NCBI RefSeq assembly: GCF_023501975.1
Contig: NZ_JAMFLH010000004.1
Span: 187,001-251,000, forward strand
Direction of reading: 5' to 3'
Origin: Altererythrobacter sp. KTW20L
GTDB taxonomy: Bacteria; Pseudomonadota; Alphaproteobacteria; Sphingomonadales; Sphingomonadaceae
Length of the DNA: 64,000 bases
Numbering within the stretch: the stretch's first letter is position 1; each line of letters opens with the position of its first letter. Below the pieces are notes generated by a model. The model did not search any database, was not told the DNA's origin, and worked only from the letters and a program-made list of their open reading frames with translations. The translations under genes were made by a program, and so were the position numbers. Below, one piece after another: positions 1 through 64,000 of the stretch.

Positions 1-1
1 C

Positions 2-856
2 GACCGGCTGTTCGTGGCCAACCAGGATGCCATCGTGGTGTTCGATTACCAGCCCGGCCAGACCGTGGCGAGCGGTCCGCCGCGCCGACTGGCCCCGCTG
101 CCGTCCGAAGTGAACCACCACTGGACCAAGGCGATGACTGCCAGTGCCGACGGGCAGTATCTCTATGTCGGGATCGGATCGAACAGCAATATCGGCGAGC
201 GCGGCATGGCGATCGAGGAAGAGCGCGCCATGGTTTGGCAGGTCGATGTCGCTACCGGCGCGCACCGGCGCTATGCCACCGGCCTGCGCAATCCCACCGC
301 CCTGGCCATCCAGCCCGGCACCGGCCAGTTGTGGGCCGTGGTCAACGAGCGCGACGAGATGGGTCCGGACGTGCCGCCCGATTACCTCACCTCGGTGCGC
401 GCGGGCGGGTTCTATGGCTGGCCCTATGCCTATTGGGGTACCTATCCCGACCGCCGGGTGCGTCCGTTCAAGGAGGATATGGTCGCCCGCTCCATCCGCC
501 CCGATTACTCGCTGGGTGCGCATGTGGCCGCACTGGGAGTCGATTTCTCCTCCACTGCCATGGGCGCGGGCTATGCCGAGGGCGTGTTCGTCGGGATGCA
601 TGGCAGCTGGAACCGCAAGGTGCCGGTGGGCTACAAGGTGGTCTTCGTGCCGTTCCGCAATGGCCGCCCGGCGGGCGATCCGGTGGACTTCGTGACCGGC
701 TTTCATGTCGATGGCGAAACCTATGGCCGACCAGTGGGCGTGACAGTGGACCCGGCAGGCGCACTGATCGTGGCCGATGACCTGTCGAACACGGTGTGGC
801 GGATTACCCGCAATGCGCCGCCCAACTTGGCGCCATCTCCGGCCGAAATGGGATGA
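2..856 (+). CDS. PQQ-dependent sugar dehydrogenase-like protein (5' partial)
   Basis: The reading frame is already open at base 2, so the N-terminus lies outside the window; about 284 residues are visible. They look like the C-terminal part of a soluble glucose/sorbosone dehydrogenase beta-propeller: a blade with GLRNPTALAIQPGTGQLW, then GGFYGWPYAYWG, and a last blade ending GALIVADDLSNTVWRI. Such proteins oxidise sugars or sugar aldehydes with PQQ in the periplasm; the substrate cannot be told from sequence. The stop overlaps the next start (ATGA), so it is the upstream member of the oxidase operon and could feed electrons to it. That link is inference. Confidence 0.75.
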   Translation, partial: DRLFVANQDAIVVFDYQPGQTVASGPPRRLAPLPSEVNHHWTKAMTASADGQYLYVGIGSNSNIGERGMAIEEERAMVWQVDVATGAHRRYATGLRNPTALAIQPGTGQLWAVVNERDEMGPDVPPDYLTSVRAGGFYGWPYAYWGTYPDRRVRPFKEDMVARSIRPDYSLGAHVAALGVDFSSTAMGAGYAEGVFVGMHGSWNRKVPVGYKVVFVPFRNGRPAGDPVDFVTGFHVDGETYGRPVGVTVDPAGALIVADDLSNTVWRITRNAPPNLAPSPAEMG

Positions 857-1599
857 GGGCGGCCGCAGTCAGCCAATGGCTGCCCTACTGCGGTGTCGCA
901 CCCGCTCCGCACGAATGGCTCGGCCGGTGGAATGTCGATCTGGTGATGTGGGCGGTGATGGGCGCGATAACCGCCTGGTGGTGGCGCATGGCCGATGGCG
1001 CGGCGGGCCGTCGGCGCACGGTGGGCGCGGCACTGCTGGCTGCACTGCTGTTCGTATCGCCGTTCTGTGCGCTAAGCTCCGCGCTGTTCTCTGCAAGGGT
1101 GGCGCACCATGTGCTGCTGGCTGCGGTGCTGGCCCCCATGCTGGTCTTTGCCCTGCCTGCCTTGCGCACGCGGCTGCCCGGCGGGCTGGCGCTGTGGACC
1201 GGAGTGCAGACCGTGGTGTTCTGGCTGTGGCATGCGCCCGATGCCTATAGCGCGGCCCTGTCGTCCGACGCGATGTACTGGGCCATGCAGCTGACGATCC
1301 TGGGCTCCGCCATCGGGTTCTGGGCCGCGCTGCGCGAGGCGCGGGTGGTCCCGGCGATTGCCGCCCTGCTCGCCAGCACGGTTCTGATGGGCCTGCTCGG
1401 CGCGCTCATCACCTTTGCCGGGGTGCCGATGTATGCGCCGCACTATATCACCACGGCCGCCTGGGGTATGAGCCCGCTGGAGGACCAGCAGCTGGCGGGC
1501 CTGATCATGTGGGTGCCGTCCGCCGCGCTCTACCTGGCGGCAGCACTGTGGCTGGGCCACCACGAATTGTCGCGGGCCGACGGACGGGTGGCTGTGTGA
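853..1599 (+). CDS. CtaG-like cytochrome c oxidase assembly membrane protein (caa3_CtaG type)
   Basis: A 248-residue polytopic membrane protein, six to seven hydrophobic helices, with the His-rich helix start VAHHVLLAAVLAPM and the segment FWLWHAPDAYSAAL typical of the caa3_CtaG family found beside caa3 oxidases. The family is thought to help oxidase assembly, probably in copper delivery. It is unrelated to the Cox11-type protein also called CtaG, so no symbol is given. Start chosen at ATG 853, which overlaps the previous stop as ATGA; an in-frame start 57 bases further upstream would add a hydrophilic stretch overlapping the previous gene. The next gene follows with a GTGA overlap. Confidence 0.8.
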   Translation: MRAAAVSQWLPYCGVAPAPHEWLGRWNVDLVMWAVMGAITAWWWRMADGAAGRRRTVGAALLAALLFVSPFCALSSALFSARVAHHVLLAAVLAPMLVFALPALRTRLPGGLALWTGVQTVVFWLWHAPDAYSAALSSDAMYWAMQLTILGSAIGFWAALREARVVPAIAALLASTVLMGLLGALITFAGVPMYAPHYITTAAWGMSPLEDQQLAGLIMWVPSAALYLAAALWLGHHELSRADGRVAV

Positions 1600-2267
1600 T
1601 CGGTCGGCTGCAAGAGTGGGGCAACAGCTATACCCGGCGCGGGCGCTTCTCGCCGGTCGGGATTGCCTTTCACTGGATAATGGCCGCGCTGATCCTGTTC
1701 CAGATGGGCTGGGGGTTCTGGACCGATTTCATGATGCCCGGCGGCGACAAGCTGCGCGCCTACGAGATCCACAGCGCTGCGGGCCTACCGATCCTGCTGC
1801 TGGCGATCGCGCGCCTGGGCTGGCGCGCCATGGTGACCGATCCCTACAACGATGCCGACAGCCAGGGATTCCAGACGAAGATCGCCCATGCCACGGCGAT
1901 CATCTTCTACATTACCTTTTTCACATTGCCGCTGTCGGGCTGGGCCATGTGGTCGGCCGTCGCCCCGCCCGGGCCGCTGTACCTGGGCGGAGTGCTGACC
2001 TGGCCGCAAATGCCGCTCGACACCCTGTCCCCGGTCATGCGGATGGCCGTGCTCGACATCGCCGAAGACGTGCACACGGCTTCGGTCATCGTGCTGTGCG
2101 TGCTTGTTCCGGCACATGTAGCGGCAGCGCTGAAACACCACTTCGTGGATCACCACGATGTGCTGAGCGGGATGCTGCCGGAGATCGAGGATCGTCCGGG
2201 ACACCCGCCAGTGCCGCCGCATAAGCCGACAGTTCCCCGCTTTCCGAAGGGGTCAGAAGCTGGCTGA
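1596..2267 (+). CDS. Cytochrome b561-type membrane protein
   Basis: 223 residues with four hydrophobic helices and histidines placed as in the cytochrome b561 / Ni-hydrogenase b-type family: H26 in IAFHWIMAALILFQ, H59 in EIHSAAGLP, and DVHTASVIVL with PAHVAAALKHH in the last helices. It should bind two haems b and move electrons between quinone and periplasmic carriers. Start is GTG 1596, overlapping the previous stop (GTGA). The hydrophilic tail after about residue 190 is proline-rich and overlaps the 3' end of the opposite-strand cytochrome c gene, so its exact C-terminus deserves care. Confidence 0.78.
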   Translation: MIGRLQEWGNSYTRRGRFSPVGIAFHWIMAALILFQMGWGFWTDFMMPGGDKLRAYEIHSAAGLPILLLAIARLGWRAMVTDPYNDADSQGFQTKIAHATAIIFYITFFTLPLSGWAMWSAVAPPGPLYLGGVLTWPQMPLDTLSPVMRMAVLDIAEDVHTASVIVLCVLVPAHVAAALKHHFVDHHDVLSGMLPEIEDRPGHPPVPPHKPTVPRFPKGSEAG

Positions 2268-2844
2268 TCCGCATCATCACGTCGCCGGGATCGTTGCGCC
2301 TGCGGGCGTATCGCCAGTCGTCCAGCTGCTGCGCCAGATAGGTCGGCGGCTGCATGCCAAGCGGCGGGTTACCGGGACCCGCGCCTTCGCCCTGGGTGCC
2401 ATGACAAGCGGCGCAGGCGGGCAATCCGCGCGCGGGATCGCCACTGTGGTAAAGGTCGAGCCGCTCCACTCCCGCAACTATGCGGGCCTCGACCGGCATC
2501 TGGGCATAGTGCGCCGCCACGGCGCCGCGTTCGGCAGCATCCAGCCGTCCGGCGATCCACGCCATCTGCGCATGCTGGCGGCGGCCATCGGCATAGGCGG
2601 CAAGCTGGCGTTCAAGGTATCCGGCATCGAGCCCGGCAAGGCGCGGCGCGCCGACTCCGTCGCCCAGCCCATCGAGCCCGTGGCAGGTGAAGCAGGCATT
2701 GGCCGCGCCCGCATCGGCGCCCGACATGGCGATCAATTCGCCACTGGCGGCAAAGCGATCGGCCGAAGTGGTTTCCACCGCCGCGCAGCCGCCCAGCAGG
2801 CCACCTGTCATCAGGGCACAGGCGAGGGGAGCAATGGCGCGCAT
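2086..2844 (-). CDS. Dihaem c-type cytochrome lipoprotein (cytochrome c4/c553-like)
   Basis: 252 residues starting MRAIAPLACALM with a lipobox LGGC, so probably a membrane-anchored periplasmic lipoprotein. Two haem-binding motifs are visible, CFTCH and CAACH, each followed by a class I cytochrome c domain, which fits a dihaem c4-type electron carrier. ATG 2844 was chosen because it begins the signal peptide; the frame stays open further upstream but that stretch overlaps the opposite gene. It is divergent from the monohaem cytochrome beginning about 2872. The C-terminal 50 residues are Arg/Ser/Pro-rich and overlap the cytochrome b gene for 182 bases, which is unusual for a real C-terminus. 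Confidence 0.72.
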   Translation of the reverse strand: MRAIAPLACALMTGGLLGGCAAVETTSADRFAASGELIAMSGADAGAANACFTCHGLDGLGDGVGAPRLAGLDAGYLERQLAAYADGRRQHAQMAWIAGRLDAAERGAVAAHYAQMPVEARIVAGVERLDLYHSGDPARGLPACAACHGTQGEGAGPGNPPLGMQPPTYLAQQLDDWRYARRRNDPGDVMMRISQLLTPSESGELSAYAAALAGVPDDPRSPAASRSAHRGDPRSGVSALPLHVPEQARTAR

Positions 2845-2871
2845 GGTGCCATAACCCGCCCACGCGCAGAC

Positions 2872-3243
2872 TTGTTCCGCCTCGTGCTTGCCGCCATGCT
2901 GCTGCTGCCTGTCACGGCCTGTCAGGGTGAGCCCGAGAACCGCCGCGAAATGCCGCTGGCCGATGCCGGCAATGGCCGCGAGGAAGCTATCGCCGCCGGG
3001 TGCGGCGCGTGCCATGCGATCCCCGGCATCGCCTGGCCCCAGGGCACTGTCGGCCCGCCGCTCGACAACATGGAGGCGCGCGGATTGATCGGCGGGCAAC
3101 TGCCCAACCGGCCCGATGTGCTGGCCGCCTATATCCGCGATGCGCCCTCGCTGGTGCCGGGAACGGGCATGCCGGCCATGCCGATTACCCCTGAACAGGC
3201 GCGCGACATCGCCGCCTATCTCTACCAGGCAGGAGCCCGCTGA
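2872..3243 (+). CDS. Monohaem c-type cytochrome lipoprotein
   Basis: A short c-type cytochrome with one CGACH motif and a probable Met ligand in MPAMPITPEQA. The N-terminus LFRLVLAAMLLLPVTAC looks like a lipoprotein signal peptide, so TTG 2872 was taken as start; GTG 2884 is the alternative. Only 27 bases separate it from the divergent dihaem cytochrome start, so the two promoters must overlap or lie inside the neighbouring genes. The stop overlaps the coxB start (TGATG), which makes translational coupling and a role as electron donor to this oxidase likely. Confidence 0.7.
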   Translation: MFRLVLAAMLLLPVTACQGEPENRREMPLADAGNGREEAIAAGCGACHAIPGIAWPQGTVGPPLDNMEARGLIGGQLPNRPDVLAAYIRDAPSLVPGTGMPAMPITPEQARDIAAYLYQAGAR

Positions 3244-4184
3244 TGTTCGAAGGATGGCCGCCCCCGGTGTTCGATCCCGCAGGGCCCTATGCCTATGCGG
3301 TGAGCACGCTGGGCTGGATCCTCATCGCCATGGCCGTGACCGTGACGCTGGTCGTGGTGGCAACGCTGTGGCTGGCGCTGTTCGGCAGGCGGTCCACGCA
3401 ATTGAAGATCGGCGGCAAGAAGGCCATCTGGCTGGGCGGAATCATCTTCCCGCTGGTCGTGTTGACCGCGCTGCTGATCTACGGCCTCACCCTGACCCGC
3501 CACCTGTCCGACCCGATCCAGGGGGACGAGCTGCGCGTGCGGATTACCGGCGAGATGTGGTGGTGGCGGGTGGCCTATCTCGATGATGGCGGGCAGGCCT
3601 TGTGGCACGATGCCAATGAACTGCACATCCCGGTGGGCGAGCCGGTAGTGCTGGAGCTGGAATCGGCCGATGTGATCCATAGTTTCTGGGTGCCGCGCCT
3701 GTCGGGCAAGCTCGACATGATCCCCGGTCGCCGCAACCTGATGCGCATCCAGGCCGATGTGCCGGGCACCTATGGCGGGCAATGCGCCGAATATTGCGGC
3801 GGTCCGCACGCCCTGATGGGCTTTGCCGTGATCGCCCACGAGCCTGCGCAGTTCGCCGCGCTGATGGAGGCGCGGGCGGCGCGCGAGGTGGCTGCTGTGC
3901 CACCTGACGAGAGCGATGGCGCGCTGCTGTTCGATGTCGCCGGTTGCGCCGCCTGCCACCGCATCGCCGGGACCACGGCCAATGGCCTGGCCGGGCCGGA
4001 CCTCACCCACATGGGCAGCCGCCGCACGCTGGGGGCGGGCATCCTGCCGAACAATCGCGGCACGCTGATGGGCTGGATCGGCGACAGCCAGGCGCTCAAG
4101 CCCAACAACCGCATGCCGCCCTATGCCAACCTGACCGCCGACCAGTTGCAGGCCCTGGCGATCTATCTGGAGGCCCAGCGGTGA
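3243..4184 (+). CDS. coxB: Cytochrome c oxidase subunit II with fused cytochrome c domain (caa3 type)
   Basis: 313 residues. Two transmembrane helices (about 22-47 and 62-84) precede a cupredoxin domain with all CuA ligands: H146, C181, E183, C185, H189 and M192 in the string CAEYCGGPHALM. A C-terminal cytochrome c domain follows, with CAACH at 235-239 and a likely Met ligand near 291. This fusion defines a caa3-type oxidase, in which electrons enter through the tethered haem c. No cleavable signal peptide is obvious. It overlaps the subunit I/III gene by four bases (GTGA). Confidence 0.93.
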   Translation: MFEGWPPPVFDPAGPYAYAVSTLGWILIAMAVTVTLVVVATLWLALFGRRSTQLKIGGKKAIWLGGIIFPLVVLTALLIYGLTLTRHLSDPIQGDELRVRITGEMWWWRVAYLDDGGQALWHDANELHIPVGEPVVLELESADVIHSFWVPRLSGKLDMIPGRRNLMRIQADVPGTYGGQCAEYCGGPHALMGFAVIAHEPAQFAALMEARAAREVAAVPPDESDGALLFDVAGCAACHRIAGTTANGLAGPDLTHMGSRRTLGAGILPNNRGTLMGWIGDSQALKPNNRMPPYANLTADQLQALAIYLEAQR

Positions 4185-6715
4185 AGTCCGAAACGGGGTT
4201 CGACCACGCGCTATACGACCGGTTCCCCACCGCCGAGGCCCGCCCGCAAAGCGAGGTGGAGGAGCTGAAGCACATCTGGGCCGCACCCAAGGGGTGGGGG
4301 CGGCTGACCATCGTCAACAACAACTTCGTGGGCGTGTGGTATGTCGCCGCCGCCTTCCTGTTCTTCCTGCTGGCGGGCGTGCTGGCGCTGGTGATGCGGG
4401 CGCAGCTGTCGCTGCCGATGCTGGGTGTGCTGCCACAGGAAACCTACAACCAGTTCTTCACCATGCACGGCACAATCATGATGTTCCTGTTCGCGGTGCC
4501 GATGATGGAAGCACTGGGCGTGATGCTGCTGCCGCAGATGCTGGGGGCGCGCGACCTGCCGTTCCCGCGGCTGTCGGCCTATGCCTTCTGGGCCTATTTC
4601 ATCGGCGGACTGGCGTTCTTTTGCTCGCTGTTCTTCGGCCTTGCCCCCGATGGCGGCTGGTTCATGTATCCGCCGTTGACCAGCACGACCTATTCGCCCG
4701 GCATCAATGCCGATTTCTGGCTGCTGGGGATCGGCTTTATCGAGATCAGCGCCATCGCCGGGGCCATCGAGATCCTCGTCGGCATCCTCAAGACCCGCGC
4801 CCCCGGCATGACCCTGGCGCGGATGCCGCTGTTTGCCTGGGCCATGCTGGTCTTTGCCGCGATGATCCTGATCGCCTTTCCCTCGGTGATCCTGGCCACC
4901 CTGCTGCTGGAGCTGGAACGCGCGCTCAACTGGCCGTTCTTCGATGCCACACGCGGCGGCGATCCGATGCTGTGGCAGCACCTGTTCTGGTTCTTCGGCC
5001 ACCCCGAAGTCTATATCATCTTCCTGCCCGCCGCGGGCCTTGTCTCGATGATGGTGGCGAGCCTGGCGAAGACCGAACTGGTGGGCTACCAGCTGATCGT
5101 GCTGGCCATGGTGGCCACCGGTTTCATCAGCTTCGGCGTCTGGGCGCACCACATGTTCACCACTGGCATGCCGCGATTGTCGATCGCGGTATTCTCTGCG
5201 GCCAGCATGGCGGTGAGTATTCCGGCGGGTATCCAGGTGTTCAGCTGGATCGCCACGCTGGCGACCGGGAAACCCAGCGCCAACACGCCTACTCTGTTCG
5301 TGATCGGCGGCCTGGTGACGTTTGTCATGGGCGGACTGACGGGCGTGATGGTGGCCATGGTGCCGTTCGACTGGCAGGCGCACGATACGCACTTCATCGT
5401 GGCCCACCTGCATTACGTGCTGATTGGCGGGGCGGTGTTTCCGCTGATTGCGGCGTTCTATTACTGGTTCGGCATGTCGAGCGACCGCCGCCTGTCGGAG
5501 AAGCTGGGTCGCTGGGTGTTCGGGCTGATGTTTGCGGGGATGCACATCACCTTCCTGCCGATGCACCTGACTGGCCTGATGGGTATGCCGCGCCGGGTCT
5601 ATACCTACCTGCCGGGGATGGAGTGGGAATGGACCAACCTGATTTCGACGGTCGGCGCCTTCATCATGGGCGCAGGCGTAGTGCTGCTGTTGTATGACTT
5701 GGCGCGCAATTTCCGCTTCACAGTCGAAGGCGGGGTAGGCAACACTTATGGCGGCGGCACGCTGGAATGGTTGCCGACCGGAATCTACTCCGCCCGCTCG
5801 ATACCGGTGGTGCGCAGCCGCCATCCCTTGTGGGACAATCCCGACCTGGCCAGGGAAGTGGAGGAAGGACGCCACTTCCTGCCCTATGCCCCCACCGGGC
5901 GACGCGAGACGCTGATAACCAGCCCCCTGCAGGCCGAACCGCAGTACCTCGCCATCATCATGGGCCCCAGCGTCTGGCCGCTGCTGGCCGCGGCTTTTAC
6001 CGCCGGGGTATTCCTGCTGCTGACGGTGCAAGCCTATATCCCGTCGCTGATCTGCCTGCCGCTGGCGATACTGTGCATCATGCGCTGGCTGTGGGACACC
6101 GACCGCAAGGTGGGGATGGACCTGGTCGATGTGGGGGCAGGCGTGACCCTGCCCACATACGTCACCGGCCCCAGCACCCACGGCTGGTGGGCCATGGTCT
6201 GCGTGCTGGTGGTGGCGGGGATGATCTTCACCATGGCGGTGTTCGGCTACCTGTTCACCATGGGCGTCCACCCGCAGTTCTGGACCGCGCCGCAGGGCCG
6301 GTGGTGGGCCGTGCCGGTGGTTGCGCTCTATGCCGGGGCGGCGGCACTGGTGTTCTATGGCAACCGGCTGATGGCGCGCGAGAAATCGGCCAGCGTGTGG
6401 AGCCCGACGGCGGCCATGCTGTTTGCCGCCGGGCTGGTGGCAACGGCGCTGACGACGGACTGGTTCTCGTGGCAGACCGAAGGGCTTGATCCGCAACTGA
6501 CAGTGCAGGGCGCCTTCAGCCACGCCCTGCTGGCTTTGCAGGGGCAGCTGGTGGCCGTGGTGGTGCTGATGGCGATCTATCTGGCGGCCCGTACCGCCCG
6601 CGGCCTCGTCACCCGGCCGCGCAATACCACGTTCGACCTGCTCACCCTGTTCTTCCTCTATGCCTGTGCGCAAGGATCCATCACTGCGATGCTTATCCGT
6701 CTGGTGCCTGCCTGA
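4181..6715 (+). CDS. ctaD: Cytochrome c oxidase subunit I/III fusion
   Basis: 844 residues from GTG 4181. The subunit I part holds the redox ligands: H96 in MHGTIMMF (low-spin haem), H274 and Y278 in GHPEVY (CuB and cross-linked Tyr), H323-H324 (CuB), H409 (haem a3) and H411 (low-spin haem) in AHLHYV. After about residue 590 there are seven further helices resembling subunit III, ending in the HALLALQGQL and LFFLYACAQG segments. I/III fusions are known in alternative haem-copper oxidases. It reduces O2 to water and pumps protons in the inner membrane. No separate subunit III gene is present nearby, in keeping with the fusion. Confidence 0.92.
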   Translation: MKSETGFDHALYDRFPTAEARPQSEVEELKHIWAAPKGWGRLTIVNNNFVGVWYVAAAFLFFLLAGVLALVMRAQLSLPMLGVLPQETYNQFFTMHGTIMMFLFAVPMMEALGVMLLPQMLGARDLPFPRLSAYAFWAYFIGGLAFFCSLFFGLAPDGGWFMYPPLTSTTYSPGINADFWLLGIGFIEISAIAGAIEILVGILKTRAPGMTLARMPLFAWAMLVFAAMILIAFPSVILATLLLELERALNWPFFDATRGGDPMLWQHLFWFFGHPEVYIIFLPAAGLVSMMVASLAKTELVGYQLIVLAMVATGFISFGVWAHHMFTTGMPRLSIAVFSAASMAVSIPAGIQVFSWIATLATGKPSANTPTLFVIGGLVTFVMGGLTGVMVAMVPFDWQAHDTHFIVAHLHYVLIGGAVFPLIAAFYYWFGMSSDRRLSEKLGRWVFGLMFAGMHITFLPMHLTGLMGMPRRVYTYLPGMEWEWTNLISTVGAFIMGAGVVLLLYDLARNFRFTVEGGVGNTYGGGTLEWLPTGIYSARSIPVVRSRHPLWDNPDLAREVEEGRHFLPYAPTGRRETLITSPLQAEPQYLAIIMGPSVWPLLAAAFTAGVFLLLTVQAYIPSLICLPLAILCIMRWLWDTDRKVGMDLVDVGAGVTLPTYVTGPSTHGWWAMVCVLVVAGMIFTMAVFGYLFTMGVHPQFWTAPQGRWWAVPVVALYAGAAALVFYGNRLMAREKSASVWSPTAAMLFAAGLVATALTTDWFSWQTEGLDPQLTVQGAFSHALLALQGQLVAVVVLMAIYLAARTARGLVTRPRNTTFDLLTLFFLYACAQGSITAMLIRLVPA

Positions 6716-6716
6716 C

Positions 6717-7001
6717 ATGCGGCGCTGGCTCACCTTCCTTGGCGGTCTGGTGCTGTGGGCGGCGCACTTCGTGGCGGTCTATGGCATCGCCAGTGTCTGG
6801 CCGGGGCAGGCGCTGGCCGGATGGCTGGTGCTGGCGGTAACGCTGGCGGCGCTGGCGCTCGATCTGTGGCTGGCGAGGCGCGCGCTGGCCTGGCGGGCGC
6901 GGGCGCAGGATGAATTCGACCGCTGGCTCGCCGGGCTTGCCGTGATGGGCTATGCTCTGGCCTTCGTGGCCATGCTTTACCAGGCCCCTGCCGCGCTATA
7001 G
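6717..7001 (+). CDS. Small membrane protein of the oxidase cluster
   Basis: 94 residues with three hydrophobic stretches (about 5-22, 30-48 and 76-92) and a basic linker between the second and third. It starts one base after the oxidase stop, so it is almost certainly co-transcribed with it. No family is recognised with confidence. Size and position resemble a subunit IV-like or accessory oxidase subunit, but this is inference from context only. Confidence 0.6.
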   Translation: MRRWLTFLGGLVLWAAHFVAVYGIASVWPGQALAGWLVLAVTLAALALDLWLARRALAWRARAQDEFDRWLAGLAVMGYALAFVAMLYQAPAAL

Positions 7002-7013
7002 TCCACAGCGGCC

Positions 7014-7574
7014 ATGCCCGCCTTTTTCCTCTCGTTCCTCGCCTGCCTGCTGCTGGTTGCCGCCGGGCGTGACCAGGTGCGCGTGGCGCGGCTGTCCGCG
7101 GCCTTGGGGCCGGGAGCAGGGCTGCTGGTGGCGATCTGGCTGAGCGCCATTGCCGCGAGCATGTCGGCAGCATGGGCGGCAACTCTGCTCGCTCCGCTGT
7201 TGCCGCCCGCAGCGCGGCAGATGTTCGTGGCGCTGGTGCTGGGGCTGGCGGCACTGGAGCTGGTCCTGCGCCGGGCGCCGCCTGCTCCGGCCGAGCCGAC
7301 TCGCTCGACCGGTGCGATCCTGCTGGTGCTTGTGGCCGCGCAAGTGACCGACAGTGCGCGGCTCGTGGTGCTGGCCATGGCGCTGACCGGCAACATGTGG
7401 CTGGCAGCAGCGGGCGGCGCGCTGGGCAGCGGGGTGGCACTGACACTCGCCGCAATGGCCGGGCGCGAGTGGGAGGCGCGCGTGCCCCTGGGTCCCGTGG
7501 CACTGGGCCTTGCCGGCCTCCTGCTCGTGGGTGCGGCAGTAATCGGACTTTCCGCGCGCGGCCTGACTGGTTGA
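7014..7574 (+). CDS. TMEM165/GDT1-like membrane protein (divergent)
   Basis: 186 residues, about six hydrophobic helices in two halves. Each half carries a short polar signature at a comparable place, AGRDQVRVA near residue 17 and QVTDSARLVV near residue 112. This pattern resembles the duplicated E-x-G-D-(K/R)-T/S motifs of GDT1/TMEM165 cation transporters, but the acidic E-x-G-D core is not intact, so transport activity is uncertain. It follows the oxidase cluster by 12 bases and may be its last gene. Family placement is from pattern recognition only. Confidence 0.5.
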   Translation: MPAFFLSFLACLLLVAAGRDQVRVARLSAALGPGAGLLVAIWLSAIAASMSAAWAATLLAPLLPPAARQMFVALVLGLAALELVLRRAPPAPAEPTRSTGAILLVLVAAQVTDSARLVVLAMALTGNMWLAAAGGALGSGVALTLAAMAGREWEARVPLGPVALGLAGLLLVGAAVIGLSARGLTG

Positions 7575-7670
7575 TCGCTTGAGACGATCAGTCTGGGCAC
7601 AAGGTTGCGTGAAACTTTCGCCCCCCTTCGCGGTTATAGGCAATGAACCAGACGGAAAGGGACACGTATC

Positions 7671-8132
7671 ATGGCCGATAAGGGCGACAACTCCAGGACC
7701 GCGCTGATCGACGGGCTCAACGGCCTGCTGGCCGATCACATGGCGCTCTATTTCAAGACCAAGAATTTCCACTGGCACGTGACCGGCGGCCGCTTCCGCG
7801 AGCTGCACCTGCTGTTCGACGAACAGGCGACCGCGATCTTCGCCCAGGTGGACCTGATTGCCGAGCGGGTGCGCAAGAACGGCGCAAAGACGCTCACCTC
7901 GATCGGCTCGGTCGCCAAGGCCACCAGTGTCGCCGACCAAGACAGCAATTCTCTGGGGGCCGACAAGATGATCGCCGAACTGCGCGATGACAACGCCGCG
8001 CTGGTCGCCAGCCTGAAGGCGCTGAAGGAACATGCCACCGGCGCGGGCGACAATGCCACCGAAGGCCTGATCGACGGCTGGACCGACATGGCCGAGGAAC
8101 GGGTGTGGTTCCTTTCCAGCCTGCTTGACTAG
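7671..8132 (+). CDS. dps: Dps ferritin-like DNA protection protein
   Basis: 153 residues. The Dps signature KNFHWHVTGGRFRELHLLFDEQ region (from residue 31) contains the ferroxidase histidines H34 and H46 and acidic D50, which act between subunits of a dodecamer. The protein oxidises and stores iron and shields DNA in stress. Start ATG 7671 has AAAGGGA upstream. It stands alone between the oxidase cluster and a clear terminator at 8190-8228. Confidence 0.9.
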   Translation: MADKGDNSRTALIDGLNGLLADHMALYFKTKNFHWHVTGGRFRELHLLFDEQATAIFAQVDLIAERVRKNGAKTLTSIGSVAKATSVADQDSNSLGADKMIAELRDDNAALVASLKALKEHATGAGDNATEGLIDGWTDMAEERVWFLSSLLD

Positions 8133-8189
8133 CCACACCTCATCAACCCCCCGCGCGCCTGCTCCCCCCCCTCGCGGGCGCGCAAACGG

Positions 8190-8228
8190 AGGCCGCCGGA
8201 AGCCATCGCGCTCCGGCGGCCTTTGCTT
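8190..8228 (+). terminator. Rho-independent terminator after dps
   Basis: A perfect 11-bp stem (8190-8200 with 8212-8222, AGGCCGCCGGA) and an 11-base loop, followed by TTGCTTT. It ends the dps transcript just before pgl. Confidence 0.85.
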
Positions 8229-8240
8229 TAAGGCGATGGC

Positions 8241-8861
8241 ATGACTGACGTGACGATCATCGAAGATGCGACCGACGCGGCGATTGCCGACTGGCTCGAG
8301 GCGCAACTGGCCGATGCCCTGGCGCACAGCGACGGGACCGTGGCCCTGTGCCTGCCGGGCGGCTCCACGCCCTTTCCGATCCTCGGCCAGCTGGCAAAGC
8401 GGGATCTGGCATGGGACCGGATCGTGGTCCTGCCGGGCGATGACCGGCTGGTGCCGGAAGATCACTCGGCCAGCAACACCGGCAAGCTGCGCACCCTGCT
8501 CGAACCGCTAGGCGTGGATGTCTGCGCGCTGGCGGAAGGCACAGAGCCGCCGCATTTCGCCATCACCTGGCTCGGCATGGGGGCAGATGGCCACGTGGCA
8601 AGCCTGTTTCCCAACACCGATCCGCAGGCGGACGATCCGCAGTCTGTCCGCCGCCTCACGCCCGATCCGCTGCCGCCCGAAGCGCCGTTCGACCGTATTA
8701 CCCTGACCATCCCCGCACTGCTGGATAGCGATGCGGTGATGCTGGTGATCCGCGGGGCGGACAAGCGCGCGGTGTTCGATGCGGCAGTGCGGGGCGAGCA
8801 TGATCTCCCCGTGGCGCGGCTGCTGGCGGCGGCGAGCCAGCCGGTGACATGCTTCACCTGA
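8241..8861 (+). CDS. pgl: 6-phosphogluconolactonase
   Basis: 206 residues of the DevB/SugarP-isomerase type. Visible motifs are the phosphate loop PGGSTPFPIL, the segment PGDDRLVPEDHSASN and the family signature LGMGADGHVASLFP. It hydrolyses 6-phosphogluconolactone in the oxidative pentose phosphate or Entner-Doudoroff route. It is shorter than the usual 230-250 residues but all core motifs are present. No zwf or edd neighbour is in the window. Its end overlaps the Nudix gene by 13 bases. Confidence 0.85.
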   Translation: MTDVTIIEDATDAAIADWLEAQLADALAHSDGTVALCLPGGSTPFPILGQLAKRDLAWDRIVVLPGDDRLVPEDHSASNTGKLRTLLEPLGVDVCALAEGTEPPHFAITWLGMGADGHVASLFPNTDPQADDPQSVRRLTPDPLPPEAPFDRITLTIPALLDSDAVMLVIRGADKRAVFDAAVRGEHDLPVARLLAAASQPVTCFT

Positions 8862-9400
8862 TCCCGGCTTCGCTCCACCGCCTGCTCTACCGCTGGGCGC
8901 ACCGGGCGCGGAAGAGGTGGCTGCGGTTGCGCGGCGGCCATGTGCGGGGATGTTCGATCATCGCCCGCGATGGGGATGGCAGGGTGCTGCTGGTGCGCCA
9001 TTCCTATGGCTCGGGCCTGTGGAGCCTGCCGGGCGGCGGGCTTGGCCGCAGCGAGGATCCGCTGGCCGGTGCTTACCGCGAATTTGCCGAGGAACTGGGT
9101 TGCGCGCTGGTGGACCTGCGACTTGTGGCCACGCTGGACGAAACCTACCACGGCGCGCGTCACGAGGCCCATGTGGTTACCGGCCAGGTCGATGGCACGC
9201 CCCGACCCGATATGCGCGAGATCGTGGACGCGCGGTTCTTTGCAGCGGACGCCCTGCCGCAGGACAAGGTACGGGTGGTGGCGGAGCGGCTGGCCTTGTT
9301 TCAATTGCAAATAGGCAAAGGCCCGTTCGTGTCGAGCGAAGTCGAGACACCACCGCGCGGCATCTCGACTTCGGACCTTCAGGTCCGAAGTTCATCCTGA
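8849..9400 (+). CDS. Nudix hydrolase
   Basis: 183 residues with a complete Nudix box from about residue 72: G-x5-E-x7-REFAEELGC, which binds the metal needed to cleave a nucleoside diphosphate-linked substrate. The substrate is unknown. A basic N-terminus (RARKRWLRLR) precedes the domain. The last 25 or so residues, after LFQLQIGKG, are encoded by a palindromic intergenic repeat (9321-9430), so the native protein probably once ended near 9320. It overlaps pgl by 13 bases. Confidence 0.8.
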   Translation: MLHLIPASLHRLLYRWAHRARKRWLRLRGGHVRGCSIIARDGDGRVLLVRHSYGSGLWSLPGGGLGRSEDPLAGAYREFAEELGCALVDLRLVATLDETYHGARHEAHVVTGQVDGTPRPDMREIVDARFFAADALPQDKVRVVAERLALFQLQIGKGPFVSSEVETPPRGISTSDLQVRSSS

Positions 9401-9430
9401 GCGAAGCCGAAGGGCTCGATGCGAACGGGC
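9321..9430. repeat. Composite palindromic REP-like repeat
   Basis: The outer arms CCCGTTCG and CGAACGGG enclose GTCGAGCGAAGTCGAGACA on the left, GAGCGAAGCCGAAGGGCTCGA on the right, and a perfect inner palindrome CTTCGGACCT-TC-AGGTCCGAAG at 9369-9390. Elements with this GAGCGAAGTCGA core are common intergenic repeats in sphingomonads, from general knowledge. It lies between the convergent Nudix and dinB genes and supplies the Nudix stop codon. Confidence 0.75.
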
Positions 9431-9437
9431 AGGGAGA

Positions 9438-10565
9438 CTAGAGCAAACTCAACTGCCCGTCCTCCCGCCTTGCCTCCCTGCCGCCTTCGTTCTCAAGGTT
9501 TGCCAGGGTCAGCCCCATCAGGCGGATCGGGCGGGAGAGCGGCATCTCGTCCTCCAGCAACCCGCGGGCCGTTGCGGCGAAGGTTGCGCGGTCCGCCACA
9601 GGCTGGGCCAGGGTGCGCGAGCGGGTGGCGAGCTGGAAATCGGTGTACTTGAGCTTTAGCACAACCGTCCGCCCCTTTGCGTCCTTCTCCGCGATCCGGT
9701 CCCACACGATGGCGATGATCCGTTCCAGCGTCTCGCGCAGTTCCTCCGGCGCGGAGATATCCTCGAAGAAGGTCCGCTCGCCGCCGATCGACTTGCGGAT
9801 ACGGTTGGCGCGGACGGGCCTCAGGTCGATCCCCCGCGCCGCGCGGAACAGGTATTCGCCGAAGCTGCCGAAGTGGCTGCGCAGCCAGTCGGCATCCCTA
9901 GCCGCCAGGTCCGCGCCGGTAACGACGCCGAGGTTCGCCAGCTTCTCCGCCCCGCGCGGCCCTACGCCGTGGAACCGGCGCACCGGCAGCGATTGCACGA
10001 AGCGTTCGCCCTGTCCCGGACGGATCACGCAGAGGCCGTCGGGCTTGTTCTGGTCGCTCGCCAGCTTGGCGAGGAACTTGTTGTAGGACACCCCCGCGCT
10101 GGCGGTCAGCCCGGTCTGCGCCCGGATTTCGGCGCGGATCAGCTCGGCAATGCGGGTGGCGCTGCCGATCCCGCGAATGTCGTCAGTCACGTCGAGATAG
10201 GCTTCGTCGAGGCTCAGCGGTTCGACATGCGGGGTGAAGCTGCGGAAGATCGCGCGGATCTGGGCCGATACCTCCTGGTAGACGTCGAACCGGGTCTTGC
10301 AGAAGATCAGGTCCGGGCACAGGCGCTGGGCGGTCACGCTGGGCATGGCGCTTTTCACCCCGAATTTGCGTGCCTCGTAACTTGCCGCCGCCACCACGCC
10401 GCGCCCGCCCGCGCCGCCCACGGCCACCGGCTTCCCGCGCAGCTCCGGATTGTCCCGCTGTTCCACGCTGGCGAAGAAGGCGTCCATATCCACGTGGATA
10501 ATCTTCCTCAGGCCCATGGCGGCCTTGCCTTCATCGTCCTCGCCTGGCGGATCATTGGCCATCAT
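9438..10565 (-). CDS. dinB: DNA polymerase IV (Y family)
   Basis: 375 residues. The catalytic motifs are present: DMDAFFASVEQ near the N-terminus and SLDEAYLDV in the palm, then little-finger sequences such as SIGGERTFFEDI and a C-terminal tail ending GQLSLL, which resembles a beta-clamp-binding motif. It is an error-prone translesion polymerase. An alternative start (MGLRKIIHVDMD) 48 bases downstream is equally compatible with the family. Convergent with the Nudix gene and divergent from the MFS exporter. Confidence 0.92.
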   Translation of the reverse strand: MMANDPPGEDDEGKAAMGLRKIIHVDMDAFFASVEQRDNPELRGKPVAVGGAGGRGVVAAASYEARKFGVKSAMPSVTAQRLCPDLIFCKTRFDVYQEVSAQIRAIFRSFTPHVEPLSLDEAYLDVTDDIRGIGSATRIAELIRAEIRAQTGLTASAGVSYNKFLAKLASDQNKPDGLCVIRPGQGERFVQSLPVRRFHGVGPRGAEKLANLGVVTGADLAARDADWLRSHFGSFGEYLFRAARGIDLRPVRANRIRKSIGGERTFFEDISAPEELRETLERIIAIVWDRIAEKDAKGRTVVLKLKYTDFQLATRSRTLAQPVADRATFAATARGLLEDEMPLSRPIRLMGLTLANLENEGGREARREDGQLSLL

Positions 10566-10612
10566 GGATCTTTAGGGCACTTTGCACAGCCAGCGCCATT
10601 GTCTAAGCGACC

Positions 10613-11884
10613 ATGATGCCACAAACCCCAACCACGACCGAGTCTGCCCCCAAGCTACCAATGGGCAAGCGCGAGCTGATCGTGTTGCTTGCCCTGCTGA
10701 TGAGCCTCAACGGTCTCGCCATCGATGCCATGCTGCCCGCGCTGGAGGACATGGCGGCCGACCTCGGCGTGATCGACGGCAACCGGCGGCAACTGGTGGT
10801 GGCGGTCTATTCGATCGCCATGGGGGTGGGCTGCCTGGTGCCTGGCGCCTATGCCGACCGCTATGGCAGGCGGCCGATCCTGCTGCTGGCGCTGGGCTGC
10901 TATGTCGGCTTTGCCCTGCTGGTTGCCGTGCTGCGCGATTTCGAGATGGTGCTGCTCGCCCGCATTGTCGGCGGAGTGCTGGGGGCGGGCCTGATGGTGG
11001 CCCCCATGGCCATCGTGCGCGACCTCTATGAAGGCGACCGCATGGCCCGCCTGATGTCCATCGTGGCGGCCGTTTTCATTACTGTCCCCGTGGTTGCCCC
11101 CAGCCTGGGGCACGCGGTGCTGCAGGTGGCCGGATGGCGCTGGATCTTCGTGACCCAGGCGGCCATCGGCGCGCTGGCGGCGGTGTGGGTGTGGTATCGC
11201 CTGCCCGAGACTCTCGCGCCGGAAAACAAGCAGCTCATCAACCTGCCGGTGATCGCGCGCAACATGCATGCCGCCCTGATCAACCGCCAGTCGATCGGCT
11301 ATGTCATCGGCACCCTGCTGGTGATGGCCGGGGTGTTCGGTTACGTGAACATCGCGCAGCAGCTGTTCATCGGACATTTCGGGGTGAGCGATGACGCTTT
11401 CCCGCTGCTGTTCGGCGGCACGGCGGCGATGATGGCCGTGGCCAATATCACGAATTCGCGCATCGTCATGCGGTTTGGCGCGCGGCGGGTGAGCCATACC
11501 GGCATTTTCATGTTCATTGCGGTGAGCGCGATGCAGGTCTGGGCGAGCCACTACCGCGCCGGCCAGATCGAATGGTTCCTGCCGCTGATGGCGCTGAACC
11601 TGGGCCTGCTCGGCTTTTTGGGGGCCAACTTCGGCTCCATCGCCATGCAACCCTTCGCGCATATCGCTGGCGCGGCGAGTTCTGTGCAGGCTTTTTTCCG
11701 CATGTTCGGCGCGGCCATGGTTGGGCTGCTAATCGGGCAATCCTATGACGGCACGGCGCGGCCCTTTGCCCTGGCGCTGCTGATCTGTTCTACCCTGGCG
11801 CTATGTTTCGTGCTCTATAGCGAAAGGGGCGTGCTGTTCCGCCGCCTGAACGTGAAGCCGCCGAAGGAGCGCATCATACCGTGA
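10613..11884 (+). CDS. Bcr/CflA-family MFS multidrug exporter
   Basis: 423 residues with twelve hydrophobic helices. The DHA1 motif A is seen as GAYADRYGRRPILL between helices 2 and 3, and the N-terminal pattern LNGLAIDAMLPALEDMAADLG is typical of Bcr/CflA drug:H+ antiporters of the inner membrane. The substrate is unknown. The stop overlaps the glpD start (GTGA), so the pair is co-transcribed; no functional link is obvious. Confidence 0.85.
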   Translation: MMPQTPTTTESAPKLPMGKRELIVLLALLMSLNGLAIDAMLPALEDMAADLGVIDGNRRQLVVAVYSIAMGVGCLVPGAYADRYGRRPILLLALGCYVGFALLVAVLRDFEMVLLARIVGGVLGAGLMVAPMAIVRDLYEGDRMARLMSIVAAVFITVPVVAPSLGHAVLQVAGWRWIFVTQAAIGALAAVWVWYRLPETLAPENKQLINLPVIARNMHAALINRQSIGYVIGTLLVMAGVFGYVNIAQQLFIGHFGVSDDAFPLLFGGTAAMMAVANITNSRIVMRFGARRVSHTGIFMFIAVSAMQVWASHYRAGQIEWFLPLMALNLGLLGFLGANFGSIAMQPFAHIAGAASSVQAFFRMFGAAMVGLLIGQSYDGTARPFALALLICSTLALCFVLYSERGVLFRRLNVKPPKERIIP

Positions 11885-13359
11885 CCGACATGCCGACATT
11901 CGACCTCATCGTCGTCGGCGGCGGGGTCAATGGCGCCGGCGTGGCGCGCGATGCTGCGGGGCGCGGGGCGAGCGTATTGCTACTCGAAGCGGCTGATCTT
12001 GCCAGCGGCACGTCCAGCAAATCGACCAAGCTGGTCCACGGCGGGCTGCGCTATCTCGAACATGGCGAATTCGGCCTGGTGCGCGAGGCGCTGGGCGAGC
12101 GTGAGACCCTGTGGCGGATTGCGCCGCATATCGTGCGCCCGATGCGCTTCGTCCTGCCGGTGAACAAGGCCATGCGCGCCCACTGGATGCTGCGCGCCGG
12201 GCTGTTTCTCTATGACCACATCGGCGGAAAGCGTAGCCTGCCGGGCAGCGCGGCGATTTCGTTCGACGACCATCCGGCGGGCGAGCCGCTCTATGCCGAG
12301 ATCATGTCGGGATTCGAGTATTCCGATGCCTGGGTGGACGATGCGCGGCTGGTGGTGCTGAACGCAGTCGATGCGGCGCGGCGCGGGGCCACTGTGCGGA
12401 CCCGCGCGCCAGTCACCGCGATCACCCGCGAGGGCGAGCTGTGGCAGGTGACGGCAGGCGGAGAACACTACATTGCCCGCGCACTGGTCAATGCGGCAGG
12501 CCCGGGGGTGGACGACCTGGCGAGGCTGGCCGGAACCGCGCCCAAGTATTCCGTCCGTCGCGTGCGCGGATCGCACATCGTGGTGCCGAAATTGTTCGAT
12601 CACGATTACGCCTACATCTTCCAGCAGCCCGATACCCGCATCTGTTTTGCCATCCCCTATGAAGGCCAGTTCACGCTGATCGGCACGACCGATGCCGACC
12701 ACAAGGGCCCGCTCGACAAGGTGGAGCCCGATGCGGACGAGATCCGCTATCTGTGCGATGCGGTGAACCGCTATTTCGTGAAGAACATTACCCCGGCCGA
12801 TATTGTCTCGACCTATGCCGGGGTGCGGGCGCTGGTGGATTTCGGCAAGGATCGCCCTGAAGCGGCAACGCGCGGCTATCGCCTGGTGCTGAGCGCCGAG
12901 GACGAGGGCGCGCCGATGCTGGGCATCTATGGCGGCAAGCTCACCTCCTATCGCCATGTGGCAGAAGAAGCGGTGGACCTGCTGGCTACGCGGTTACCGG
13001 CTCTCAAGGGCGATCACTGGACCGCAGGCGAGGCGCTGCCCGGCGGCGATTTCCCGCGCGATGCGGCGGGCCTGCTGGTGGCCGAACTGCTGGCTGAATA
13101 TGCCTTCCTCGACAAGGCCGAGGCCACGCGGCTGGCGCGGGCCTATGGCCTCGATGCCGTGGTCTGGCTGGGCGACGCAAAAAGCCGCGCCGACCTCGGC
13201 CGCGATTTCGGCAGCGGCCTGAGCGAGGCCGAAGTGGACTACCTGCGCGAGGCGGAATGGGCGGTGACGGCAGAAGACGTGTTGTGGCGGCGCAGCAAGC
13301 TCGGCCTCCACATGGACGAGGGCCAGCAGGCGGCGCTGAAGGAATATATGGGCGGCTGA
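11881..13359 (+). CDS. glpD: Glycerol-3-phosphate dehydrogenase, FAD-dependent
   Basis: 492 residues from GTG 11881. The Rossmann FAD motif VVGGGVNGAGVARDAAGRG is at the N-terminus, followed by the family signature GTSSKSTKLVHGGLRYLE and, later, FTLIGTTDADHKG. The C-terminal DAO_C domain is complete. The enzyme oxidises glycerol-3-phosphate to dihydroxyacetone phosphate and passes electrons to quinone at the inner membrane. It abuts crtB tail-to-tail with no spacer. Confidence 0.93.
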   Translation: MTDMPTFDLIVVGGGVNGAGVARDAAGRGASVLLLEAADLASGTSSKSTKLVHGGLRYLEHGEFGLVREALGERETLWRIAPHIVRPMRFVLPVNKAMRAHWMLRAGLFLYDHIGGKRSLPGSAAISFDDHPAGEPLYAEIMSGFEYSDAWVDDARLVVLNAVDAARRGATVRTRAPVTAITREGELWQVTAGGEHYIARALVNAAGPGVDDLARLAGTAPKYSVRRVRGSHIVVPKLFDHDYAYIFQQPDTRICFAIPYEGQFTLIGTTDADHKGPLDKVEPDADEIRYLCDAVNRYFVKNITPADIVSTYAGVRALVDFGKDRPEAATRGYRLVLSAEDEGAPMLGIYGGKLTSYRHVAEEAVDLLATRLPALKGDHWTAGEALPGGDFPRDAAGLLVAELLAEYAFLDKAEATRLARAYGLDAVVWLGDAKSRADLGRDFGSGLSEAEVDYLREAEWAVTAEDVLWRRSKLGLHMDEGQQAALKEYMGG

Positions 13360-14457
13360 TCAGGCCGGCCGCACGTCCTCGTCCCTGAGCGGGGTATCGG
13401 GAATCGGCGCGGGATCGCCGGCCATGCGCGCCATGGCCATCAGGTCGCCCCGGCTCCAGCGCGGCATTGTTGCCACCGGCGGGGGCTGGCGCAGCGCCTG
13501 GCCGAAGGCGCGCAGCACGTGGCCCAGCTTGGCAAGCGCGCCGGTGTGGACCCGGTGATCCCAGGCTGCTGCTCCGCGCTGCCGCACCTCGCGTCCGATC
13601 GCGCCATAGATATTCGCCGCGGCCAGCACGGCCCAGCGCTGGCGGAAGGTGAGTCGTGCGGCGCCAAGCCGGGCGGCGGCCTCGTGTTCCTCGGCCATGT
13701 CCACCAGCCGCCGCACCATGGTGACCAGTTGCGGGCGGTAGCGTGGCTTCATGTGCTGGCCGGGGGGAATGTCGGCCTCGACGAGCCATTCGACCGGCAG
13801 GTAACAGCGCCCCGCCGCATCGTCTTCCCACACGTCGCGGGCGATATTGTTGAGCTGGAAGGCAAGGCCGAGGTCGCAGGCGCGGTCCAGCGTGTCGTGA
13901 TCGTCGGCCGCAACGCCCATGACGCGGGCCATCATCACGCCGACAGCGCCCGCCACGTGGAAGCAATAGCGCATCAGGTCGCCCTCGGTGCGCGGACGCC
14001 AGTCGGCGGCGTCGAGCGCGAAGCCGTCCACCACGTCATCGGCCATCTCGCGGGTCAGGCCGCATTCGTCGGCTACCAGGCCCAATGCGTCGAAGGCGAT
14101 GTCGGCGGTGGGCTGGCCGTCCAGCGCGCGGTGGGTGAGGGCGCGGATCGCTTGAACCCGTTCGACCGCCGCGCCATCGGCCTGCGACAGCTCGCCACCG
14201 TGATCCTGCCCGTCGGCCACGTCGTCGCACTTGCGGCACCAGGCATAGAGCAGGTGCGCCCGCTCGCGCGTGGCCTTGTCGAACAGCAGGCTGGCCACGG
14301 CAAAGCTTTTGGAGCCCCTGGCGATGGATTCGCGCGCTTCGTCCACCAGTTCGGCCCGCTCATGCCACCCGCCCGGCTGGCGCGGCGTCTCCCGCACATG
14401 GAGCGAGGGGACGAGCGTGCGCCCGGCTTTGCGCCCGGTGGTTCCCTTGCGCTTCAC
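13360..14457 (-). CDS. crtB: Phytoene synthase
   Basis: 365 residues from GTG 14457. Both aspartate-rich motifs of squalene/phytoene synthases are visible: RKCDDVADG and NNIARDVWEDD, with AGRCYLP next to the second. It condenses two geranylgeranyl diphosphates to phytoene. An N-terminal extension of about 30 basic residues before the conserved domain may mean that the true start is internal. It overlaps the LOG-family gene by four bases and is the last gene of the crtY-crtI-DUF559-LOG-crtB series. Confidence 0.93.
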   Translation of the reverse strand: MKRKGTTGRKAGRTLVPSLHVRETPRQPGGWHERAELVDEARESIARGSKSFAVASLLFDKATRERAHLLYAWCRKCDDVADGQDHGGELSQADGAAVERVQAIRALTHRALDGQPTADIAFDALGLVADECGLTREMADDVVDGFALDAADWRPRTEGDLMRYCFHVAGAVGVMMARVMGVAADDHDTLDRACDLGLAFQLNNIARDVWEDDAAGRCYLPVEWLVEADIPPGQHMKPRYRPQLVTMVRRLVDMAEEHEAAARLGAARLTFRQRWAVLAAANIYGAIGREVRQRGAAAWDHRVHTGALAKLGHVLRAFGQALRQPPPVATMPRWSRGDLMAMARMAGDPAPIPDTPLRDEDVRPA

Positions 14458-15035
14458 AGGTCGTCCGCTCTGATCTGCAGCACATTGGTGGTGGGGGTAA
14501 AGGTGGCCATCTTCTCCAACAGGTCGCGGATCGTTTCCGCAGCGATGATGATGCCACGATGGGCGGGGCGGACAAAGCCCACATCGCCCATCTTGCGGTT
14601 GAATTCCAGCAGGCCGTCATAGAACCCGAAGGCATTGAGCAGGCCGACCGGCTTGGCGTGATAGCCAAGCTGCGCCCAGCTCACCGCTTCCCACAATTCG
14701 TCCATCGTGCCGACCCCGCCGGGCAGGGTGACGAAGCCGTCCGACAGGTCGGTGAACATGCGCTTCCTCTCATGCATGCCGGGAACGACATGCAATTGGG
14801 TGCAATCGTGGTTGGACAACTCGTGCCCCGCCAGCGCTTCCGGGATCACCCCGATCACCTCGCCGCCAGCTTCTAGCGCAGAGGTCGCCAGCGCCCCCAT
14901 CAGGCCGACCCGGCCCCCGCCATAGACCACGCCAATCCCGCGCTCCGCCAGCGTGCGGCCAACCTCGCCCGCCAGCGCGATATAGCGCGGATCGGCCGGC
15001 GTGGCAGACCCGCAATAAACGGCAAGCCGCTTCAT
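14454..15035 (-). CDS. LOG-family protein (TIGR00730; nucleotide 5'-monophosphate phosphoribohydrolase-like)
   Basis: 193 residues with a Rossmann-like fold. The diagnostic PGGVGTMDELWE motif is present (PGGxGTxxE), with GGGRVGLMG upstream in the fold. Family members cleave ribose-5-phosphate from cytokinin ribotides or nucleoside monophosphates; bacterial roles vary. It is translationally coupled to DUF559 upstream and crtB downstream by four-base overlaps, so it is expressed with the carotenoid genes, but no link to carotenoids is known to me. Confidence 0.88.
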   Translation of the reverse strand: MKRLAVYCGSATPADPRYIALAGEVGRTLAERGIGVVYGGGRVGLMGALATSALEAGGEVIGVIPEALAGHELSNHDCTQLHVVPGMHERKRMFTDLSDGFVTLPGGVGTMDELWEAVSWAQLGYHAKPVGLLNAFGFYDGLLEFNRKMGDVGFVRPAHRGIIIAAETIRDLLEKMATFTPTTNVLQIRADDL

Positions 15036-15466
15036 AGAAAATCCTCCCCCAGCGGGGGAGGGGGACCATCCGCAGGATGGTGGAGGGGCGAGCGGCGCTC
15101 TGCCAAACGCGCTTCTCGTTCCTGACAGACAACCACAATCCTCAACACCACAGCCTCGATATCCTGCAACACAGCCTTGGCAGGAACTCGCAAGGTGGCA
15201 ACCCCCTGGGTGCTCAGAAAGGCGGAACGCTCTTGATCGCGCATAACGCGCGGTTCGCTGTCATGTGCCATGCCATCGACTTCGATGGCGAGGCGGAGCG
15301 CGCCACAGTAGAAATCCAGCACAAATGGCCCTGCCGGATGCTGGCGGCGAAACTTGTAGTCGCCCGGGCGCTTGCGCAGCTCGCGCCACAGCATTGTCTC
15401 GGGCAGGCTCATCTCGCTGCGGAGTTTGCGGGCGAGTTTCACCGTGCCCTTGGTGCCGGTGATCAC
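15032..15466 (-). CDS. DUF559 endonuclease-like protein inserted in the crt operon
   Basis: 144 residues of the DUF559 family, related to Vsr and PD-(D/E)xK nucleases. The expected active-site pattern is visible: RRQHPAGPFVLDFYC (D51) and LAIEVDGMAH (E62, D64). Residues 126-142, the HHPADGPPPP tail, are encoded by one copy of a hairpin repeat at 15042-15090. The GTG start at 15466 has GGAGGGG eight bases upstream, and that sequence is the end of the second, inverted repeat copy. So repeat DNA supplies both its ribosome binding site and its C-terminus. It sits between crtI and the LOG gene. Enzymatic activity is unproven. Confidence 0.85.
   Translation of the reverse strand: MITGTKGTVKLARKLRSEMSLPETMLWRELRKRPGDYKFRRQHPAGPFVLDFYCGALRLAIEVDGMAHDSEPRVMRDQERSAFLSTQGVATLRVPAKAVLQDIEAVVLRIVVVCQEREARLAERRSPLHHPADGPPPPLGEDFL
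15042..15090. repeat. Two-hairpin repeat, copy A (3' end of DUF559 gene)
   Basis: 49 bases forming two hairpins: CCTCCCCC-AGC-GGGGGAGG, then CCATCC-GCA-GGATGG, ending GGAGGGGCG. It matches copy B (15473-15521) in inverted orientation at 42 of 49 positions by my count. Differences cluster in the first hairpin (loop and adjacent base) and in one compensatory base pair of the second stem. Confidence 0.85.
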
Positions 15467-15472
15467 GGTGCG

Positions 15473-15521
15473 CGCCCCTCCACCATGCTGCGCATGGTCC
15501 CCCTCCCCGTGCCGGGGAGGA
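15473..15521. repeat. Two-hairpin repeat, copy B (5' side of DUF559 gene, at the crtI stop)
   Basis: Inverted partner of copy A. Read on the minus strand it begins directly after the crtI stop codon and ends in GGAGGGGCG, placing GGAGGGG eight bases before the DUF559 GTG. Its second hairpin is CCATGC-GCA-GCATGG, so the C-G pair of copy A has become G-C here and the stem is kept. Confidence 0.85.
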
Positions 15522-17018
15522 TCAACCCAGCAGGTCCTCGATCATCAACCCTGCCGTCGCCTTGGCGCTACCGACCACGCCGGGAATGCCCGCGCCGGGG
15601 TGGGTGCCTGCGCCCACAAGGTAAAAGTTGGAGATCACATCGTCGCGATTGTGGCCGCGGAACCAGGCGCTTTGCGTCAGCACCGGCTCCAAGCTGAAGG
15701 CGCTGCCGAGGTGGGCGTTCAGGTCCTGGCTGAAATCCTTGGGGCTGTAATGGAAGCTGGTCACGATCCGGTCATGGATGTCGGGGATCAGCCGGCGGCC
15801 GATCTCATCCAGGATGCGCTTTTCCAGATGCGGGCCGACCACGTCCCAATCGACATTGAGCTTGCCCCGGTGCGCCACCGGCACCAGCGCATAGAACGTG
15901 CTCTTGCCTTCGGGCGCCATACCGGGATCGGTTACCGTGGGGTGATGCAGGTAGATCGAGAAATCCTCCGGCAGCACGCCGTGGCTATAGATATCGTCGA
16001 GCAGGCCTTTGTAGCGCGGGCCGAACAGGATCATGTGGTGCGGGATGCCGGGCCAGGTGCCCTCGATCCCGAAGTGCACAACGAACAGGCTGGGCGAGAA
16101 GGTCTTGCGGCCCAGGCTCTTGGCCTGCGACTTGCCGCGATAGCTGTCGCCCAGAAGGTCGCGGTAGGAATGCATGATGTCGGCATTGCTGGCCACGGCA
16201 TCGAAAGTGCCCGACCAGCCGCTTTTGGTGCGCACGCCGGTGGCACGGTTACCCAGCGTTTCGACCCGTTCCACCCCGTCACACAGCCGCACCGTGCCGC
16301 CCAGCCGCTCGAAATGGCGGACCATGCCGGCGATCAGGCGATTGGTGCCGCCGCGTGTCCACCAGACGCCGCCATCCTTCTCCAGCTTGTGGATCAGGGC
16401 ATAGAGCGCGCTGGTCTTCATCGGGTTGCCGCCCACCAGCAGGGTGTGGAAGCTCAAGGCCTCGCGCAGCTTCTCGTTGCGGATGAACTTGGACACCATC
16501 GAATAGACCGAGCGCCAGGCCTGGTACTTCATCAGCGCCGGGGCGGCCTTGATCATCGACTTGAAATCGAGGAACGGCACTGTGCCCAGTTTGACATAGC
16601 CTTCCTGGTACACGCCTGCGGCATAGTGCAGGAAGGCATCGTATCCGGCCACGTCGGCGGGATCGAGCTTCTCGATCTCCTTGCGCAATTGCGGCTCGTC
16701 GTTCGAATAGTCGAAGTTGGTGCCATCGGGCCAGTTCAGCCGGTAAAACGGCATGACCGGCATCAGTTCCACGTCCTTCGCCATGTCGGCACCGCTCAGT
16801 TCCCACAGCTCGCGCAGGCAGGCGGGATCGGTGACCACGGTTGGTCCGGCATCGAATGTGAAGCCGTCCTTCTGCCAGAAATATCCGCGCCCGCCGGGCT
16901 TGTCGCGGCTTTCGATCACCGTGGTGGCGATCCCGGCGCTTTGCAGGCGGATGGCGAGCGCGAGGCCGCCGAACCCGGCTCCGATCACGCAGGCGGTGCG
17001 GGTTGTGGAGCTGGTCAT
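15522..17018 (-). CDS. crtI: Phytoene desaturase
   Basis: 498 residues. The N-terminal dinucleotide fold VIGAGFGGLALAIRLQSAG binds FAD, and the C-terminal signature GAGTHPGAGIPGVVGSAK is that of CrtI-type desaturases, which turn phytoene into lycopene at the membrane. Length is normal for the family. It overlaps crtY by four bases. The stop codon lies immediately next to repeat copy B, so any sequence between crtI and the following gene has been replaced by repeat DNA. Confidence 0.95.
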   Translation of the reverse strand: MTSSTTRTACVIGAGFGGLALAIRLQSAGIATTVIESRDKPGGRGYFWQKDGFTFDAGPTVVTDPACLRELWELSGADMAKDVELMPVMPFYRLNWPDGTNFDYSNDEPQLRKEIEKLDPADVAGYDAFLHYAAGVYQEGYVKLGTVPFLDFKSMIKAAPALMKYQAWRSVYSMVSKFIRNEKLREALSFHTLLVGGNPMKTSALYALIHKLEKDGGVWWTRGGTNRLIAGMVRHFERLGGTVRLCDGVERVETLGNRATGVRTKSGWSGTFDAVASNADIMHSYRDLLGDSYRGKSQAKSLGRKTFSPSLFVVHFGIEGTWPGIPHHMILFGPRYKGLLDDIYSHGVLPEDFSIYLHHPTVTDPGMAPEGKSTFYALVPVAHRGKLNVDWDVVGPHLEKRILDEIGRRLIPDIHDRIVTSFHYSPKDFSQDLNAHLGSAFSLEPVLTQSAWFRGHNRDDVISNFYLVGAGTHPGAGIPGVVGSAKATAGLMIEDLLG

Positions 17019-18211
17019 CGTGGATCGCTTTCTTGGGTCAGGTCGAGGGATGGACGCTTGGTGACGAGTGCCCGCATGGCACGCATCACGGGAACGGGCG
17101 GCTTGCCGATCAGGATCCGCGCCTTGTCGGCAAAAGTCGAACGTGCGGCATAGAACCGTTCCACCAGGGGTTCGGGCAGGCGATAGAATCGCTCGAATAT
17201 CCCAGCACGCCGGTGCGGCAGGGCCGCGCCGAACAGCATGGAGCCGAGCAGGCGGTAGAAACCGGTCGCGGCCCAGTGCCGCCGCGCCATGGCATCGATG
17301 CGCGCTGCCAGCTGGTCGCCCGGGAGGTCCGCCTCGGCTGTCACGGCCAGCGCTGCCTTGACTGCGAAGGGCAGGGTGTAGCTGGTCAGCGGATGGGTGA
17401 ACAACCCGCGCGCACCCACCAGGGCCACGCCGGGAATGCGCAAGGGTTCCAGGTGGCGCGCCGGGTCACCGCCGGTAATCACCGGCAGCACGCCCGTTTC
17501 AAATCCCAGCAGCTCGCCCTCCCAGCCGTGCTGGCGGCAATAGAGGTCGATCCGGTGCGACAGGGCGGCGCGATCCAGTTCGGGCGTGTCCTGGTAATAG
17601 GTATCCTCGACGAACAGCTCGTGTGCGCCCAGCGGCAGGACATAGACGAAGCGGTAGCCGCCAAGCTGGTCGACGCTGGCGTCCATGATAACTGGCCGCT
17701 CCACCCCATGGGGTTCGTGCGTCCTGAGGTGGCGCCCCATGAACACCTGCCAACCGCCCGAAAGGTGGGGTGAAGGGGCAAAGCCGCGCGCATCGATCAC
17801 GGCGCGGGCGGTGATGCGGCTGCCATCGGCCAGGGTCATTCCGCCAGCATCCAGGCCTGCCACCTGCTGGCGCAGTATGATCGTTCCGGGTGCCAGCTCG
17901 CGTTCCAGGGCGGCGGCAAAATCGGCCGAGGCCATCGAGCAATAGGGGGTGGCAAGACGGCGGCGGTGGCCGGGAAACACCACTTCGTTGCCCGCGTCCC
18001 ACTGTGTCTTGCGGATCGGATGGAGCAGCGCCTCGCCTTCGGCAGACAGGTCGCTGGCAAACCACGACCAGCGGTGGTTGCCGCCGGGCATGTCGCCGCT
18101 CTCGACCAGCCGCACAGACAGGTCGGGTCGCTCCTGCGCCAGGGCCAGCGCGATCAGGCCTCCTGCAAGGCCGCCCCCGGCAATGGCTATATCGCATGTC
18201 CGCCCGCTCAT
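17015..18211 (-). CDS. crtY: Lycopene beta-cyclase
   Basis: 398 residues from ATG 18211 (TTG 18217 is the alternative). The FAD-binding motif IAGGGLAGGLIALALAQ is at the start. Further family features are NHRWSWF after the first strand, YRFVYVLPLG with FVEDTYY in the middle, and HPLTSYTLPFAVKAAL towards the C-terminus. It cyclises both ends of lycopene to beta-carotene. First gene of the minus-strand crt series; its promoter should lie in 18212-18363, shared with the divergent DUF2585 gene. Confidence 0.93.
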   Translation of the reverse strand: MSGRTCDIAIAGGGLAGGLIALALAQERPDLSVRLVESGDMPGGNHRWSWFASDLSAEGEALLHPIRKTQWDAGNEVVFPGHRRRLATPYCSMASADFAAALERELAPGTIILRQQVAGLDAGGMTLADGSRITARAVIDARGFAPSPHLSGGWQVFMGRHLRTHEPHGVERPVIMDASVDQLGGYRFVYVLPLGAHELFVEDTYYQDTPELDRAALSHRIDLYCRQHGWEGELLGFETGVLPVITGGDPARHLEPLRIPGVALVGARGLFTHPLTSYTLPFAVKAALAVTAEADLPGDQLAARIDAMARRHWAATGFYRLLGSMLFGAALPHRRAGIFERFYRLPEPLVERFYAARSTFADKARILIGKPPVPVMRAMRALVTKRPSLDLTQESDPR

Positions 18212-18363
18212 GCCCAAATCCCTAGCCTATTGAGCGAAAGGCGCAATCATGGGCGCAAGGCGGTATGGGCCAAGGGGCAGAAGGGGCACTTGCCAAGCAG
18301 GCGCGGACAGGGAACAAGATCAGGTAAATACAAGGCAAATATTGCGGGGGGTCGCAGGGTCGG

Positions 18364-18957
18364 ATGATACAGGGCAGGAGGCTGTGGCCGCACAGGCGTG
18401 CGTGGATTGCGGCGCTGGTGGTTTTCGTGGCGGCGGTGGCTGTGCTGTTCGCCATGGACCGCCCGCCGATCTGCACCTGCGGCACGGTCAAGCTGTGGCA
18501 CGGCGTGGTGCAATCGAGCGAGAACAGCCAGCACATCACCGACTGGTATGCCCCCAGCCATTTCACTCACGGGTTGCTGATGGCGGGCGCGGCCTGGCTG
18601 CTGTGGCGCAAGTGGAAGCTGTTCGGCGGCTACCCCTCGCGATGGGCGCTGCCCATTGCAGTGGTGGTTGAAGCCGCCTGGGAAATCGCCGAAAACACGC
18701 CGATGGTCATCAACCGCTACCGCGAGGCGACGATCAGCCTGGGCTATACCGGCGACAGCATCGTCAATTCTGCCGCCGACATCGGCTGGATGGTGGCAGG
18801 CTTCCTCCTCGCCCTGCGCCTGCCCGGCTGGGCCAGCGTGGCGCTAGGCCTGTTCCTCGAGCTGCTTGCCCTGGCGGTGATCCGCGACAACCTGACGCTG
18901 AACGTGCTGATGCTGCTCTATCCGGTTGACGCCGTGGCCCAATGGCAGGCGGGATAG
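18364..18957 (+). CDS. DUF2585 (UPF0314) membrane protein
   Basis: 197 residues with an N-terminal helix and four or five more. Strongly conserved-looking polar segments such as SQHITDWYAPSHFTHG, EIAENTPMVINRYRE and GYTGDSIVNSAADIGWM are characteristic of the UPF0314/DUF2585 family of alphaproteobacteria. Function is unknown; the conserved His, Glu and Asp residues near membrane boundaries would suit an enzyme or metal site, which is inference. Divergent from crtY. Confidence 0.85.
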   Translation: MIQGRRLWPHRRAWIAALVVFVAAVAVLFAMDRPPICTCGTVKLWHGVVQSSENSQHITDWYAPSHFTHGLLMAGAAWLLWRKWKLFGGYPSRWALPIAVVVEAAWEIAENTPMVINRYREATISLGYTGDSIVNSAADIGWMVAGFLLALRLPGWASVALGLFLELLALAVIRDNLTLNVLMLLYPVDAVAQWQAG

Positions 18958-19007
18958 AGCAGGCGGGCTAGGGCAGACAGCTTAGGACAGGCGGGGGGCT
19001 GAGGAGA

Positions 19008-21059
19008 TTAATCCTCCCCCTCATCCTCCACCGCTGCCACCATGGGCCGGGGGCCGGGCATTTCGGCCTGGCGGTTGCCGGTCATCAGGTAGGTGTCGAA
19101 CCAGTCCATCATGCGCAGGGTATAGTCATAGCGCGATGCCGCCATGGCATTGCCGTGGCCTTCACCCGGATAAAGCACCAGCCGCACGGGGGTTTCCGGC
19201 TTGCGGATGCGCAGGTGGCGGTAAAGCTCCATACTCTGGGTGGCGGACACGCGGGTATCCTCCTCGCCGTGCAGGATCAGCAGCGGGGTCTCGGCCTTGT
19301 CGACATGGAAAATGGGGCTGCCTTCCAGCAGGCGGTCCCATTCCTCCCAAGGCCACTTGCGATCATGCACGAGGTACAATTCGTTGGGAATGTCGCTCGT
19401 ACCGAACTTGCTGATATTGTTGGAAATGCCCACGGACATGACCGATGCGGCAAATTCCGCGCTATAATAGGTCGCGCCCCAGGCGCTGGCATAGCCGCCA
19501 TATGACCCGCCGGTGATGCCCACGCGGTCCGGATCGGCAATGCCCATTTCGGCCAGGGCATACTTGGCATCGACCAGGTCATCGAATTCCTTGCCGGCAT
19601 AGTCGCCCTGGTGCTGCATCGAGAAATCCACTCCATAGGCAGTGGAGCCACGGTAGTTGGGCAGGAACACCGCATAGCCGCGGCCCGCCGCCACCTGGCC
19701 GGGCTTTGAATAGCCGGTCTGCCAGCCGTTGCTCTCGTGCGCTTCGGGCCCGCCGTGGACATCGAAGATCAGCGGTGCGCGTTCGAACGGGACGCCGCCG
19801 ACCGGTTCGATCAGCACGCCCTCGATCTCCTGGCCGTCGCGCGCGGTAAAGGTCACGGCGCGCTGCACGCCCATGTCGATCTCGGCCAGCCACGGGTTGT
19901 GTGCGGTCCAGCGCTGGAACTCGCCGCCGGTCAGCAGGAACAGTTCGGTCGGATGGGCAGGACTGTTGGCCAGGGCCACCAGCCGGTTGCCGCCCTGCTC
20001 CAGCCGGGTGAAGATCAGGCCATCCGGGTCGATCTCGCGTTCCAGCCGGCCATTGGCATCATAGAACCGCAGCACGCTCTGCACGCCGACATCGACCGTC
20101 ACGGCCAGGCGACCATCGGCCATCCATTCGGCATCGGTCGCAGCTTCGGCGGCGCCGGCATTGAGCGCGGTTATTTCTGCCGTGGCGACATCGACCAGGT
20201 GCAGCGTGGTCTCCGCCGGATCGTTGATGCTGACCCCGGCGATCAGCGACAGGTGGCGGCCATCGGGCGAGATCTCGATATCGCCGATCTTGCCCGGCGT
20301 TTCGACCACCCGCACCGTGCCGCTGGCAAGGTCGAGGATATGGGGGCGGCGGGCCATCAGGTTGTCGTCCACCAGCGTGGTGGGGGCCGAGGTTATCACC
20401 ATGAAGGTGCCATCGGGGGCCAGCATGATCTGGTCCACGTGGCCGGGAACTTCCAGCTCGCGCGGCGCTGCATCCACCTCGGCAGTGCCGCTGGCGGCCA
20501 CGAACAGGCGGTTGAAGCGCTGCTCTTCCTCGTAAACGCGGGCATTGAAACCGCGCCCTGCTTCAGCTTCGCGGGCGGTATCGGGAGCAGGGCCGGCCAG
20601 CAGGTAGGTGCTCTCGCCGCTGGGGGCCATGGCATAGGCCAGCACGTTGACTTCAGGCACGGCCGCCAGCTTGCGCGGTGCGCCGCCGTTCACCGGCACG
20701 CCCCACACGGCGCGCTTGTCGTCACTATCGGCCCACAGGTAGGTGATCATCGATCCATCGGGCGAGAAGCCGATTGATCCCGGGCTGACATCTTCCGGCA
20801 GATAGGCGCGGGCCTGCATCGGGGCATCGGCGAGGTAGAGCCGCTGGGTAAGCCCGCCGTTATCCTCGCCCGCCGTCACATCGGGGCGTGAGGCGGTGGT
20901 ATAGGCGATGTGCGAACCGTCGCGCGAGATCGCCACCGATCCGGTGAACTCGATCCGCGCCACGTCCTCGGGCGTCATCGGACGGGCATGGGCGTTATGG
21001 CCGATGGCGGCGGACAGCAACAGGGCGCTGGCAAGCAGCGCGCGGCGGGTCGTGTTCAT
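19008..21059 (-). CDS. S9-family peptidase (prolyl oligopeptidase/acylaminoacyl-peptidase type), exported
   Basis: 683 residues. A signal peptide (RRALLASALLLSAAIGHNAHA) leads into a beta-propeller with WD40-like PD repeats such as SPDGSMITYLW, then an alpha/beta-hydrolase domain. The nucleophile serine lies in GGSYGGYASAW, the acid in HGEEDTRVSA and the histidine in GEGHGNAM. It should cleave short peptides in the periplasm. The acidic C-terminal tail VEDEGED is unusual but short. Monocistronic by its surroundings. Confidence 0.9.
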   Translation of the reverse strand: MNTTRRALLASALLLSAAIGHNAHARPMTPEDVARIEFTGSVAISRDGSHIAYTTASRPDVTAGEDNGGLTQRLYLADAPMQARAYLPEDVSPGSIGFSPDGSMITYLWADSDDKRAVWGVPVNGGAPRKLAAVPEVNVLAYAMAPSGESTYLLAGPAPDTAREAEAGRGFNARVYEEEQRFNRLFVAASGTAEVDAAPRELEVPGHVDQIMLAPDGTFMVITSAPTTLVDDNLMARRPHILDLASGTVRVVETPGKIGDIEISPDGRHLSLIAGVSINDPAETTLHLVDVATAEITALNAGAAEAATDAEWMADGRLAVTVDVGVQSVLRFYDANGRLEREIDPDGLIFTRLEQGGNRLVALANSPAHPTELFLLTGGEFQRWTAHNPWLAEIDMGVQRAVTFTARDGQEIEGVLIEPVGGVPFERAPLIFDVHGGPEAHESNGWQTGYSKPGQVAAGRGYAVFLPNYRGSTAYGVDFSMQHQGDYAGKEFDDLVDAKYALAEMGIADPDRVGITGGSYGGYASAWGATYYSAEFAASVMSVGISNNISKFGTSDIPNELYLVHDRKWPWEEWDRLLEGSPIFHVDKAETPLLILHGEEDTRVSATQSMELYRHLRIRKPETPVRLVLYPGEGHGNAMAASRYDYTLRMMDWFDTYLMTGNRQAEMPGPRPMVAAVEDEGED

Positions 21060-21165
21060 GGGGGGCTACGCCTCGTGGAATCAGGTTACGGGTGTAACCG
21101 CCATAGCCGCTGGTCAGGACAAGGCAAGAGCCCTGGCGGCAGGCGGCGCGGATTTCGGTTGCCGT

Positions 21166-21564
21166 TCAGCCTGTTGGCGAGAGCGTTTTCTCGCGCTGGG
21201 GATAGACGTCGAACGTCCGCCCGCGCACGGTGATCGTCTCACCCTTGAAACTGCGCACCGACATATCGCGCGCCCGGTGGCCGGTAACGGTTGCCCGGTC
21301 GCCCGCAGCGGCATGGTCTGCGCCAAAGCCCGACCTTTCGGCCACGATCGGCGGGGACAGATCGACCGACCATTCCATGCCCATCGTATCGCGCAGGCGC
21401 AGATGCATGTGCGGGTTGGTGAAAGTGATCGACAGGATCTCGCCGGTCAGGCGGCTTTCGGCATCCTGCGTCCAGCCCCAGCCGTGGTGGGCGGCAGAGG
21501 TAGGCGGAAGAGCCAGCGCGGCGGCGGCGGCAGCGGCGGGCAGGGCGATAAGGGACCGTTTCAT
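21166..21564 (-). CDS. DUF6152 family exported protein
   Basis: 132 residues starting MKRSLIALP at ATG 21564, which has AAGGAG well placed upstream. The signal peptide ends near PPTSAAHHGWGW, and the HHGW motif directly after cleavage followed by LTGEILSITFTNPHMHLRL is the hallmark of DUF6152. These small periplasmic proteins have no established function; an N-terminal His-rich end could bind metal, which is inference. No operon partner is evident. Confidence 0.8.
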   Translation of the reverse strand: MKRSLIALPAAAAAAALALPPTSAAHHGWGWTQDAESRLTGEILSITFTNPHMHLRLRDTMGMEWSVDLSPPIVAERSGFGADHAAAGDRATVTGHRARDMSVRSFKGETITVRGRTFDVYPQREKTLSPTG

Positions 21565-21622
21565 GGGCCAATCTCCTTGTGCGTTCATCCCCTCGGACGC
21601 AGGTTATAGCACAGGTCGCGCC

Positions 21623-22270
21623 TCAGGCGAAGGGATCGAGCAGGCGGGCTTCCATTGCTTCGGCCGGAAAGGGCGCGACCAGCGCGCTGGCCCTGTCCCA
21701 CCCGGCGTGGAGCCACAGGTCCTGCGCGGCAGACGTGGGCGGCACGATCACCGGCATCCGTTCGCGCCCCAGGCCTTTCAGCAAGCCATTGGCCGGGCAG
21801 GTGAGCAGGGCAAAGCCCGGCACCTCGCTATCCTTCCACACGGCGGCAAAGGCGATGAGTGGCTGGCCCGGGCCAGTTCCGGGACAAGTGATGGAGAACC
21901 GCTCGCGCCGCCCCTCCACATCCACGCCCGCGCCCCATTCGAAGAAGCTTGTGGCCGGCACCAGGCAGCGGAACTCGCTGTTGCGCAGGTTGCCGATCCA
22001 GAACGGACTGTCGGTGTTGCGCACGCTGGTGATGGCGCGCCCGGCATCATGGGCCGACGGCGGCGGCGGCACGCCCCACAGCCTGGGGACCATCCGCCGC
22101 GGCCCCCGCTCCGGCCTCGGTCCGGCAATGAACTCGCGCCCCGCCGTGATGACCGGCGCGAAATTGCCCGGCGCGACATAGCCGCCCGCCCACGGATCGT
22201 CCCCGGCGCGGGCGGCAAAGGCGCGGGCGATATGGGCCGCCGGGGCGTCGAGGCGGTAGAGCATGGTCAT
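21623..22270 (-). CDS. SRAP (YedK/HMCES-like) protein lacking the catalytic cysteine
   Basis: 215 residues from ATG 22270. The SRAP fold is recognisable: N-terminal MTMLYRL, ITSVRNTDSPFW (N85), CLVPATSFFEW (E111) and RMPVIVPP. In SRAP proteins Cys2 forms the covalent link to abasic sites in DNA; homologues begin MCNLYR or MCMLYR, but here residue 2 is Thr (ACC). The His expected before the MPVI segment (HPKAMP or HxRMP in relatives) is also absent, with GRERMP in its place. N and E are kept. The protein may be a non-catalytic paralogue or use another chemistry. Confidence 0.78.
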   Translation of the reverse strand: MTMLYRLDAPAAHIARAFAARAGDDPWAGGYVAPGNFAPVITAGREFIAGPRPERGPRRMVPRLWGVPPPPSAHDAGRAITSVRNTDSPFWIGNLRNSEFRCLVPATSFFEWGAGVDVEGRRERFSITCPGTGPGQPLIAFAAVWKDSEVPGFALLTCPANGLLKGLGRERMPVIVPPTSAAQDLWLHAGWDRASALVAPFPAEAMEARLLDPFA

Positions 22271-22597
22271 GTGCCGACGTGATGGCGCGGATGAGATGGG
22301 CGGGCAAGCAGCAGCGCCAGGTTGGCCGCGCACCGCCGCAACTGATGTACCCTGGCAGCATGAGGAAATGGAGTACTAGCGCCAGCCCGGTGCCAAGGCC
22401 CAACTCAACGGTATGTCGCCTCGGGCCCACGGTCTAAACCCATGGAACAGTGCTCGGTGCAGGGCTCTGGGCGGGGCTCTGGGCGGGGTTGTGTTCGCAG
22501 CAAGGCACTGCCGCCAATCAAGTTGACTGCGCCGGATGGCTCGATAACAAAATCCGCGTCCATTGCTCGATAGGGGGCTCGGGCAAGGGGGGTATTC
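22271..22597. other. Intergenic region between SRAP and the (TP)n lipoprotein
   Basis: About 330 bases with no convincing gene. A tandem 12-base repeat GGGCTCTGGGCG runs at roughly 22467-22490. No clear promoter pair or RNA gene was seen; a promoter for the downstream lipoprotein is expected here. Confidence 0.5.
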
Positions 22598-23587
22598 ATG
22601 CGTTTGATCACTGTGTTGGCGACAATAGCTGCCAGTTCACTCGCTCTCGCCGGTTGTGGTGGAAGTGGTGGCGGTTCCGGCGGCGGGGCGACACCCACGC
22701 CTGGCCCGACACCAACTCCGACGCCAACTCCGACGCCAACTCCCACTACCGCTCCGATATTTTCCTATGCCAAGATCAACGCGCTGACGGCGGATCAGAG
22801 TTTCGCCACTGCCTGCATCCGCTATGGACGGCTCGCCAGCGGCGCCTTCGCCCTCAATGGCACCGATTTATTCAACACTGTCGGGCAGGGGAAATACACC
22901 GCAGCCAATCAAGGCTGGACGCTGGACGGGGTCAGGACATTTTTGCCCGAGCAAATCACATCCAATTTGCCCCAGTTCACTGCCTATTCCTTCCCCAGCA
23001 ATCTCAATCCCACCGAAACCTTGCTTCTCACCAATCCCGGATCGGCCACCGCTGATGCTGCTGAATATGGCCGCTTTGGGCACTACAAAGTCCTGCAGGC
23101 GAGCAACGAGACCGGCGGCACCTTGTGTGCTTTCGGCATCCCTTCCTTTTCTGCAGATATACCCGCCGCGCCCGCCGTCACCTACACGATCATCGATGTA
23201 GAAGGCTTCACCGCGACTTCGACTTCGCCAACAGATTCGATCGGCATTACCGAAGGTAGCGGCACAATCACGCGCAACACGCAGACAGGCGAGGTGTCGT
23301 TTTCGCTGTCATTTCAGCTAAACACCTCTGGCAGTCCGGTGATGGTTGGGCCGCTTACCGGCACATCGGATTTTGACCAAACGAACAATCGGCTGGGCTA
23401 TACCTCACAACTGGAAGCAAGCCCCTCTACGGCACTGCCGGGTGTTTTGGAGTATTCCATCAATGGCGGCTTCTTTGGCCCCGGCGGCATCGAGACGGGC
23501 TTTGTGATTTCGGCATTTCTCGACCAGAACAATGACGGCCTTACCGAACGCCACCTCCTGCTCACAGGCCACGCGCGGCGCAATTAA
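22598..23587 (+). CDS. Lipoprotein with (TP)n linker, unknown function
   Basis: 329 residues. A lipobox (SLALAGCGG) is followed by GSGGGSGGG and a Thr-Pro tract of about 20 residues, then a domain of about 270 residues rich in Thr, Ser and Asn with two isolated cysteines, predicted mostly beta. The domain is not recognised. The linker is built from near-perfect 12-base repeats (CCAACTCCGACG) that could vary in copy number. Base use is somewhat less GC-rich than the neighbours. The same signal-plus-linker design occurs in the S41 and S8 proteases in this window. Likely outer-membrane anchored. Confidence 0.7.
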   Translation: MRLITVLATIAASSLALAGCGGSGGGSGGGATPTPGPTPTPTPTPTPTPTTAPIFSYAKINALTADQSFATACIRYGRLASGAFALNGTDLFNTVGQGKYTAANQGWTLDGVRTFLPEQITSNLPQFTAYSFPSNLNPTETLLLTNPGSATADAAEYGRFGHYKVLQASNETGGTLCAFGIPSFSADIPAAPAVTYTIIDVEGFTATSTSPTDSIGITEGSGTITRNTQTGEVSFSLSFQLNTSGSPVMVGPLTGTSDFDQTNNRLGYTSQLEASPSTALPGVLEYSINGGFFGPGGIETGFVISAFLDQNNDGLTERHLLLTGHARRN

Positions 23588-23689
23588 CGGCTGCGCGCCT
23601 GCCCAAAAGGCAAGGAGCGGGCGCCAGTCAGCGCGGCGCGTCACCTCACCCTTCCACACCGCTTGCCACATCCCCCCCACTCCCCTAAC

Positions 23690-23790
23690 CTCCATCCATC
23701 CCCGGGGAGCGCGCCTGCGCTGAGAGGGGTGGGCTAGGCTCCACCCGACCCGTTGAACCTGAACCCGTTAGCACGGGCGGAGGGAGGGCC
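23690..23790 (+). promoter_or_regulatory. TPP riboswitch (THI element)
   Basis: The conserved thi-box parts are in order: GGGGAGC, GCTGAGAGG, a P3 hairpin GGTGGG-CTAGGCT-CCACCC, then ACCCGTTGAACCTGA and a P5-type stem ending GCGGAGGGAG. Thiamine pyrophosphate binding should reduce expression downstream. GGAGGGAGG at its 3' edge could pair with CCTCTCCC at about 23810, near the ribosome binding site AGGAG of the following gene, giving a plausible switch. Exact boundaries are approximate. Confidence 0.92.
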
Positions 23791-23840
23791 GGCGCACATG
23801 CCGCAGAACCCTCTCCCGCCTATCGCAGGAGAGCACGCAC

Positions 23841-24239
23841 ATGGCCCAAGAATCCGATATTTCCGCCTGGATCGCCCTGTTCATGGGGCTCTATGCGCTG
23901 GGCGCGGCGATGGGCGAATTGCGCAGTCCGGGAAGCTGGGCCGTCATGCTCGACAACTTCGAGAAGGGCGAGGGGCTGCGCTTCCTGACCGGCATCGTGG
24001 TGCTGGCGCTGGGGGCCGCGATCTACCTCGTCAACCCATACAATTCCGCCGACTGGCTGAGCGTGGTGGTCACCCTGATCGGCGCGGGCATGGTGCTGGA
24101 AGGCGTGGTGATCCTGGCCTGGGGCCGCCCGTTCTTGCACTTTGCATCGCTGTTGCTGGGCGCGGTCAACCGCGTGTGGGCGTTGCTGGCCTTCGGCATC
24201 GGGCTGGTGCTGATCTGCGTCGCCCTGCTGCGTTTCTGA
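23841..24239 (+). CDS. Riboswitch-controlled small membrane protein, unknown family
   Basis: 132 residues with four hydrophobic helices (about 7-25, 45-62, 70-94 and 100-130), short loops and few charges. It lies between the TPP riboswitch and thiC, 30 bases ahead of thiC, so both should be on the same thiamine-repressed transcript. ATG 23841 has AGGAG upstream. I do not recognise the family. Transport of thiamine or its pyrimidine precursor, or an accessory membrane role, would suit the regulation; the small size argues against a complete classical transporter. Confidence 0.75.
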   Translation: MAQESDISAWIALFMGLYALGAAMGELRSPGSWAVMLDNFEKGEGLRFLTGIVVLALGAAIYLVNPYNSADWLSVVVTLIGAGMVLEGVVILAWGRPFLHFASLLLGAVNRVWALLAFGIGLVLICVALLRF

Positions 24240-24242
24240 TAA

Positions 24243-26638
<2,396 letters not shown>

Positions 26639-26745
26639 CCCAACCCTGAACCTTTGGACAGGTCGCCACGGAACCCTTCGTGCTGCATCTGCGTTGTGGA
26701 CGGGAATCTCCCCCCTTAACGACACCTGTCCCGGAAGGATCACTC

Positions 26746-27318
26746 ATGACCAAACGCTTTATGCTCCCCCTGCTGCTCGGCACCGCGCTGACCCTCTCGG
26801 CCTGCGGCAACGACGCGGCCGAAGACACCACCATGGATGACGGCATGGCCGACACCATGACGATGGAAGAAGGCAACACCATCGTTGATGTCGCCAGCGG
26901 CAACCCCGATTTCTCCACCCTGGTCGCCGCCGTGCAGGCCGCCGGACTGGTCGAAACGCTGAACGGTGATGGCCCCTACACCGTGTTCGCCCCCACCAAC
27001 GCGGCGTTCGACAAGCTGCCCGATGGCACGGTCGAGACCCTCACCACCACCGAGACCCAGCAGCTGTCCTCGATCCTCACCTATCACGTGGTGAGCGGCG
27101 AAGTGATGGCCGCAGACCTGATCGCCGCCATCCAGGGCGCGGGCGATGAAGGCTATGCCATCACCACGGTGAACGGCGCGACGCTGACTGCCATGATGGC
27201 CGAAGGCGGCGTGCAGCTGACCGACGCTGCAGGCAACACCGCCATGGTGACCATGACCGACGTGGACGCCTCCAACGGCGTGGTCCACGTGATCGACACG
27301 GTGCTGATGCCGGAATGA
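26746..27318 (+). CDS. Fasciclin (FAS1) domain lipoprotein
   Basis: 190 residues from ATG 26746. A lipoprotein signal ends in LSACG, followed by a Met/Asp/Thr-rich linker (DDGMADTMTMEE) and one FAS1 domain with the H1 box GPYTVFAPTNAAFDKLP and the H2-like end NGVVHVIDTVLMP. FAS1 proteins mediate surface adhesion or matrix contacts. The Met-rich linker could bind copper, which is inference. A terminator follows at 27361. Confidence 0.88.
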   Translation: MTKRFMLPLLLGTALTLSACGNDAAEDTTMDDGMADTMTMEEGNTIVDVASGNPDFSTLVAAVQAAGLVETLNGDGPYTVFAPTNAAFDKLPDGTVETLTTTETQQLSSILTYHVVSGEVMAADLIAAIQGAGDEGYAITTVNGATLTAMMAEGGVQLTDAAGNTAMVTMTDVDASNGVVHVIDTVLMPE

Positions 27319-27360
27319 TTTCTATCGCATAGCGCGGCGTAAAGCGGCGTGAGCCAAGAG

Positions 27361-27393
27361 AGGGCGGGTCCGTGGAGGGCCTGCCCTTTTTTG
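27361..27393 (+). terminator. Rho-independent terminator after the fasciclin gene
   Basis: The stem AGGGCGGG/CCTGCCCT (27361-27368 with 27380-27387, one G-U pair) is followed by a run of T. It separates the fasciclin gene from the AT-rich island. Confidence 0.75.
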
Positions 27394-27503
27394 TTGGAGG
27401 GAACCCTGACTGATATTTCCATTCTCATTGCCAGGAAGGTCTGCCGCAAAGATGGGCACCTTGCTTCCGACACCTATACCAATCCACCAACTTCCAACAA
27501 AAT

Positions 27504-27521
27504 CTCTGGACATATCCAGAG
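27504..27521. promoter_or_regulatory. Inverted repeat upstream of the AT-rich ATPase gene (possible operator)
   Basis: CTCTGGA-CATA-TCCAGAG is a perfect 7-bp inverted repeat about 47 bases before the ATPase start. Position suits an operator or leader hairpin. There is no direct evidence of function. Confidence 0.4.
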
Positions 27522-27568
27522 CTGTTTGCCCATTATCTCGCGCAAATCAAATTTGAAGTGAGGATCGA

Positions 27569-29008
27569 ATGAGCCAACCTCGGGATTTTTTCAAGGAGAT
27601 ATCTAGTTGGCCTATTGAAGCGCTCGACGAAGATATTGCACGGTACTTTTACCACTTTGAGGACGTATCTTTGATTGAGGGCGGTAAAAGAAACGTAGTA
27701 ATTGGAAGGAAGGGAACAGGAAAGACAGCCATTGCGGAATACATAAGGAATAAAAGTAAAAATATTGGCGTCGCAAAACTTCTTTCATTTAAGAATTTTC
27801 CATTCAACCAGCTTTATAGCCTTGACGACAATTCTTACACTTCGCCAAATCAGTATATTTCTGTTTGGGAATATGTTATTTATTGCACGATATGCTGCAT
27901 GATGATCGAAGATAATACAGTTGATGAACTTAGGAGGAGGCAGCTTAGGGGCTTTTTTGATATTGATATCGAGAATGCATTGTCGAACTCAATACAGAAG
28001 ATCAGCGATCGTTCATTTAGTTTAAATATATTGGGCCTCGGCGGTGGAGTTGGTGGAGCTAAAGACAAAAATGCATTTCTTGAAATTTCTCAAAGAAATG
28101 AAATATTAAAAAAGTATATATCACAGAATATTTCGAAAAGATCATATTACATTTTATTTGATGCACTCGATGAGGATTATAAGGGAGTCCTTCGTCCGGA
28201 TAGAAAGGAAAAATATTTCGATCTTTTGATAGGATTGCTTAAAGCGGTTCAGAACGTTAGGCGCTCATTGGGTGAAACGCATAACGTGGTTCCGCTAGTC
28301 TTCCTGAGAGATGATATATTTGATTTGTGCAGGGATCCTGACAAGAACAAATGGCTAGATCGGGCGATAGTTTTAGACTGGAATTTGAGCTCAATAAAGA
28401 AGCTCGTTGCCTATAGGTTAACTCGGGCATTGGATGCTAATGCAAGTCCGCAAGATTTCGAAAAAATTTGGGGGAAATATTTTTCCGATGCTGTGAGGCA
28501 TGACCGAAGGCATCGAAAGACGGAGGACGCATTTACTTATGTTCGACGTTTTACTTACGGTAGACCTAGGGATTTTGTGAGTTATATCCGTGAATGCGCA
28601 AAATTAGCTCTAAATGATGGTGTCGATTTTGTTTCGGGGGCAATGATTAAGCGCGCGAACGAGGGTCACTCGGAGTACTTGAGAGGAGAAATCATCGACG
28701 AGACATATTCTATTTTGGAAAATATCCAAGAAATACTAGATATGCTTGCGGAGCACAGAAAATACATATTTTCACAAGATGAATTTAGAAAGCTGTATGA
28801 TGCAGAGTTTAAAAATGACGTTTCTGATAGCTATAAACTCGGCGCGAACGAGGTATTGAAGCTATTATATCATTTTAATGTCATAGGAAACGTTGTTAGA
28901 GGTTCGAATCATCAAGTCTTTTCTTATTCCTCTAATAATAAAAAACTGAACCCGAGGGAAAACATTTGTATTCACGTTGGCCTTTTGAAGGCCCTTGATA
29001 TCCGGTGA
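27569..29008 (+). CDS. P-loop ATPase, Sll1717-like family; AT-rich, probably acquired
   Basis: 479 residues. Walker A is GRKGTGKTA (46-54) and Walker B YYILFDALDED (193-203), followed by VPLVFLRDDIFD (241-252), an order typical of STAND/KAP-like ATPases and of the Sll1717 family. A helical C-terminal region of about 200 residues carries RPRDFVSYIRECA and may be a sensor or winged-helix part. No transmembrane segment is obvious. The gene is strikingly AT-rich and uses codons such as AAA, ATA and TTT that its neighbours avoid. Such solitary ATPases often occur in defence islands; that role is inference. Confidence 0.72.
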   Translation: MSQPRDFFKEISSWPIEALDEDIARYFYHFEDVSLIEGGKRNVVIGRKGTGKTAIAEYIRNKSKNIGVAKLLSFKNFPFNQLYSLDDNSYTSPNQYISVWEYVIYCTICCMMIEDNTVDELRRRQLRGFFDIDIENALSNSIQKISDRSFSLNILGLGGGVGGAKDKNAFLEISQRNEILKKYISQNISKRSYYILFDALDEDYKGVLRPDRKEKYFDLLIGLLKAVQNVRRSLGETHNVVPLVFLRDDIFDLCRDPDKNKWLDRAIVLDWNLSSIKKLVAYRLTRALDANASPQDFEKIWGKYFSDAVRHDRRHRKTEDAFTYVRRFTYGRPRDFVSYIRECAKLALNDGVDFVSGAMIKRANEGHSEYLRGEIIDETYSILENIQEILDMLAEHRKYIFSQDEFRKLYDAEFKNDVSDSYKLGANEVLKLLYHFNVIGNVVRGSNHQVFSYSSNNKKLNPRENICIHVGLLKALDIR

Positions 29009-29121
29009 ATGACAAATTGACGTGCCAAGTTCCCAGATGGTTTGTGTGGTTAATGTTCCCAGTCTCTGAGAGTTTCTAAAACCCTTTCCTACACCCCCCA
29101 AACCATGCTCGGCTCCCGCGC

Positions 29122-29673
29122 ATGACCCAGCAAAACCTCCCCACCGCCGCCGCGCCCGCTCCCGCACTGTCAGCATCTGGCGCCAGCCCCAACACCAGCC
29201 TCGCCCGCGTGCAGAACCCGCGCGAGTGGACGCAGGCCAAGCAGGCGGAGTTCCTGCGGCAGCTTGCCGCCACGCACTGCGTCAGCACGGCAGCGCGGTC
29301 TGTCGGGATGGCGCGGCAATCGGCCTATCGCTTGCGCAACCGGTTGAAGGGCCAGCCGTTCGACATTGCCTGGGCCTGCGCATTCCGCCGCCAGTTCGAT
29401 GCCCTGGCCGAGGCCGCGCTCGACCGGGCGATGAACGGGGTGGAGGTGCCGCATTACTACCGGGGCGAGCTGGTCGGCACGCACCGGGTGTTCAACGAAA
29501 CGCTGACCCTGGGCCTGCTCGCCCGCCACCACCGCCTCACCCCCATCCCGCCCGATCGCCACGCCGAACAATACGACTTCGCGCCCGATGATTTCGAGGC
29601 GCTGGTGGAGCGGGTGGCTGGCGGCGACGAGCTGTGGGCGGATGATGTGGGGGATTGTGAGGAGGGGGAGTGA
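29122..29673 (+). CDS. Helix-turn-helix protein, sphingomonad-type, unknown function
   Basis: 183 residues. After a low-complexity Ala/Pro start, residues 36-80 hold a likely helix-turn-helix (EFLRQLAATHCVSTAARSVG then MARQSAYRLRNRL), similar to the DNA-binding parts of transposase-like or terminase-small-like proteins. A second conserved block has AEAALDRAMNGVEVPHYYRG. The C-terminus is acidic. No enzyme motif is seen. Downstream, 29674-30012 contains repeats and several TGTCAC boxes which might be its targets, but that is speculative. Confidence 0.6.
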   Translation: MTQQNLPTAAAPAPALSASGASPNTSLARVQNPREWTQAKQAEFLRQLAATHCVSTAARSVGMARQSAYRLRNRLKGQPFDIAWACAFRRQFDALAEAALDRAMNGVEVPHYYRGELVGTHRVFNETLTLGLLARHHRLTPIPPDRHAEQYDFAPDDFEALVERVAGGDELWADDVGDCEEGE

Positions 29674-29688
29674 GGCTCGAGACACAGA

Positions 29689-29766
29689 CTGCCCGCCCCC
29701 CGGAGGGGAGTTTCCAGCGCCTTCCTTCCTGCTCCCCTCCCTGTGGGAGGGGTTGGGGGCGGGCAG
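29689..29766. repeat. Nested inverted repeat with GC-rich hairpin
   Basis: The outer arms CTGCCCGCCCC (29689-29699) and GGGGCGGGCAG (29756-29766) enclose a hairpin CCCCTCCC-TGT-GGGAGGGG (29734-29752). Resembles common alphaproteobacterial intergenic repeats and could end transcription of the HTH gene. Confidence 0.65.
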
Positions 29767-30012
29767 GGATGGGTCCGCGCTTCTCCCGGGGGGGGTGTCA
29801 CTTTGTCCACCCGCCCGAAACCCGGCGCAAACCCGCACAAATCCGCCATTTCCAGCGCGCGACAAAGGTGACACCCTGTCACTTCTGTCACCTTTGCCGC
29901 TTTATCCCGCTGGCCGCCTGATCTATGATCGCCAGCGGAGGGGAGACGGGGAACCCCGGTGCAGCCTGTCCGGTTGACCGGGTATCACCGCCAACCACAA
30001 AACGGAGCAATC
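29767..30012. other. Intergenic region with repeated TGTCAC boxes
   Basis: No gene is seen. TGTCACTTT occurs at about 29799, and a perfect 11-bp inverted repeat CAAAGGTGACA / TGTCACCTTTG lies at 29863-29873 and 29886-29896, with another TGTCACTTC between the arms. These look like operator sites. The promoter of the HPF-like gene is expected in the last 100 bases. Confidence 0.5.
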
Positions 30013-30354
30013 ATGGATATCCAGTTCAACACCGACAGCAGCATCATGGGCACCGAGAACGTGGCCGAACGGGTGGAAGCGCATCTGCGCGATCGCCTCT
30101 CGCGCTTTGCCGAGCGGCTCACCCGGCTGGAGGTGCACCTGACCGATACCAATGGCGCCAAGGGCGGGGCCGACGATGTGCGCTGCATGATCGAGGCGCG
30201 GCCGCGCGGGGGCGATCCGCTGTCGGTCACGGCCAATTCCGCCACTGTCGATGCCGCCGCGCGCGATGCGGCGAACAAGCTGGTCACCGTGCTGGACCGC
30301 CAGTTCGGCAAGGCGGGGCGTCACCCGGCTCCACAAGAACCGGTCATCGATTGA
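30013..30354 (+). CDS. HPF/RaiA-like ribosome-associated factor
   Basis: 113 residues from ATG 30013 (AACGGAGCA upstream). Matches the short hibernation-promoting factor/YfiA fold: MDIQFNTDSSIMGTENVAE, then the alternating strand and helix pattern with VEVHL-type strands and AARDAANKLVTVLDRQFGK. Such proteins bind the 30S decoding site in stationary phase. It lacks the C-terminal dimerisation domain of long HPF. The stop overlaps the next small gene (TGATG). Confidence 0.72.
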   Translation: MDIQFNTDSSIMGTENVAERVEAHLRDRLSRFAERLTRLEVHLTDTNGAKGGADDVRCMIEARPRGGDPLSVTANSATVDAAARDAANKLVTVLDRQFGKAGRHPAPQEPVID

Positions 30355-30551
30355 TGGCCGACCTTTACCTGAAAGCGCTGGAGGCCGAGCGCAAGCAGCT
30401 GTGGGCCACCTGCCGGCTGAAGGGCCTGCCCAAAGGCACCCCCGAACGAATGCGGATCGACGAGCTCGACCGCCTGCTGGCCGAGCACAAGGCGAAGGCC
30501 GATGCGAAGCTGGGGGCCAAGGTGGCGGGCAAGGCAGGGACGCAGGCTTGA
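30354..30551 (+). CDS. Small basic protein coupled to the HPF-like gene
   Basis: 65 residues, highly charged and probably helical (MADLYLKALEAERKQLW..., ending in an Ala/Lys-rich tail AKADAKLGAKVAGKAG). It overlaps the HPF-like stop, so it is expressed with it. Family not recognised. The lysine-rich tail suggests nucleic-acid or ribosome binding, which is inference. Confidence 0.55.
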   Translation: MADLYLKALEAERKQLWATCRLKGLPKGTPERMRIDELDRLLAEHKAKADAKLGAKVAGKAGTQA

Positions 30552-30561
30552 GCGTGGGGGC

Positions 30562-30693
30562 CTAGCGGTTCTTCATGTTCTCGAGGCCCTTCACGCCGCC
30601 GGGAGCAAGCGGGGCGAGCGCGGCGTTGGTCTTGGGCTTTTCCGCCTTGGGTTTGCGGATTTCCTTGTTCGACTTCTTCTGACCCTTGGCCAT
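30562..30693 (-). CDS. 43-residue basic protein
   Basis: ATG at 30693 opens a short frame of 43 codons: MAKGQKKSNKEIRKPKA at the start, then a Pro/Ala segment and a C-terminus GLENMKNR. Ten of the first 19 residues are Lys or Arg. The composition resembles small basic proteins often left unannotated in sphingomonads. Codon position bias is consistent with coding. Convergent with the gene ending at 30551. Function unknown; RNA binding is possible. Confidence 0.65.
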   Translation of the reverse strand: MAKGQKKSNKEIRKPKAEKPKTNAALAPLAPGGVKGLENMKNR

Positions 30694-30729
30694 GGTGGTT
30701 CCGATCGCGGGCGGGATGCCCGGGGCAGG

Positions 30730-31194
30730 CTATAGGCCGCTGCGGGCCAGCTTGACCAGCACGGTGTCGAGTTGCTGCAGGAAGCGCGACCGGTCGGCCT
30801 TGCTGAAAGGGGCAGGGCCTCCGGTGATGCCGTCGGCCCCGGCCCGCAGGTCGGCCATGATGGCGCGGGTGGCAATGGCCCCGCCGATGGAGCCTTGGGT
30901 GAACGGCTTGCCGTTGTTGCCGATCACGGTCGCCCCCGCCTTCAGGCAGCGGTCGGCCAGCAGGATGTCGGCGGTGATGACCACGATTGCGGGGCTGGCG
31001 TGGTCGGCGATCCAGTCATCCGCCGCGTCAAACCCGCCGTCCACCACGACGCGGGTGATGGAGGGGCTATCGGGAATGCGGAAGGGTGAATTGCTGACGA
31101 CCTTGACCGGCACCTTGTGGCGCAGGGCCACGCGGTAGATCTCCTCCTTCACCGGGCAGGCATCGGCATCGACGAGGATGGTGAGGCTGGTGAT
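30730..31194 (-). CDS. YaiI/YqxD family protein (DUF188, UPF0178)
   Basis: DUF188 proteins begin with ILVDADACPVK; here that string is encoded, but no ATG, GTG or TTG precedes it in frame. The first usual start, GTG 31152, would remove the conserved VDADACP motif. Codon ATC 31194 (ITSLTILVDADACPVK) has AAGAGG eight bases upstream, overlapping the end of the PhnA-like gene, so a rare ATC start is proposed. Other motifs are VVDGGFDAADDWI, TADILLADRCL and GGPAPFSKADRSRF. Function is unknown, with a PIN-like fold suspected. Coupled to the gene upstream. Confidence 0.8.
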   Translation of the reverse strand: MTSLTILVDADACPVKEEIYRVALRHKVPVKVVSNSPFRIPDSPSITRVVVDGGFDAADDWIADHASPAIVVITADILLADRCLKAGATVIGNNGKPFTQGSIGGAIATRAIMADLRAGADGITGGPAPFSKADRSRFLQQLDTVLVKLARSGL

Positions 31195-31199
31195 AGGCG

Positions 31200-31514
31200 C
31201 TACCTCTTGCGGACGAATTCGGCGCGCAGGACCAGGCCCTTGATCCCGGGATAGCGGCAGTCGATCTCCTGCGGATCGCCGGTCAGGCGGATGGAGGGGA
31301 TCACGGTGCCCTGCTTCAGCGTCTGCCCCGCGCCCTTGACGTCGAGGTTCTTGATGAGGGTGACGGCATCGCCATCCGCCAGCAGGTTGCCCACCGCATC
31401 GCGCACCTCGACCACGTTCTCGGCTTCACGCGCCAGTTCGTTGCGGGCGGCGAGTTCGGAGGCAGGCAGCCACTCGCCGCTGTCCTCGTCATAGACATAG
31501 TCTTCGTCGCTCAT
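31200..31514 (-). CDS. PhnA-domain protein (alkylphosphonate utilisation-like)
   Basis: 104 residues. The C-terminal part VRDAVGNLLADGDAVTLIKNLDVKGAGQTLKQGT is the SH3-like PhnA/YjdM domain. The N-terminus (MSDEDYVYDEDSGEWLPASELA) lacks the zinc-ribbon cysteines of classical PhnA. Despite the name, no role in phosphonate breakdown is supported here. Six bases separate its stop from the proposed DUF188 start, so the two form an operon. Confidence 0.78.
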   Translation of the reverse strand: MSDEDYVYDEDSGEWLPASELAARNELAREAENVVEVRDAVGNLLADGDAVTLIKNLDVKGAGQTLKQGTVIPSIRLTGDPQEIDCRYPGIKGLVLRAEFVRKR

Positions 31515-31762
31515 GGCTCTGTTCCCTCGGTTGCAGAGGGCCGCATGGCACCATTGGGCGGGCGAGGGAAGCGATCGTTAGGTTTTCCGCCGCAGGCATG
31601 CTACAAGGCAATCGCTGACGTCGAATATTGCGACGGACTTCGGCTTTTGACGACCGCCTAACGGCGCAAATTAGACGACGACTTCCTTTCTCTGGACGCA
31701 CTGACGCACGACCCTGGCTGCATGTTGCAGTCACTACCAATGTTCTGTGAAAGGAATACATC

Positions 31763-31975
31763 ATGGCCAAGACTGGCACCGTCAAATTCTTCAACTCGGA
31801 CAAGGGCTATGGCTTCATCCAGCCCGACGACGGCTCGGCCGACAGCTTCGTCCACATTTCGGCCGTGCAGGCCGCGGGCATGACCTCGCTCGATAAGGAC
31901 CAGCGCCTCAACTACGAGATCGAGCAGGGCCGCAACGGCAAGGAAAGCGCCGTCAACCTGTCGTCGGCCGACTGA
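31763..31975 (+). CDS. Cold shock domain protein (CspA family)
   Basis: 70 residues, a single cold shock domain with RNP1 KGYGFIQ and RNP2 SFVHIS. It binds single-stranded RNA or DNA and acts as an RNA chaperone. ATG 31763 has GAAAGGAA upstream. The 248-base upstream gap (31515-31762) is long enough for a structured cold-shock leader. A strong hairpin follows the stop. Confidence 0.95.
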   Translation: MAKTGTVKFFNSDKGYGFIQPDDGSADSFVHISAVQAAGMTSLDKDQRLNYEIEQGRNGKESAVNLSSAD

Positions 31976-31986
31976 TTTCAGCTGAC

Positions 31987-32026
31987 TGCCGGGCGCGGCA
32001 TCCTGCTGCGCCCGGCAATTCCCTTG
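31987..32026 (+). terminator. Hairpin terminator after the cold shock gene
   Basis: A perfect 10-bp stem TGCCGGGCGC / GCGCCCGGCA (31987-31996 with 32008-32017) is followed by ATTCCCTT. The T run is weak, so termination may be partial. Confidence 0.6.
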
Positions 32027-32069
32027 CGGCTCCGTCTTACAGGCAGGCCCGCACAAAGGAGCAGCTGCA

Positions 32070-32336
32070 ATGAACCAGTCCTTCACATTCCTCGATGCCC
32101 GCGCACGCGAGGCCGAGGCAGAGGCTGCCCGCGCCACCCTCGACAACGTCCGCGAACGCGCAATGCGCTCCGCCACGACCTGGCGCACCATGGCCGACAA
32201 GGCGCTGAAGGTTGAATCCGACCGCGCCCGCGCCGAAGTCGAACGCCTTGCCCGCAAGGCCGATGAACTGGCGCAGGAACAGGCCGCCCAGCTCGAACAG
32301 GAGCAGGTAGCGCACTACAGCCAGGCGGCGGAATAG
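32070..32336 (+). CDS. Small coiled-coil protein
   Basis: 88 residues, almost entirely helical with strong Ala/Glu/Arg content and heptad-like spacing (AREAEAEAARATLDNVRERA, VERLARKADELAQEQAAQLE). No signal peptide or membrane helix. AAAGGAG precedes ATG 32070. Family not recognised; probably cytoplasmic. Lies downstream of the cold shock gene, after a hairpin, and may be partly co-transcribed. Confidence 0.6.
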   Translation: MNQSFTFLDARAREAEAEAARATLDNVRERAMRSATTWRTMADKALKVESDRARAEVERLARKADELAQEQAAQLEQEQVAHYSQAAE

Positions 32337-32376
32337 CCGACTGGCGCGCTGCCGCCGGCCCCGCTATGCCGGGGCC

Positions 32377-32817
32377 ATGCGAACACCTACAGCCATTAAT
32401 CTCGCCCTGGCGCTCTCCCTGGCCCTGGCCGCCTGCAACAGCGGGCCCGAGGCCGACCTGCCCGGCAATGCAGCAGACGACCAGCCCTTTGCCGCCATTG
32501 GCGAGGACGAGACGATCCGCCTTGTCGGCACGGAGCCGTTCTGGGGCGGCGATATTGCCCATGGCATGCTCACCTGGTCCACGCCTGAAAACATCGACGG
32601 CGAGCGGGTGCCGGTCACCCGGTTTGCCGGGCGCGGCGGGCTGTCGTTCAGCGGCGAGCTCGACATGCGCCTGTTCGACATCGCTATAACCCCGGCCTCG
32701 TGTTCCGACGGGATGAGCGACCGGACCTATCCCTATGTCGCCACGGTGCAACTGGGCGACCAGCAACTGCACGGCTGCGCCTGGAGCGAGAACGAGGGTT
32801 ATTCGGGCGGCGAATAG
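32377..32817 (+). CDS. COG3650-like lipoprotein
   Basis: 146 residues. The lipobox is LAACN. The mature domain has the pattern IRLVGTEPFWGGDIAHGMLTW...TPENIDGERVPV seen in COG3650 membrane or heat-resistance-related proteins, plus two cysteines (SCSDGMSD and HGCAW) that could form a disulfide. Function unknown. Its end overlaps the convergent pcp gene by 19 bases. Confidence 0.7.
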   Translation: MRTPTAINLALALSLALAACNSGPEADLPGNAADDQPFAAIGEDETIRLVGTEPFWGGDIAHGMLTWSTPENIDGERVPVTRFAGRGGLSFSGELDMRLFDIAITPASCSDGMSDRTYPYVATVQLGDQQLHGCAWSENEGYSGGE

Positions 32818-33395
32818 CCGGCCAGCGTCCGCACGATCCGCGCCACGGCATCGGCCATGACATCGAGCGGCAAGGTGGAAGCGGCATTTGCTGCCAGCGG
32901 CGTTCCGGCGATGGCAGGCAGGTGGACGAACAGCGCTCTGGTTGACAGGCCGCGCGTGGTCACCCGGTCCAGCGCATGGCGGTAGGCGAAGTTGCACAGG
33001 TACTGTCCGGCATCGTGCGAGATCGAACAGGGCGCGTGGGGCGCGATGATATCCCGCAATTCACCAAGGTCAATCGGGGTGGCAATCGCGGGGCCATTGC
33101 CCTGCCGGGCCACGAAGCCCGCCACATCGGGCGCGTCGGGCGCACACATCGTGGTTGCCCGCGCTTCCAGCGTGATCCCCGTTGCGCGGTGCGAATAGCC
33201 GGTCAGGACCAGGGCTGCGGGACCTTCATCGAGCAACAGATCGAGCGTAGGGCCTACTGTCCGGTAATCGACATCGAGCATGGCGAGGCGCGTGGCAGCG
33301 GGCAGCAGGCCGGGATCCCGCGCTGCCAGATGGGCCACCAGCGCCTCGGTCGGGTTGGCGGCCACGCCGGGAAAGGCGCGGAAGCCGGTCAGCAC
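32799..33395 (-). CDS. pcp: Pyroglutamyl-peptidase I (peptidase C15)
   Basis: 198 residues. The C15 features are visible: LTGFRAFPGVAANPTEA at the start, GITLEARA around the catalytic Glu, SHDAGQYLCN with the nucleophile Cys, and FVHLP with the His. It removes N-terminal pyroglutamate from peptides. Slightly shorter than the usual 215 residues. It lies 29 bases downstream of the S41 peptidase on the same strand, so they may be co-transcribed. Confidence 0.82.
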   Translation of the reverse strand: MLTGFRAFPGVAANPTEALVAHLAARDPGLLPAATRLAMLDVDYRTVGPTLDLLLDEGPAALVLTGYSHRATGITLEARATTMCAPDAPDVAGFVARQGNGPAIATPIDLGELRDIIAPHAPCSISHDAGQYLCNFAYRHALDRVTTRGLSTRALFVHLPAIAGTPLAANAASTLPLDVMADAVARIVRTLAGYSPPE

Positions 33396-33424
33396 GGCCG
33401 GCCCGGCAACCTTTCCCGCTGTGG

Positions 33425-34870
33425 TCAGAAAATCCCCGGCACGTTCTGCTGCACGGTATCGGGCCGCTCCGGTTGCAACAGCTCGCGTCCGCTGGCGCGC
33501 TGGGTTGTGGCCGTGGTGCCGAACGGCGTGCAGCCGCGCCCGCCGACGAAATCGAGCGCGACCGACAGCATGTCCTCGCGCGGGTCGCCAAGCTGGAAGC
33601 GGATATCGTCATTGGCACGGCAGGTTTGCGGAACGGTGCTGGCGAGGCCGGTGTAATAGTCGCTTTGGCGGTTGGCGTTCTCCACCCGCAGCGCCACCAC
33701 GCGCAGCCGGTCATCGCAGGCGGCGCGGTCGAGCGCGATCTGGCCGACCGGCTTGCCGAAAGTGTTCTCGCCCACCAGCGCCAGTTCGGTTGCGGGCAGA
33801 TAGGGCTGCATCGAATTGATGATCATCTCGCTGGCACTGGCCGATCCCCGGCTGGTGATGAAGGCGATGCGGGTGGGCTGGATCGATTGTGGCTGGGTAC
33901 GGAAGCGATAAGTGGAATTCTGCCCCGCTTTCGATGGGCGGAACGTAATGTAATCGAACACCTGGCCGTTGAGATTGCGGCCCATCAGGTCACCCATCAG
34001 TTCGGCGATCGAGATCAACCCGCCGCCGTTGTAGCGCAGGTCGATCGCCAGTTCGGTGACACCGGCATCGCGAAACGACTGGTAGGCCGCGCGCAGGTCC
34101 GCATCGGCGGTGTCGATGAAGGTGCGCAGGTTGATATAGCCGACGTGCCGCCCGCCATCGTTGATGATCGAGAAGCCATAGCGGTTGGAAACCGGATCGA
34201 GCGCGTAATTGGCCTTGGCCATGGTTACCACACGCTCCACCCCGCCGGCATCGCGGATGCGGAAGACGCGCGTGGTGCCTGGACTGTCGGGCCCCATGGC
34301 CTCGATCACGCCGAACGGGCCTTGCGTCGCCATCAGCGAATTGACTGTCTGCAGGTTTGCCTCGCTGGTGCCGATGGCGAGCAGTTCGCTACCGCGGTCG
34401 AGCCCCTGGCCCAGGGCCGGAGTACCCTCGAATGCCTCGATCACGAAGACCCGGCGGGCGCCTGTGTCATAGCCAAGGCGGAAGCCGAAGCCGGCAGTCT
34501 CGCCCTGTTCGAAGAAGGCGTTCTCCTCGGCGATCGAGGTGATGTAGGTGAAGTATCGGTCGCGCGACTGGGCGCGGGCCGGGGCTACCAGCGCGTCGAT
34601 ATAGCTTTGTACGCTTGTATGGGCGGCCTTGTTCACGCCCGATGCCAGCAGGTCGGGGAACAGATACCATTCCTGCATCTGCGCCAGCACCCAGTCCTGC
34701 CGCGACGACAGCGAACAGGTCGCGCTGGTGGGCGTGGGCGTAGGCGTGGGCGTAGGCGTGGAGGTGGGCGTTGGGGTGGGGCCGGTCCCGCCGGTCGGGC
34801 CGCTCGATCCGCCGCAGGATGCCACCATGGCCGCGCAGGCCAGCGTCAGCGCGAGATGCGAGGATTTCAT
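33425..34870 (-). CDS. S41-family peptidase lipoprotein with (TP)n linker
   Basis: 481 residues from ATG 34870 (MKSSHLALTLACAAMVASCGG, lipobox Cys19). A Gly/Thr-Pro linker covers 20-50, an N-terminal helical region and PDZ-like domain about 120-220, then the tail-specific protease core with DLRYNGGG (277-284) and the nucleophile region SRGSASASEM (340-349, Ser345 likely). S41 proteases process or degrade periplasmic proteins. The linker is made of 12-base repeats read as GTGGGCGTAGGC on the plus strand. Confidence 0.85.
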   Translation of the reverse strand: MKSSHLALTLACAAMVASCGGSSGPTGGTGPTPTPTSTPTPTPTPTPTSATCSLSSRQDWVLAQMQEWYLFPDLLASGVNKAAHTSVQSYIDALVAPARAQSRDRYFTYITSIAEENAFFEQGETAGFGFRLGYDTGARRVFVIEAFEGTPALGQGLDRGSELLAIGTSEANLQTVNSLMATQGPFGVIEAMGPDSPGTTRVFRIRDAGGVERVVTMAKANYALDPVSNRYGFSIINDGGRHVGYINLRTFIDTADADLRAAYQSFRDAGVTELAIDLRYNGGGLISIAELMGDLMGRNLNGQVFDYITFRPSKAGQNSTYRFRTQPQSIQPTRIAFITSRGSASASEMIINSMQPYLPATELALVGENTFGKPVGQIALDRAACDDRLRVVALRVENANRQSDYYTGLASTVPQTCRANDDIRFQLGDPREDMLSVALDFVGGRGCTPFGTTATTQRASGRELLQPERPDTVQQNVPGIF

Positions 34871-35161
34871 GGCGGCGGCTTCTCTCCATAAGGGAATCGT
34901 CATGGATGTCTGGGGGTTAGGGTTCTTGCGCCCTTGGGGGGAGGCTATCGGCGGGTCGGGCTGCTGGCAAGCGGAGTAAAGCGGCCATTCTGCTGAAAAG
35001 TGGCGCTCAAAGGCGAAAGATCGACAGAACAAGCCGCTCGCGCCCTTGCCAAGGCGCTTGTTGCGAGGCACATCGGCCCACCGCAGTCCTTTGGGGAGGG
35101 ACTGAATCGTTTACGCCTGCCCGCATCGACGGGCGGCAAATTGAGGAAGCGCGAAGTCACC

Positions 35162-35785
35162 ATGTCCGATGTTGTGCCCCAATGGCTCGCCAAGGCGCTG
35201 CACAACCCGCGTCCCGGCCATGCCGGGCTGGTTGTTGCGCGGCTGGCTGCTGCTGGCGAAATTACCGAAGGCATGCTGGGCAAGGGCGGGTTGAAGCTGA
35301 CCAGCGCCGCCTTTGCCGATGGCGAGGCGCTGGACCCCAGCTTTACGGCCGACGAGGAAGATTCGGTGGCACCGCCGCTTGAATGGACCGCACCGCCGCC
35401 GGGCACTTTCGAACTGGTGCTGATCGTGGAAGATCCCGATGCGGTGGCCGCCAAGGACGGCGCGCCGTTCTGCCACTGGGCAGTGTGGGGCCTTGCCGGG
35501 CAACGCGGCAAATTGCTGGAAGGCGAAGTGCCGCCGCGCGTGGGCAAGAACAGCTTCGGCAATTCCGAATGGCTGCTGCCCGATCCGCCGACCGGCGCGG
35601 ACCCGCACGATTACCTATTCCAGCTCTTCGCGCTTGACCTGCCGCTCACCCTGATGCCGGGGGCCAGCCGCGAAGAACTGGTGGAGGCCATCCGTGGCCA
35701 TGTAACCTCCGTTGCGCTGCTGACCGGGACCTATGCCCGGGAAGAGGGTGGCGACTACGATTTCGAGGACGAGGACGAAGACTGA
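35162..35785 (+). CDS. YbhB/YbcL-family PEBP (Raf kinase inhibitor-like) protein
   Basis: 207 residues. The phosphatidylethanolamine-binding fold is identified by APPLEWTAPPPGTFELVLIVEDPDA, FCHWAVWGLAG and HDYLFQLFALDLPL. An N-terminal stretch of about 40 residues and an acidic tail (DYDFEDEDED) extend the core. ATG 35162 follows a weak ribosome binding site. Bacterial PEBPs have no settled role. Followed closely by the SWIB gene. Confidence 0.85.
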   Translation: MSDVVPQWLAKALHNPRPGHAGLVVARLAAAGEITEGMLGKGGLKLTSAAFADGEALDPSFTADEEDSVAPPLEWTAPPPGTFELVLIVEDPDAVAAKDGAPFCHWAVWGLAGQRGKLLEGEVPPRVGKNSFGNSEWLLPDPPTGADPHDYLFQLFALDLPLTLMPGASREELVEAIRGHVTSVALLTGTYAREEGGDYDFEDEDED

Positions 35786-35842
35786 GTTTGGGACCGAGCC
35801 CACAGGTTCGGATGATCATTTTTAAGAGGGAAGGAAAGTACT

Positions 35843-36094
35843 ATGGCTGCCAAGAACAACGCGCTGAACAAGCCGGTTACCCTGTCGAGCGAGCTGGAAA
35901 ACGTGGTCGGCAAGGGCCCGATGACCCGCGCCGAAGTGACCAGCAAGGTGTGGGTCTATATCAAGGCCAACGACCTGCAGGACAGCAAGGACAAGCGCCA
36001 GATCAACCCCGATGCCAAGCTGGGCGCGGTGATCGGCAAGGACCAGATCTCGATGTTCAAGATGACCGCTGCGGTGTCGAAGCACCTGAGCTAA
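35843..36094 (+). CDS. SWIB/MDM2-domain protein
   Basis: 83 residues, essentially one SWIB domain: NKPVTLSSELENVVGKGPMTRAEVTSKVWVYIKAND, then DKRQINPDAKLGAVIG and FKMTAAVSKHL. In eukaryotes SWIB serves chromatin complexes; in alphaproteobacteria and chlamydiae such small proteins may act with DNA topology or development, unproven. AAGGAAAG upstream of ATG 35843. Ends in a terminator. Confidence 0.92.
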   Translation: MAAKNNALNKPVTLSSELENVVGKGPMTRAEVTSKVWVYIKANDLQDSKDKRQINPDAKLGAVIGKDQISMFKMTAAVSKHLS

Positions 36095-36125
36095 GTCATC
36101 CGCCTTTCGGGGCAGAGACACTTGG

Positions 36126-36164
36126 CGGGCGGGAGGCGATTGCGCTTCCCGCCCGTTTTGTTTT
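36126..36164 (+). terminator. Rho-independent terminator after the SWIB gene
   Basis: The stem CGGGCGGGA / TCCCGCCCG (36126-36134 with 36147-36155) is followed by TTTTGTTTT. It lies just before the convergent MipA/OmpV gene. Confidence 0.85.
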
Positions 36165-36166
36165 GC

Positions 36167-37006
36167 CTAGAATGTGTAGCCCACCCCGGCAGAGCCGAAG
36201 AACTGGTTGGCCGATCCGGCATCGCGCACCAGCGGGCTGGCGGCGAAATCGCCCTGCAGGCGGCTGTAGCTGGCAATACCGAACAGCGACCAGCCCTTGC
36301 GTCCGCCCGACAGCGAATAGGTGGCCAGCACATTGGCGCCGACGCTCTCCAGCCCGCCTTGCGGATCGAACGCCGCCAGCCCGCTCGCCGCGCTGCCTTC
36401 CGGGGTCACGCCGAAGTAGTACCGGGCATAGTCACCGGGCGCGAAATCGGCGGTAATCGCTGCACGCACAAAGGTGCGGCGGCCCACCAGGGTGGAATAT
36501 TCGATGGCCGGGCTGAGGCGGTAGCTGTCATGCGCTCCTGCCACATCCCGGACGGCGGTGGCGGTGAACGACAGCTTGTCGGTCCGGCTGGCGATGCCAC
36601 TGATGCCGATTCCGCCACGCAGGCCCAGTTCCACCGCGGTGTCGAGCTTGCCCAGCGCATTGACCTGCGGATCTTCCACCTTGCCCGTCCGATTGGTGCG
36701 CAGGCCGACCACGGGGCCCAGTTCCAGCTCGACCCGCCGGGCCGGATCGTTCGGAATGGCATCGATAAACAGGCGCGGCCCGTTGAGCCGGAAGTCGTGG
36801 CCCCGGACCGTCCCTTGCAGCACACCGCCGGGGATGAGCTTGTATTCGTTCGCGCCGTCATAGTCGGTGGTGACCCCCAGGCCGAGGCCCACGGTGATCG
36901 TATCCTCCTGCGGCGGAGGGCCACCCTGGGCCAAGGCGGGGAGGGGCGCTGCCACGGCAATCGCGGCGCAAAGCAGGGGCGGGGGCAGAGGCAGGTATCG
37001 GGACAT
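36167..37006 (-). CDS. MipA/OmpV-family outer membrane protein
   Basis: 279 residues from ATG 37006 with signal peptide ending PLPALAQ. The mature part begins DTITVGLGLGVTTDYDGANEYKL, shows alternating strands and GPRLFIDAIPND, and ends in aromatic Phe (GSAGVGYTF), as in beta-barrels inserted by BAM. MipA/OmpV proteins are linked to peptidoglycan scaffolding or small-molecule uptake. It is divergent from the gallate dioxygenase gene, so a role in aromatic-acid uptake is possible but only inferred. Confidence 0.82.
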   Translation of the reverse strand: MSRYLPLPPPLLCAAIAVAAPLPALAQGGPPPQEDTITVGLGLGVTTDYDGANEYKLIPGGVLQGTVRGHDFRLNGPRLFIDAIPNDPARRVELELGPVVGLRTNRTGKVEDPQVNALGKLDTAVELGLRGGIGISGIASRTDKLSFTATAVRDVAGAHDSYRLSPAIEYSTLVGRRTFVRAAITADFAPGDYARYYFGVTPEGSAASGLAAFDPQGGLESVGANVLATYSLSGGRKGWSLFGIASYSRLQGDFAASPLVRDAGSANQFFGSAGVGYTF

Positions 37007-37204
37007 GACGGGACAACTTATCGCAAAGGGGAGCAATCGAAACCAGCGGGACCTTCGGGCAGTTCCGGGTTCACCTATGTGAAAACTTCACTCACCTGTA
37101 AAACCCTGTTGCCGCGCCCTCGCTTGGCTGGCACAATTCGCCCACCAAATGACAGGCTGCGCAGGTGCATTTCCGCCGAGCGCGAGAGGACAGGATCTTA
37201 GACC

Positions 37205-38467
37205 ATGGCAACCATCGTCGGCGGCGTCGCCACGTCGCATACCCCCACCATCGCCTTTGCCAAGGATGCCAAGAAGTTCGACGATCCGGTGTGGAAGCCC
37301 ATTTTCGATGGCTACAAGCCGGTGCAGGAGTGGTTCCGCGCCAAGAAACCCGACGTCCTGATCTACATCTACAATGATCACATGACCTCGTTCTTCGACC
37401 ACTACAGCCACTTCGCGCTGGGCGTGGGCGAGAAGTTCGAGGCGGCCGACGAGGGCGGCGGGCCGCGCGATATCCCGGCGATCATGGGTGATCCCAAGTT
37501 TGCCGAACATGTCGCCCGGGTGATGGTCGCCAACGAATTCGACCTGTCCTATTTCCAGGGCAAGGGGCTGGACCATGGCGCGTTCAGCCCGCTGTCGGTC
37601 ATGGTCGACCATGACGACGAGAACGGCTGGGCATTGAAGTTGCTGCCGGTGGTCTGCGGCGTGCTGACCGTACCGCTACCCAGCGCGCGCCGGTTCTACA
37701 AGTTCGGCAAGAGCCTGCGCCAGGCGATCCTGTCCTATCCCGAGGACATCAAGGTCGCCATCGCTGGCACCGGTGGCCTGTCGCACCAGGTCCACGGCGA
37801 AGGCTGTGGATTCAACAATCCCGAATGGGACCACGAGTTCATGGACCGGCTGGAAAAGGATCCGGAAAGCCTGCTCGACATGACCGTGGCGGACCTGGCC
37901 AAGCTGGGCGGCTGGGAAGGCGCGGAAGTCGTGATGTGGCTGATGATGCGCGGGGCGCTGTCGGCGGAAGTCGAATGCACCCACAAGACCTATTTCCTCC
38001 CCTCCATGTGCCCCATCGCCACTATGATCATGGAAGAGCGCAGCATGGATGCGCCGGTGGAAGATCCAGCCGTGACCCGCGCCCGTGCCGACCGCGACTA
38101 TGCCGGGGCGGAAGACATGGAAGGCACCTATCCCTTCACCATCGAACGCGCGGTCAAGGGCTTCCGTCTCAACCATTTCCTGCACTCCCTGACCCAGCCC
38201 GAGATGCGCAAGCTGTTCCGCGAGGACGAGGAAGCCGCCTATGAAAAGGGTGGCCTGACCGACGAGGAAAAGCGCCTGGTGCGGGAACGCGACTGGATCG
38301 GCATGATCCATTACGGCGTGATCTTCTTCATGCTGGAAAAGCTCGGCGCGGTGACCGGCATCGGCAATATCGACATCTATGCCTCCATGAAGGGCATGAC
38401 CGTTCCGGAGTTCCAGAAGACGCGGAACGCCGCGATCAACTATGGCGTGGCGGGCAAGGAGAAGTAA
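37205..38467 (+). CDS. desB: Gallate dioxygenase-type extradiol ring-cleavage enzyme (LigB-LigA fusion), paralogue 1
   Basis: 420 residues, the size of DesB. The LigB-like domain carries Fe(II) ligands H12 (SHTPTI) and H59 (YNDHMTSF), catalytic H124 (LDHGAFSPL), H194 in GGLSHQVHG and a Glu ligand in GAEVVMWL near 241. The LigA-like domain follows from about residue 300 (FRLNHFLHSL, DWIGMIHYGVIFFMLEKL). Such enzymes open gallate to 4-oxalomesaconate, but protocatechuate or methylated substrates are possible. No other genes of the pathway (ligJ, ligK, ligU types) are in the window. A second paralogue lies at 40571. Confidence 0.85.
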   Translation: MATIVGGVATSHTPTIAFAKDAKKFDDPVWKPIFDGYKPVQEWFRAKKPDVLIYIYNDHMTSFFDHYSHFALGVGEKFEAADEGGGPRDIPAIMGDPKFAEHVARVMVANEFDLSYFQGKGLDHGAFSPLSVMVDHDDENGWALKLLPVVCGVLTVPLPSARRFYKFGKSLRQAILSYPEDIKVAIAGTGGLSHQVHGEGCGFNNPEWDHEFMDRLEKDPESLLDMTVADLAKLGGWEGAEVVMWLMMRGALSAEVECTHKTYFLPSMCPIATMIMEERSMDAPVEDPAVTRARADRDYAGAEDMEGTYPFTIERAVKGFRLNHFLHSLTQPEMRKLFREDEEAAYEKGGLTDEEKRLVRERDWIGMIHYGVIFFMLEKLGAVTGIGNIDIYASMKGMTVPEFQKTRNAAINYGVAGKEK

Positions 38468-38491
38468 GCTCCGCCCACTGGGCGGTTGGGC

Positions 38492-38668
38492 CTAGGCGTC
38501 GCCCACCACGATGCTGATGGTGCCATCAGGGGCGATTTCCACGCGGTAGTCGCGCAACCGGGCGCTGCGGGCCAAGGCCAGAGCGCGGCGCAAGTCCTGC
38601 TCGCGCCAGATGCCGCTTTTCATCGGGGCCGGGCCGGGCTGGGCGGCGTCAAGCGGGAAGGCGGTCAT
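38492..38668 (-). CDS. Short conserved hypothetical protein
   Basis: 58 residues from ATG 38668. The pattern IWREQDLRRALALARSARLRDYRVEIAPDGTISIVVGD, a short helix followed by a two-strand unit, is shared by many small alphaproteobacterial proteins of unknown function. Sits convergent with the gallate dioxygenase gene, whose end carries a hairpin CCGCCC-ACT-GGGCGG at 38471-38485. Confidence 0.55.
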   Translation of the reverse strand: MTAFPLDAAQPGPAPMKSGIWREQDLRRALALARSARLRDYRVEIAPDGTISIVVGDA

Positions 38669-39010
38669 GCCGCTACCCGTGCAAATCCGCAGGGATGAGC
38701 CCGCGCCCTTTACTGCTGATGAGCGAATATGCAGCGGCGCAACGCGCCCCGTTGGTGTCCCTATGCGACGACCCAGCCTCCCCAACTGGACGGGCCGGAT
38801 GCCTTATGCGGTCCGTGTCCCGTGCTCCCCGCCTTGGTATGACCTGAGTCCTGCCTGCGTTCAATACAATTTACGACAAATCTGCAGCCCATCGGCGAGC
38901 ATGACTGCGGCATTACAAATCGCGACATTTCCGCGCTTGAACCACAGGCCCCGGCTGGCAAGGTTGACCCTGATCACCCCCCAAACCTGACGTGAAGTGA
39001 CCTTACCCTT
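38669..39010. other. Intergenic region before the TPR-sulfotransferase
   Basis: About 340 bases with no supported gene. The middle (38860-38930) is locally AT-richer and could hold the promoter of the sulfotransferase. No repeat or RNA gene was recognised. Confidence 0.45.
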
Positions 39011-40486
39011 GTGCCCCTGAATTCGCGGCCTCCAGCCAGCGGACAGCGCGATATTGCTGCCGCCCTGCGCCTGCTCCAGCAGCTTTCGCCCGCCATGGCG
39101 CGGCGCGATCGCGGACGGCAGGTGGCGATCATGCGCGAACTGGTGGCGCTGAATGCGCCGCTGGGCCCGCAATGGCAGCAGTTGGCGCAGATCGCCCTCA
39201 GCCTTGGTGAAGTGGACCTGGCTTGCCAGATCGCCGAGATCCATCTGGCGCACACCGGCGGCGAGCCGCTGGCGCATTGCCTGAAGGCGGCGGTGCTGGA
39301 ACAGGCGGGCCGACTGGTGGAGGCGCGCGCCGCGATGGCGCTGGTGCCACGCCATATTCCCTCGCCCGCCGCGCACGCCTTCGGCCTTGGCACCAGTGCG
39401 TTGCATCTGGGGCGGGCAGACGAAGCGCGCGAGCACCTGGCCGAAGCGGCGCGGCTTGATCCGGGCAACGGCTTTGCCTGGCTGTCGCTGGGGATGGTAA
39501 GCAATCTGGCAGGCGATCCCGCGCTGACCCGGTCCATGCTGGCCGCCGCGCCCCATGCCGCACGGGCCGCGCCGGTCCCGCAGGCGGCCTATCGCTATGC
39601 GCTGGGCAACCTGTTTGATGCGCAGGGTGATCACCACCAGGCTTTTGCCAGCTATGCTTCGGGCGCGGCGATCATGCGCCGGGTCGAGCCCTTCAACCGC
39701 GCTGCCGATGCCCAAAGTGCCGCGGCGGCCGTGACCGGGCTTACCCGCGCCGAGCTTACCCGCGAGACTCTGGCGGCAGCGGGACGGCAGGCGGCCGAGC
39801 TGCCCAATCGCACGCTGTTCGTTACCGGCCTGCCGCGATCGGGCACCACGCTGGTGGAGCAGATCCTCGCCAGCCACAGCAAGGTGGCCGGCGGCGGGGA
39901 GCTGAGCCTGCTGCCGCTGCTGGCGCAGGAGGCTTGCTCAAGTGCAGGAGCTGCCGATGCGGCAACGCTGGCGGGCTTGTGGGATCACCTGCTGGGGCAG
40001 CGCTTCCCAGCACCGGGGCTGGTGGTGGACAAGTCGCTCAACACCAGCCGCTTCCTGGGGCTGGCCGCCAGTATCGCGCCCGGCGCGCCGGTGATCTGGG
40101 TGCAGCGCGATCCGCTGGATTGTGCCTGGTCATGCTTCCGCACCTTCTTTCCGCAGAGCATGCCGTGGACTTACGACATGGCCGATATCGCTTGGCTCTT
40201 CCGGCAGGAGGAGCAGTTGCTCGCCCGCTGGCAGGACCTGCTGGGTGACCGGCTGCTGGTAGTGCCTTACGAACAGCTGGCCGGCGATCCCGCGCCGTGG
40301 ATCGGCCGCATCCTGGACCATTGCGGGCTGGCGGCGGAACCGCAGGTGTTCACCCCGCACCACACCCGCCGCGCGGTCACCACGGCCAGCGCCAGTCAGG
40401 TGCGCCAGCCGATTAACCGCCGGGGCATCGGCTCTGCCGGGCCCTATCGCCAGTATCTGCAGGGCTTTACCGCAGCCCCGGTTTGA
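39011..40486 (+). CDS. TPR-repeat sulfotransferase
   Basis: 491 residues from GTG 39011. Residues about 1-230 form TPR-like helical repeats (AHAFGLGTSALHLGRADEAR, GNGFAWLSLGMVSNLAGD). The C-terminal sulfotransferase domain has the PAPS 5'-phosphosulfate loop TGLPRSGTTLVEQIL near 272 and the 3'-phosphate motif WVQRDPLDCAWSCFRT. It transfers sulfate from PAPS to an unknown acceptor. It stands between two gallate dioxygenase paralogues, which may mean that phenolic compounds or a surface molecule are the target; that is inference. Confidence 0.85.
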   Translation: MPLNSRPPASGQRDIAAALRLLQQLSPAMARRDRGRQVAIMRELVALNAPLGPQWQQLAQIALSLGEVDLACQIAEIHLAHTGGEPLAHCLKAAVLEQAGRLVEARAAMALVPRHIPSPAAHAFGLGTSALHLGRADEAREHLAEAARLDPGNGFAWLSLGMVSNLAGDPALTRSMLAAAPHAARAAPVPQAAYRYALGNLFDAQGDHHQAFASYASGAAIMRRVEPFNRAADAQSAAAAVTGLTRAELTRETLAAAGRQAAELPNRTLFVTGLPRSGTTLVEQILASHSKVAGGGELSLLPLLAQEACSSAGAADAATLAGLWDHLLGQRFPAPGLVVDKSLNTSRFLGLAASIAPGAPVIWVQRDPLDCAWSCFRTFFPQSMPWTYDMADIAWLFRQEEQLLARWQDLLGDRLLVVPYEQLAGDPAPWIGRILDHCGLAAEPQVFTPHHTRRAVTTASASQVRQPINRRGIGSAGPYRQYLQGFTAAPV

Positions 40487-40570
40487 CCCCGCTCAAGGAT
40501 CGTCAGCGCTGCATGCCATAGCCCCCCTTCTGCATTGGGCCGTCGATTCGGTCCGCAGGAGATAGCAGCA

Positions 40571-41839
40571 ATGGCCCAGATCGTCGGCGGGTTCGCCGTT
40601 TCGCACACCCCCACTATCGCCTTCGCGCAGGACGCGGGCAAGCAGGACGATCCGGTATGGAAGCCGATTTTCGACGGTTTCCAGCCGGTCAAGGACTGGC
40701 TGGCCGAAGTGAAGCCCGATGTGATCGTCTATGTTTACAACGATCACATGACCAGCTTCTGGATGCAGCATTACAGCCACTTCGCCATCGGTATCGGCGA
40801 GGAATATGCCGCAGCAGACGAAGGCGGCGGCCCGCGGCACATCCCGCCGATCAAGGGCGATCCCGATTTCGCCCAGCACCTCGCCTTCGGCATGGTGGCC
40901 GATGACTTCGACCTGTCCTATTGGCAGGGCATGGGGCTGGACCACGGCGCGTTTTCGCCGTTGTCGGTGCTGCTGCCCCATTCGGAGGAGGACGGCTGGC
41001 CGTGCAAGATCGTGCCGCTGCAGTGTGGTGTGCTCGAACTGCCGATCCCCAAAGCCAGGCGGTTCTGGAACTTTGGCCGATCCCTGCGCCGCGCGATCCA
41101 GAACTATCCGGCCGACATCAAGGTGGCTATTGCCGGCACCGGCGGCCTGTCGCACCAGGTCCACGGCGAACGCTGCGGTTTCAACAACGTGGATTGGGAC
41201 CACGAATTCATGGACCGGCTGGCCAACGATCCGACCAGCCTGATCGACATTCCGGTGGGCGAGCTGGTGAAACTGGGCGGCATGGAAGGCGCCGAAATCG
41301 TGATGTGGATGCTGATGCGCGGGGCTCTCGCACCCAAGGTCAGTGAATTGCACCGCAGTTTCTTCCTGCCAAGCATGACTTCCATCGCGTCAATGGTGTT
41401 CGAGGATGCCGAGCCCGATCCCTCGCCGGAGAGCATGGAGGACTACGCCAAGCGCATCTACTGGGACGTGGCGCCGGCGCTGGAGCTGGAAGGCACCTAT
41501 CCCTTTACCGTGACCCGCAGTGCCAGGGCGTGGCGGATCAACCAGTTCCTCCACACCATCGTAGATCCGGCCTTTCGCGCCCGCTTCAAGACCGATTTCG
41601 AGTCCCTGGCCGACGAGCACGCGCTGACCGAGGAGGAAAAGACCCTGATCCGCGACCTCGATTGGATCGGCATGATCCGGTACGGCGTGATCTTCTTTAA
41701 CCTTGAGAAGCTGGCGCCAGTGGTGGGGCTGGGCAACATTGATGTCTATGCCGCGATGAAAGGCATGACTGTACCTGAATTCCAGAAGACCCGGAATGCG
41801 GCGATCAACTATTCGGTAGAGGCCGACCCGGTGGGTTAG
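40571..41839 (+). CDS. Gallate dioxygenase-type extradiol enzyme (LigB-LigA fusion), paralogue 2
   Basis: 422 residues from ATG 40571. The same architecture as paralogue 1 and clearly related along the whole length: H12 (SHTPTI), H59 (YNDHMTSF), LDHGAFSPL, GGLSHQVHG and GAEIVMWM are all kept, and the ends KGMTVPEFQKTRNAAINY are identical. Differences cluster in a middle segment (residues about 265-305), so substrate range may differ. It lies 84 bases after the TPR-sulfotransferase, suggesting an operon. A clear duplicate, but not a recent one. Confidence 0.84.
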   Translation: MAQIVGGFAVSHTPTIAFAQDAGKQDDPVWKPIFDGFQPVKDWLAEVKPDVIVYVYNDHMTSFWMQHYSHFAIGIGEEYAAADEGGGPRHIPPIKGDPDFAQHLAFGMVADDFDLSYWQGMGLDHGAFSPLSVLLPHSEEDGWPCKIVPLQCGVLELPIPKARRFWNFGRSLRRAIQNYPADIKVAIAGTGGLSHQVHGERCGFNNVDWDHEFMDRLANDPTSLIDIPVGELVKLGGMEGAEIVMWMLMRGALAPKVSELHRSFFLPSMTSIASMVFEDAEPDPSPESMEDYAKRIYWDVAPALELEGTYPFTVTRSARAWRINQFLHTIVDPAFRARFKTDFESLADEHALTEEEKTLIRDLDWIGMIRYGVIFFNLEKLAPVVGLGNIDVYAAMKGMTVPEFQKTRNAAINYSVEADPVG

Positions 41840-41849
41840 GCCCCGGACG

Positions 41850-43727
41850 TCAGGCCAGCGCCTCGACCTGCTCGCCCAGATCAAGCCACAGTGCCTCGGC
41901 CATTTCCAGCGCGTCGGCGACGGAGGCGCGGCGCTGGGCCAGTTCCTCCATCGACAGGCGCTTCAGGTCCGATTGCCGGTTGGAAGGGTTGGCGAGGGCC
42001 GCATCGATGGCCGCCAGCTGCTTTTGCAGCTTGGTCTGTTCGCGCTCGGCGGCGTTCAGCCGCTCTTTCAGCGCGCGCAATTCCTCGCTAGCCTGCCCAT
42101 TGGCCTGCTCGCGCGCCTTCTTGTCCCTCTTGCCGCCGCTGCGCGAGGCTGCATCGCCCTTGGGCTGGTTGCGGCCCAGCACGAAGTCGATGTAATCTTC
42201 CATGCTGCCGTTGTAATCGCGCGCCGTGCCGTCATCGACCAGCACCAGCCGGTCGGCGGTCAGTTCGACCATGTGGCGATCGTGGCTGATCAGGATAACC
42301 GCGCCGGAATAGTCGTTGAGCGCCTGGACCAGCGCTTCGCGCGCATCGACGTCCAGGTGGTTGGTCGGTTCGTCGAGGATCAGCATGTGCGGCGCTTCAT
42401 AGGTGATCAGCGCCAGCGCCAGCCGCGCCCGCTCCCCGCCCGACAGCTTGCCGACCTGCTGCGTGGCGCGCGCGCCCGAAAAGCCGAACCGGCCAAGCTG
42501 CGCGCGCACGGCGCCCGGCGTCTTGTCTTTCATGGCGCGGGTCATGTGTTCCAGCGGAGTATCGCCGCCGGCCAGTTCCTCCACCTGGTACTGGGTAAAG
42601 TAGCCGACCTTCATTTGCCCCGAAGCCGCCATCGCGCCTTCCATCGGCGCCAGTTGCGCCGCCAGCAGGCGGGCCAGCGTGGTCTTGCCGTTGCCGTTGC
42701 GACCCAAGAGCGCGATCCGGTCATCCGGGTCGATCCGCAGCATTAGCCGCTTGAGGATCGGGGTGTCGCCATAGCCGACTGCCGCCATGTCCAGCGTGAC
42801 GAGCGGCGGGCGCAGTTCGGTGGGATCGGGGAAACCGAAGCTCAGGCTGGGATCTTCGGCAAGCGCAGCGATGGGCTGCATCTTGGCGAGCATCTTGGCC
42901 CGGCTCTGCGCCTGCTTGGCGGTGGAGGCGCGGGCGGAGTTGCGCGCCACATAGTCCTGCAGCCGCGCCCGCTGGGCATCCTGCGCGGCCTTGGCGGCGG
43001 CGAGCTGGCTGGCCCGCTCGGCCCGCTGGCGTTCGAAACTGTCATAGCCGCCGGCATAGAGCGTCAGCTTGCCGCCCTGCAGGTGGAGGATGTGATCGAC
43101 CACGTTGTTGAGCAGGTCGCGTTCGTGGCTGATCACCACCAGCGTGGCTGGATAGCTCTTGAGGAAGTTCTCCAGCCACAGCGTGGCTTCGAGGTCGAGG
43201 TGGTTCGAGGGTTCGTCCAGCAGCAGCACATCGGGCTGCGAGAACAGCAGCGAGCCGAGCGCCACGCGCATTTTCCAGCCGCCCGAGAAGCTGTCGAGCG
43301 GGCGATTCTGCATCTCTTCGTCGAAACCCAGGCCGGTCAGGATCACCGCGGCGCGGGTGGGGGCGGTATAGGCATCAATGGCGATCAGCCGTTCGTAGAT
43401 ATCGCCCAGCAGTTCGGGATCGGCGGCCTCTTCTGCCTTGGCCAGCAGTTCCAGCCGTTCGGTATCGGCGGCGAGAACGGCTTCCAGCGGGGTGGCAATG
43501 CCGTGCGGGGCTTCCTGCGCGATATAGCCCAATCGCGTGCGGCGCGGCATGGCGATGACGCCGTCGTCCGGGTCGATCTCGCCGATCAGCGCCTTCATCA
43601 AGGTGGACTTGCCTGCACCGTTGCGGCCGATCAGGCCCACTCGCCCGCCGGGCGGAATCGAAGCGCTGGCGCGTTCGATGATTGTGCGTCCGCCAAGGCG
43701 CACGGTCAGGTCCGAAATGGTCAGCAT
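41850..43727 (-). CDS. ABC-F family ATPase
   Basis: 625 residues from ATG 43727. Two ABC domains in one chain: Walker A GRNGAGKST (34-42) and GRNGNGKTT, signatures FSGGWKMRVALG and LSGGERARLALA, Walker B LLLDEPSNHLDLE and LILDEPTNHLDVD. An interdomain linker and a charged C-terminal coiled coil (REQTKLQKQLAAIDAAL) complete an ABC-F protein of the YheS/Uup type. These act on ribosomes, not membranes. Convergent with gallate dioxygenase 2. Confidence 0.92.
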   Translation of the reverse strand: MLTISDLTVRLGGRTIIERASASIPPGGRVGLIGRNGAGKSTLMKALIGEIDPDDGVIAMPRRTRLGYIAQEAPHGIATPLEAVLAADTERLELLAKAEEAADPELLGDIYERLIAIDAYTAPTRAAVILTGLGFDEEMQNRPLDSFSGGWKMRVALGSLLFSQPDVLLLDEPSNHLDLEATLWLENFLKSYPATLVVISHERDLLNNVVDHILHLQGGKLTLYAGGYDSFERQRAERASQLAAAKAAQDAQRARLQDYVARNSARASTAKQAQSRAKMLAKMQPIAALAEDPSLSFGFPDPTELRPPLVTLDMAAVGYGDTPILKRLMLRIDPDDRIALLGRNGNGKTTLARLLAAQLAPMEGAMAASGQMKVGYFTQYQVEELAGGDTPLEHMTRAMKDKTPGAVRAQLGRFGFSGARATQQVGKLSGGERARLALALITYEAPHMLILDEPTNHLDVDAREALVQALNDYSGAVILISHDRHMVELTADRLVLVDDGTARDYNGSMEDYIDFVLGRNQPKGDAASRSGGKRDKKAREQANGQASEELRALKERLNAAEREQTKLQKQLAAIDAALANPSNRQSDLKRLSMEELAQRRASVADALEMAEALWLDLGEQVEALA

Positions 43728-43767
43728 GGCGGCGCCCCCTAACAGGAGAGCGGGCCAATTGCCATGG

Positions 43768-44184
43768 CTATGCGGCAGGTGGGCGAGGACGGCGCCGGAA
43801 AGGCCAGCCTGTGACACCGCTGCACCACAGTGCCAGCCAGATCAGCAGTGGTTGGGCGGCCATGCGCGGCACGTGATAGGCAAGGCCCCAGCCACCGTCC
43901 GGAACGGCCAGATCGATCAGCATGTGATTCACATTCGCCGGCCAGACGCACAGCGCATAGAGTGCCAGCCCCACGCCTCCCACCTGGCGCAAGCAGGCAG
44001 AAAAGGGTTGGGCAAGGGCAGTGGCACCCAACAGCTCGGCGATCCCGGTCAGCAGCACGACCTGTTCTGGCCACGGCACGAAGGACGGCATGATTGCCAG
44101 GAATGGTTCGGGTCGGACGAGATGGGCATAGCCGGCATAGGCATAGAAGGCGGCGAGGAGGAGGCGCAGGGCAGCGCGGATCAT
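43768..44184 (-). CDS. DoxX-like membrane protein
   Basis: 138 residues with four helices. It begins MIRAALRLLLAAFYAYAGYAHLVRPEPFLAIMP, the typical DoxX/DoxD pattern with HL-x-P after helix 1, then TGIAELLGATAL. Function is poorly known; related proteins associate with quinone or thiosulfate metabolism. Overlaps the cupin gene by four bases (ATGA), so they are co-expressed. Confidence 0.8.
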   Translation of the reverse strand: MIRAALRLLLAAFYAYAGYAHLVRPEPFLAIMPSFVPWPEQVVLLTGIAELLGATALAQPFSACLRQVGGVGLALYALCVWPANVNHMLIDLAVPDGGWGLAYHVPRMAAQPLLIWLALWCSGVTGWPFRRRPRPPAA

Positions 44185-44609
44185 GCCCCCGGCCGCCAGC
44201 TTGGCGGGGCAAGCACGAAGCCCTCGAAACGGAAGGCCGGGACAACGACGCAGGACACCAGCGTGTAGCCCTGTGGCCCGGAAAGCGGCGCTGCGGCCTG
44301 CCATTCGTCCGGTTCCACCACGTATTGCACCTGTTCGCCAGCCAGGACATTGCCGCCCAGCACGATCTCGCGCACCGGATCGCTATCGGCCTTGGCGAGG
44401 GATAGCAACAACGGATCGCCAGCGTGCCACAGCCATGTTTCGGCGGCATCGACCCGGTGCCAATGGCTGGACTGGTGGCTTGCAAGCAGGAAGTGGATCG
44501 CCGTCGCAGTCTCGCGACCCGCCGGGCCGCGCCAGGTTTCGCGATACCAGCCGCCTTCCGGATGCGGCTGGAGGCCCAGCTGCTGGATGATCTGCCGTGA
44601 CGCTCCCAT
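44181..44609 (-). CDS. Cupin-domain protein (DUF985)
   Basis: 142 residues if started at ATG 44609 (MGASRQIIQQLGLQPHPEGGWYRETW). The DUF985 cupin shows AIHFLLASHQSSHWHRVDAAETWLWHAGD, containing the His and Glu metal ligands. GTG 44669 could extend it by 20 residues but overlaps the gene upstream. Ligand or reaction unknown. Coupled to the DoxX-like gene downstream. Confidence 0.85.
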   Translation of the reverse strand: MGASRQIIQQLGLQPHPEGGWYRETWRGPAGRETATAIHFLLASHQSSHWHRVDAAETWLWHAGDPLLLSLAKADSDPVREIVLGGNVLAGEQVQYVVEPDEWQAAAPLSGPQGYTLVSCVVVPAFRFEGFVLAPPSWRPGA

Positions 44610-44614
44610 GAACC

Positions 44615-45028
44615 CTACTGCGGGCCGAGCCCGAACTCGGCCCTTTCCCGGTTGATATAGGGCCGGCACAGTTCGCCGATCTTGAGGATATAGACGGCCA
44701 CCGGCGAGAACCGGTTGAACTGGGGCTCATCGTAGGCGGCAGTGATCTGGGCCGACAGGACAGCAGCGGTAATGCGCTGTTCGACCAGGCAACGGGTGCG
44801 TCCGCGCTTGGCCAGCGCCTCGGTCAGCGAGTCGTCCACGAAGAAGTAGTTCAGGCTGTCATTGAGGCCCTGGACATAGGCCGCCTTGGCCTCGGCCGAA
44901 AGTGCGATCCAGCCGGCCCGGGTGTTGACGAAACCTTCAGCCAGCGCCGGAGCAGGGAGCGCCGCCGCTGCCGCCACAAGTAGCGGCGGAATGACCAGCA
45001 TCCTCAAAATCTTAACCATCTTGTTCAT
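44615..45028 (-). CDS. Exported hypothetical protein
   Basis: 137 residues from ATG 45028 (MNKMVKILRMLVIPPLLVAAAAA) with a signal peptide ending PAPALA. The mature region is helical and contains RTRCLVEQRITAAVLSAQITAAY and a second Cys in GELCRPYINRER, which may form a disulfide. No family recognised. It ends five bases before the cupin start, so an operon with cupin and DoxX is likely. Confidence 0.6.
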   Translation of the reverse strand: MNKMVKILRMLVIPPLLVAAAAALPAPALAEGFVNTRAGWIALSAEAKAAYVQGLNDSLNYFFVDDSLTEALAKRGRTRCLVEQRITAAVLSAQITAAYDEPQFNRFSPVAVYILKIGELCRPYINRERAEFGLGPQ

Positions 45029-45410
45029 TTCGCCTTTAGTTGGGCGGCCGCATGGGCCGTCACGCAAAAACCGGGGTTTCGCAGGCATCGGTATGGGATT
45101 CCAGCCCACCCACCTGATCGAGTCCCGTTTTGGCCCGAGATTGTCAAACTTTGTCATCAAAGTGCTCTTTACGTAAATACACGTAGTGCGTTAAGGATAA
45201 TGCAGGCCCGGGCATGGGGTCTTGGGGAGAACAGGGTAACAGGGGCATTTCACACATTGGATGGAGGGCGGGCGCGTTGTTTGCCGCTTGCGGGCCGTAA
45301 GGTCGCAGTCCCATTCTATGCGAGGTCGTTGTCTTCGAGAAGTCCCTACACCCGACAAGCGTCATGCTAGCAATTGCAGCGTTTCGTATTCGATTTATTG
45401 GAGACAATTG
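45029..45410. other. Intergenic region between divergent genes, upstream of the adhesin
   Basis: About 380 bases. TTGTCA occurs twice in ten bases (45141 and 45151), followed by an inverted repeat TACGT-AAATAC-ACGTA (45170-45185). These may belong to a promoter or operator for either divergent gene. No gene is supported. Confidence 0.45.
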
Positions 45411-47660
45411 ATGATCAAAGTCAGAAAAACCATTCTGTGCGGCACCGCCCTTTCGGCGCTGGTGTTTGCCCTTCCGGCGCAAGCACAGATCACCATCGGT
45501 TTCGATCCGATCGAAGTTAACGACGGTGCTCCCGACGGGATCAACAATGGTGCAACGCTCGACACCAATGGTGGCAATATCGAACTTGGCGGGGGCGACA
45601 TCTTCACCCAAGGTGGCGACATCAACGGTTTCAATGTGAGTGCATCGGGCAACCTGACCACTGGCAACGACCTGATCGTCGCAGACGCCGGCTCGTTCGG
45701 CGGCAACGTGTCGGTCGCACTCAATCTCGATGTCGATGGCTTCACCACCACCGATGGCATCACCAACGACGGCAATATCTCCACCACCACCCTCAGCGCG
45801 ACTGGCAATGTCTCGGCGGGCAGCTTCACCGGCAATGTCACGGGTAATGTGACCGGCGACCTGACCGGCAACGTCACGGGTAATGTGACTGGCGACCTGA
45901 CCGGCAATGTTACTGGTGGAACCGTTTCGGCCACCACACTTACCACTTCCGGTGATGCTGCCGTGGGCGGTGATCTTGTTGTGTTTGGCGACGTGGGTGT
46001 TGTCGGCGCGATCGGGGCTACCGATGCCTTTGTCGACAACAATTTGGTAGTTGACAATGATGCCTCCGTTGGCGGCGATCTGGCGGTAACCGGCGATGTG
46101 TCGGCCACCAACGGCAACTTTAGCGGCAGCGTGGATATCGCCGGCAACCTGGATGTCGACGGTGTAATCTTCTCCTCGACCTTCTCGGACGTCCTCATTG
46201 CCGATGACCTGACGGTTATTGGCGATGTGGCCGCAGAGGATGGCAGCTTCAGCGGCGATGTCGGTGTGGCGGGCACTTTGGCCGCGGGTGATGTGGAAAC
46301 CGATCAGGTGACCTCGGCCACCGGCACGCTGACGCTCAGCTCGACCGGGCCGAGCAACATTGCCATCAACGAGGAAAGCATTGTGCTGCATGGCGGCTCG
46401 TCCTCGACCACGGTGACAATCGATGACAACGGCATCCTGGTGGAAGACACCACCAACGGTCAGACCTTCGCCCTTGATGATGCCGGCAACGGCACCTTCG
46501 CCGGCAACGTGGCGGCAGTGGATGGCAACTTCACCGGCAGCGTCAACGCACCGACCGTGAATGCCGATCAAGTGAATGCCGATGACGTAAACGCCAACAC
46601 GGTCGACGCCAACACCGTCAATGCCGGGTCGGTCAACGCGACCACCGGCAACCTGGGCACGGTGAACGCCACGACCGGCAACATTGCCACGGTCAACGCC
46701 TCTGCCGTGAACTCCACCACCGCCACGATCGGCACGGTGAACGCCACCACCGCCAACGTCGGCACGGTGAACTTCAATGTGGCAAACGGCAACACGGCCA
46801 ACATCGGCACGGTGAACTCTTCGGCAACGAACACCGGCACCCTTTTTGTCGCCAATAATGCCACGGTCGTTGGCAACCTCGACGTCGATGGTGTCACGAC
46901 CACCGACGGCATCATCAACGATGGCAACATCGCCACCACCACGCTCAGCACCACCGGCAACGCCACCATCGGTGGCGATCTGGCTGTGGCTGGCCTCACC
47001 AATGCCAACGGCGGCCTGGCCACCAATGGTGCGAACATCACCACGGCCGGCGGCACGATCAACACCGGCGCAGGTTCGATCACCACGACGGGTGCGGTCA
47101 ACGCCGGCTCGGCCACGGTGACCGGCCTGACCAGCACCGGCACGCTCACCACCACCGGCGCTGCCACGATCGGCACCTCGCTGGCTGTCGGCACCAGCAT
47201 CACGGCTGGCGGCAACATCTCGACCACCAGCGGCGACATCGTCACCGTGACCGGTGACGTTGTGGCCGGCGGGATCCGTCTCGACAGCTCGACCGGCCGG
47301 ATCACCGGTGTGTCGAACGGTGTTGCGGCGACCGATGCGGTCAACCTCGGCCAGCTTAACGGCGCAGTCACAACGCTGAACGCCCGCATCGATGCAACCA
47401 ACCTGCGCGTGACGGACCTCGAAGGCCGCTCTGCACAGGCCTTCCAGGGTGTTGCCATGGGCTTCGCGATGAACGCTGCGCCGCTCAACCTCGCCAATGG
47501 CGAAGGCGGTATCGCAGTCGGCGGCGGCGTGTTCGAAGGTGAATACGCCGGTGCCGTCCGCGCCCAGTTCGTCACCGAAAACGGCTTTGGCATCGGTGCC
47601 AATATCGGCTTCTCGGAAGACGCGGTTGGCGGCGGCGTGGGTGCCAGCATCAAGTTCTGA
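45411..47660 (+). CDS. Trimeric autotransporter-like adhesin
   Basis: 749 residues from ATG 45411 with a signal peptide (IKVRKTILCGTALSALVFALPAQA). The passenger is built from short imperfect repeats of V/T-N-A-T-T-G-N type, predicted beta-helical, and is rich in Thr, Asn and Gly with no Cys after the signal. A neck motif ATDAVNLGQLNGAV at about 640 leads to a short coiled coil (LNARIDATNLRVTDLEGR) and a C-terminal anchor of about 80 residues ending GGGVGASIKF, as in YadA-type adhesins. Expected to trimerise in the outer membrane. A terminator follows. Confidence 0.82.
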   Translation: MIKVRKTILCGTALSALVFALPAQAQITIGFDPIEVNDGAPDGINNGATLDTNGGNIELGGGDIFTQGGDINGFNVSASGNLTTGNDLIVADAGSFGGNVSVALNLDVDGFTTTDGITNDGNISTTTLSATGNVSAGSFTGNVTGNVTGDLTGNVTGNVTGDLTGNVTGGTVSATTLTTSGDAAVGGDLVVFGDVGVVGAIGATDAFVDNNLVVDNDASVGGDLAVTGDVSATNGNFSGSVDIAGNLDVDGVIFSSTFSDVLIADDLTVIGDVAAEDGSFSGDVGVAGTLAAGDVETDQVTSATGTLTLSSTGPSNIAINEESIVLHGGSSSTTVTIDDNGILVEDTTNGQTFALDDAGNGTFAGNVAAVDGNFTGSVNAPTVNADQVNADDVNANTVDANTVNAGSVNATTGNLGTVNATTGNIATVNASAVNSTTATIGTVNATTANVGTVNFNVANGNTANIGTVNSSATNTGTLFVANNATVVGNLDVDGVTTTDGIINDGNIATTTLSTTGNATIGGDLAVAGLTNANGGLATNGANITTAGGTINTGAGSITTTGAVNAGSATVTGLTSTGTLTTTGAATIGTSLAVGTSITAGGNISTTSGDIVTVTGDVVAGGIRLDSSTGRITGVSNGVAATDAVNLGQLNGAVTTLNARIDATNLRVTDLEGRSAQAFQGVAMGFAMNAAPLNLANGEGGIAVGGGVFEGEYAGAVRAQFVTENGFGIGANIGFSEDAVGGGVGASIKF
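45828..45919 (+). repeat. 36-base tandem repeat within the adhesin gene
   Basis: Two nearly identical 36-base units (45828-45863 and 45864-45899) and a partial third encode TGNVTGNVTGDL repeats. Likely product of slippage or recombination and a site of length variation. Confidence 0.85.
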
Positions 47661-47689
47661 TCCTTTTCGGATACAGATCAGGAAAAATC

Positions 47690-47728
47690 GGTCGGCGGTC
47701 CTCCTCGGAGGGCCGCCGATCTGCTTTT
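47690..47728 (+). terminator. Rho-independent terminator after the adhesin gene
   Basis: A long GC-rich stem with CGGCGG (47693-47698) pairing to CCGCCG (47713-47718), extended inward by TCCTCC/GGAGGG, is followed by ATCTGCTTTT. Confidence 0.8.
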
Positions 47729-47799
47729 CAAGGCAGGGATTCTGCGCCATGTTGCAGTGCAACCGCGGCCATGTGTGCCGGCGCAAAAGGAACCCCGCC

Positions 47800-49056
47800 G
47801 TGAGATATCTCCTCCCGCTTGCCGCGTTCGCCCTCCTCGCCTATCCCGCCGCCGCCCAGCGCCAGTCGCCCGAGGCAGTCGCCCGTGCCGCGCTGGAGAA
47901 TGCTCCGGTGTTCGACGGCCATAACGACATGCCCGGCCAGTTGCGTGAAAGGTTCGGCAACGTCATCGGCAGTTTCGATTTCAACGACGGGATCGACGTA
48001 CCGCCCAGCGGGTGGGGCAGCCCTTCGATGCACACAGACCTGCCGCGCCTGCGCCAGGGCCAGGTGGGTGCCCAGTTCTGGTCGGTCTATGTCTCGGCCA
48101 GCCTGCCCGGACCCGAAGCTGCCGTTGCGGTGATGGAGCAGATCGACGTGACGAAGCGGCTGATCGCCCGTTACCCCGACCAGCTCGAACTCGTGACCAC
48201 GGCGGCCGAAGTCGAGGCGGCGATGCGGCGTGGCCGGATCGCCTCGATGATCGGGATGGAAGGCGGCAATGCGATCGCCGACAGCCTGGCGGTGCTGCGC
48301 CAGATGCACGCGCTGGGCGCACGCTATCTCACCCTCACCCATTCGGCCACGACCCGCTGGGCCGACAGCGCGACGGACGTGCCGCGCCACGGGGGCTTGA
48401 GCGAATTCGGCGTGCTGGTGGTGCGCGAGATGGCGCGGTTGGGCATGATGGTCGATCTCAGCCATGTCAGCGAGGAGACGATGCACGATGCGTTGGATGC
48501 CATCGGCGCGCCGGTGATCTTCAGCCACTCGGGCGCGCGGGCGGTGAACGGCCATGCGCGCAACGTGCCCGATAGCGTGCTCGAACGCCTGCCGCAGGAA
48601 GGCGGCATCGTGATGGTGGTGGGCTTGCCGGCCTTCCTCGACGAAGACCTGCGCCAGCACGGCGCCAACCGGGCCGCCGAACAGGCGCGGCTCAACAACC
48701 TGTTCCTCGGCCAGCCGCAGGAAGTTGCCGCCCGTATGGCCGAATGGGACAGGGCGAATGCCGCGCCACTGGCGACGGTTTCGGACATGGCCGACCATAT
48801 CGACCATGTCCGCGCGGTAGCGGGTATCGATCACATCGGCATCGGCGGCGACTATGACGGCATGGCCACGGGACCGGTCGGGATGGAGGACGTTTCGGGC
48901 TATCCCGCCCTGTTCACCGAACTGGCGCGGCGCGGCTATTCACGGACCGATCTGGAAAAGATCGCCAACCGCAATATGCTCCGGGTCTTGCGCGAGGTAG
49001 AGGCGCACGCTGCCAGCCTGACGGGCATGGCTCCACTCGAAACGCCGGTTAACTAG
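47800..49056 (+). CDS. Membrane dipeptidase (peptidase M19), exported
   Basis: 418 residues from GTG 47800 with AAAAGGA upstream; the signal peptide RYLLPLAAFALLAYPAAAQ begins there. Metal ligands of M19 dipeptidases are visible: FDGHNDMP (HxD), MIGMEGG (bridging Glu), LTHSATTRWAD, and DLSHVSEETM with ISHSGARAV-like FSHSGARAV. The later DHIGIGGDYDG supplies the Asp region. It hydrolyses dipeptides, including some D-residues, in the periplasm. Downstream of the adhesin terminator, so transcribed separately. Confidence 0.9.
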   Translation: MRYLLPLAAFALLAYPAAAQRQSPEAVARAALENAPVFDGHNDMPGQLRERFGNVIGSFDFNDGIDVPPSGWGSPSMHTDLPRLRQGQVGAQFWSVYVSASLPGPEAAVAVMEQIDVTKRLIARYPDQLELVTTAAEVEAAMRRGRIASMIGMEGGNAIADSLAVLRQMHALGARYLTLTHSATTRWADSATDVPRHGGLSEFGVLVVREMARLGMMVDLSHVSEETMHDALDAIGAPVIFSHSGARAVNGHARNVPDSVLERLPQEGGIVMVVGLPAFLDEDLRQHGANRAAEQARLNNLFLGQPQEVAARMAEWDRANAAPLATVSDMADHIDHVRAVAGIDHIGIGGDYDGMATGPVGMEDVSGYPALFTELARRGYSRTDLEKIANRNMLRVLREVEAHAASLTGMAPLETPVN

Positions 49057-49076
49057 CTCGCCGCCAAAGGGCGCGG

Positions 49077-49289
49077 CTATTCCATGCCTTGGGTTACAGC
49101 GGGATCGGCGGTGCGATTCGTTTCATCTACGGTATCGCTTTGCGTCATTGCCGGGATGATCCACACGGCGGACATGGCGATCACGGCCAGGAGCAGGCTG
49201 AAGCCCAGCACATAGCGCACGATGCCCGGGGTGGATCCGGCACGCGCCTCGTTGGTTTCGGTATGAACTTCTTCTCCGCGGCGTTCCAT
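49077..49289 (-). CDS. Small single-helix membrane protein
   Basis: 70 residues: a charged N-terminus (MERRGEEVHTETNEARAG), one helix (IVRYVLGFSLLLAVIAMSAVWIIPAM) and a polar acidic tail. Topology suggests a bitopic inner-membrane protein. Located 90 bases downstream of dapD on the same strand and possibly co-transcribed. Family not recognised. Confidence 0.6.
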   Translation of the reverse strand: MERRGEEVHTETNEARAGSTPGIVRYVLGFSLLLAVIAMSAVWIIPAMTQSDTVDETNRTADPAVTQGME

Positions 49290-49379
49290 TGTCGATCCCT
49301 TCAGTGGCCTGTTTGCCAGTGGGGAATCTACGGTTCACCGGGCGAATCGTTCCGTCGGGGCGGTGTCGGGGAACGCCGA

Positions 49380-50219
49380 TCAGTCGCGCAGCAGCTCGTT
49401 GATGCCGGTCTTCGAGCGGGTCTGGGCGTCCACGGTCTTGACGATCACTGCGCAGTAGAGGCTGGGTCCGGGCGAGCCATCGGGCAGGGGCTTGCCGGGC
49501 ATCGAGCCGGGCACGACCACGGCATAGGGCGGCACGCGGCCATAGTGGACCTCGCCCGTGGCGCGATCGACGATCTTGGTCGAAGCGCCGATGTACACGC
49601 CCATGGACAGGACTGCGCCTTCGCAGACCCGCACGCCTTCCACCACTTCGCTGCGCGCGCCGATGAAGCAGCCGTCCTCGATCACCACAGGACCGGCCTG
49701 AAGGGGTTCGAGCACGCCGCCGATGCCGACCCCGCCCGACAGGTGGACGTTTTTGCCGATCTGCGCGCAGGAGCCGACCGTGGCCCAAGTATCGACCATC
49801 GAACCATCGCCGACATTGGCGCCGATGTTGATGAAGCTGGGCATCACCACCACGCCGCGCCCAATGTGCGAACCACGCCGCACCACCGCGCCGGGCACGA
49901 TGCGGAAACCCGCCTCGCGAAAGCGGTTCTCGCCCCAGCCGGCAAATTTGCTCGGCACCTTGTCGAATGCCGGAGCGCCAGCCGATCCGCCATCGACCAC
50001 CTCGTTATCGTTCAACCGGAATGACAGCAGGACGGCCTTTTTCAACCACTGGTTGACCTGCCAGCCGCCCGAGCCATCGGGTTCGGCGACCCGCGCCTTG
50101 CCACTGTCGAGCAGTTCGAGCGCAGCTTCCACTACCTCGCGCACGTCAGTGCTGGCGGGTGTCACGCTGTCGCGTGCATCCCACGCCTGTTCGATGGCCT
50201 GTTCAAGATCGCCGCTCAT
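49380..50219 (-). CDS. dapD: 2,3,4,5-tetrahydropyridine-2,6-dicarboxylate N-succinyltransferase
   Basis: 279 residues. The left-handed beta-helix is clear from hexapeptide repeats ([40 protein letters not shown]), with [28 protein letters not shown] as the signature. It carries out the succinylation step of the DAP/lysine pathway in the cytoplasm. Normal length. No other dap genes nearby. Confidence 0.95.
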
Positions 50220-50343
50220 GGTCTTTATTCCCCGTATTCATGGTCGGTGCAGGCGCTAGCTTGCACGGGCGGCCCACGCAACCGCGCGAATGGACACGGG
50301 CGCGAAAATGCGGCCATGTACGGAACCGGCAAGGAGGCATTGC

Positions 50344-52710
50344 ATGAACATCTCACTTGTCTCCGGACTTGGGCGCCGCGCCCTGTTGCTGGCAGCTTGC
50401 GCAATGCTGGCATCCTGCGGTGGCAGCGGGCCTTCGACAGGTCTGCCGCCGCCGCCGCCCGCCCCAACGCCTACCCCTGCTCCGACACCTCCTCCAACGC
50501 CCACGCCGACACCCACGCCCACACCGACGGCCTTTCCCGAGGCCGCAGTTCCATCCACCTTCAACACAGCCGAATTCCGCAATTCCGACGGGCCTCGCCA
50601 GCACAATGCCCATGCCGCCTGGGCGGCGGGGCATACCGGGGAGGGCGTGACCATTGCGGTAATCGACACCGGAATCGACAGCGACAGCCCCGAATTCGCC
50701 GGACGGCTGGCGGCGTCCTCGATCGACCTTTATGCCTCGCGCAATGCGCTCGACGGGCCGGATGACCATGGCACGCTGGTGGCGATGGTGGCCGGTGCCG
50801 CACGCGACAGCACCGGAGTGCTCGGCATGGCCTGGGGCGCCAGCCTGATGGCCATCCGCGCCGACGAGCCGGGCTCCTGCGCCGCCGAAAGCGCCGGTTC
50901 GGCTGAAGACTGCTCATTCCTAGACGACGATATCGCCCGCGGGGTGGACCATGCCGTGGCCAATGGCGCACGGGTCATCAACATCTCGCTGGGTGGCGAG
51001 GGCGGAGCCAATGCCACTTTGCAGCAGGCCGTGCGCAATGCGGCCGATGCAGGCGTCCTGGTGGTGGTTGCAGCCGGGAATGACGGGGCGCCCGCGCTCG
51101 ACGATTTCGGTCGCCAGATGATCGCTGCAGGCAACGGCGCGGTGGTCATGGTTGGCGCGGTCGATGAGCAATACCGGATGGCCGACTTTTCCAATCGCGC
51201 GGGCAATGACGGAGAGTTCTACCTCGCCGCGCGGGGCGAAGCGATCTGTTGCGTCTATGAGGATGGCGAGCTTTTCGTTGATGACGAGGGCTTTGCCTTT
51301 GTCGTTTCCGGCACCAGCTTTGCCGCACCCCAAGTGGCGGGCGCTGCGGCGCTGCTGGCACAGGCCTTTCCCAACCTTACCGGACGGCAGCTCGCTGATA
51401 TCCTGCTGCGCAGCGCCTTCGATGCCGGGGCCAGCGGCACCGATAACGTGTTTGGGCGGGGAGTGCTGGATGTAAATGCGGCCCTCCAGCCCATCGGCGC
51501 GACATCGCTGGCGGGTGGCACCGGGGCTTTTTCGCTGAGCGAGGCGAGCGGCACCCTGTCGCCTGCCATGGGCGATGCCCTGGCCGGCAACGGCCTGACC
51601 ACAGTGATCCTCGATGAATATGCCCGCGCTTTCGATGCCACGCTGGCGGGATCGTTCCGCAGCGCCAATCAGCGCAGTCTGCTGCATGGCGCGCTGGCGG
51701 GGCAGCACAGGCAGATGGGCGGCAGCAACGGACAGGCGTCGGTCGCCTTCACCGTGGATGGCAGCGGGCGGCCCGAAGCCCTGCGGCTGACCTCGGGTGA
51801 GGCGGAGAAGGCGCGGGTGCTGGCCGCGCGGGTTACCATGCAGCTTTCGCCGCAGGTGCAGTTCGGCTTTGCCTATGCGCAAGGGGCGGACGGGCTGGTG
51901 GCGCAGTTGCAGGGGCAGGATCGGCCCGCCTTCATGATCGCCGGGTCATCGGCAGGGGATACCGGGCTGGTAGAGCGCAGCGATGCCGCCTTTGCCCTGC
52001 GCCATCGGCTGGGCGCCTGGGGACTGACGGTCAGTGCGGCCAGTGGTGAGGCCTGGTCGGCAGCCGCCGACCGCAGCCTTGCAGCCCTGCGCGGGCAAGT
52101 ACGGCGCGAGGGCGTGACTACCGCCGAGCTGGCGCTGGACCGAAGCTTTGGTGATTTCCAGACCGCGCTGGGCGTGAGCTGGTTGGGCGAGGAGGCGAGC
52201 CTGCTGGGCGCTTTCTTCCAGCCCGGACTGGGACTGGCGGGGGCCGACAGCCTGTTCGTCGATGCCTCGGCCCGATGGGCTCCGGACCCGCGCTGGCGGT
52301 TCCGCTTGAGTTACCGGCAGGGGCACACGGTTGCCCGGCAAAGCACAATCGTGGCGGCCGGATCCAGCCTGTCCTCGCGCGCATTTGCCTTCGATGTCGA
52401 GCGTCGCGGGATTTTTCATGGTCACGATGCGCTCGCCCTGCGGGTGTCCCAGCCCTTGCGGGTGGAGGGCGGATCGCTCGGCCTGTCGCTGCCTACGGGA
52501 TGGGATTACGCCACCCTCAGCGCTTCGCGCGGGCTGCAATGGCTGTCTCTGGCGCCTTCGGGGCGGGAACTCGATGCGGAACTGGCGTGGCGCGGGGCCC
52601 TGTGGGGCGGACAGGCGGCGACAAGCGCTTACTGGCGGCGGGATCCTGGCCATATTGCGGACATGCCCGACGACAAGGGCCTGGCCCTGCGCTGGAGCCG
52701 CAGCTTCTAG
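50344..52710 (+). CDS. S8 subtilase lipoprotein with (TP)n linker and autotransporter-like C-terminus
   Basis: 788 residues from ATG 50344. The lipobox is MLASC (Cys25), followed by a Pro/Thr linker to about 62 and the subtilisin domain with the complete triad: D108 in VIDTG, H142 in DDHGT, S325 in SGTSFAAP. The region from about 400 to the end is rich in beta strands with terminal aromatic RSF, resembling an autotransporter barrel. A lipid anchor together with a barrel is unusual. Likely a surface-exposed protease. The linker again uses short Thr-Pro codon repeats. Confidence 0.85.
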   Translation: MNISLVSGLGRRALLLAACAMLASCGGSGPSTGLPPPPPAPTPTPAPTPPPTPTPTPTPTPTAFPEAAVPSTFNTAEFRNSDGPRQHNAHAAWAAGHTGEGVTIAVIDTGIDSDSPEFAGRLAASSIDLYASRNALDGPDDHGTLVAMVAGAARDSTGVLGMAWGASLMAIRADEPGSCAAESAGSAEDCSFLDDDIARGVDHAVANGARVINISLGGEGGANATLQQAVRNAADAGVLVVVAAGNDGAPALDDFGRQMIAAGNGAVVMVGAVDEQYRMADFSNRAGNDGEFYLAARGEAICCVYEDGELFVDDEGFAFVVSGTSFAAPQVAGAAALLAQAFPNLTGRQLADILLRSAFDAGASGTDNVFGRGVLDVNAALQPIGATSLAGGTGAFSLSEASGTLSPAMGDALAGNGLTTVILDEYARAFDATLAGSFRSANQRSLLHGALAGQHRQMGGSNGQASVAFTVDGSGRPEALRLTSGEAEKARVLAARVTMQLSPQVQFGFAYAQGADGLVAQLQGQDRPAFMIAGSSAGDTGLVERSDAAFALRHRLGAWGLTVSAASGEAWSAAADRSLAALRGQVRREGVTTAELALDRSFGDFQTALGVSWLGEEASLLGAFFQPGLGLAGADSLFVDASARWAPDPRWRFRLSYRQGHTVARQSTIVAAGSSLSSRAFAFDVERRGIFHGHDALALRVSQPLRVEGGSLGLSLPTGWDYATLSASRGLQWLSLAPSGRELDAELAWRGALWGGQAATSAYWRRDPGHIADMPDDKGLALRWSRSF

Positions 52711-52720
52711 GCCATCAGGC

Positions 52721-53356
52721 CTAGACCATCAGGTGGCGCACGAAATCGACGAGGCCGGTCTGGCGCGCGCGCTTCATCCGTTCGGCTTCCAGGATCGTGC
52801 GGACCTTGGTGAAGCAATCTTCGATATTGTCGTTGACCACGACATAGTCATAGCCGTCCCAGTGGCTGATCTCGTCCTTGGCGCGGGCCATGCGCCCGGC
52901 GACGACTTCGGCGCTGTCGGTTCCGCGCGAGCTCAGCCGGTGTTCCAGCTCGGCCAAGCTGGGCGGCAAAAGGAACACGCGGACCACGTCTGTCTCGGCC
53001 CGCTGGTAGAGTTGCTGGGTGCCCTGCCAGTCGATATCGAACAGGAAATCGCGGCCTTCCTTCAGGCCAGCCTTGATCTGTGCCTTGGGCGTTCCGTAAC
53101 AATTGCCGAACACCCGCGCCCATTCAAGGAACTCGCCATCTTCCACCATGCGGTCGAATTCGGCCTGGTCGGTGAAGATGTAGTCCTTGCCCGCCACTTC
53201 TCCCGGCCGCATCGGTCGCGTGGTGACCGAGACCGACATGCCGATGCCCGGCACTTGCTCCAAGAGCTTGCGGGCAATCGTGGTCTTGCCCGCGCCTGAT
53301 GGCGACGATAGGATGAACATCAGCCCGCGGCGGGGGAGGTGGGCGGAATCGGCCAT
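52721..53356 (-). CDS. gmk: Guanylate kinase
   Basis: 211 residues from ATG 53356. P-loop SSPSGAGKTT, the GMP-binding SVTTRPMRPGEVAGKDYIF and FDIDWQGTQQL segments, and the lid LPPSLAELEHRL are all present. It phosphorylates GMP to GDP. Convergent with the subtilase gene, 10 bases apart. Upstream on the same strand is a gene of unknown function. Confidence 0.95.
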   Translation of the reverse strand: MADSAHLPRRGLMFILSSPSGAGKTTIARKLLEQVPGIGMSVSVTTRPMRPGEVAGKDYIFTDQAEFDRMVEDGEFLEWARVFGNCYGTPKAQIKAGLKEGRDFLFDIDWQGTQQLYQRAETDVVRVFLLPPSLAELEHRLSSRGTDSAEVVAGRMARAKDEISHWDGYDYVVVNDNIEDCFTKVRTILEAERMKRARQTGLVDFVRHLMV

Positions 53357-53403
53357 GCCCGCTCCTGCACAGCAGCGGGCCATTTTTCAAGTGCGGCGCA
53401 AGA

Positions 53404-53790
53404 TCAATCCTCGGACATCTCGAGCAGTTCGGCATCGCCTTCGCGCGTGGCCTGGTGGCGTGACTTGCCGCGTTCGTACAGCAGCTTGGCGGCAATTCCC
53501 GTGCCCACCAGCATGGCACCGGGTATCGAGTTCGTTGCCAGCCGGGCCACTGCGACCGAGACCAGCGTCCGGCCAAGCGAGCGGTTGTGCACGATCTCGC
53601 GCGCCGTGTCCTTGCCATAGCGCTGCTTGAGAAAGCCACGCTGGACAACGCGCCGCAGCAGGTAGGAACCTGTCCGCATAACGATATCGGCCAGCAGCAG
53701 GTTGGTGGCAGGATTGTCGGTAACCCCGGGGACTTCGGCTGCGGGTCGGCTCACGCCTTTCCCTGTATTCTTGCCTGTGCGTCGCGCCAT
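53404..53790 (-). CDS. Conserved-looking hypothetical protein
   Basis: 128 residues with a basic start (MARRTGKNTGKGVSRPA), then helices around LLLADIVMRTGSYLLRRVVQRGFLKQRYG and a hydrophobic stretch NSIPGAMLVGTGIAAKLLYERG that may be membrane-associated. An acidic tail (GDAELLEMSED) follows. I recognise the type as a sphingomonad protein of unknown function. Same strand as gmk and sspB. Confidence 0.6.
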   Translation of the reverse strand: MARRTGKNTGKGVSRPAAEVPGVTDNPATNLLLADIVMRTGSYLLRRVVQRGFLKQRYGKDTAREIVHNRSLGRTLVSVAVARLATNSIPGAMLVGTGIAAKLLYERGKSRHQATREGDAELLEMSED

Positions 53791-53807
53791 CGGTTGGGTC
53801 CCTTGAA

Positions 53808-54314
53808 CTACTTCTTCCTTCCGAAATCCACGGAAACGACATTCGATCCATCATCCGCCTTTACAACCGGACCGCCATCGCCGCCGCCATTGGGGCCGTC
53901 GTTTTCCGGATCATCGTGGTCGGTCGGTTCGACATCGGTCGTGGCGGCCTGGAACTGCAGACCGAAGTCGACCGCCGGATCGACGAAGGCAGTGATCGCG
54001 GCAAAGGGAATGATCAGCTCCGCCGGACGCTGGTTGAATGACAGGCCGACCGAAAAGCCGGTATCGCCTACCTTCAGGCCCCAGAACTTGTTCTGCAGAA
54101 CGATCGTCATCTCGTCGGGGAAACGCTCGCGCAGGTCGGTGCGCAGTTGCACACCCGGCGCAGTCGTCTTGAAGGTGATGTAGAAGTGGTGCGCGCCGGG
54201 CAGCATGCCGCCCGAAGCTTCCACTTCGCCCAGCACGCGACCGACCACGGCACGCAGGGCTTCCTGCACGATCTCGTCGTAAGGGATCAGGCTGTCGAGA
54301 TTATCCTGGCTCAT
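53808..54314 (-). CDS. sspB: SspB-family ClpXP adaptor protein (alphaproteobacterial type)
   Basis: 168 residues from ATG 54314 (MSQDNLDSLIPYDEIVQEALR). The stringent starvation protein B fold shows HHFYITFKT, LRERFPDEMTIVLQNKFWGL and FSVGLSFNQRPAELIIPFAAITAFVDP. The acidic, Gly-rich linker and the C-terminal NVVSVDFGRKK match an adaptor tail that docks on ClpX. It delivers ssrA-tagged proteins for degradation. Divergent from hisB. Confidence 0.9.
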   Translation of the reverse strand: MSQDNLDSLIPYDEIVQEALRAVVGRVLGEVEASGGMLPGAHHFYITFKTTAPGVQLRTDLRERFPDEMTIVLQNKFWGLKVGDTGFSVGLSFNQRPAELIIPFAAITAFVDPAVDFGLQFQAATTDVEPTDHDDPENDGPNGGGDGGPVVKADDGSNVVSVDFGRKK

Positions 54315-54420
54315 ATCGCAAGCTAGGTGACTATCGCGGGGCCGTTGGTCAAGGCGCAAAGCGACGGTCATCCACTGCGAGTCTCTTGCATGGGCGGCGC
54401 CGCGTCTTATAGGCAGGGCC

Positions 54421-55014
54421 ATGAGAACCGGCAGGACAGAGCGCAAGACAGCCGAAACCGATATCCTTGTCGAAGTGAACCTCGACGGGACGGGCACCTA
54501 TGACGTGTCCACCGGGATCGGCTTCCTGGATCACATGATCGAGCAATTCAGCCGACACTCGCTGATCGACGTGACGCTGAAAGTGCGGGGCGACCTGCAT
54601 GTGGACCAGCACCACACCACCGAAGACAGCGGCATCGCGCTCGGCCAGGCCTTGGCGCAGGCGATCGGCGACAAGGCCGGGATCGGCCGCTATGGCGAGG
54701 CGCATTCGCCGATGGACGAGACGCTGGCCCGCGTGGTGCTGGACATCTCGGGCCGCCCATACCTCGTATGGAAGTGCCGCTTCACCCAGGAAAAGCTGGG
54801 CGAGTGGGACACCGAACTGATCGAGCACTGGTTCCATTCGGTGGCCCAGGCTGCGGGCCTGACGCTGCACTGCCAGCTGCTCTACGGCCAGAACAACCAC
54901 CACATCTGCGAAGCCATGTACAAGGGACTTGCCCGCGCCATGCGCCAGGCGGTGGAACTGGACGCGCGCAAGGGCGGGGCCGTGCCCAGTACCAAGGGGC
55001 AGCTTGGTGGCTGA
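54421..55014 (+). CDS. hisB: Imidazoleglycerol-phosphate dehydratase
   Basis: 197 residues. Metal-binding histidine signatures are visible: [44 protein letters not shown] and [12 protein letters not shown] monofunctional IGP dehydratase of histidine synthesis. Its end overlaps hisH by eight bases. First gene of the his block; a promoter must lie in 54315-54420, between it and sspB. Confidence 0.96.
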
Positions 55015-55639
55015 AGCGATCGCTTTGATCGACTACGGCGCGGGCAATCTTCACTCGGTTCACAATGCGCTGATGGCGGCAGGTGCGGAGCGGATTGCCG
55101 TGACCGCCGATCCCGAGCTGGTACTCGGCGCCCACCGGATCGTGCTGCCGGGGGTCGGCGCCTTCGGGGCCTGCGCGGCGGGGCTGTTCGGCATTCCAGG
55201 CATGGCCGAGGCGCTGGAGCAGCGGGTGATGCGCGATGGCGTGCCGTTCCTCGGCATCTGCGTGGGCATGCAACTGATGGCCACCCGCGGGCTGGAGCAT
55301 GGCGAGACTGCCGGCCTTGGCTGGATCGCGGGCGATGTGAAGCTGGTCGAGCGGACCGATCCCGCCATCAAGATCCCCCACATGGGCTGGAACGATGTTG
55401 CTCCCACTCCGCACCACGATGGTGCCGAATTGATCGAGCCGGGTGAGGCCTATTTCCTCCACTCCTACCACTTCGCTGCCGAAAATGGCCGCGACATTGC
55501 CGCGATGACCGATCACGGCGGCGGGCTGGTGGCGGCAGTGGCGCGCGACAACCTGCTGGGCGTGCAGTTCCACCCGGAAAAGAGCCAGAAGTATGGCCTG
55601 GATCTGCTCGCCCGCTTCCTTGAGTGGAACCCCCAATGA
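55007..55639 (+). CDS. hisH: Imidazole glycerol phosphate synthase, glutaminase subunit
   Basis: 210 residues from GTG 55007 with AAGGGG upstream (TTG 55004 also possible). Class I glutamine amidotransferase: oxyanion loop PGVGAFGAC, nucleophile Cys in [11 protein letters not shown], and His-Glu in GVQFHPEKS. It feeds ammonia to HisF. Overlaps hisB upstream and hisA downstream (ATGA). Confidence 0.96.
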
Positions 55640-56364
55640 TCGTTTTTCCCGCTATTGACCTGAAGGCCGGGCAGGTCGTGCGCCTGTCCGAAGGCGATAT
55701 GGACCGCGCCACTGTCTATGGCGACAATCCCGCAGCCCAGGCGTTGCTGTTTGCCGAGGCCGGCGCGCAGCACCTCCACGTGGTCGATCTCGACGGCAGC
55801 TTTGCCGGTCGGGCCGAGAACCGCGAGGCGGTGGAAGCCATTGTCGCCGCATTCCCCGGCTATGTGCAGCTTGGCGGCGGCATCCGCACGCGCGCGGCGG
55901 TGGAAGGCTGGTTCGAGCTGGGCGTCGCGCGTGTGGTGATGGGCAGCGCCGCGCTGAAGGACCCCGAATTCGTCAAGGACATGGCGAAGGAATTCCCCGG
56001 CGGCATCGTCGTGGCAGTGGATGCCAGGGACGGCATGGTCGCGACCGAGGGCTGGGCCGAGGTATCCGATGTCGAAGTGGTCGATCTCGCCCGCCGGTTC
56101 GAGGATGCGGGCGTTGCCAGCCTGCTGTTCACCGACATCGGCCGCGACGGCCTGTTGAAGGGCGTGAATATCGAGGCGACCGTGGACCTGGCGCGCCGGG
56201 TGGACATTCCGGTGATCGCCAGCGGCGGCGTGAAGGGGCTGGACGATATCCGCATGCTGGCGCTGCACGCGGTGGACGGGATCGAAGGTGTAATCACGGG
56301 CCGCGCGATCTACGAAGGCAAGCTGGACCTGGCGACGGCGATTGCCATAGCCGGGCGCGGGTAG
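55636..56364 (+). CDS. hisA: Phosphoribosylformimino-5-aminoimidazole carboxamide ribotide isomerase
   Basis: 242 residues from ATG 55636. A (beta-alpha)8 barrel with the half-barrel pattern: [14 protein letters not shown] at the start, [29 protein letters not shown] and [14 protein letters not shown] phosphate sites. Catalytic Asp residues are in AIDLK and TDIGRDG. Between hisH and a small membrane-protein gene. Confidence 0.96.
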
Positions 56365-56373
56365 GGGACGGTC

Positions 56374-56607
56374 ATGAGCGAAATCATCGCCGCGCTGATC
56401 GCGGGAATGGCCTGCCTCTATTCGCTGGCCTATGTCGGGCAGGCGCTGAGAAGCGGGGCGGCGCACTTTTCCGGACGGCAGGTGATGCGCACCGGCAAAC
56501 CTGCGGCATATTGGGGGCTGGTGGCATTCTTTGCCCTGGTCGTGGTGCTTTCGGCCATCGTCTTCTACAATCTCATGGGCAACATCGGCGGGAACTCGAC
56601 AAGATGA
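56374..56607 (+). CDS. Small membrane protein embedded between hisA and hisF
   Basis: 77 residues with two hydrophobic helices (about 4-20 and 46-67) and a basic loop ([15 protein letters not shown]). It starts nine bases after hisA and overlaps the hisF start (ATGA), so it is translated as part of the his series. No known his-pathway protein matches it. Family unrecognised. Confidence 0.65.
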
Positions 56608-57362
56608 CCGTCCGCATCCGCGTCATACCCTGCTTGGACGTGCGCGACGGGCGCGTGGTCAAGGGCGTGAATTTCGTCGACCTGAAGGACGCCGGTGATC
56701 CGGTGGAGCAGGCGCAAGCCTATGACGCGGCTGGGGCGGACGAATTGTGCTTCCTCGACATTTCCGCCAGCCATGAAGGGCGCGGCACCCTGCTCGATAT
56801 CGTGCGGCGCACGGCGGAAGTGTGCTTCATGCCGCTGACCGTTGGAGGCGGGGTCCGCACGGTGGAGGATGCCCGCGCACTGCTGCTGGCTGGTGCAGAC
56901 AAGGTGGCGGTCAATTCCGCTGCGGTCAGCCGCCCCGAAGTGGTGGACGACATCGCGCAGAAAATGGGCAGCCAGTGCGTGGTCGCCAGCGTGGATGCGC
57001 GCTGGGTGCATGACCACTGGGAAATCTTCACCCATGGCGGCCGCCGCGAAACCGGGATCGATGCGGTGGAACACGCCATCCGTCTCGCCGAACTGGGTGC
57101 GGGCGAACTGCTCGTCACCTCTATGGACGGAGATGGCACGCAGAAGGGCTATGACCTGAAGCTCACCCGCACCATTGCCGATGCCGTCAGCGTGCCGGTG
57201 GTGGCGAGCGGCGGGGTGGGCAACCTGCAACACCTGGTCGACGGCGTGACCGAGGGCCATGCCAGCGCGGTGCTGGCCGCCAGCATTTTCCACTTCGGCA
57301 CCCACACCATCGCCGAGGCCCATGCCGCCCTGCGCGCTGCCGGACTTCCTGCACGATCCTGA
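56604..57362 (+). CDS. hisF: Imidazole glycerol phosphate synthase, cyclase subunit
   Basis: 252 residues from ATG 56604. The (beta-alpha)8 barrel shows [50 protein letters not shown] and [13 protein letters not shown], with the catalytic Asp in CLDV and SMDGDG. With HisH it forms IGP and AICAR. Normal length. Confidence 0.97.
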
Positions 57363-57458
57363 TCGCCCTCTTAGGGATATTTATCCAAGCAGTCCCACGA
57401 CGGGACGTTAAGACTTGGCCGATTGCGGGAATCGCCGCGCGATGGCCAAGCACAATGC

Positions 57459-57644
57459 ATGATCGCCCGCATCCTTTTGATCCTCTCGCTCAGCCTGGTG
57501 TTGTTCGCGGCGCCGGCCAGCGCCGCCTCCGCGAGCGCGCAGGTGCCCGAGGGTAACAGCCTGACGCTGTTCGCGCTGGGCCTGGCGGGCCTGTTCCTTG
57601 GTCGCCGCTTTTCCATGCGCAAGAAGGACGATCCGCAGGATTGA
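57459..57644 (+). CDS. Minimal exported peptide with PEP-CTERM-like C-terminus
   Basis: 61 residues from ATG 57459 (a TTG at 57423 could add 12). A signal peptide (MIARILLILSLSLVLFAAPASA) is followed by only about ten residues before VPEGNSLTLFALGLAGLFLGRRF, which has the order of a PEP-CTERM sorting signal: VPE motif, hydrophobic helix, basic cluster. After processing almost nothing would remain, so it may be a sorting reporter, a regulatory peptide or a remnant. It lies between hisF and hisE. Confidence 0.65.
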   Translation: MIARILLILSLSLVLFAAPASAASASAQVPEGNSLTLFALGLAGLFLGRRFSMRKKDDPQD

Positions 57645-57684
57645 GCCGCTTGACCTTGCGGCGCGGGGGAAGCATCCCCTGCCG

Positions 57685-58002
57685 ATGGATATTCTCGACC
57701 AGCTGGAACAGGTGATCGCCGAACGGCGCACCGCAAGTCCCGACGAAAGCTACGTGGCCAAGCTCCACGCCCGCGGCTTGCCGCTCATCGCTCGCAAGCT
57801 GGGCGAGGAAGGGGTGGAGGCTGCTGTCGCCCTGCTCTCAGGCAGTGATGAGGAGCTGGTGGGCGAGGCAGCGGACATCGTGTTCCACCTGCTCGTCGCC
57901 CTCAACGCCCGCGGCCTGGGCTTGGCCGATGTCCGCGCCGAACTGGCGCGGCGCGAAGGGGTTTCGGGGCTGGACGAGAAAGCGGCGAGGGGGGCAGGCT
58001 GA
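57685..58002 (+). CDS. hisE: Phosphoribosyl-ATP pyrophosphatase
   Basis: 105 residues from ATG 57685. The all-alpha NTP-PPase fold has the key segment ARKLGEEGVEAAVALLSGSDEELVGEAADIVFHLLV, with E-x-x-E and E-x-x-D metal ligands. It converts PR-ATP to PR-AMP. HisI is not adjacent. Overlaps the HIT gene by one base. Confidence 0.94.
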   Translation: MDILDQLEQVIAERRTASPDESYVAKLHARGLPLIARKLGEEGVEAAVALLSGSDEELVGEAADIVFHLLVALNARGLGLADVRAELARREGVSGLDEKAARGAG

Positions 58003-58379
58003 TGGCCGTGGACGCAACCTTGCCCTACGATCCCGGCAACATCTTTGCCAAGATCCTGCGCGGCGAGATCCCGTGCAACAGGGTATACGAGGATGAGCAT
58101 GCGCTCGCCTTCCACGATATCGCCCCGCAGGCGCCGGTCCATGTGCTGGTGATCCCCAAGGGCCAATGGGTAAGCTGGGATGACTTCTCGGCGGGCGCGA
58201 GCGAGGCCGAGATTGCCGGGTTCGTGCGCGCTGTTGGCACGGTGGCGCGCCAGCTCGGACTGGTGGAGCCGGGCTATCGGCTGCTGGCCAATGTGGGGGC
58301 CAGTGGCGGGCAGGAAGTGCCGCATCTCCATGTCCACCTGTTCGGTGGAAAGCCGCTTGGCCGGATGATCGCCGGATAG
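58002..58379 (+). CDS. Histidine triad (HIT) protein, HinT-like
   Basis: 125 residues. FAKILRGEIPCNRVYEDEHALAFHDIAPQAPVHVLVIPK is characteristic of HinT, and the triad HLHVHLFGG is intact. HinT hydrolyses AMP-lysine-type adducts. ATG 58002 overlaps hisE, so it is the last gene of the his series. Confidence 0.94.
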   Translation: MAVDATLPYDPGNIFAKILRGEIPCNRVYEDEHALAFHDIAPQAPVHVLVIPKGQWVSWDDFSAGASEAEIAGFVRAVGTVARQLGLVEPGYRLLANVGASGGQEVPHLHVHLFGGKPLGRMIAG

Positions 58380-58430
58380 GCCGATTGGGGCTTGTCGCAC
58401 GACTCGTCCCACGTGTAAGGCGGTTCGTCT

Positions 58431-58895
58431 ATGAAAAGCGTGCCAGAACCTGCTTCGGGACTGTTTGATGGTGCGCGCCACCTCTTCCCGCTGCGCGTCT
58501 ATTACGAGGATACGGACCTCTCCGGCCTAGTCTATCACGCCAACTACCTCAGGTTCTGCGAACGCGCCCGGTCGGACATGTTGCGGGTGCTGGGAATAGA
58601 CCAGCGGGCCGCGCACGAGGACGGCGCAGGAAACTATGCCGTGGCCGAAGCGAACATGCGCTTTTTCGCGCCCGCGCGGCTCGATGATTCACTTGTCGTT
58701 CAAACAGACCTTGCTGAATTGCGGGCCGCCAGCGTCCGGCTGGTGCAGCGTGTGGTCCGAGGGGAGGAACTGCTGGTGGAACTTGCCATCCGTGTGGGCT
58801 TTATAGCCCCTAGCGGTCGTCCGCGCCGCCAGCCCGACGCATGGCGCGCCGCGTTCGACCAGTTCTATCGGCCCAATTCCGCTTCATCCCAGTGA
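58431..58895 (+). CDS. ybgC: Tol-Pal-associated acyl-CoA thioesterase
   Basis: 154 residues, a hotdog-fold 4HBT protein. YYEDTDLSGLVYHANYLRFCERAR holds the catalytic Asp and the invariant HANYL. It hydrolyses short acyl-CoAs and is commonly the first gene of tol-pal operons, as here, 10 bases before tolQ. Confidence 0.94.
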   Translation: MKSVPEPASGLFDGARHLFPLRVYYEDTDLSGLVYHANYLRFCERARSDMLRVLGIDQRAAHEDGAGNYAVAEANMRFFAPARLDDSLVVQTDLAELRAASVRLVQRVVRGEELLVELAIRVGFIAPSGRPRRQPDAWRAAFDQFYRPNSASSQ

Positions 58896-58905
58896 AAGAA
58901 ACTGC

Positions 58906-59609
<704 letters not shown>

Positions 59610-59610
<1 letters not shown>

Positions 59611-60062
59611 TGGCGATGGGCCTCAACTCGTCCGGTCGTAAGCGCGGGCGCTCCAGTCGCCGCGCGCCGATGGCCGAGATCAACGTCACGCCCTTTGTGG
59701 ACGTGATGCTGGTGCTGCTCATCATCTTCATGATCACCGCCCCGATGCTGGCCAGCGGGGTGCCGGTGGACCTGCCCGAAAGCCGCGCCAATCCGATGGA
59801 GCAGGACGTGGACCAGGTGACCGTGTCGATCGACGAGTCCGGCTTCATCTATGTTGACGAGACGCTGATCGAGGCGGGCGAATTTCCTGTCGCGCTCGAA
59901 CAACTGGCCTCGACGCGCTCAACGGCGGAGATGCCGGTGGTGACCCTGCGGGCCGATCGCGGCCTCGATTATGGCCGGGTGATGGCGGTGATGGGCGAGC
60001 TCAACCGTTCCGGTTTCAACCAGGTCACGCTGGTCACCAGCGGTTCATCCGAAGCGCCATAG
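59610..60062 (+). CDS. tolR: TolR
   Basis: 150 residues with one N-terminal helix. [27 protein letters not shown] includes the essential membrane Asp. The periplasmic C-terminal domain follows. Stator partner of TolQ. Fifteen bases precede the TolA-like gene. Confidence 0.95.
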
Positions 60063-60075
60063 CCCCAGGGAGAGC

Positions 60076-60915
60076 ATGGAAGCCTACGCCAACCTTTCGC
60101 GCGAAGAACGCCTCGGCCTGCTGGTAGCGGGTACGGCGCACGTTGCGCTGATGCTGGCCTTCGTGCTGCACGACAAGTCGGTCGAGCCGGTTCCCCGGAC
60201 TGAGCGGATCACGGTGAGCCTGGCGACCGATGTGAGCCTGCAATCCACCGCGCCCGATCCTTCTGCCGAACCTGCCGCCGCACTCGCGCCGGAGATCGCG
60301 CCCATTCCCGAGCCCGAAGTGCTGCAGGCCCCGCCACCGCCGCCCGTACCGCGCCCGGTGCAGACCCAGGCCCCGCGCCCCACGCCAACTCCCACTGCCA
60401 CACCGACGCGGCGGGCAACGCCTACACCCACGCCGACAGCCACCCAGGCTCCGCGGCCAACGCCAACGCCGACGGCGCGCCCCACTCCCGCTCCAACCGC
60501 AACCCCCACCCGCGCCACCGGCAGCCGGGTGAACGAGAACTTCATGCAGGGGATGAGTGACAGCACGGGCGATCGCGGCTCGCCGGGTGAAGTAGCTTCC
60601 CCTGCTGTGCGCAGTTCGATCGTTAGCGCAATCAACCGGCAGTTGAAGCCGCACTGGAACCCCCCGTCAGGGGTCGGCGTTGACCAATTGGTGACCGTCG
60701 TTGCCTTTCGCCTCAATCGGGACGGCACAGTGGCCGGGACACCGCGAGCACTGCGGACCGACGGGGTCAACGACAACAATCGCGCTCAGGTTGCCCGGCA
60801 TCAGGAACAGGCGGTTCGCGCCGTAAGACTTGCAGCACCATTCAACCTGCCGGAAACTTATTATTCGATCTGGCAGGATCTGGAATGGAACTTTGACAAC
60901 AGGTTGGCCCAATGA
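60076..60915 (+). CDS. tolA: TolA-like protein (short, Pro/Thr-rich)
   Basis: 279 residues. An N-terminal helix (LGLLVAGTAHVALMLAFVL) anchors it, a central Pro/Thr/Ala-rich segment (about 75-155, many TPTP) replaces the long helical domain of enterobacterial TolA, and a TonB/TolA-type C-terminal domain ends with QEQAVRAVRLAAPFNLPETYYSIWQDLEWNF. It bridges the inner membrane and Pal/TolB. Position makes the assignment firm. Confidence 0.88.
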   Translation: MEAYANLSREERLGLLVAGTAHVALMLAFVLHDKSVEPVPRTERITVSLATDVSLQSTAPDPSAEPAAALAPEIAPIPEPEVLQAPPPPPVPRPVQTQAPRPTPTPTATPTRRATPTPTPTATQAPRPTPTPTARPTPAPTATPTRATGSRVNENFMQGMSDSTGDRGSPGEVASPAVRSSIVSAINRQLKPHWNPPSGVGVDQLVTVVAFRLNRDGTVAGTPRALRTDGVNDNNRAQVARHQEQAVRAVRLAAPFNLPETYYSIWQDLEWNFDNRLAQ

Positions 60916-62312
60916 TGAATCATAAGAATCTCTCCATCGTCCTTGTCGGCCTGCTGGCTGCAGTGTCCTCCCCAGCTCTGGCGCAGCAACCCCAATCGCC
61001 TGCGGTGACAGTGCCTGAAGCGCTCGGCAGCGAAGGAGCGAGCAGTGGTCCCCTGACTGGCACAGTCACCGCCGACGCGTGGAACGACCTCGGCATTGCC
61101 ATCGCCAGCTTCGCCACCAACGAGGACGTGCCCACCGCCGCCAATGCCAGCGGCACTGCGGCGCTCGGCCATGAACTGGCGCGCGTGGTCTATAACGACT
61201 TGCGCAACAACGGCCTGTTCCGTCCGGTCGGCCCCGATGCCCTGCCGCGGCCAAGCTTTACCCAGATCACCAATCCGGCCTGGCCCACCTGGCGCGGGCG
61301 CAGTGCCGAAATGCTGGTGCAGGGCTATGTGCGGCCAAACCCCGACGGCCGCCTGACCGTCGGTTGCTATCTCTATGACGTGGTGCTGGAAGACGAGCTC
61401 ATCCGCGATGGCTGGGTTGTCGCCCCGGCCGACTGGCGCCGCGCCGCGCACCGCTGCGCCGACATGGTCTATTCGCGCCTGTCGGGCGAAAGCCCGTTCT
61501 TCGACAGCCGCATTGCCTATATCGCCGAGACAGGGCCGAAGGAAAACCGCGTCAAGCGCCTCGCCATCATGGACAGCGACGGGGCCAACCACCGCTTCAT
61601 CACCAATGGCCAGTCCACCGCTCTGACCCCGCGCTATTCACCCGATTACACCCGCATCGCCTATCTGTCCTATGCCGACGGCAATCCGCGCATCTACATC
61701 TACGATATCGACAGCGGGCGGCAGCGGCTGGTGGCCGAAACCGGCGGGCCGACCTTTGCTCCGCGCTGGAGCCCGGACGGGCGCTATATCCTCTATTCGA
61801 TGGCCACGGCCGGCAATACCGACATCTACCGCGTTCCTGCGGCAGGCGGCACGCCGCTGCGCCTCACCACTTCGCCGTCGATCGAGGTCGGTGGATCCTA
61901 TTCGCCCGATGGCAGCCAGATCGTGTTTGAAAGCGATCAGTCGGGCACCCAGCAGTGCTACATCATGAATGCGGATGGATCGAACCAGCGCCGCATCAGC
62001 TTCTTCGGCGGGCGCTGTGCCACGCCCGAATGGAGCCCGCGCGGAGACCAGATCGCCTTCACCCACATCGTGGGCGATTTCCACATCGGGGTGATGGATA
62101 CCAATGGCCGCAACATGCGCACATTGACCAACGGCTGGCAGGATGAGGCCCCGACCTGGGCCCCCAACGGCCGCATCATCCAGTTCTTCCGCACTGAACG
62201 CAATTCCGGCGAAACGTCGATCTGGCAGGTCGACCTGACCGGCCGCAACGAGCGCCGCCTGAATACTCCGGTCGGCGCATCCGACCCGGCGTGGGGGCCA
62301 GTCCTGCCCTAA
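60912..62312 (+). CDS. tolB: TolB, periplasmic beta-propeller of Tol-Pal
   Basis: 466 residues with a signal peptide ending SSPALAQQ. The N-terminal alpha/beta domain is followed by a six-bladed propeller with repeats of SPDGRYILYSMA, SPDGSQIVFESDQ and SPRGDQIAFTH type. ATG 60912 overlaps tolA (ATGATGA). TolB binds Pal and participates in outer-membrane constriction. Confidence 0.96.
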   Translation: MMNHKNLSIVLVGLLAAVSSPALAQQPQSPAVTVPEALGSEGASSGPLTGTVTADAWNDLGIAIASFATNEDVPTAANASGTAALGHELARVVYNDLRNNGLFRPVGPDALPRPSFTQITNPAWPTWRGRSAEMLVQGYVRPNPDGRLTVGCYLYDVVLEDELIRDGWVVAPADWRRAAHRCADMVYSRLSGESPFFDSRIAYIAETGPKENRVKRLAIMDSDGANHRFITNGQSTALTPRYSPDYTRIAYLSYADGNPRIYIYDIDSGRQRLVAETGGPTFAPRWSPDGRYILYSMATAGNTDIYRVPAAGGTPLRLTTSPSIEVGGSYSPDGSQIVFESDQSGTQQCYIMNADGSNQRRISFFGGRCATPEWSPRGDQIAFTHIVGDFHIGVMDTNGRNMRTLTNGWQDEAPTWAPNGRIIQFFRTERNSGETSIWQVDLTGRNERRLNTPVGASDPAWGPVLP

Positions 62313-62380
62313 TTTTGTTCCCTTTTCCGGTTTATTGCCGGGAATGTTCGTTACGTTTGAATATAACAGAGGAGACTGAG

Positions 62381-62902
62381 ATGAAGAAAAGTGCCCTTAT
62401 CGGCGTCGCCATTGGCGTTCTGGCGCTGGCGGCCTGTTCCAAGAAGCCGCCGGCTGAATTGCCGCCTGTGCAGCAGACGGGTGCACCAAGCACCTCAACG
62501 CCAACACCCACTCCTGCGCAGTCGACAGCGCCTGCCCCAGGTTCGCAGGCGCACTTCGCTGCTGCCATGTCTGGCCGTGACGTGATCTATTTCGATACCG
62601 ACATGTACAACATCGACAGCGAGGATGCCGCCGCCCTGCGCGCCCAGGCCGAATACCTGCTGCAGCACACCAGCGCCCGCGCCACGGTGGAAGGCCATGC
62701 CGACGAACGCGGCACCCGCGAATACAACCTCGCCCTGGGTGAGCGCCGCGCCAATGCGGCCAAGAACTACCTGGTCAGCCTGGGCGTTCCCGATGCCCGC
62801 GTGCGCGTGGTCAGCTATGGTGAAGAGCGCCCGGCTGCCACCGGTTCGAATGCGGAGGCATGGGCCCGCAACCGCCGCGCGGTCACGGTGATGATCCAGT
62901 GA
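62381..62902 (+). CDS. pal: Pal, peptidoglycan-associated lipoprotein
   Basis: 173 residues from ATG 62381 (GAGGAGACTGAG upstream). The lipobox is LAAC, followed by a Pro/Thr linker (STPTPTPAQST), then an OmpA-like domain: VIYFDTDMYNID, TVEGHADERGTREYNLALGERRANAAKNYL and RAVTVMIQ. The Asp and Arg that bind meso-DAP are in GHADERGT and RRAN. Ends the tol-pal series. Confidence 0.95.
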   Translation: MKKSALIGVAIGVLALAACSKKPPAELPPVQQTGAPSTSTPTPTPAQSTAPAPGSQAHFAAAMSGRDVIYFDTDMYNIDSEDAAALRAQAEYLLQHTSARATVEGHADERGTREYNLALGERRANAAKNYLVSLGVPDARVRVVSYGEERPAATGSNAEAWARNRRAVTVMIQ

Positions 62903-63055
62903 TCAGTCGGCAATAGCCGAATGGATTGAAAAACCGGCGGGCGCGTGGATTTCGGTCTGCGCGCCCGTTGGCATCTGGCCCGACGTTGCCGAAAGCGCGA
63001 AAGCGGCCATCGCGAACACGCTGAAAGCGGCGGAAATGGCGAGTTGCTTGCTCAT
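62903..63055 (-). CDS. Small exported peptide
   Basis: 50 residues from ATG 63055: MSKQLAISAAFSVFAMAAFALSATS looks like a signal peptide, followed by a 25-residue mature part. Too small for assignment. Convergent with pal and separated from it by nothing. Alternative starts upstream would add a non-signal stretch. Confidence 0.45.
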   Translation of the reverse strand: MSKQLAISAAFSVFAMAAFALSATSGQMPTGAQTEIHAPAGFSIHSAIAD

Positions 63056-63242
63056 ATCGGATATCCGTTGGTTGGACCTGCGATCGGCAGATAGGTCTGC
63101 TCCGCCATATTGCAATGCAGCATCGGGTAAGCAATTGTAACCGGGACTTAGGGGCATGTGGAGTTCAGGATGGCATTCGGGAGGTTACATGTTGCGCCTC
63201 CCGCGCCTATAACCGCCCGATGCTCAAGGAAAAGACGTACTG

Positions 63243-63776
63243 ATGGCGCGATCGGGTCGATCGATGGATTGGGGTTTCCCGCGTTGGCGCGCCTATGGTG
63301 CCGGACGCGAGGCGGTGGAAGTGCGCATCTGCGACCGTCACCTGTGTACCGAAAAGGGCGATTGTCCCGCGCCCAAAAGCCCCAACTCCAAGGACCGCTG
63401 GTATTTTTGCCAGAAGCACGCGGCCGAATACAATCGCAACTGGGACTATTTCGAGGGTCTCGACAAGGAAGAAGCCGAGGAACGCGCCCGCACCGAACAG
63501 CGCGACAACGCCGGCTACTCCGAAGCCCAGCACTATGGCTGGGGCGGCAGCGGCGATGGCACCCGCAGCCGTGACGAGATGCGCGCGCTGGAAGTGCTCG
63601 GCCTTGAAACCGATGCCACGTTCGAGGACGTGAAGAAGGCCTGGCGCGCCCGGGCCAAGGAACTGCACCCCGATGTGCGCCCCGGTGACGAAGCGGCGGT
63701 CAAGGCGTTCCAGGCCTGCCAGCTCGCCTATGAAGTGCTCCGCCAGGGCGAGGAGCGGCGCGAGTGGAAGGGCTGA
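63243..63776 (+). CDS. J-domain protein with Cys-rich N-terminus
   Basis: 177 residues. The C-terminal J domain (about 113-170) contains the HPD motif (142-144) in AKELHPDVRPGDEAAVKAF. The N-terminus has C30, C35, C41, C56 and H59, which could bind zinc, and WYFCQKHAAEYNRNWDYFEGL. Such short DnaJ-like proteins stimulate DnaK; the client is unknown. Distinct from canonical DnaJ, with no G/F region. Confidence 0.85.
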   Translation: MARSGRSMDWGFPRWRAYGAGREAVEVRICDRHLCTEKGDCPAPKSPNSKDRWYFCQKHAAEYNRNWDYFEGLDKEEAEERARTEQRDNAGYSEAQHYGWGGSGDGTRSRDEMRALEVLGLETDATFEDVKKAWRARAKELHPDVRPGDEAAVKAFQACQLAYEVLRQGEERREWKG

Positions 63777-63858
63777 GGGCTTTCCCCTATCCACCAAGTG
63801 CAGGACCATTGACCATGATCGGCTAGGGCATCTCCCGGAACTTGGGGAGAATGCCTGA

Positions 63859-64000
63859 ATGTCGGACTATCCGTTGCTGGCCATGGCGCTGTTTGCCGCC
63901 GGCATGGTGGCGGCCGGCGTTCCCCTGGGCCTGATGATCCGCCGACTGCGTCGGCATTCGGATGCCATGGCGCAGTTCCTCGCTTCGATGAGCCACGATA
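63859..64000 (+). CDS. Membrane protein, possible sensor histidine kinase (3' truncated by window)
   Basis: 47 codons are visible from ATG 63859, preceded by GGGGAG. One hydrophobic helix (YPLLAMALFAAGMVAAGVPL) is followed by MIRRLRRHSDAMAQFLASMSHD, which resembles the end of a helix and the H-box region F-L-x-x-M-S-H-D of histidine kinases. The window ends there, so the assignment is tentative. Confidence 0.4.
   Translation, partial: MSDYPLLAMALFAAGMVAAGVPLGLMIRRLRRHSDAMAQFLASMSHD

Follow-up and report, generated by a model that had tools for sequence, protein, structure and literature searches.

The DNA analysed here, referred to as the window, is a stretch of 64,000 nucleotides from Altererythrobacter sp. 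KTW20L, and it holds on its minus strand, at 15032-15466 including the stop codon, a gene for a DUF559 protein of 144 amino acids with a GTG start, identified by its family profile (PF04480, E 2.2e-25). The host gene upstream of this insertion encodes a crtI-like phytoene desaturase (15522-17018, minus strand) and the one downstream a LOG-family (lysine decarboxylase-like) protein (14454-15035, minus strand). The LOG-family gene lies between crtI and a crtB-like gene, and most of the genus relatives examined have the same crtI-LOG order. Two inverted arms of 53 nt, detected de novo and identical in 45 of 53 positions, bracket the DUF559 gene. Arm A, the downstream arm of the unit, is found at 15041-15093 on the plus strand (covariance-model match G000:C30:202041-202093) and comprises hairpin 1 at about 15042-15062, a GGACC linker, hairpin 2 at about 15065-15081 with a C(GCA)G triloop, and the tail GGAGGGGCGAGC. 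Arm B, the upstream arm, is found at 15470-15522 on the minus strand (covariance-model match G000:C30:202470-202522), with its tail at 15470-15481, hairpin 2 at about 15482-15498 and hairpin 1 at about 15501-15521. A 28-nt core pattern had two matches in the window, both at the arms, where 0 were expected from shuffling.

The earlier note on this DNA had described inverted copies matching at 42 of 49 positions, a count that was reproduced over exactly those bases, and had placed arm B directly after the crtI stop; the adjacency stands, but the 53-nt arm in fact overlaps the last base of that stop (TCA at 15522-15524, plus strand). The arms and the coding sequences are interlocked as it had described. 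Arm B supplies the GGAGGGG ribosome binding site exactly 8 nt upstream of the DUF559 GTG, and arm A encodes residues 126-142 of the protein, approximately, after which the frame takes in two codons of host sequence and ends at an ATGA shared with the LOG start. The LOG ATG in turn has the GGAGG of the outer end of arm A 7 nt upstream. At some insertions GGAGG was found 5-8 nt before an ATG. As a general rule a repeat-supplied Shine-Dalgarno sequence was rejected, 7/35 outer ends against 12/80 background GGAGG sites giving no clear enrichment, and arm-derived GGAGG as ribosome binding site is an observation at individual sites only.

The DUF559 protein is predicted to be a Vsr/EDxHD-type PD-(D/E)xK nuclease. 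Its predicted structure had a mean pLDDT of 90, with the repeat-coded tail from about residue 126 poorly ordered and of low confidence, and the nearest structures were 3hrl (uncharacterised), the homing endonuclease domain of I-Bth0305I (3r3p, probability 1.00, E 2.8e-4), PvuRts1I and Vsr (1vsr, probability 1.00), in agreement with the Vsr-like resemblance noted previously. A Vsr/EDxHD profile matched with E 0.014, and a weak restriction-type match was given by PADLOC (mREase_II, 3.5e-5). Residues E23, D51, E62, D64 and H68 are conserved in the alignment and fit a metal-dependent nuclease. VsrA, a DUF559 protein of Caulobacter, has been likened to mismatch-repair nucleases and reportedly damages DNA when a methyltransferase is mutated (PMC12907096), and the recombination hotspots listed in a Legionella study include a segment with a transposase and DUF559 (PMC12308824).

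Four arms, the window's pair and the pair around a second DUF559 gene, were used to build a covariance model, which had 47 matches in the genome, 42 of them full-length and arranged in 23 groups, namely 19 pairs and 4 singles. All 19 pairs are head-to-head and oriented like the pair around DUF559. In 17 of them the arms are separated by 3-58 nt, forming short gene-less doublets in place of the unit interior seen in the window at 15094-15469 (minus strand), and the spacers fall into tight size classes with nine of 3-6 nt and six of 23-24 nt. The remaining two pairs both contain DUF559, one being that of the window (gap 376) and the other lying at the pntAA/pntAB junction (gap 342); DUF559 is the sole gene found inside gene-length arm pairs, which bears out the proposal that gene and repeats are one unit. 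Doublets and units are alike at their inner ends, the centre of the C4 doublet reading like the A-side end of the window unit joined to its B-side end. Identity between doublets on unrelated flanks is as high as 89-90%, and a search of 58 doublet loci found no trace of DUF559. The Y1 transposase family PF01797 had no member in this genome and was present in 3 and absent from 37 of 40 genus genomes. A RAYT/Y1 transposase was rejected as mover of the repeats, none being encoded in this genome. One doublet is situated in frame inside ligA, the gene of the NAD-dependent DNA ligase (G000:C6:21391-21499, locus L035), where it adds roughly 30 residues including the SPLHHPADGPPP peptide shared with the DUF559 C-terminus; this site is empty in four relatives.

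The constant parts of the arms are CCTCC, GGGACC or TGGC, and GGTGGAGGGG or GACGGAGGGG. Folding was assessed on 43 distinct arms of equal length, with the stem positions left free by the selection pattern, and stem pairing was found in 99.2% of cells. Cells with double changes numbered 59 against 16.4 in shuffles, and 1-7 when the stems were slid by most offsets. The earlier note had taken the replacement of a C-G pair by G-C in hairpin 2 as a sign that structure rather than sequence is kept; the swap is real and the stem covariation upholds that reading. Among 206 parsed second hairpins 68 stem sequences occurred, and the triloop was GNA in 170/187 and TNC in 1, the inner loop being almost always C(GNA)G. 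Such C(GNA)G triloops form exceptionally stable DNA hairpins, and strand-specific recognition of folded arm DNA is therefore plausible. The arms also fold strongly as RNA, and folded RNA is possible as the recognised form instead of DNA. A known RNA family was dropped as an explanation of the arms, no Rfam match being found up to E 1, and chance or GC-richness as the source of the repeats was excluded by shuffles and by control positions within the loci.

Across this genome and 40 relatives (41 in all), matches to the arm model adjoin every window-clade DUF559 and none of the others. At least six arms were found in 9/9 genomes of the genus with a window-clade DUF559 and in 2/16 without one (Fisher 2.7e-5, ignoring phylogeny), the exceptions being G015 and G023 (79% complete), in which no window-clade DUF559 was detected. 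In a repeat-blind test, where the upstream flank was locally aligned to the reverse-complemented downstream flank, inverted repeats were obtained at 13/14 window-clade members against 2/25 core DUF559s, which occur one per genome. Scanning 84,980 species genomes with the DUF559 protein alignment alone gave 80 loci, 78 of them testable, spread over Novosphingobium, Erythrobacter, Qipengyuania, Sphingopyxis, Sphingomonas, Sphingobium, Croceibacterium and others. Flanking inverted repeats with a score of at least 18 were present at 76/78 of these loci against 26/814 control positions, and at the stricter score of 30 at 63/78 against 0/814, the control positions being neighbours within the same loci, matched for composition and not for gene type. 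The expectation that DUF559 genes of relatives are flanked is thus confirmed for the window clade, with 76/78 loci against 3% of control positions, but does not extend to the core class. Two sphingomonad-like DUF559 loci carry other names, L157 (Arthrobacter sp. TPD3018) and L166 (Microvirga sp. SRT01), and these are either mislabelled assemblies or cases of horizontal transfer.

The flanked DUF559 clade of the window is monophyletic (support 100/98). Between genomes, DUF559 identity predicts the similarity of the flanking repeats (rho 0.62, 0/2000 permutations), although orthologous flanks may contribute part of the signal at identities above 0.65, while different DUF559s within one genome have dissimilar repeats with a median score of 15. 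That the repeats are typical of the host and not of the enzyme was rejected by this comparison of within- and between-genome pairs. DUF559 and its repeats are linked.

Inverted flanks are likewise present around most other full-score DUF559s of the genus, although the palindromes are different ones. In this genome a second palindrome, CCCCTCCCGCNNGCGGGAGGGG, occurs at 30 places, often paired (for example C23:74989-75633 and C9:12168-12266), and surrounds the DUF559 gene of locus L003. Among Alphaproteobacteria at large 17/29 DUF559 loci reach score 22 against 4/290 controls, these 29 being the best-scoring loci and not a random sample. The core DUF559s, scoring 50-60 bits (L006 and its orthologues L056-L065 and L117-L128), are without flanking repeats and may have a housekeeping role.

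An empty crtI-LOG site, which the earlier note had proposed to look for, exists: of 30 relatives examined, most have crtI running directly into LOG, often with overlapping codons. In several of them (e.g. L072, L075, L078 and L086) the ATGA overlap with LOG is made by crtI itself, which is the cleanest sign of a unit of about 482 bp having entered a tight junction. This junction is occupied by a DUF559 unit in G051 as well and by other sequence in a few relatives. Empty sites were also found for the five doublets compared in near relatives; some of the sites empty in relatives hold an arm pair of the CCCCTCCCGCNNGCGGGAGGGG palindrome in G051 and G050, and some an unrelated repeat in G008 and G050. 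The etfQO-ispE junction is an insertion hotspot, where some relatives have nothing inserted and others a doublet, an entire DUF559 unit, an unrelated repeat of the CTTCGTCATTGCGAG type or different sequence (L018, L344, L345, L346 and L137/L138/L141); the full unit is there in several genera and a doublet in this genome.

Altogether 92 units were distributed over 34 neighbourhood classes, and gene-bearing units keep the same gene junction across genera. The 15 recurrent sites required 22 changes on the tree, where 14 would be the minimum, and for this reason the gene-bearing unit is taken to be mostly inherited in place, moving rarely. Recurrent insertion at favoured junctions could account for part of the persistence of sites. 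RAYT genes have a similar habit, staying mostly in place with occasional movement.

The system is closest to REPIN/RAYT by its working but departs from it in the enzyme, which is not of the HUH type. Like REPINs and REPtrons (RAYT/TnpA-REP) as described (PMC3116915; PMC8266576), it has inverted hairpin doublets dispersed through the genome, mainly as pairs with a variable spacer of set length (19 pairs, 4 singles), repeat classes specific to the enzyme, stems with compensatory changes, and an enzyme gene that mostly stays in place between inverted copies of the dispersed repeat. Unlike REP/RAYT systems, where the enzyme is an HUH Y1 transposase, the enzyme here has a Vsr/EDxHD PD-(D/E)xK fold, DUF559 is the only gene in the unit with no PF01797 in the genome, there are two hairpins per arm, the copies number about 42 rather than hundreds, and no GTAG tag was found among the arms listed (260 arms were collected). 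The doublets resemble MITEs in that they are short and dispersed, have inverted ends and no gene, and have both empty sites and a relative that carries a gene; unlike MITEs, no classical transposase domain was found in the unit and the ends are structured and conserved by covariation. Inspection for a target duplication resolved none here, the flanks being too diverged and the outer AT self-complementary. The protein is similar to I-Bth0305I (3r3p) and Vsr (1vsr) in fold and sequence profile, but unlike I-Bth0305I it is not encoded in an intron or intein, is found at many unrelated sites and has inverted repeats around it, and the 34 neighbourhood classes contrast with a homing endonuclease gene at one allelic site. 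Orphan REPs, CGTC-tagged and untagged, are likewise dispersed palindromes, said to have no dedicated transposase (PMC3733652), and belong to a different sequence family.

The locus is probably a complete two-part repeat system of a DUF559 nuclease and its cognate arms, with the doublets as its non-autonomous relatives and the spread driven by the nuclease. The inverted arms would be palindromic ends to which the nuclease is adapted, and the head-to-head doublets gene-less relatives standing to it as REPINs or MITEs do to their source elements. An arm made single-stranded by replication, transcription or repair would fold into hairpin 1, the GGGACC or TGGC linker, hairpin 2 with its C(GNA)G triloop and the GGTGGAGGGG tail; we infer that the cognate DUF559 recognises this folded form and cuts at the arms, upon which the doublet, or rarely the gene-bearing unit, would be copied or moved, often into tight gene junctions. 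To our knowledge a lone PD-(D/E)xK nuclease has no strand-transfer activity, and copying would therefore depend on repair or replication by the host. Ribosome binding sites for DUF559 and the next host gene would come from the GGAGG motifs of the arms, so insertions inside operons would be tolerated. Of the earlier suggestion of a REP/RAYT-like family mobilised by a nuclease, the linkage is observed, mobilisation is what we infer, and gene-bearing units rarely change site.

The order of events could be the reverse, with the doublets an independent family and the target of a homing-type DUF559 endonuclease that cuts doublet centres and inserts its own gene. The nearest characterised fold, that of the EDxHD homing endonuclease I-Bth0305I, would suit such a role, as would the constant insertion point within doublets, whose centres match the unit inner ends, and the fixed sites of units across genera. 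We nevertheless consider it unlikely, as genus genomes without a window-clade DUF559 mostly have no such repeats, the palindromes that go with other DUF559 clades are quite different, and the spread of doublets is left unexplained. Somewhat less probable again is that another enzyme moves the repeats and DUF559 is cargo, a repair, regulatory or defence nuclease carried along, for which VsrA, as described in PMC12907096, and the weak mREase_II match could speak. Flanking-repeat similarity, however, tracks DUF559 similarity and not the host genome, no gene besides DUF559 was found in gene-length arm pairs, and neither this genome nor 37/40 genus genomes have a Y1 transposase.

That doublets are DUF559 units having lost the gene in place, nothing gene-less ever having been mobile, would agree with the etfQO-ispE junction but is very improbable in view of 17 doublets against 2 units, the tight spacer classes, doublet loci free of detectable DUF559 remnants, and several doublet sites empty in relatives. 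Least probable is an ordinary regulatory RNA structure, a terminator or ribosome-binding module recurring by chance beside genes; the strong RNA folding of the arms and the GGAGG before some ATGs would be expected of it, but empty orthologous sites disfavour it, as do the lack of an Rfam match, the in-frame ligA doublet, and the strict pairing together with the enzyme correspondence.

The preferred reading, nuclease-driven spread of cognate repeats, suggests a little-known kind of bacterial mobile repeat with an enzyme not previously linked to such repeats. No link between DUF559 and dispersed palindromes was found in the available text of open-access literature mentioning DUF559; within that scope the novelty is provisional. 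Mobilising enzymes are not known for many palindromic repeats of bacteria, and a survey from 2013 described a whole superfamily of bacterial palindromic repeats without known mobilising enzyme (PMC3733652). DUF559s may well make up a large class of enzymes that mobilise repeats and have been overlooked as such, with a palindrome particular to each clade and a Vsr-like nuclease replacing the transposase and driving the spread of REPIN-like doublets in Alphaproteobacteria, perhaps beyond. If DUF559 nucleases serve such repeats, a widespread family of unknown function would gain a role and the repeats of sphingomonads and other Alphaproteobacteria a source, and spread without a known transposase could be tested using a single small protein and an oligonucleotide of 50 nt.
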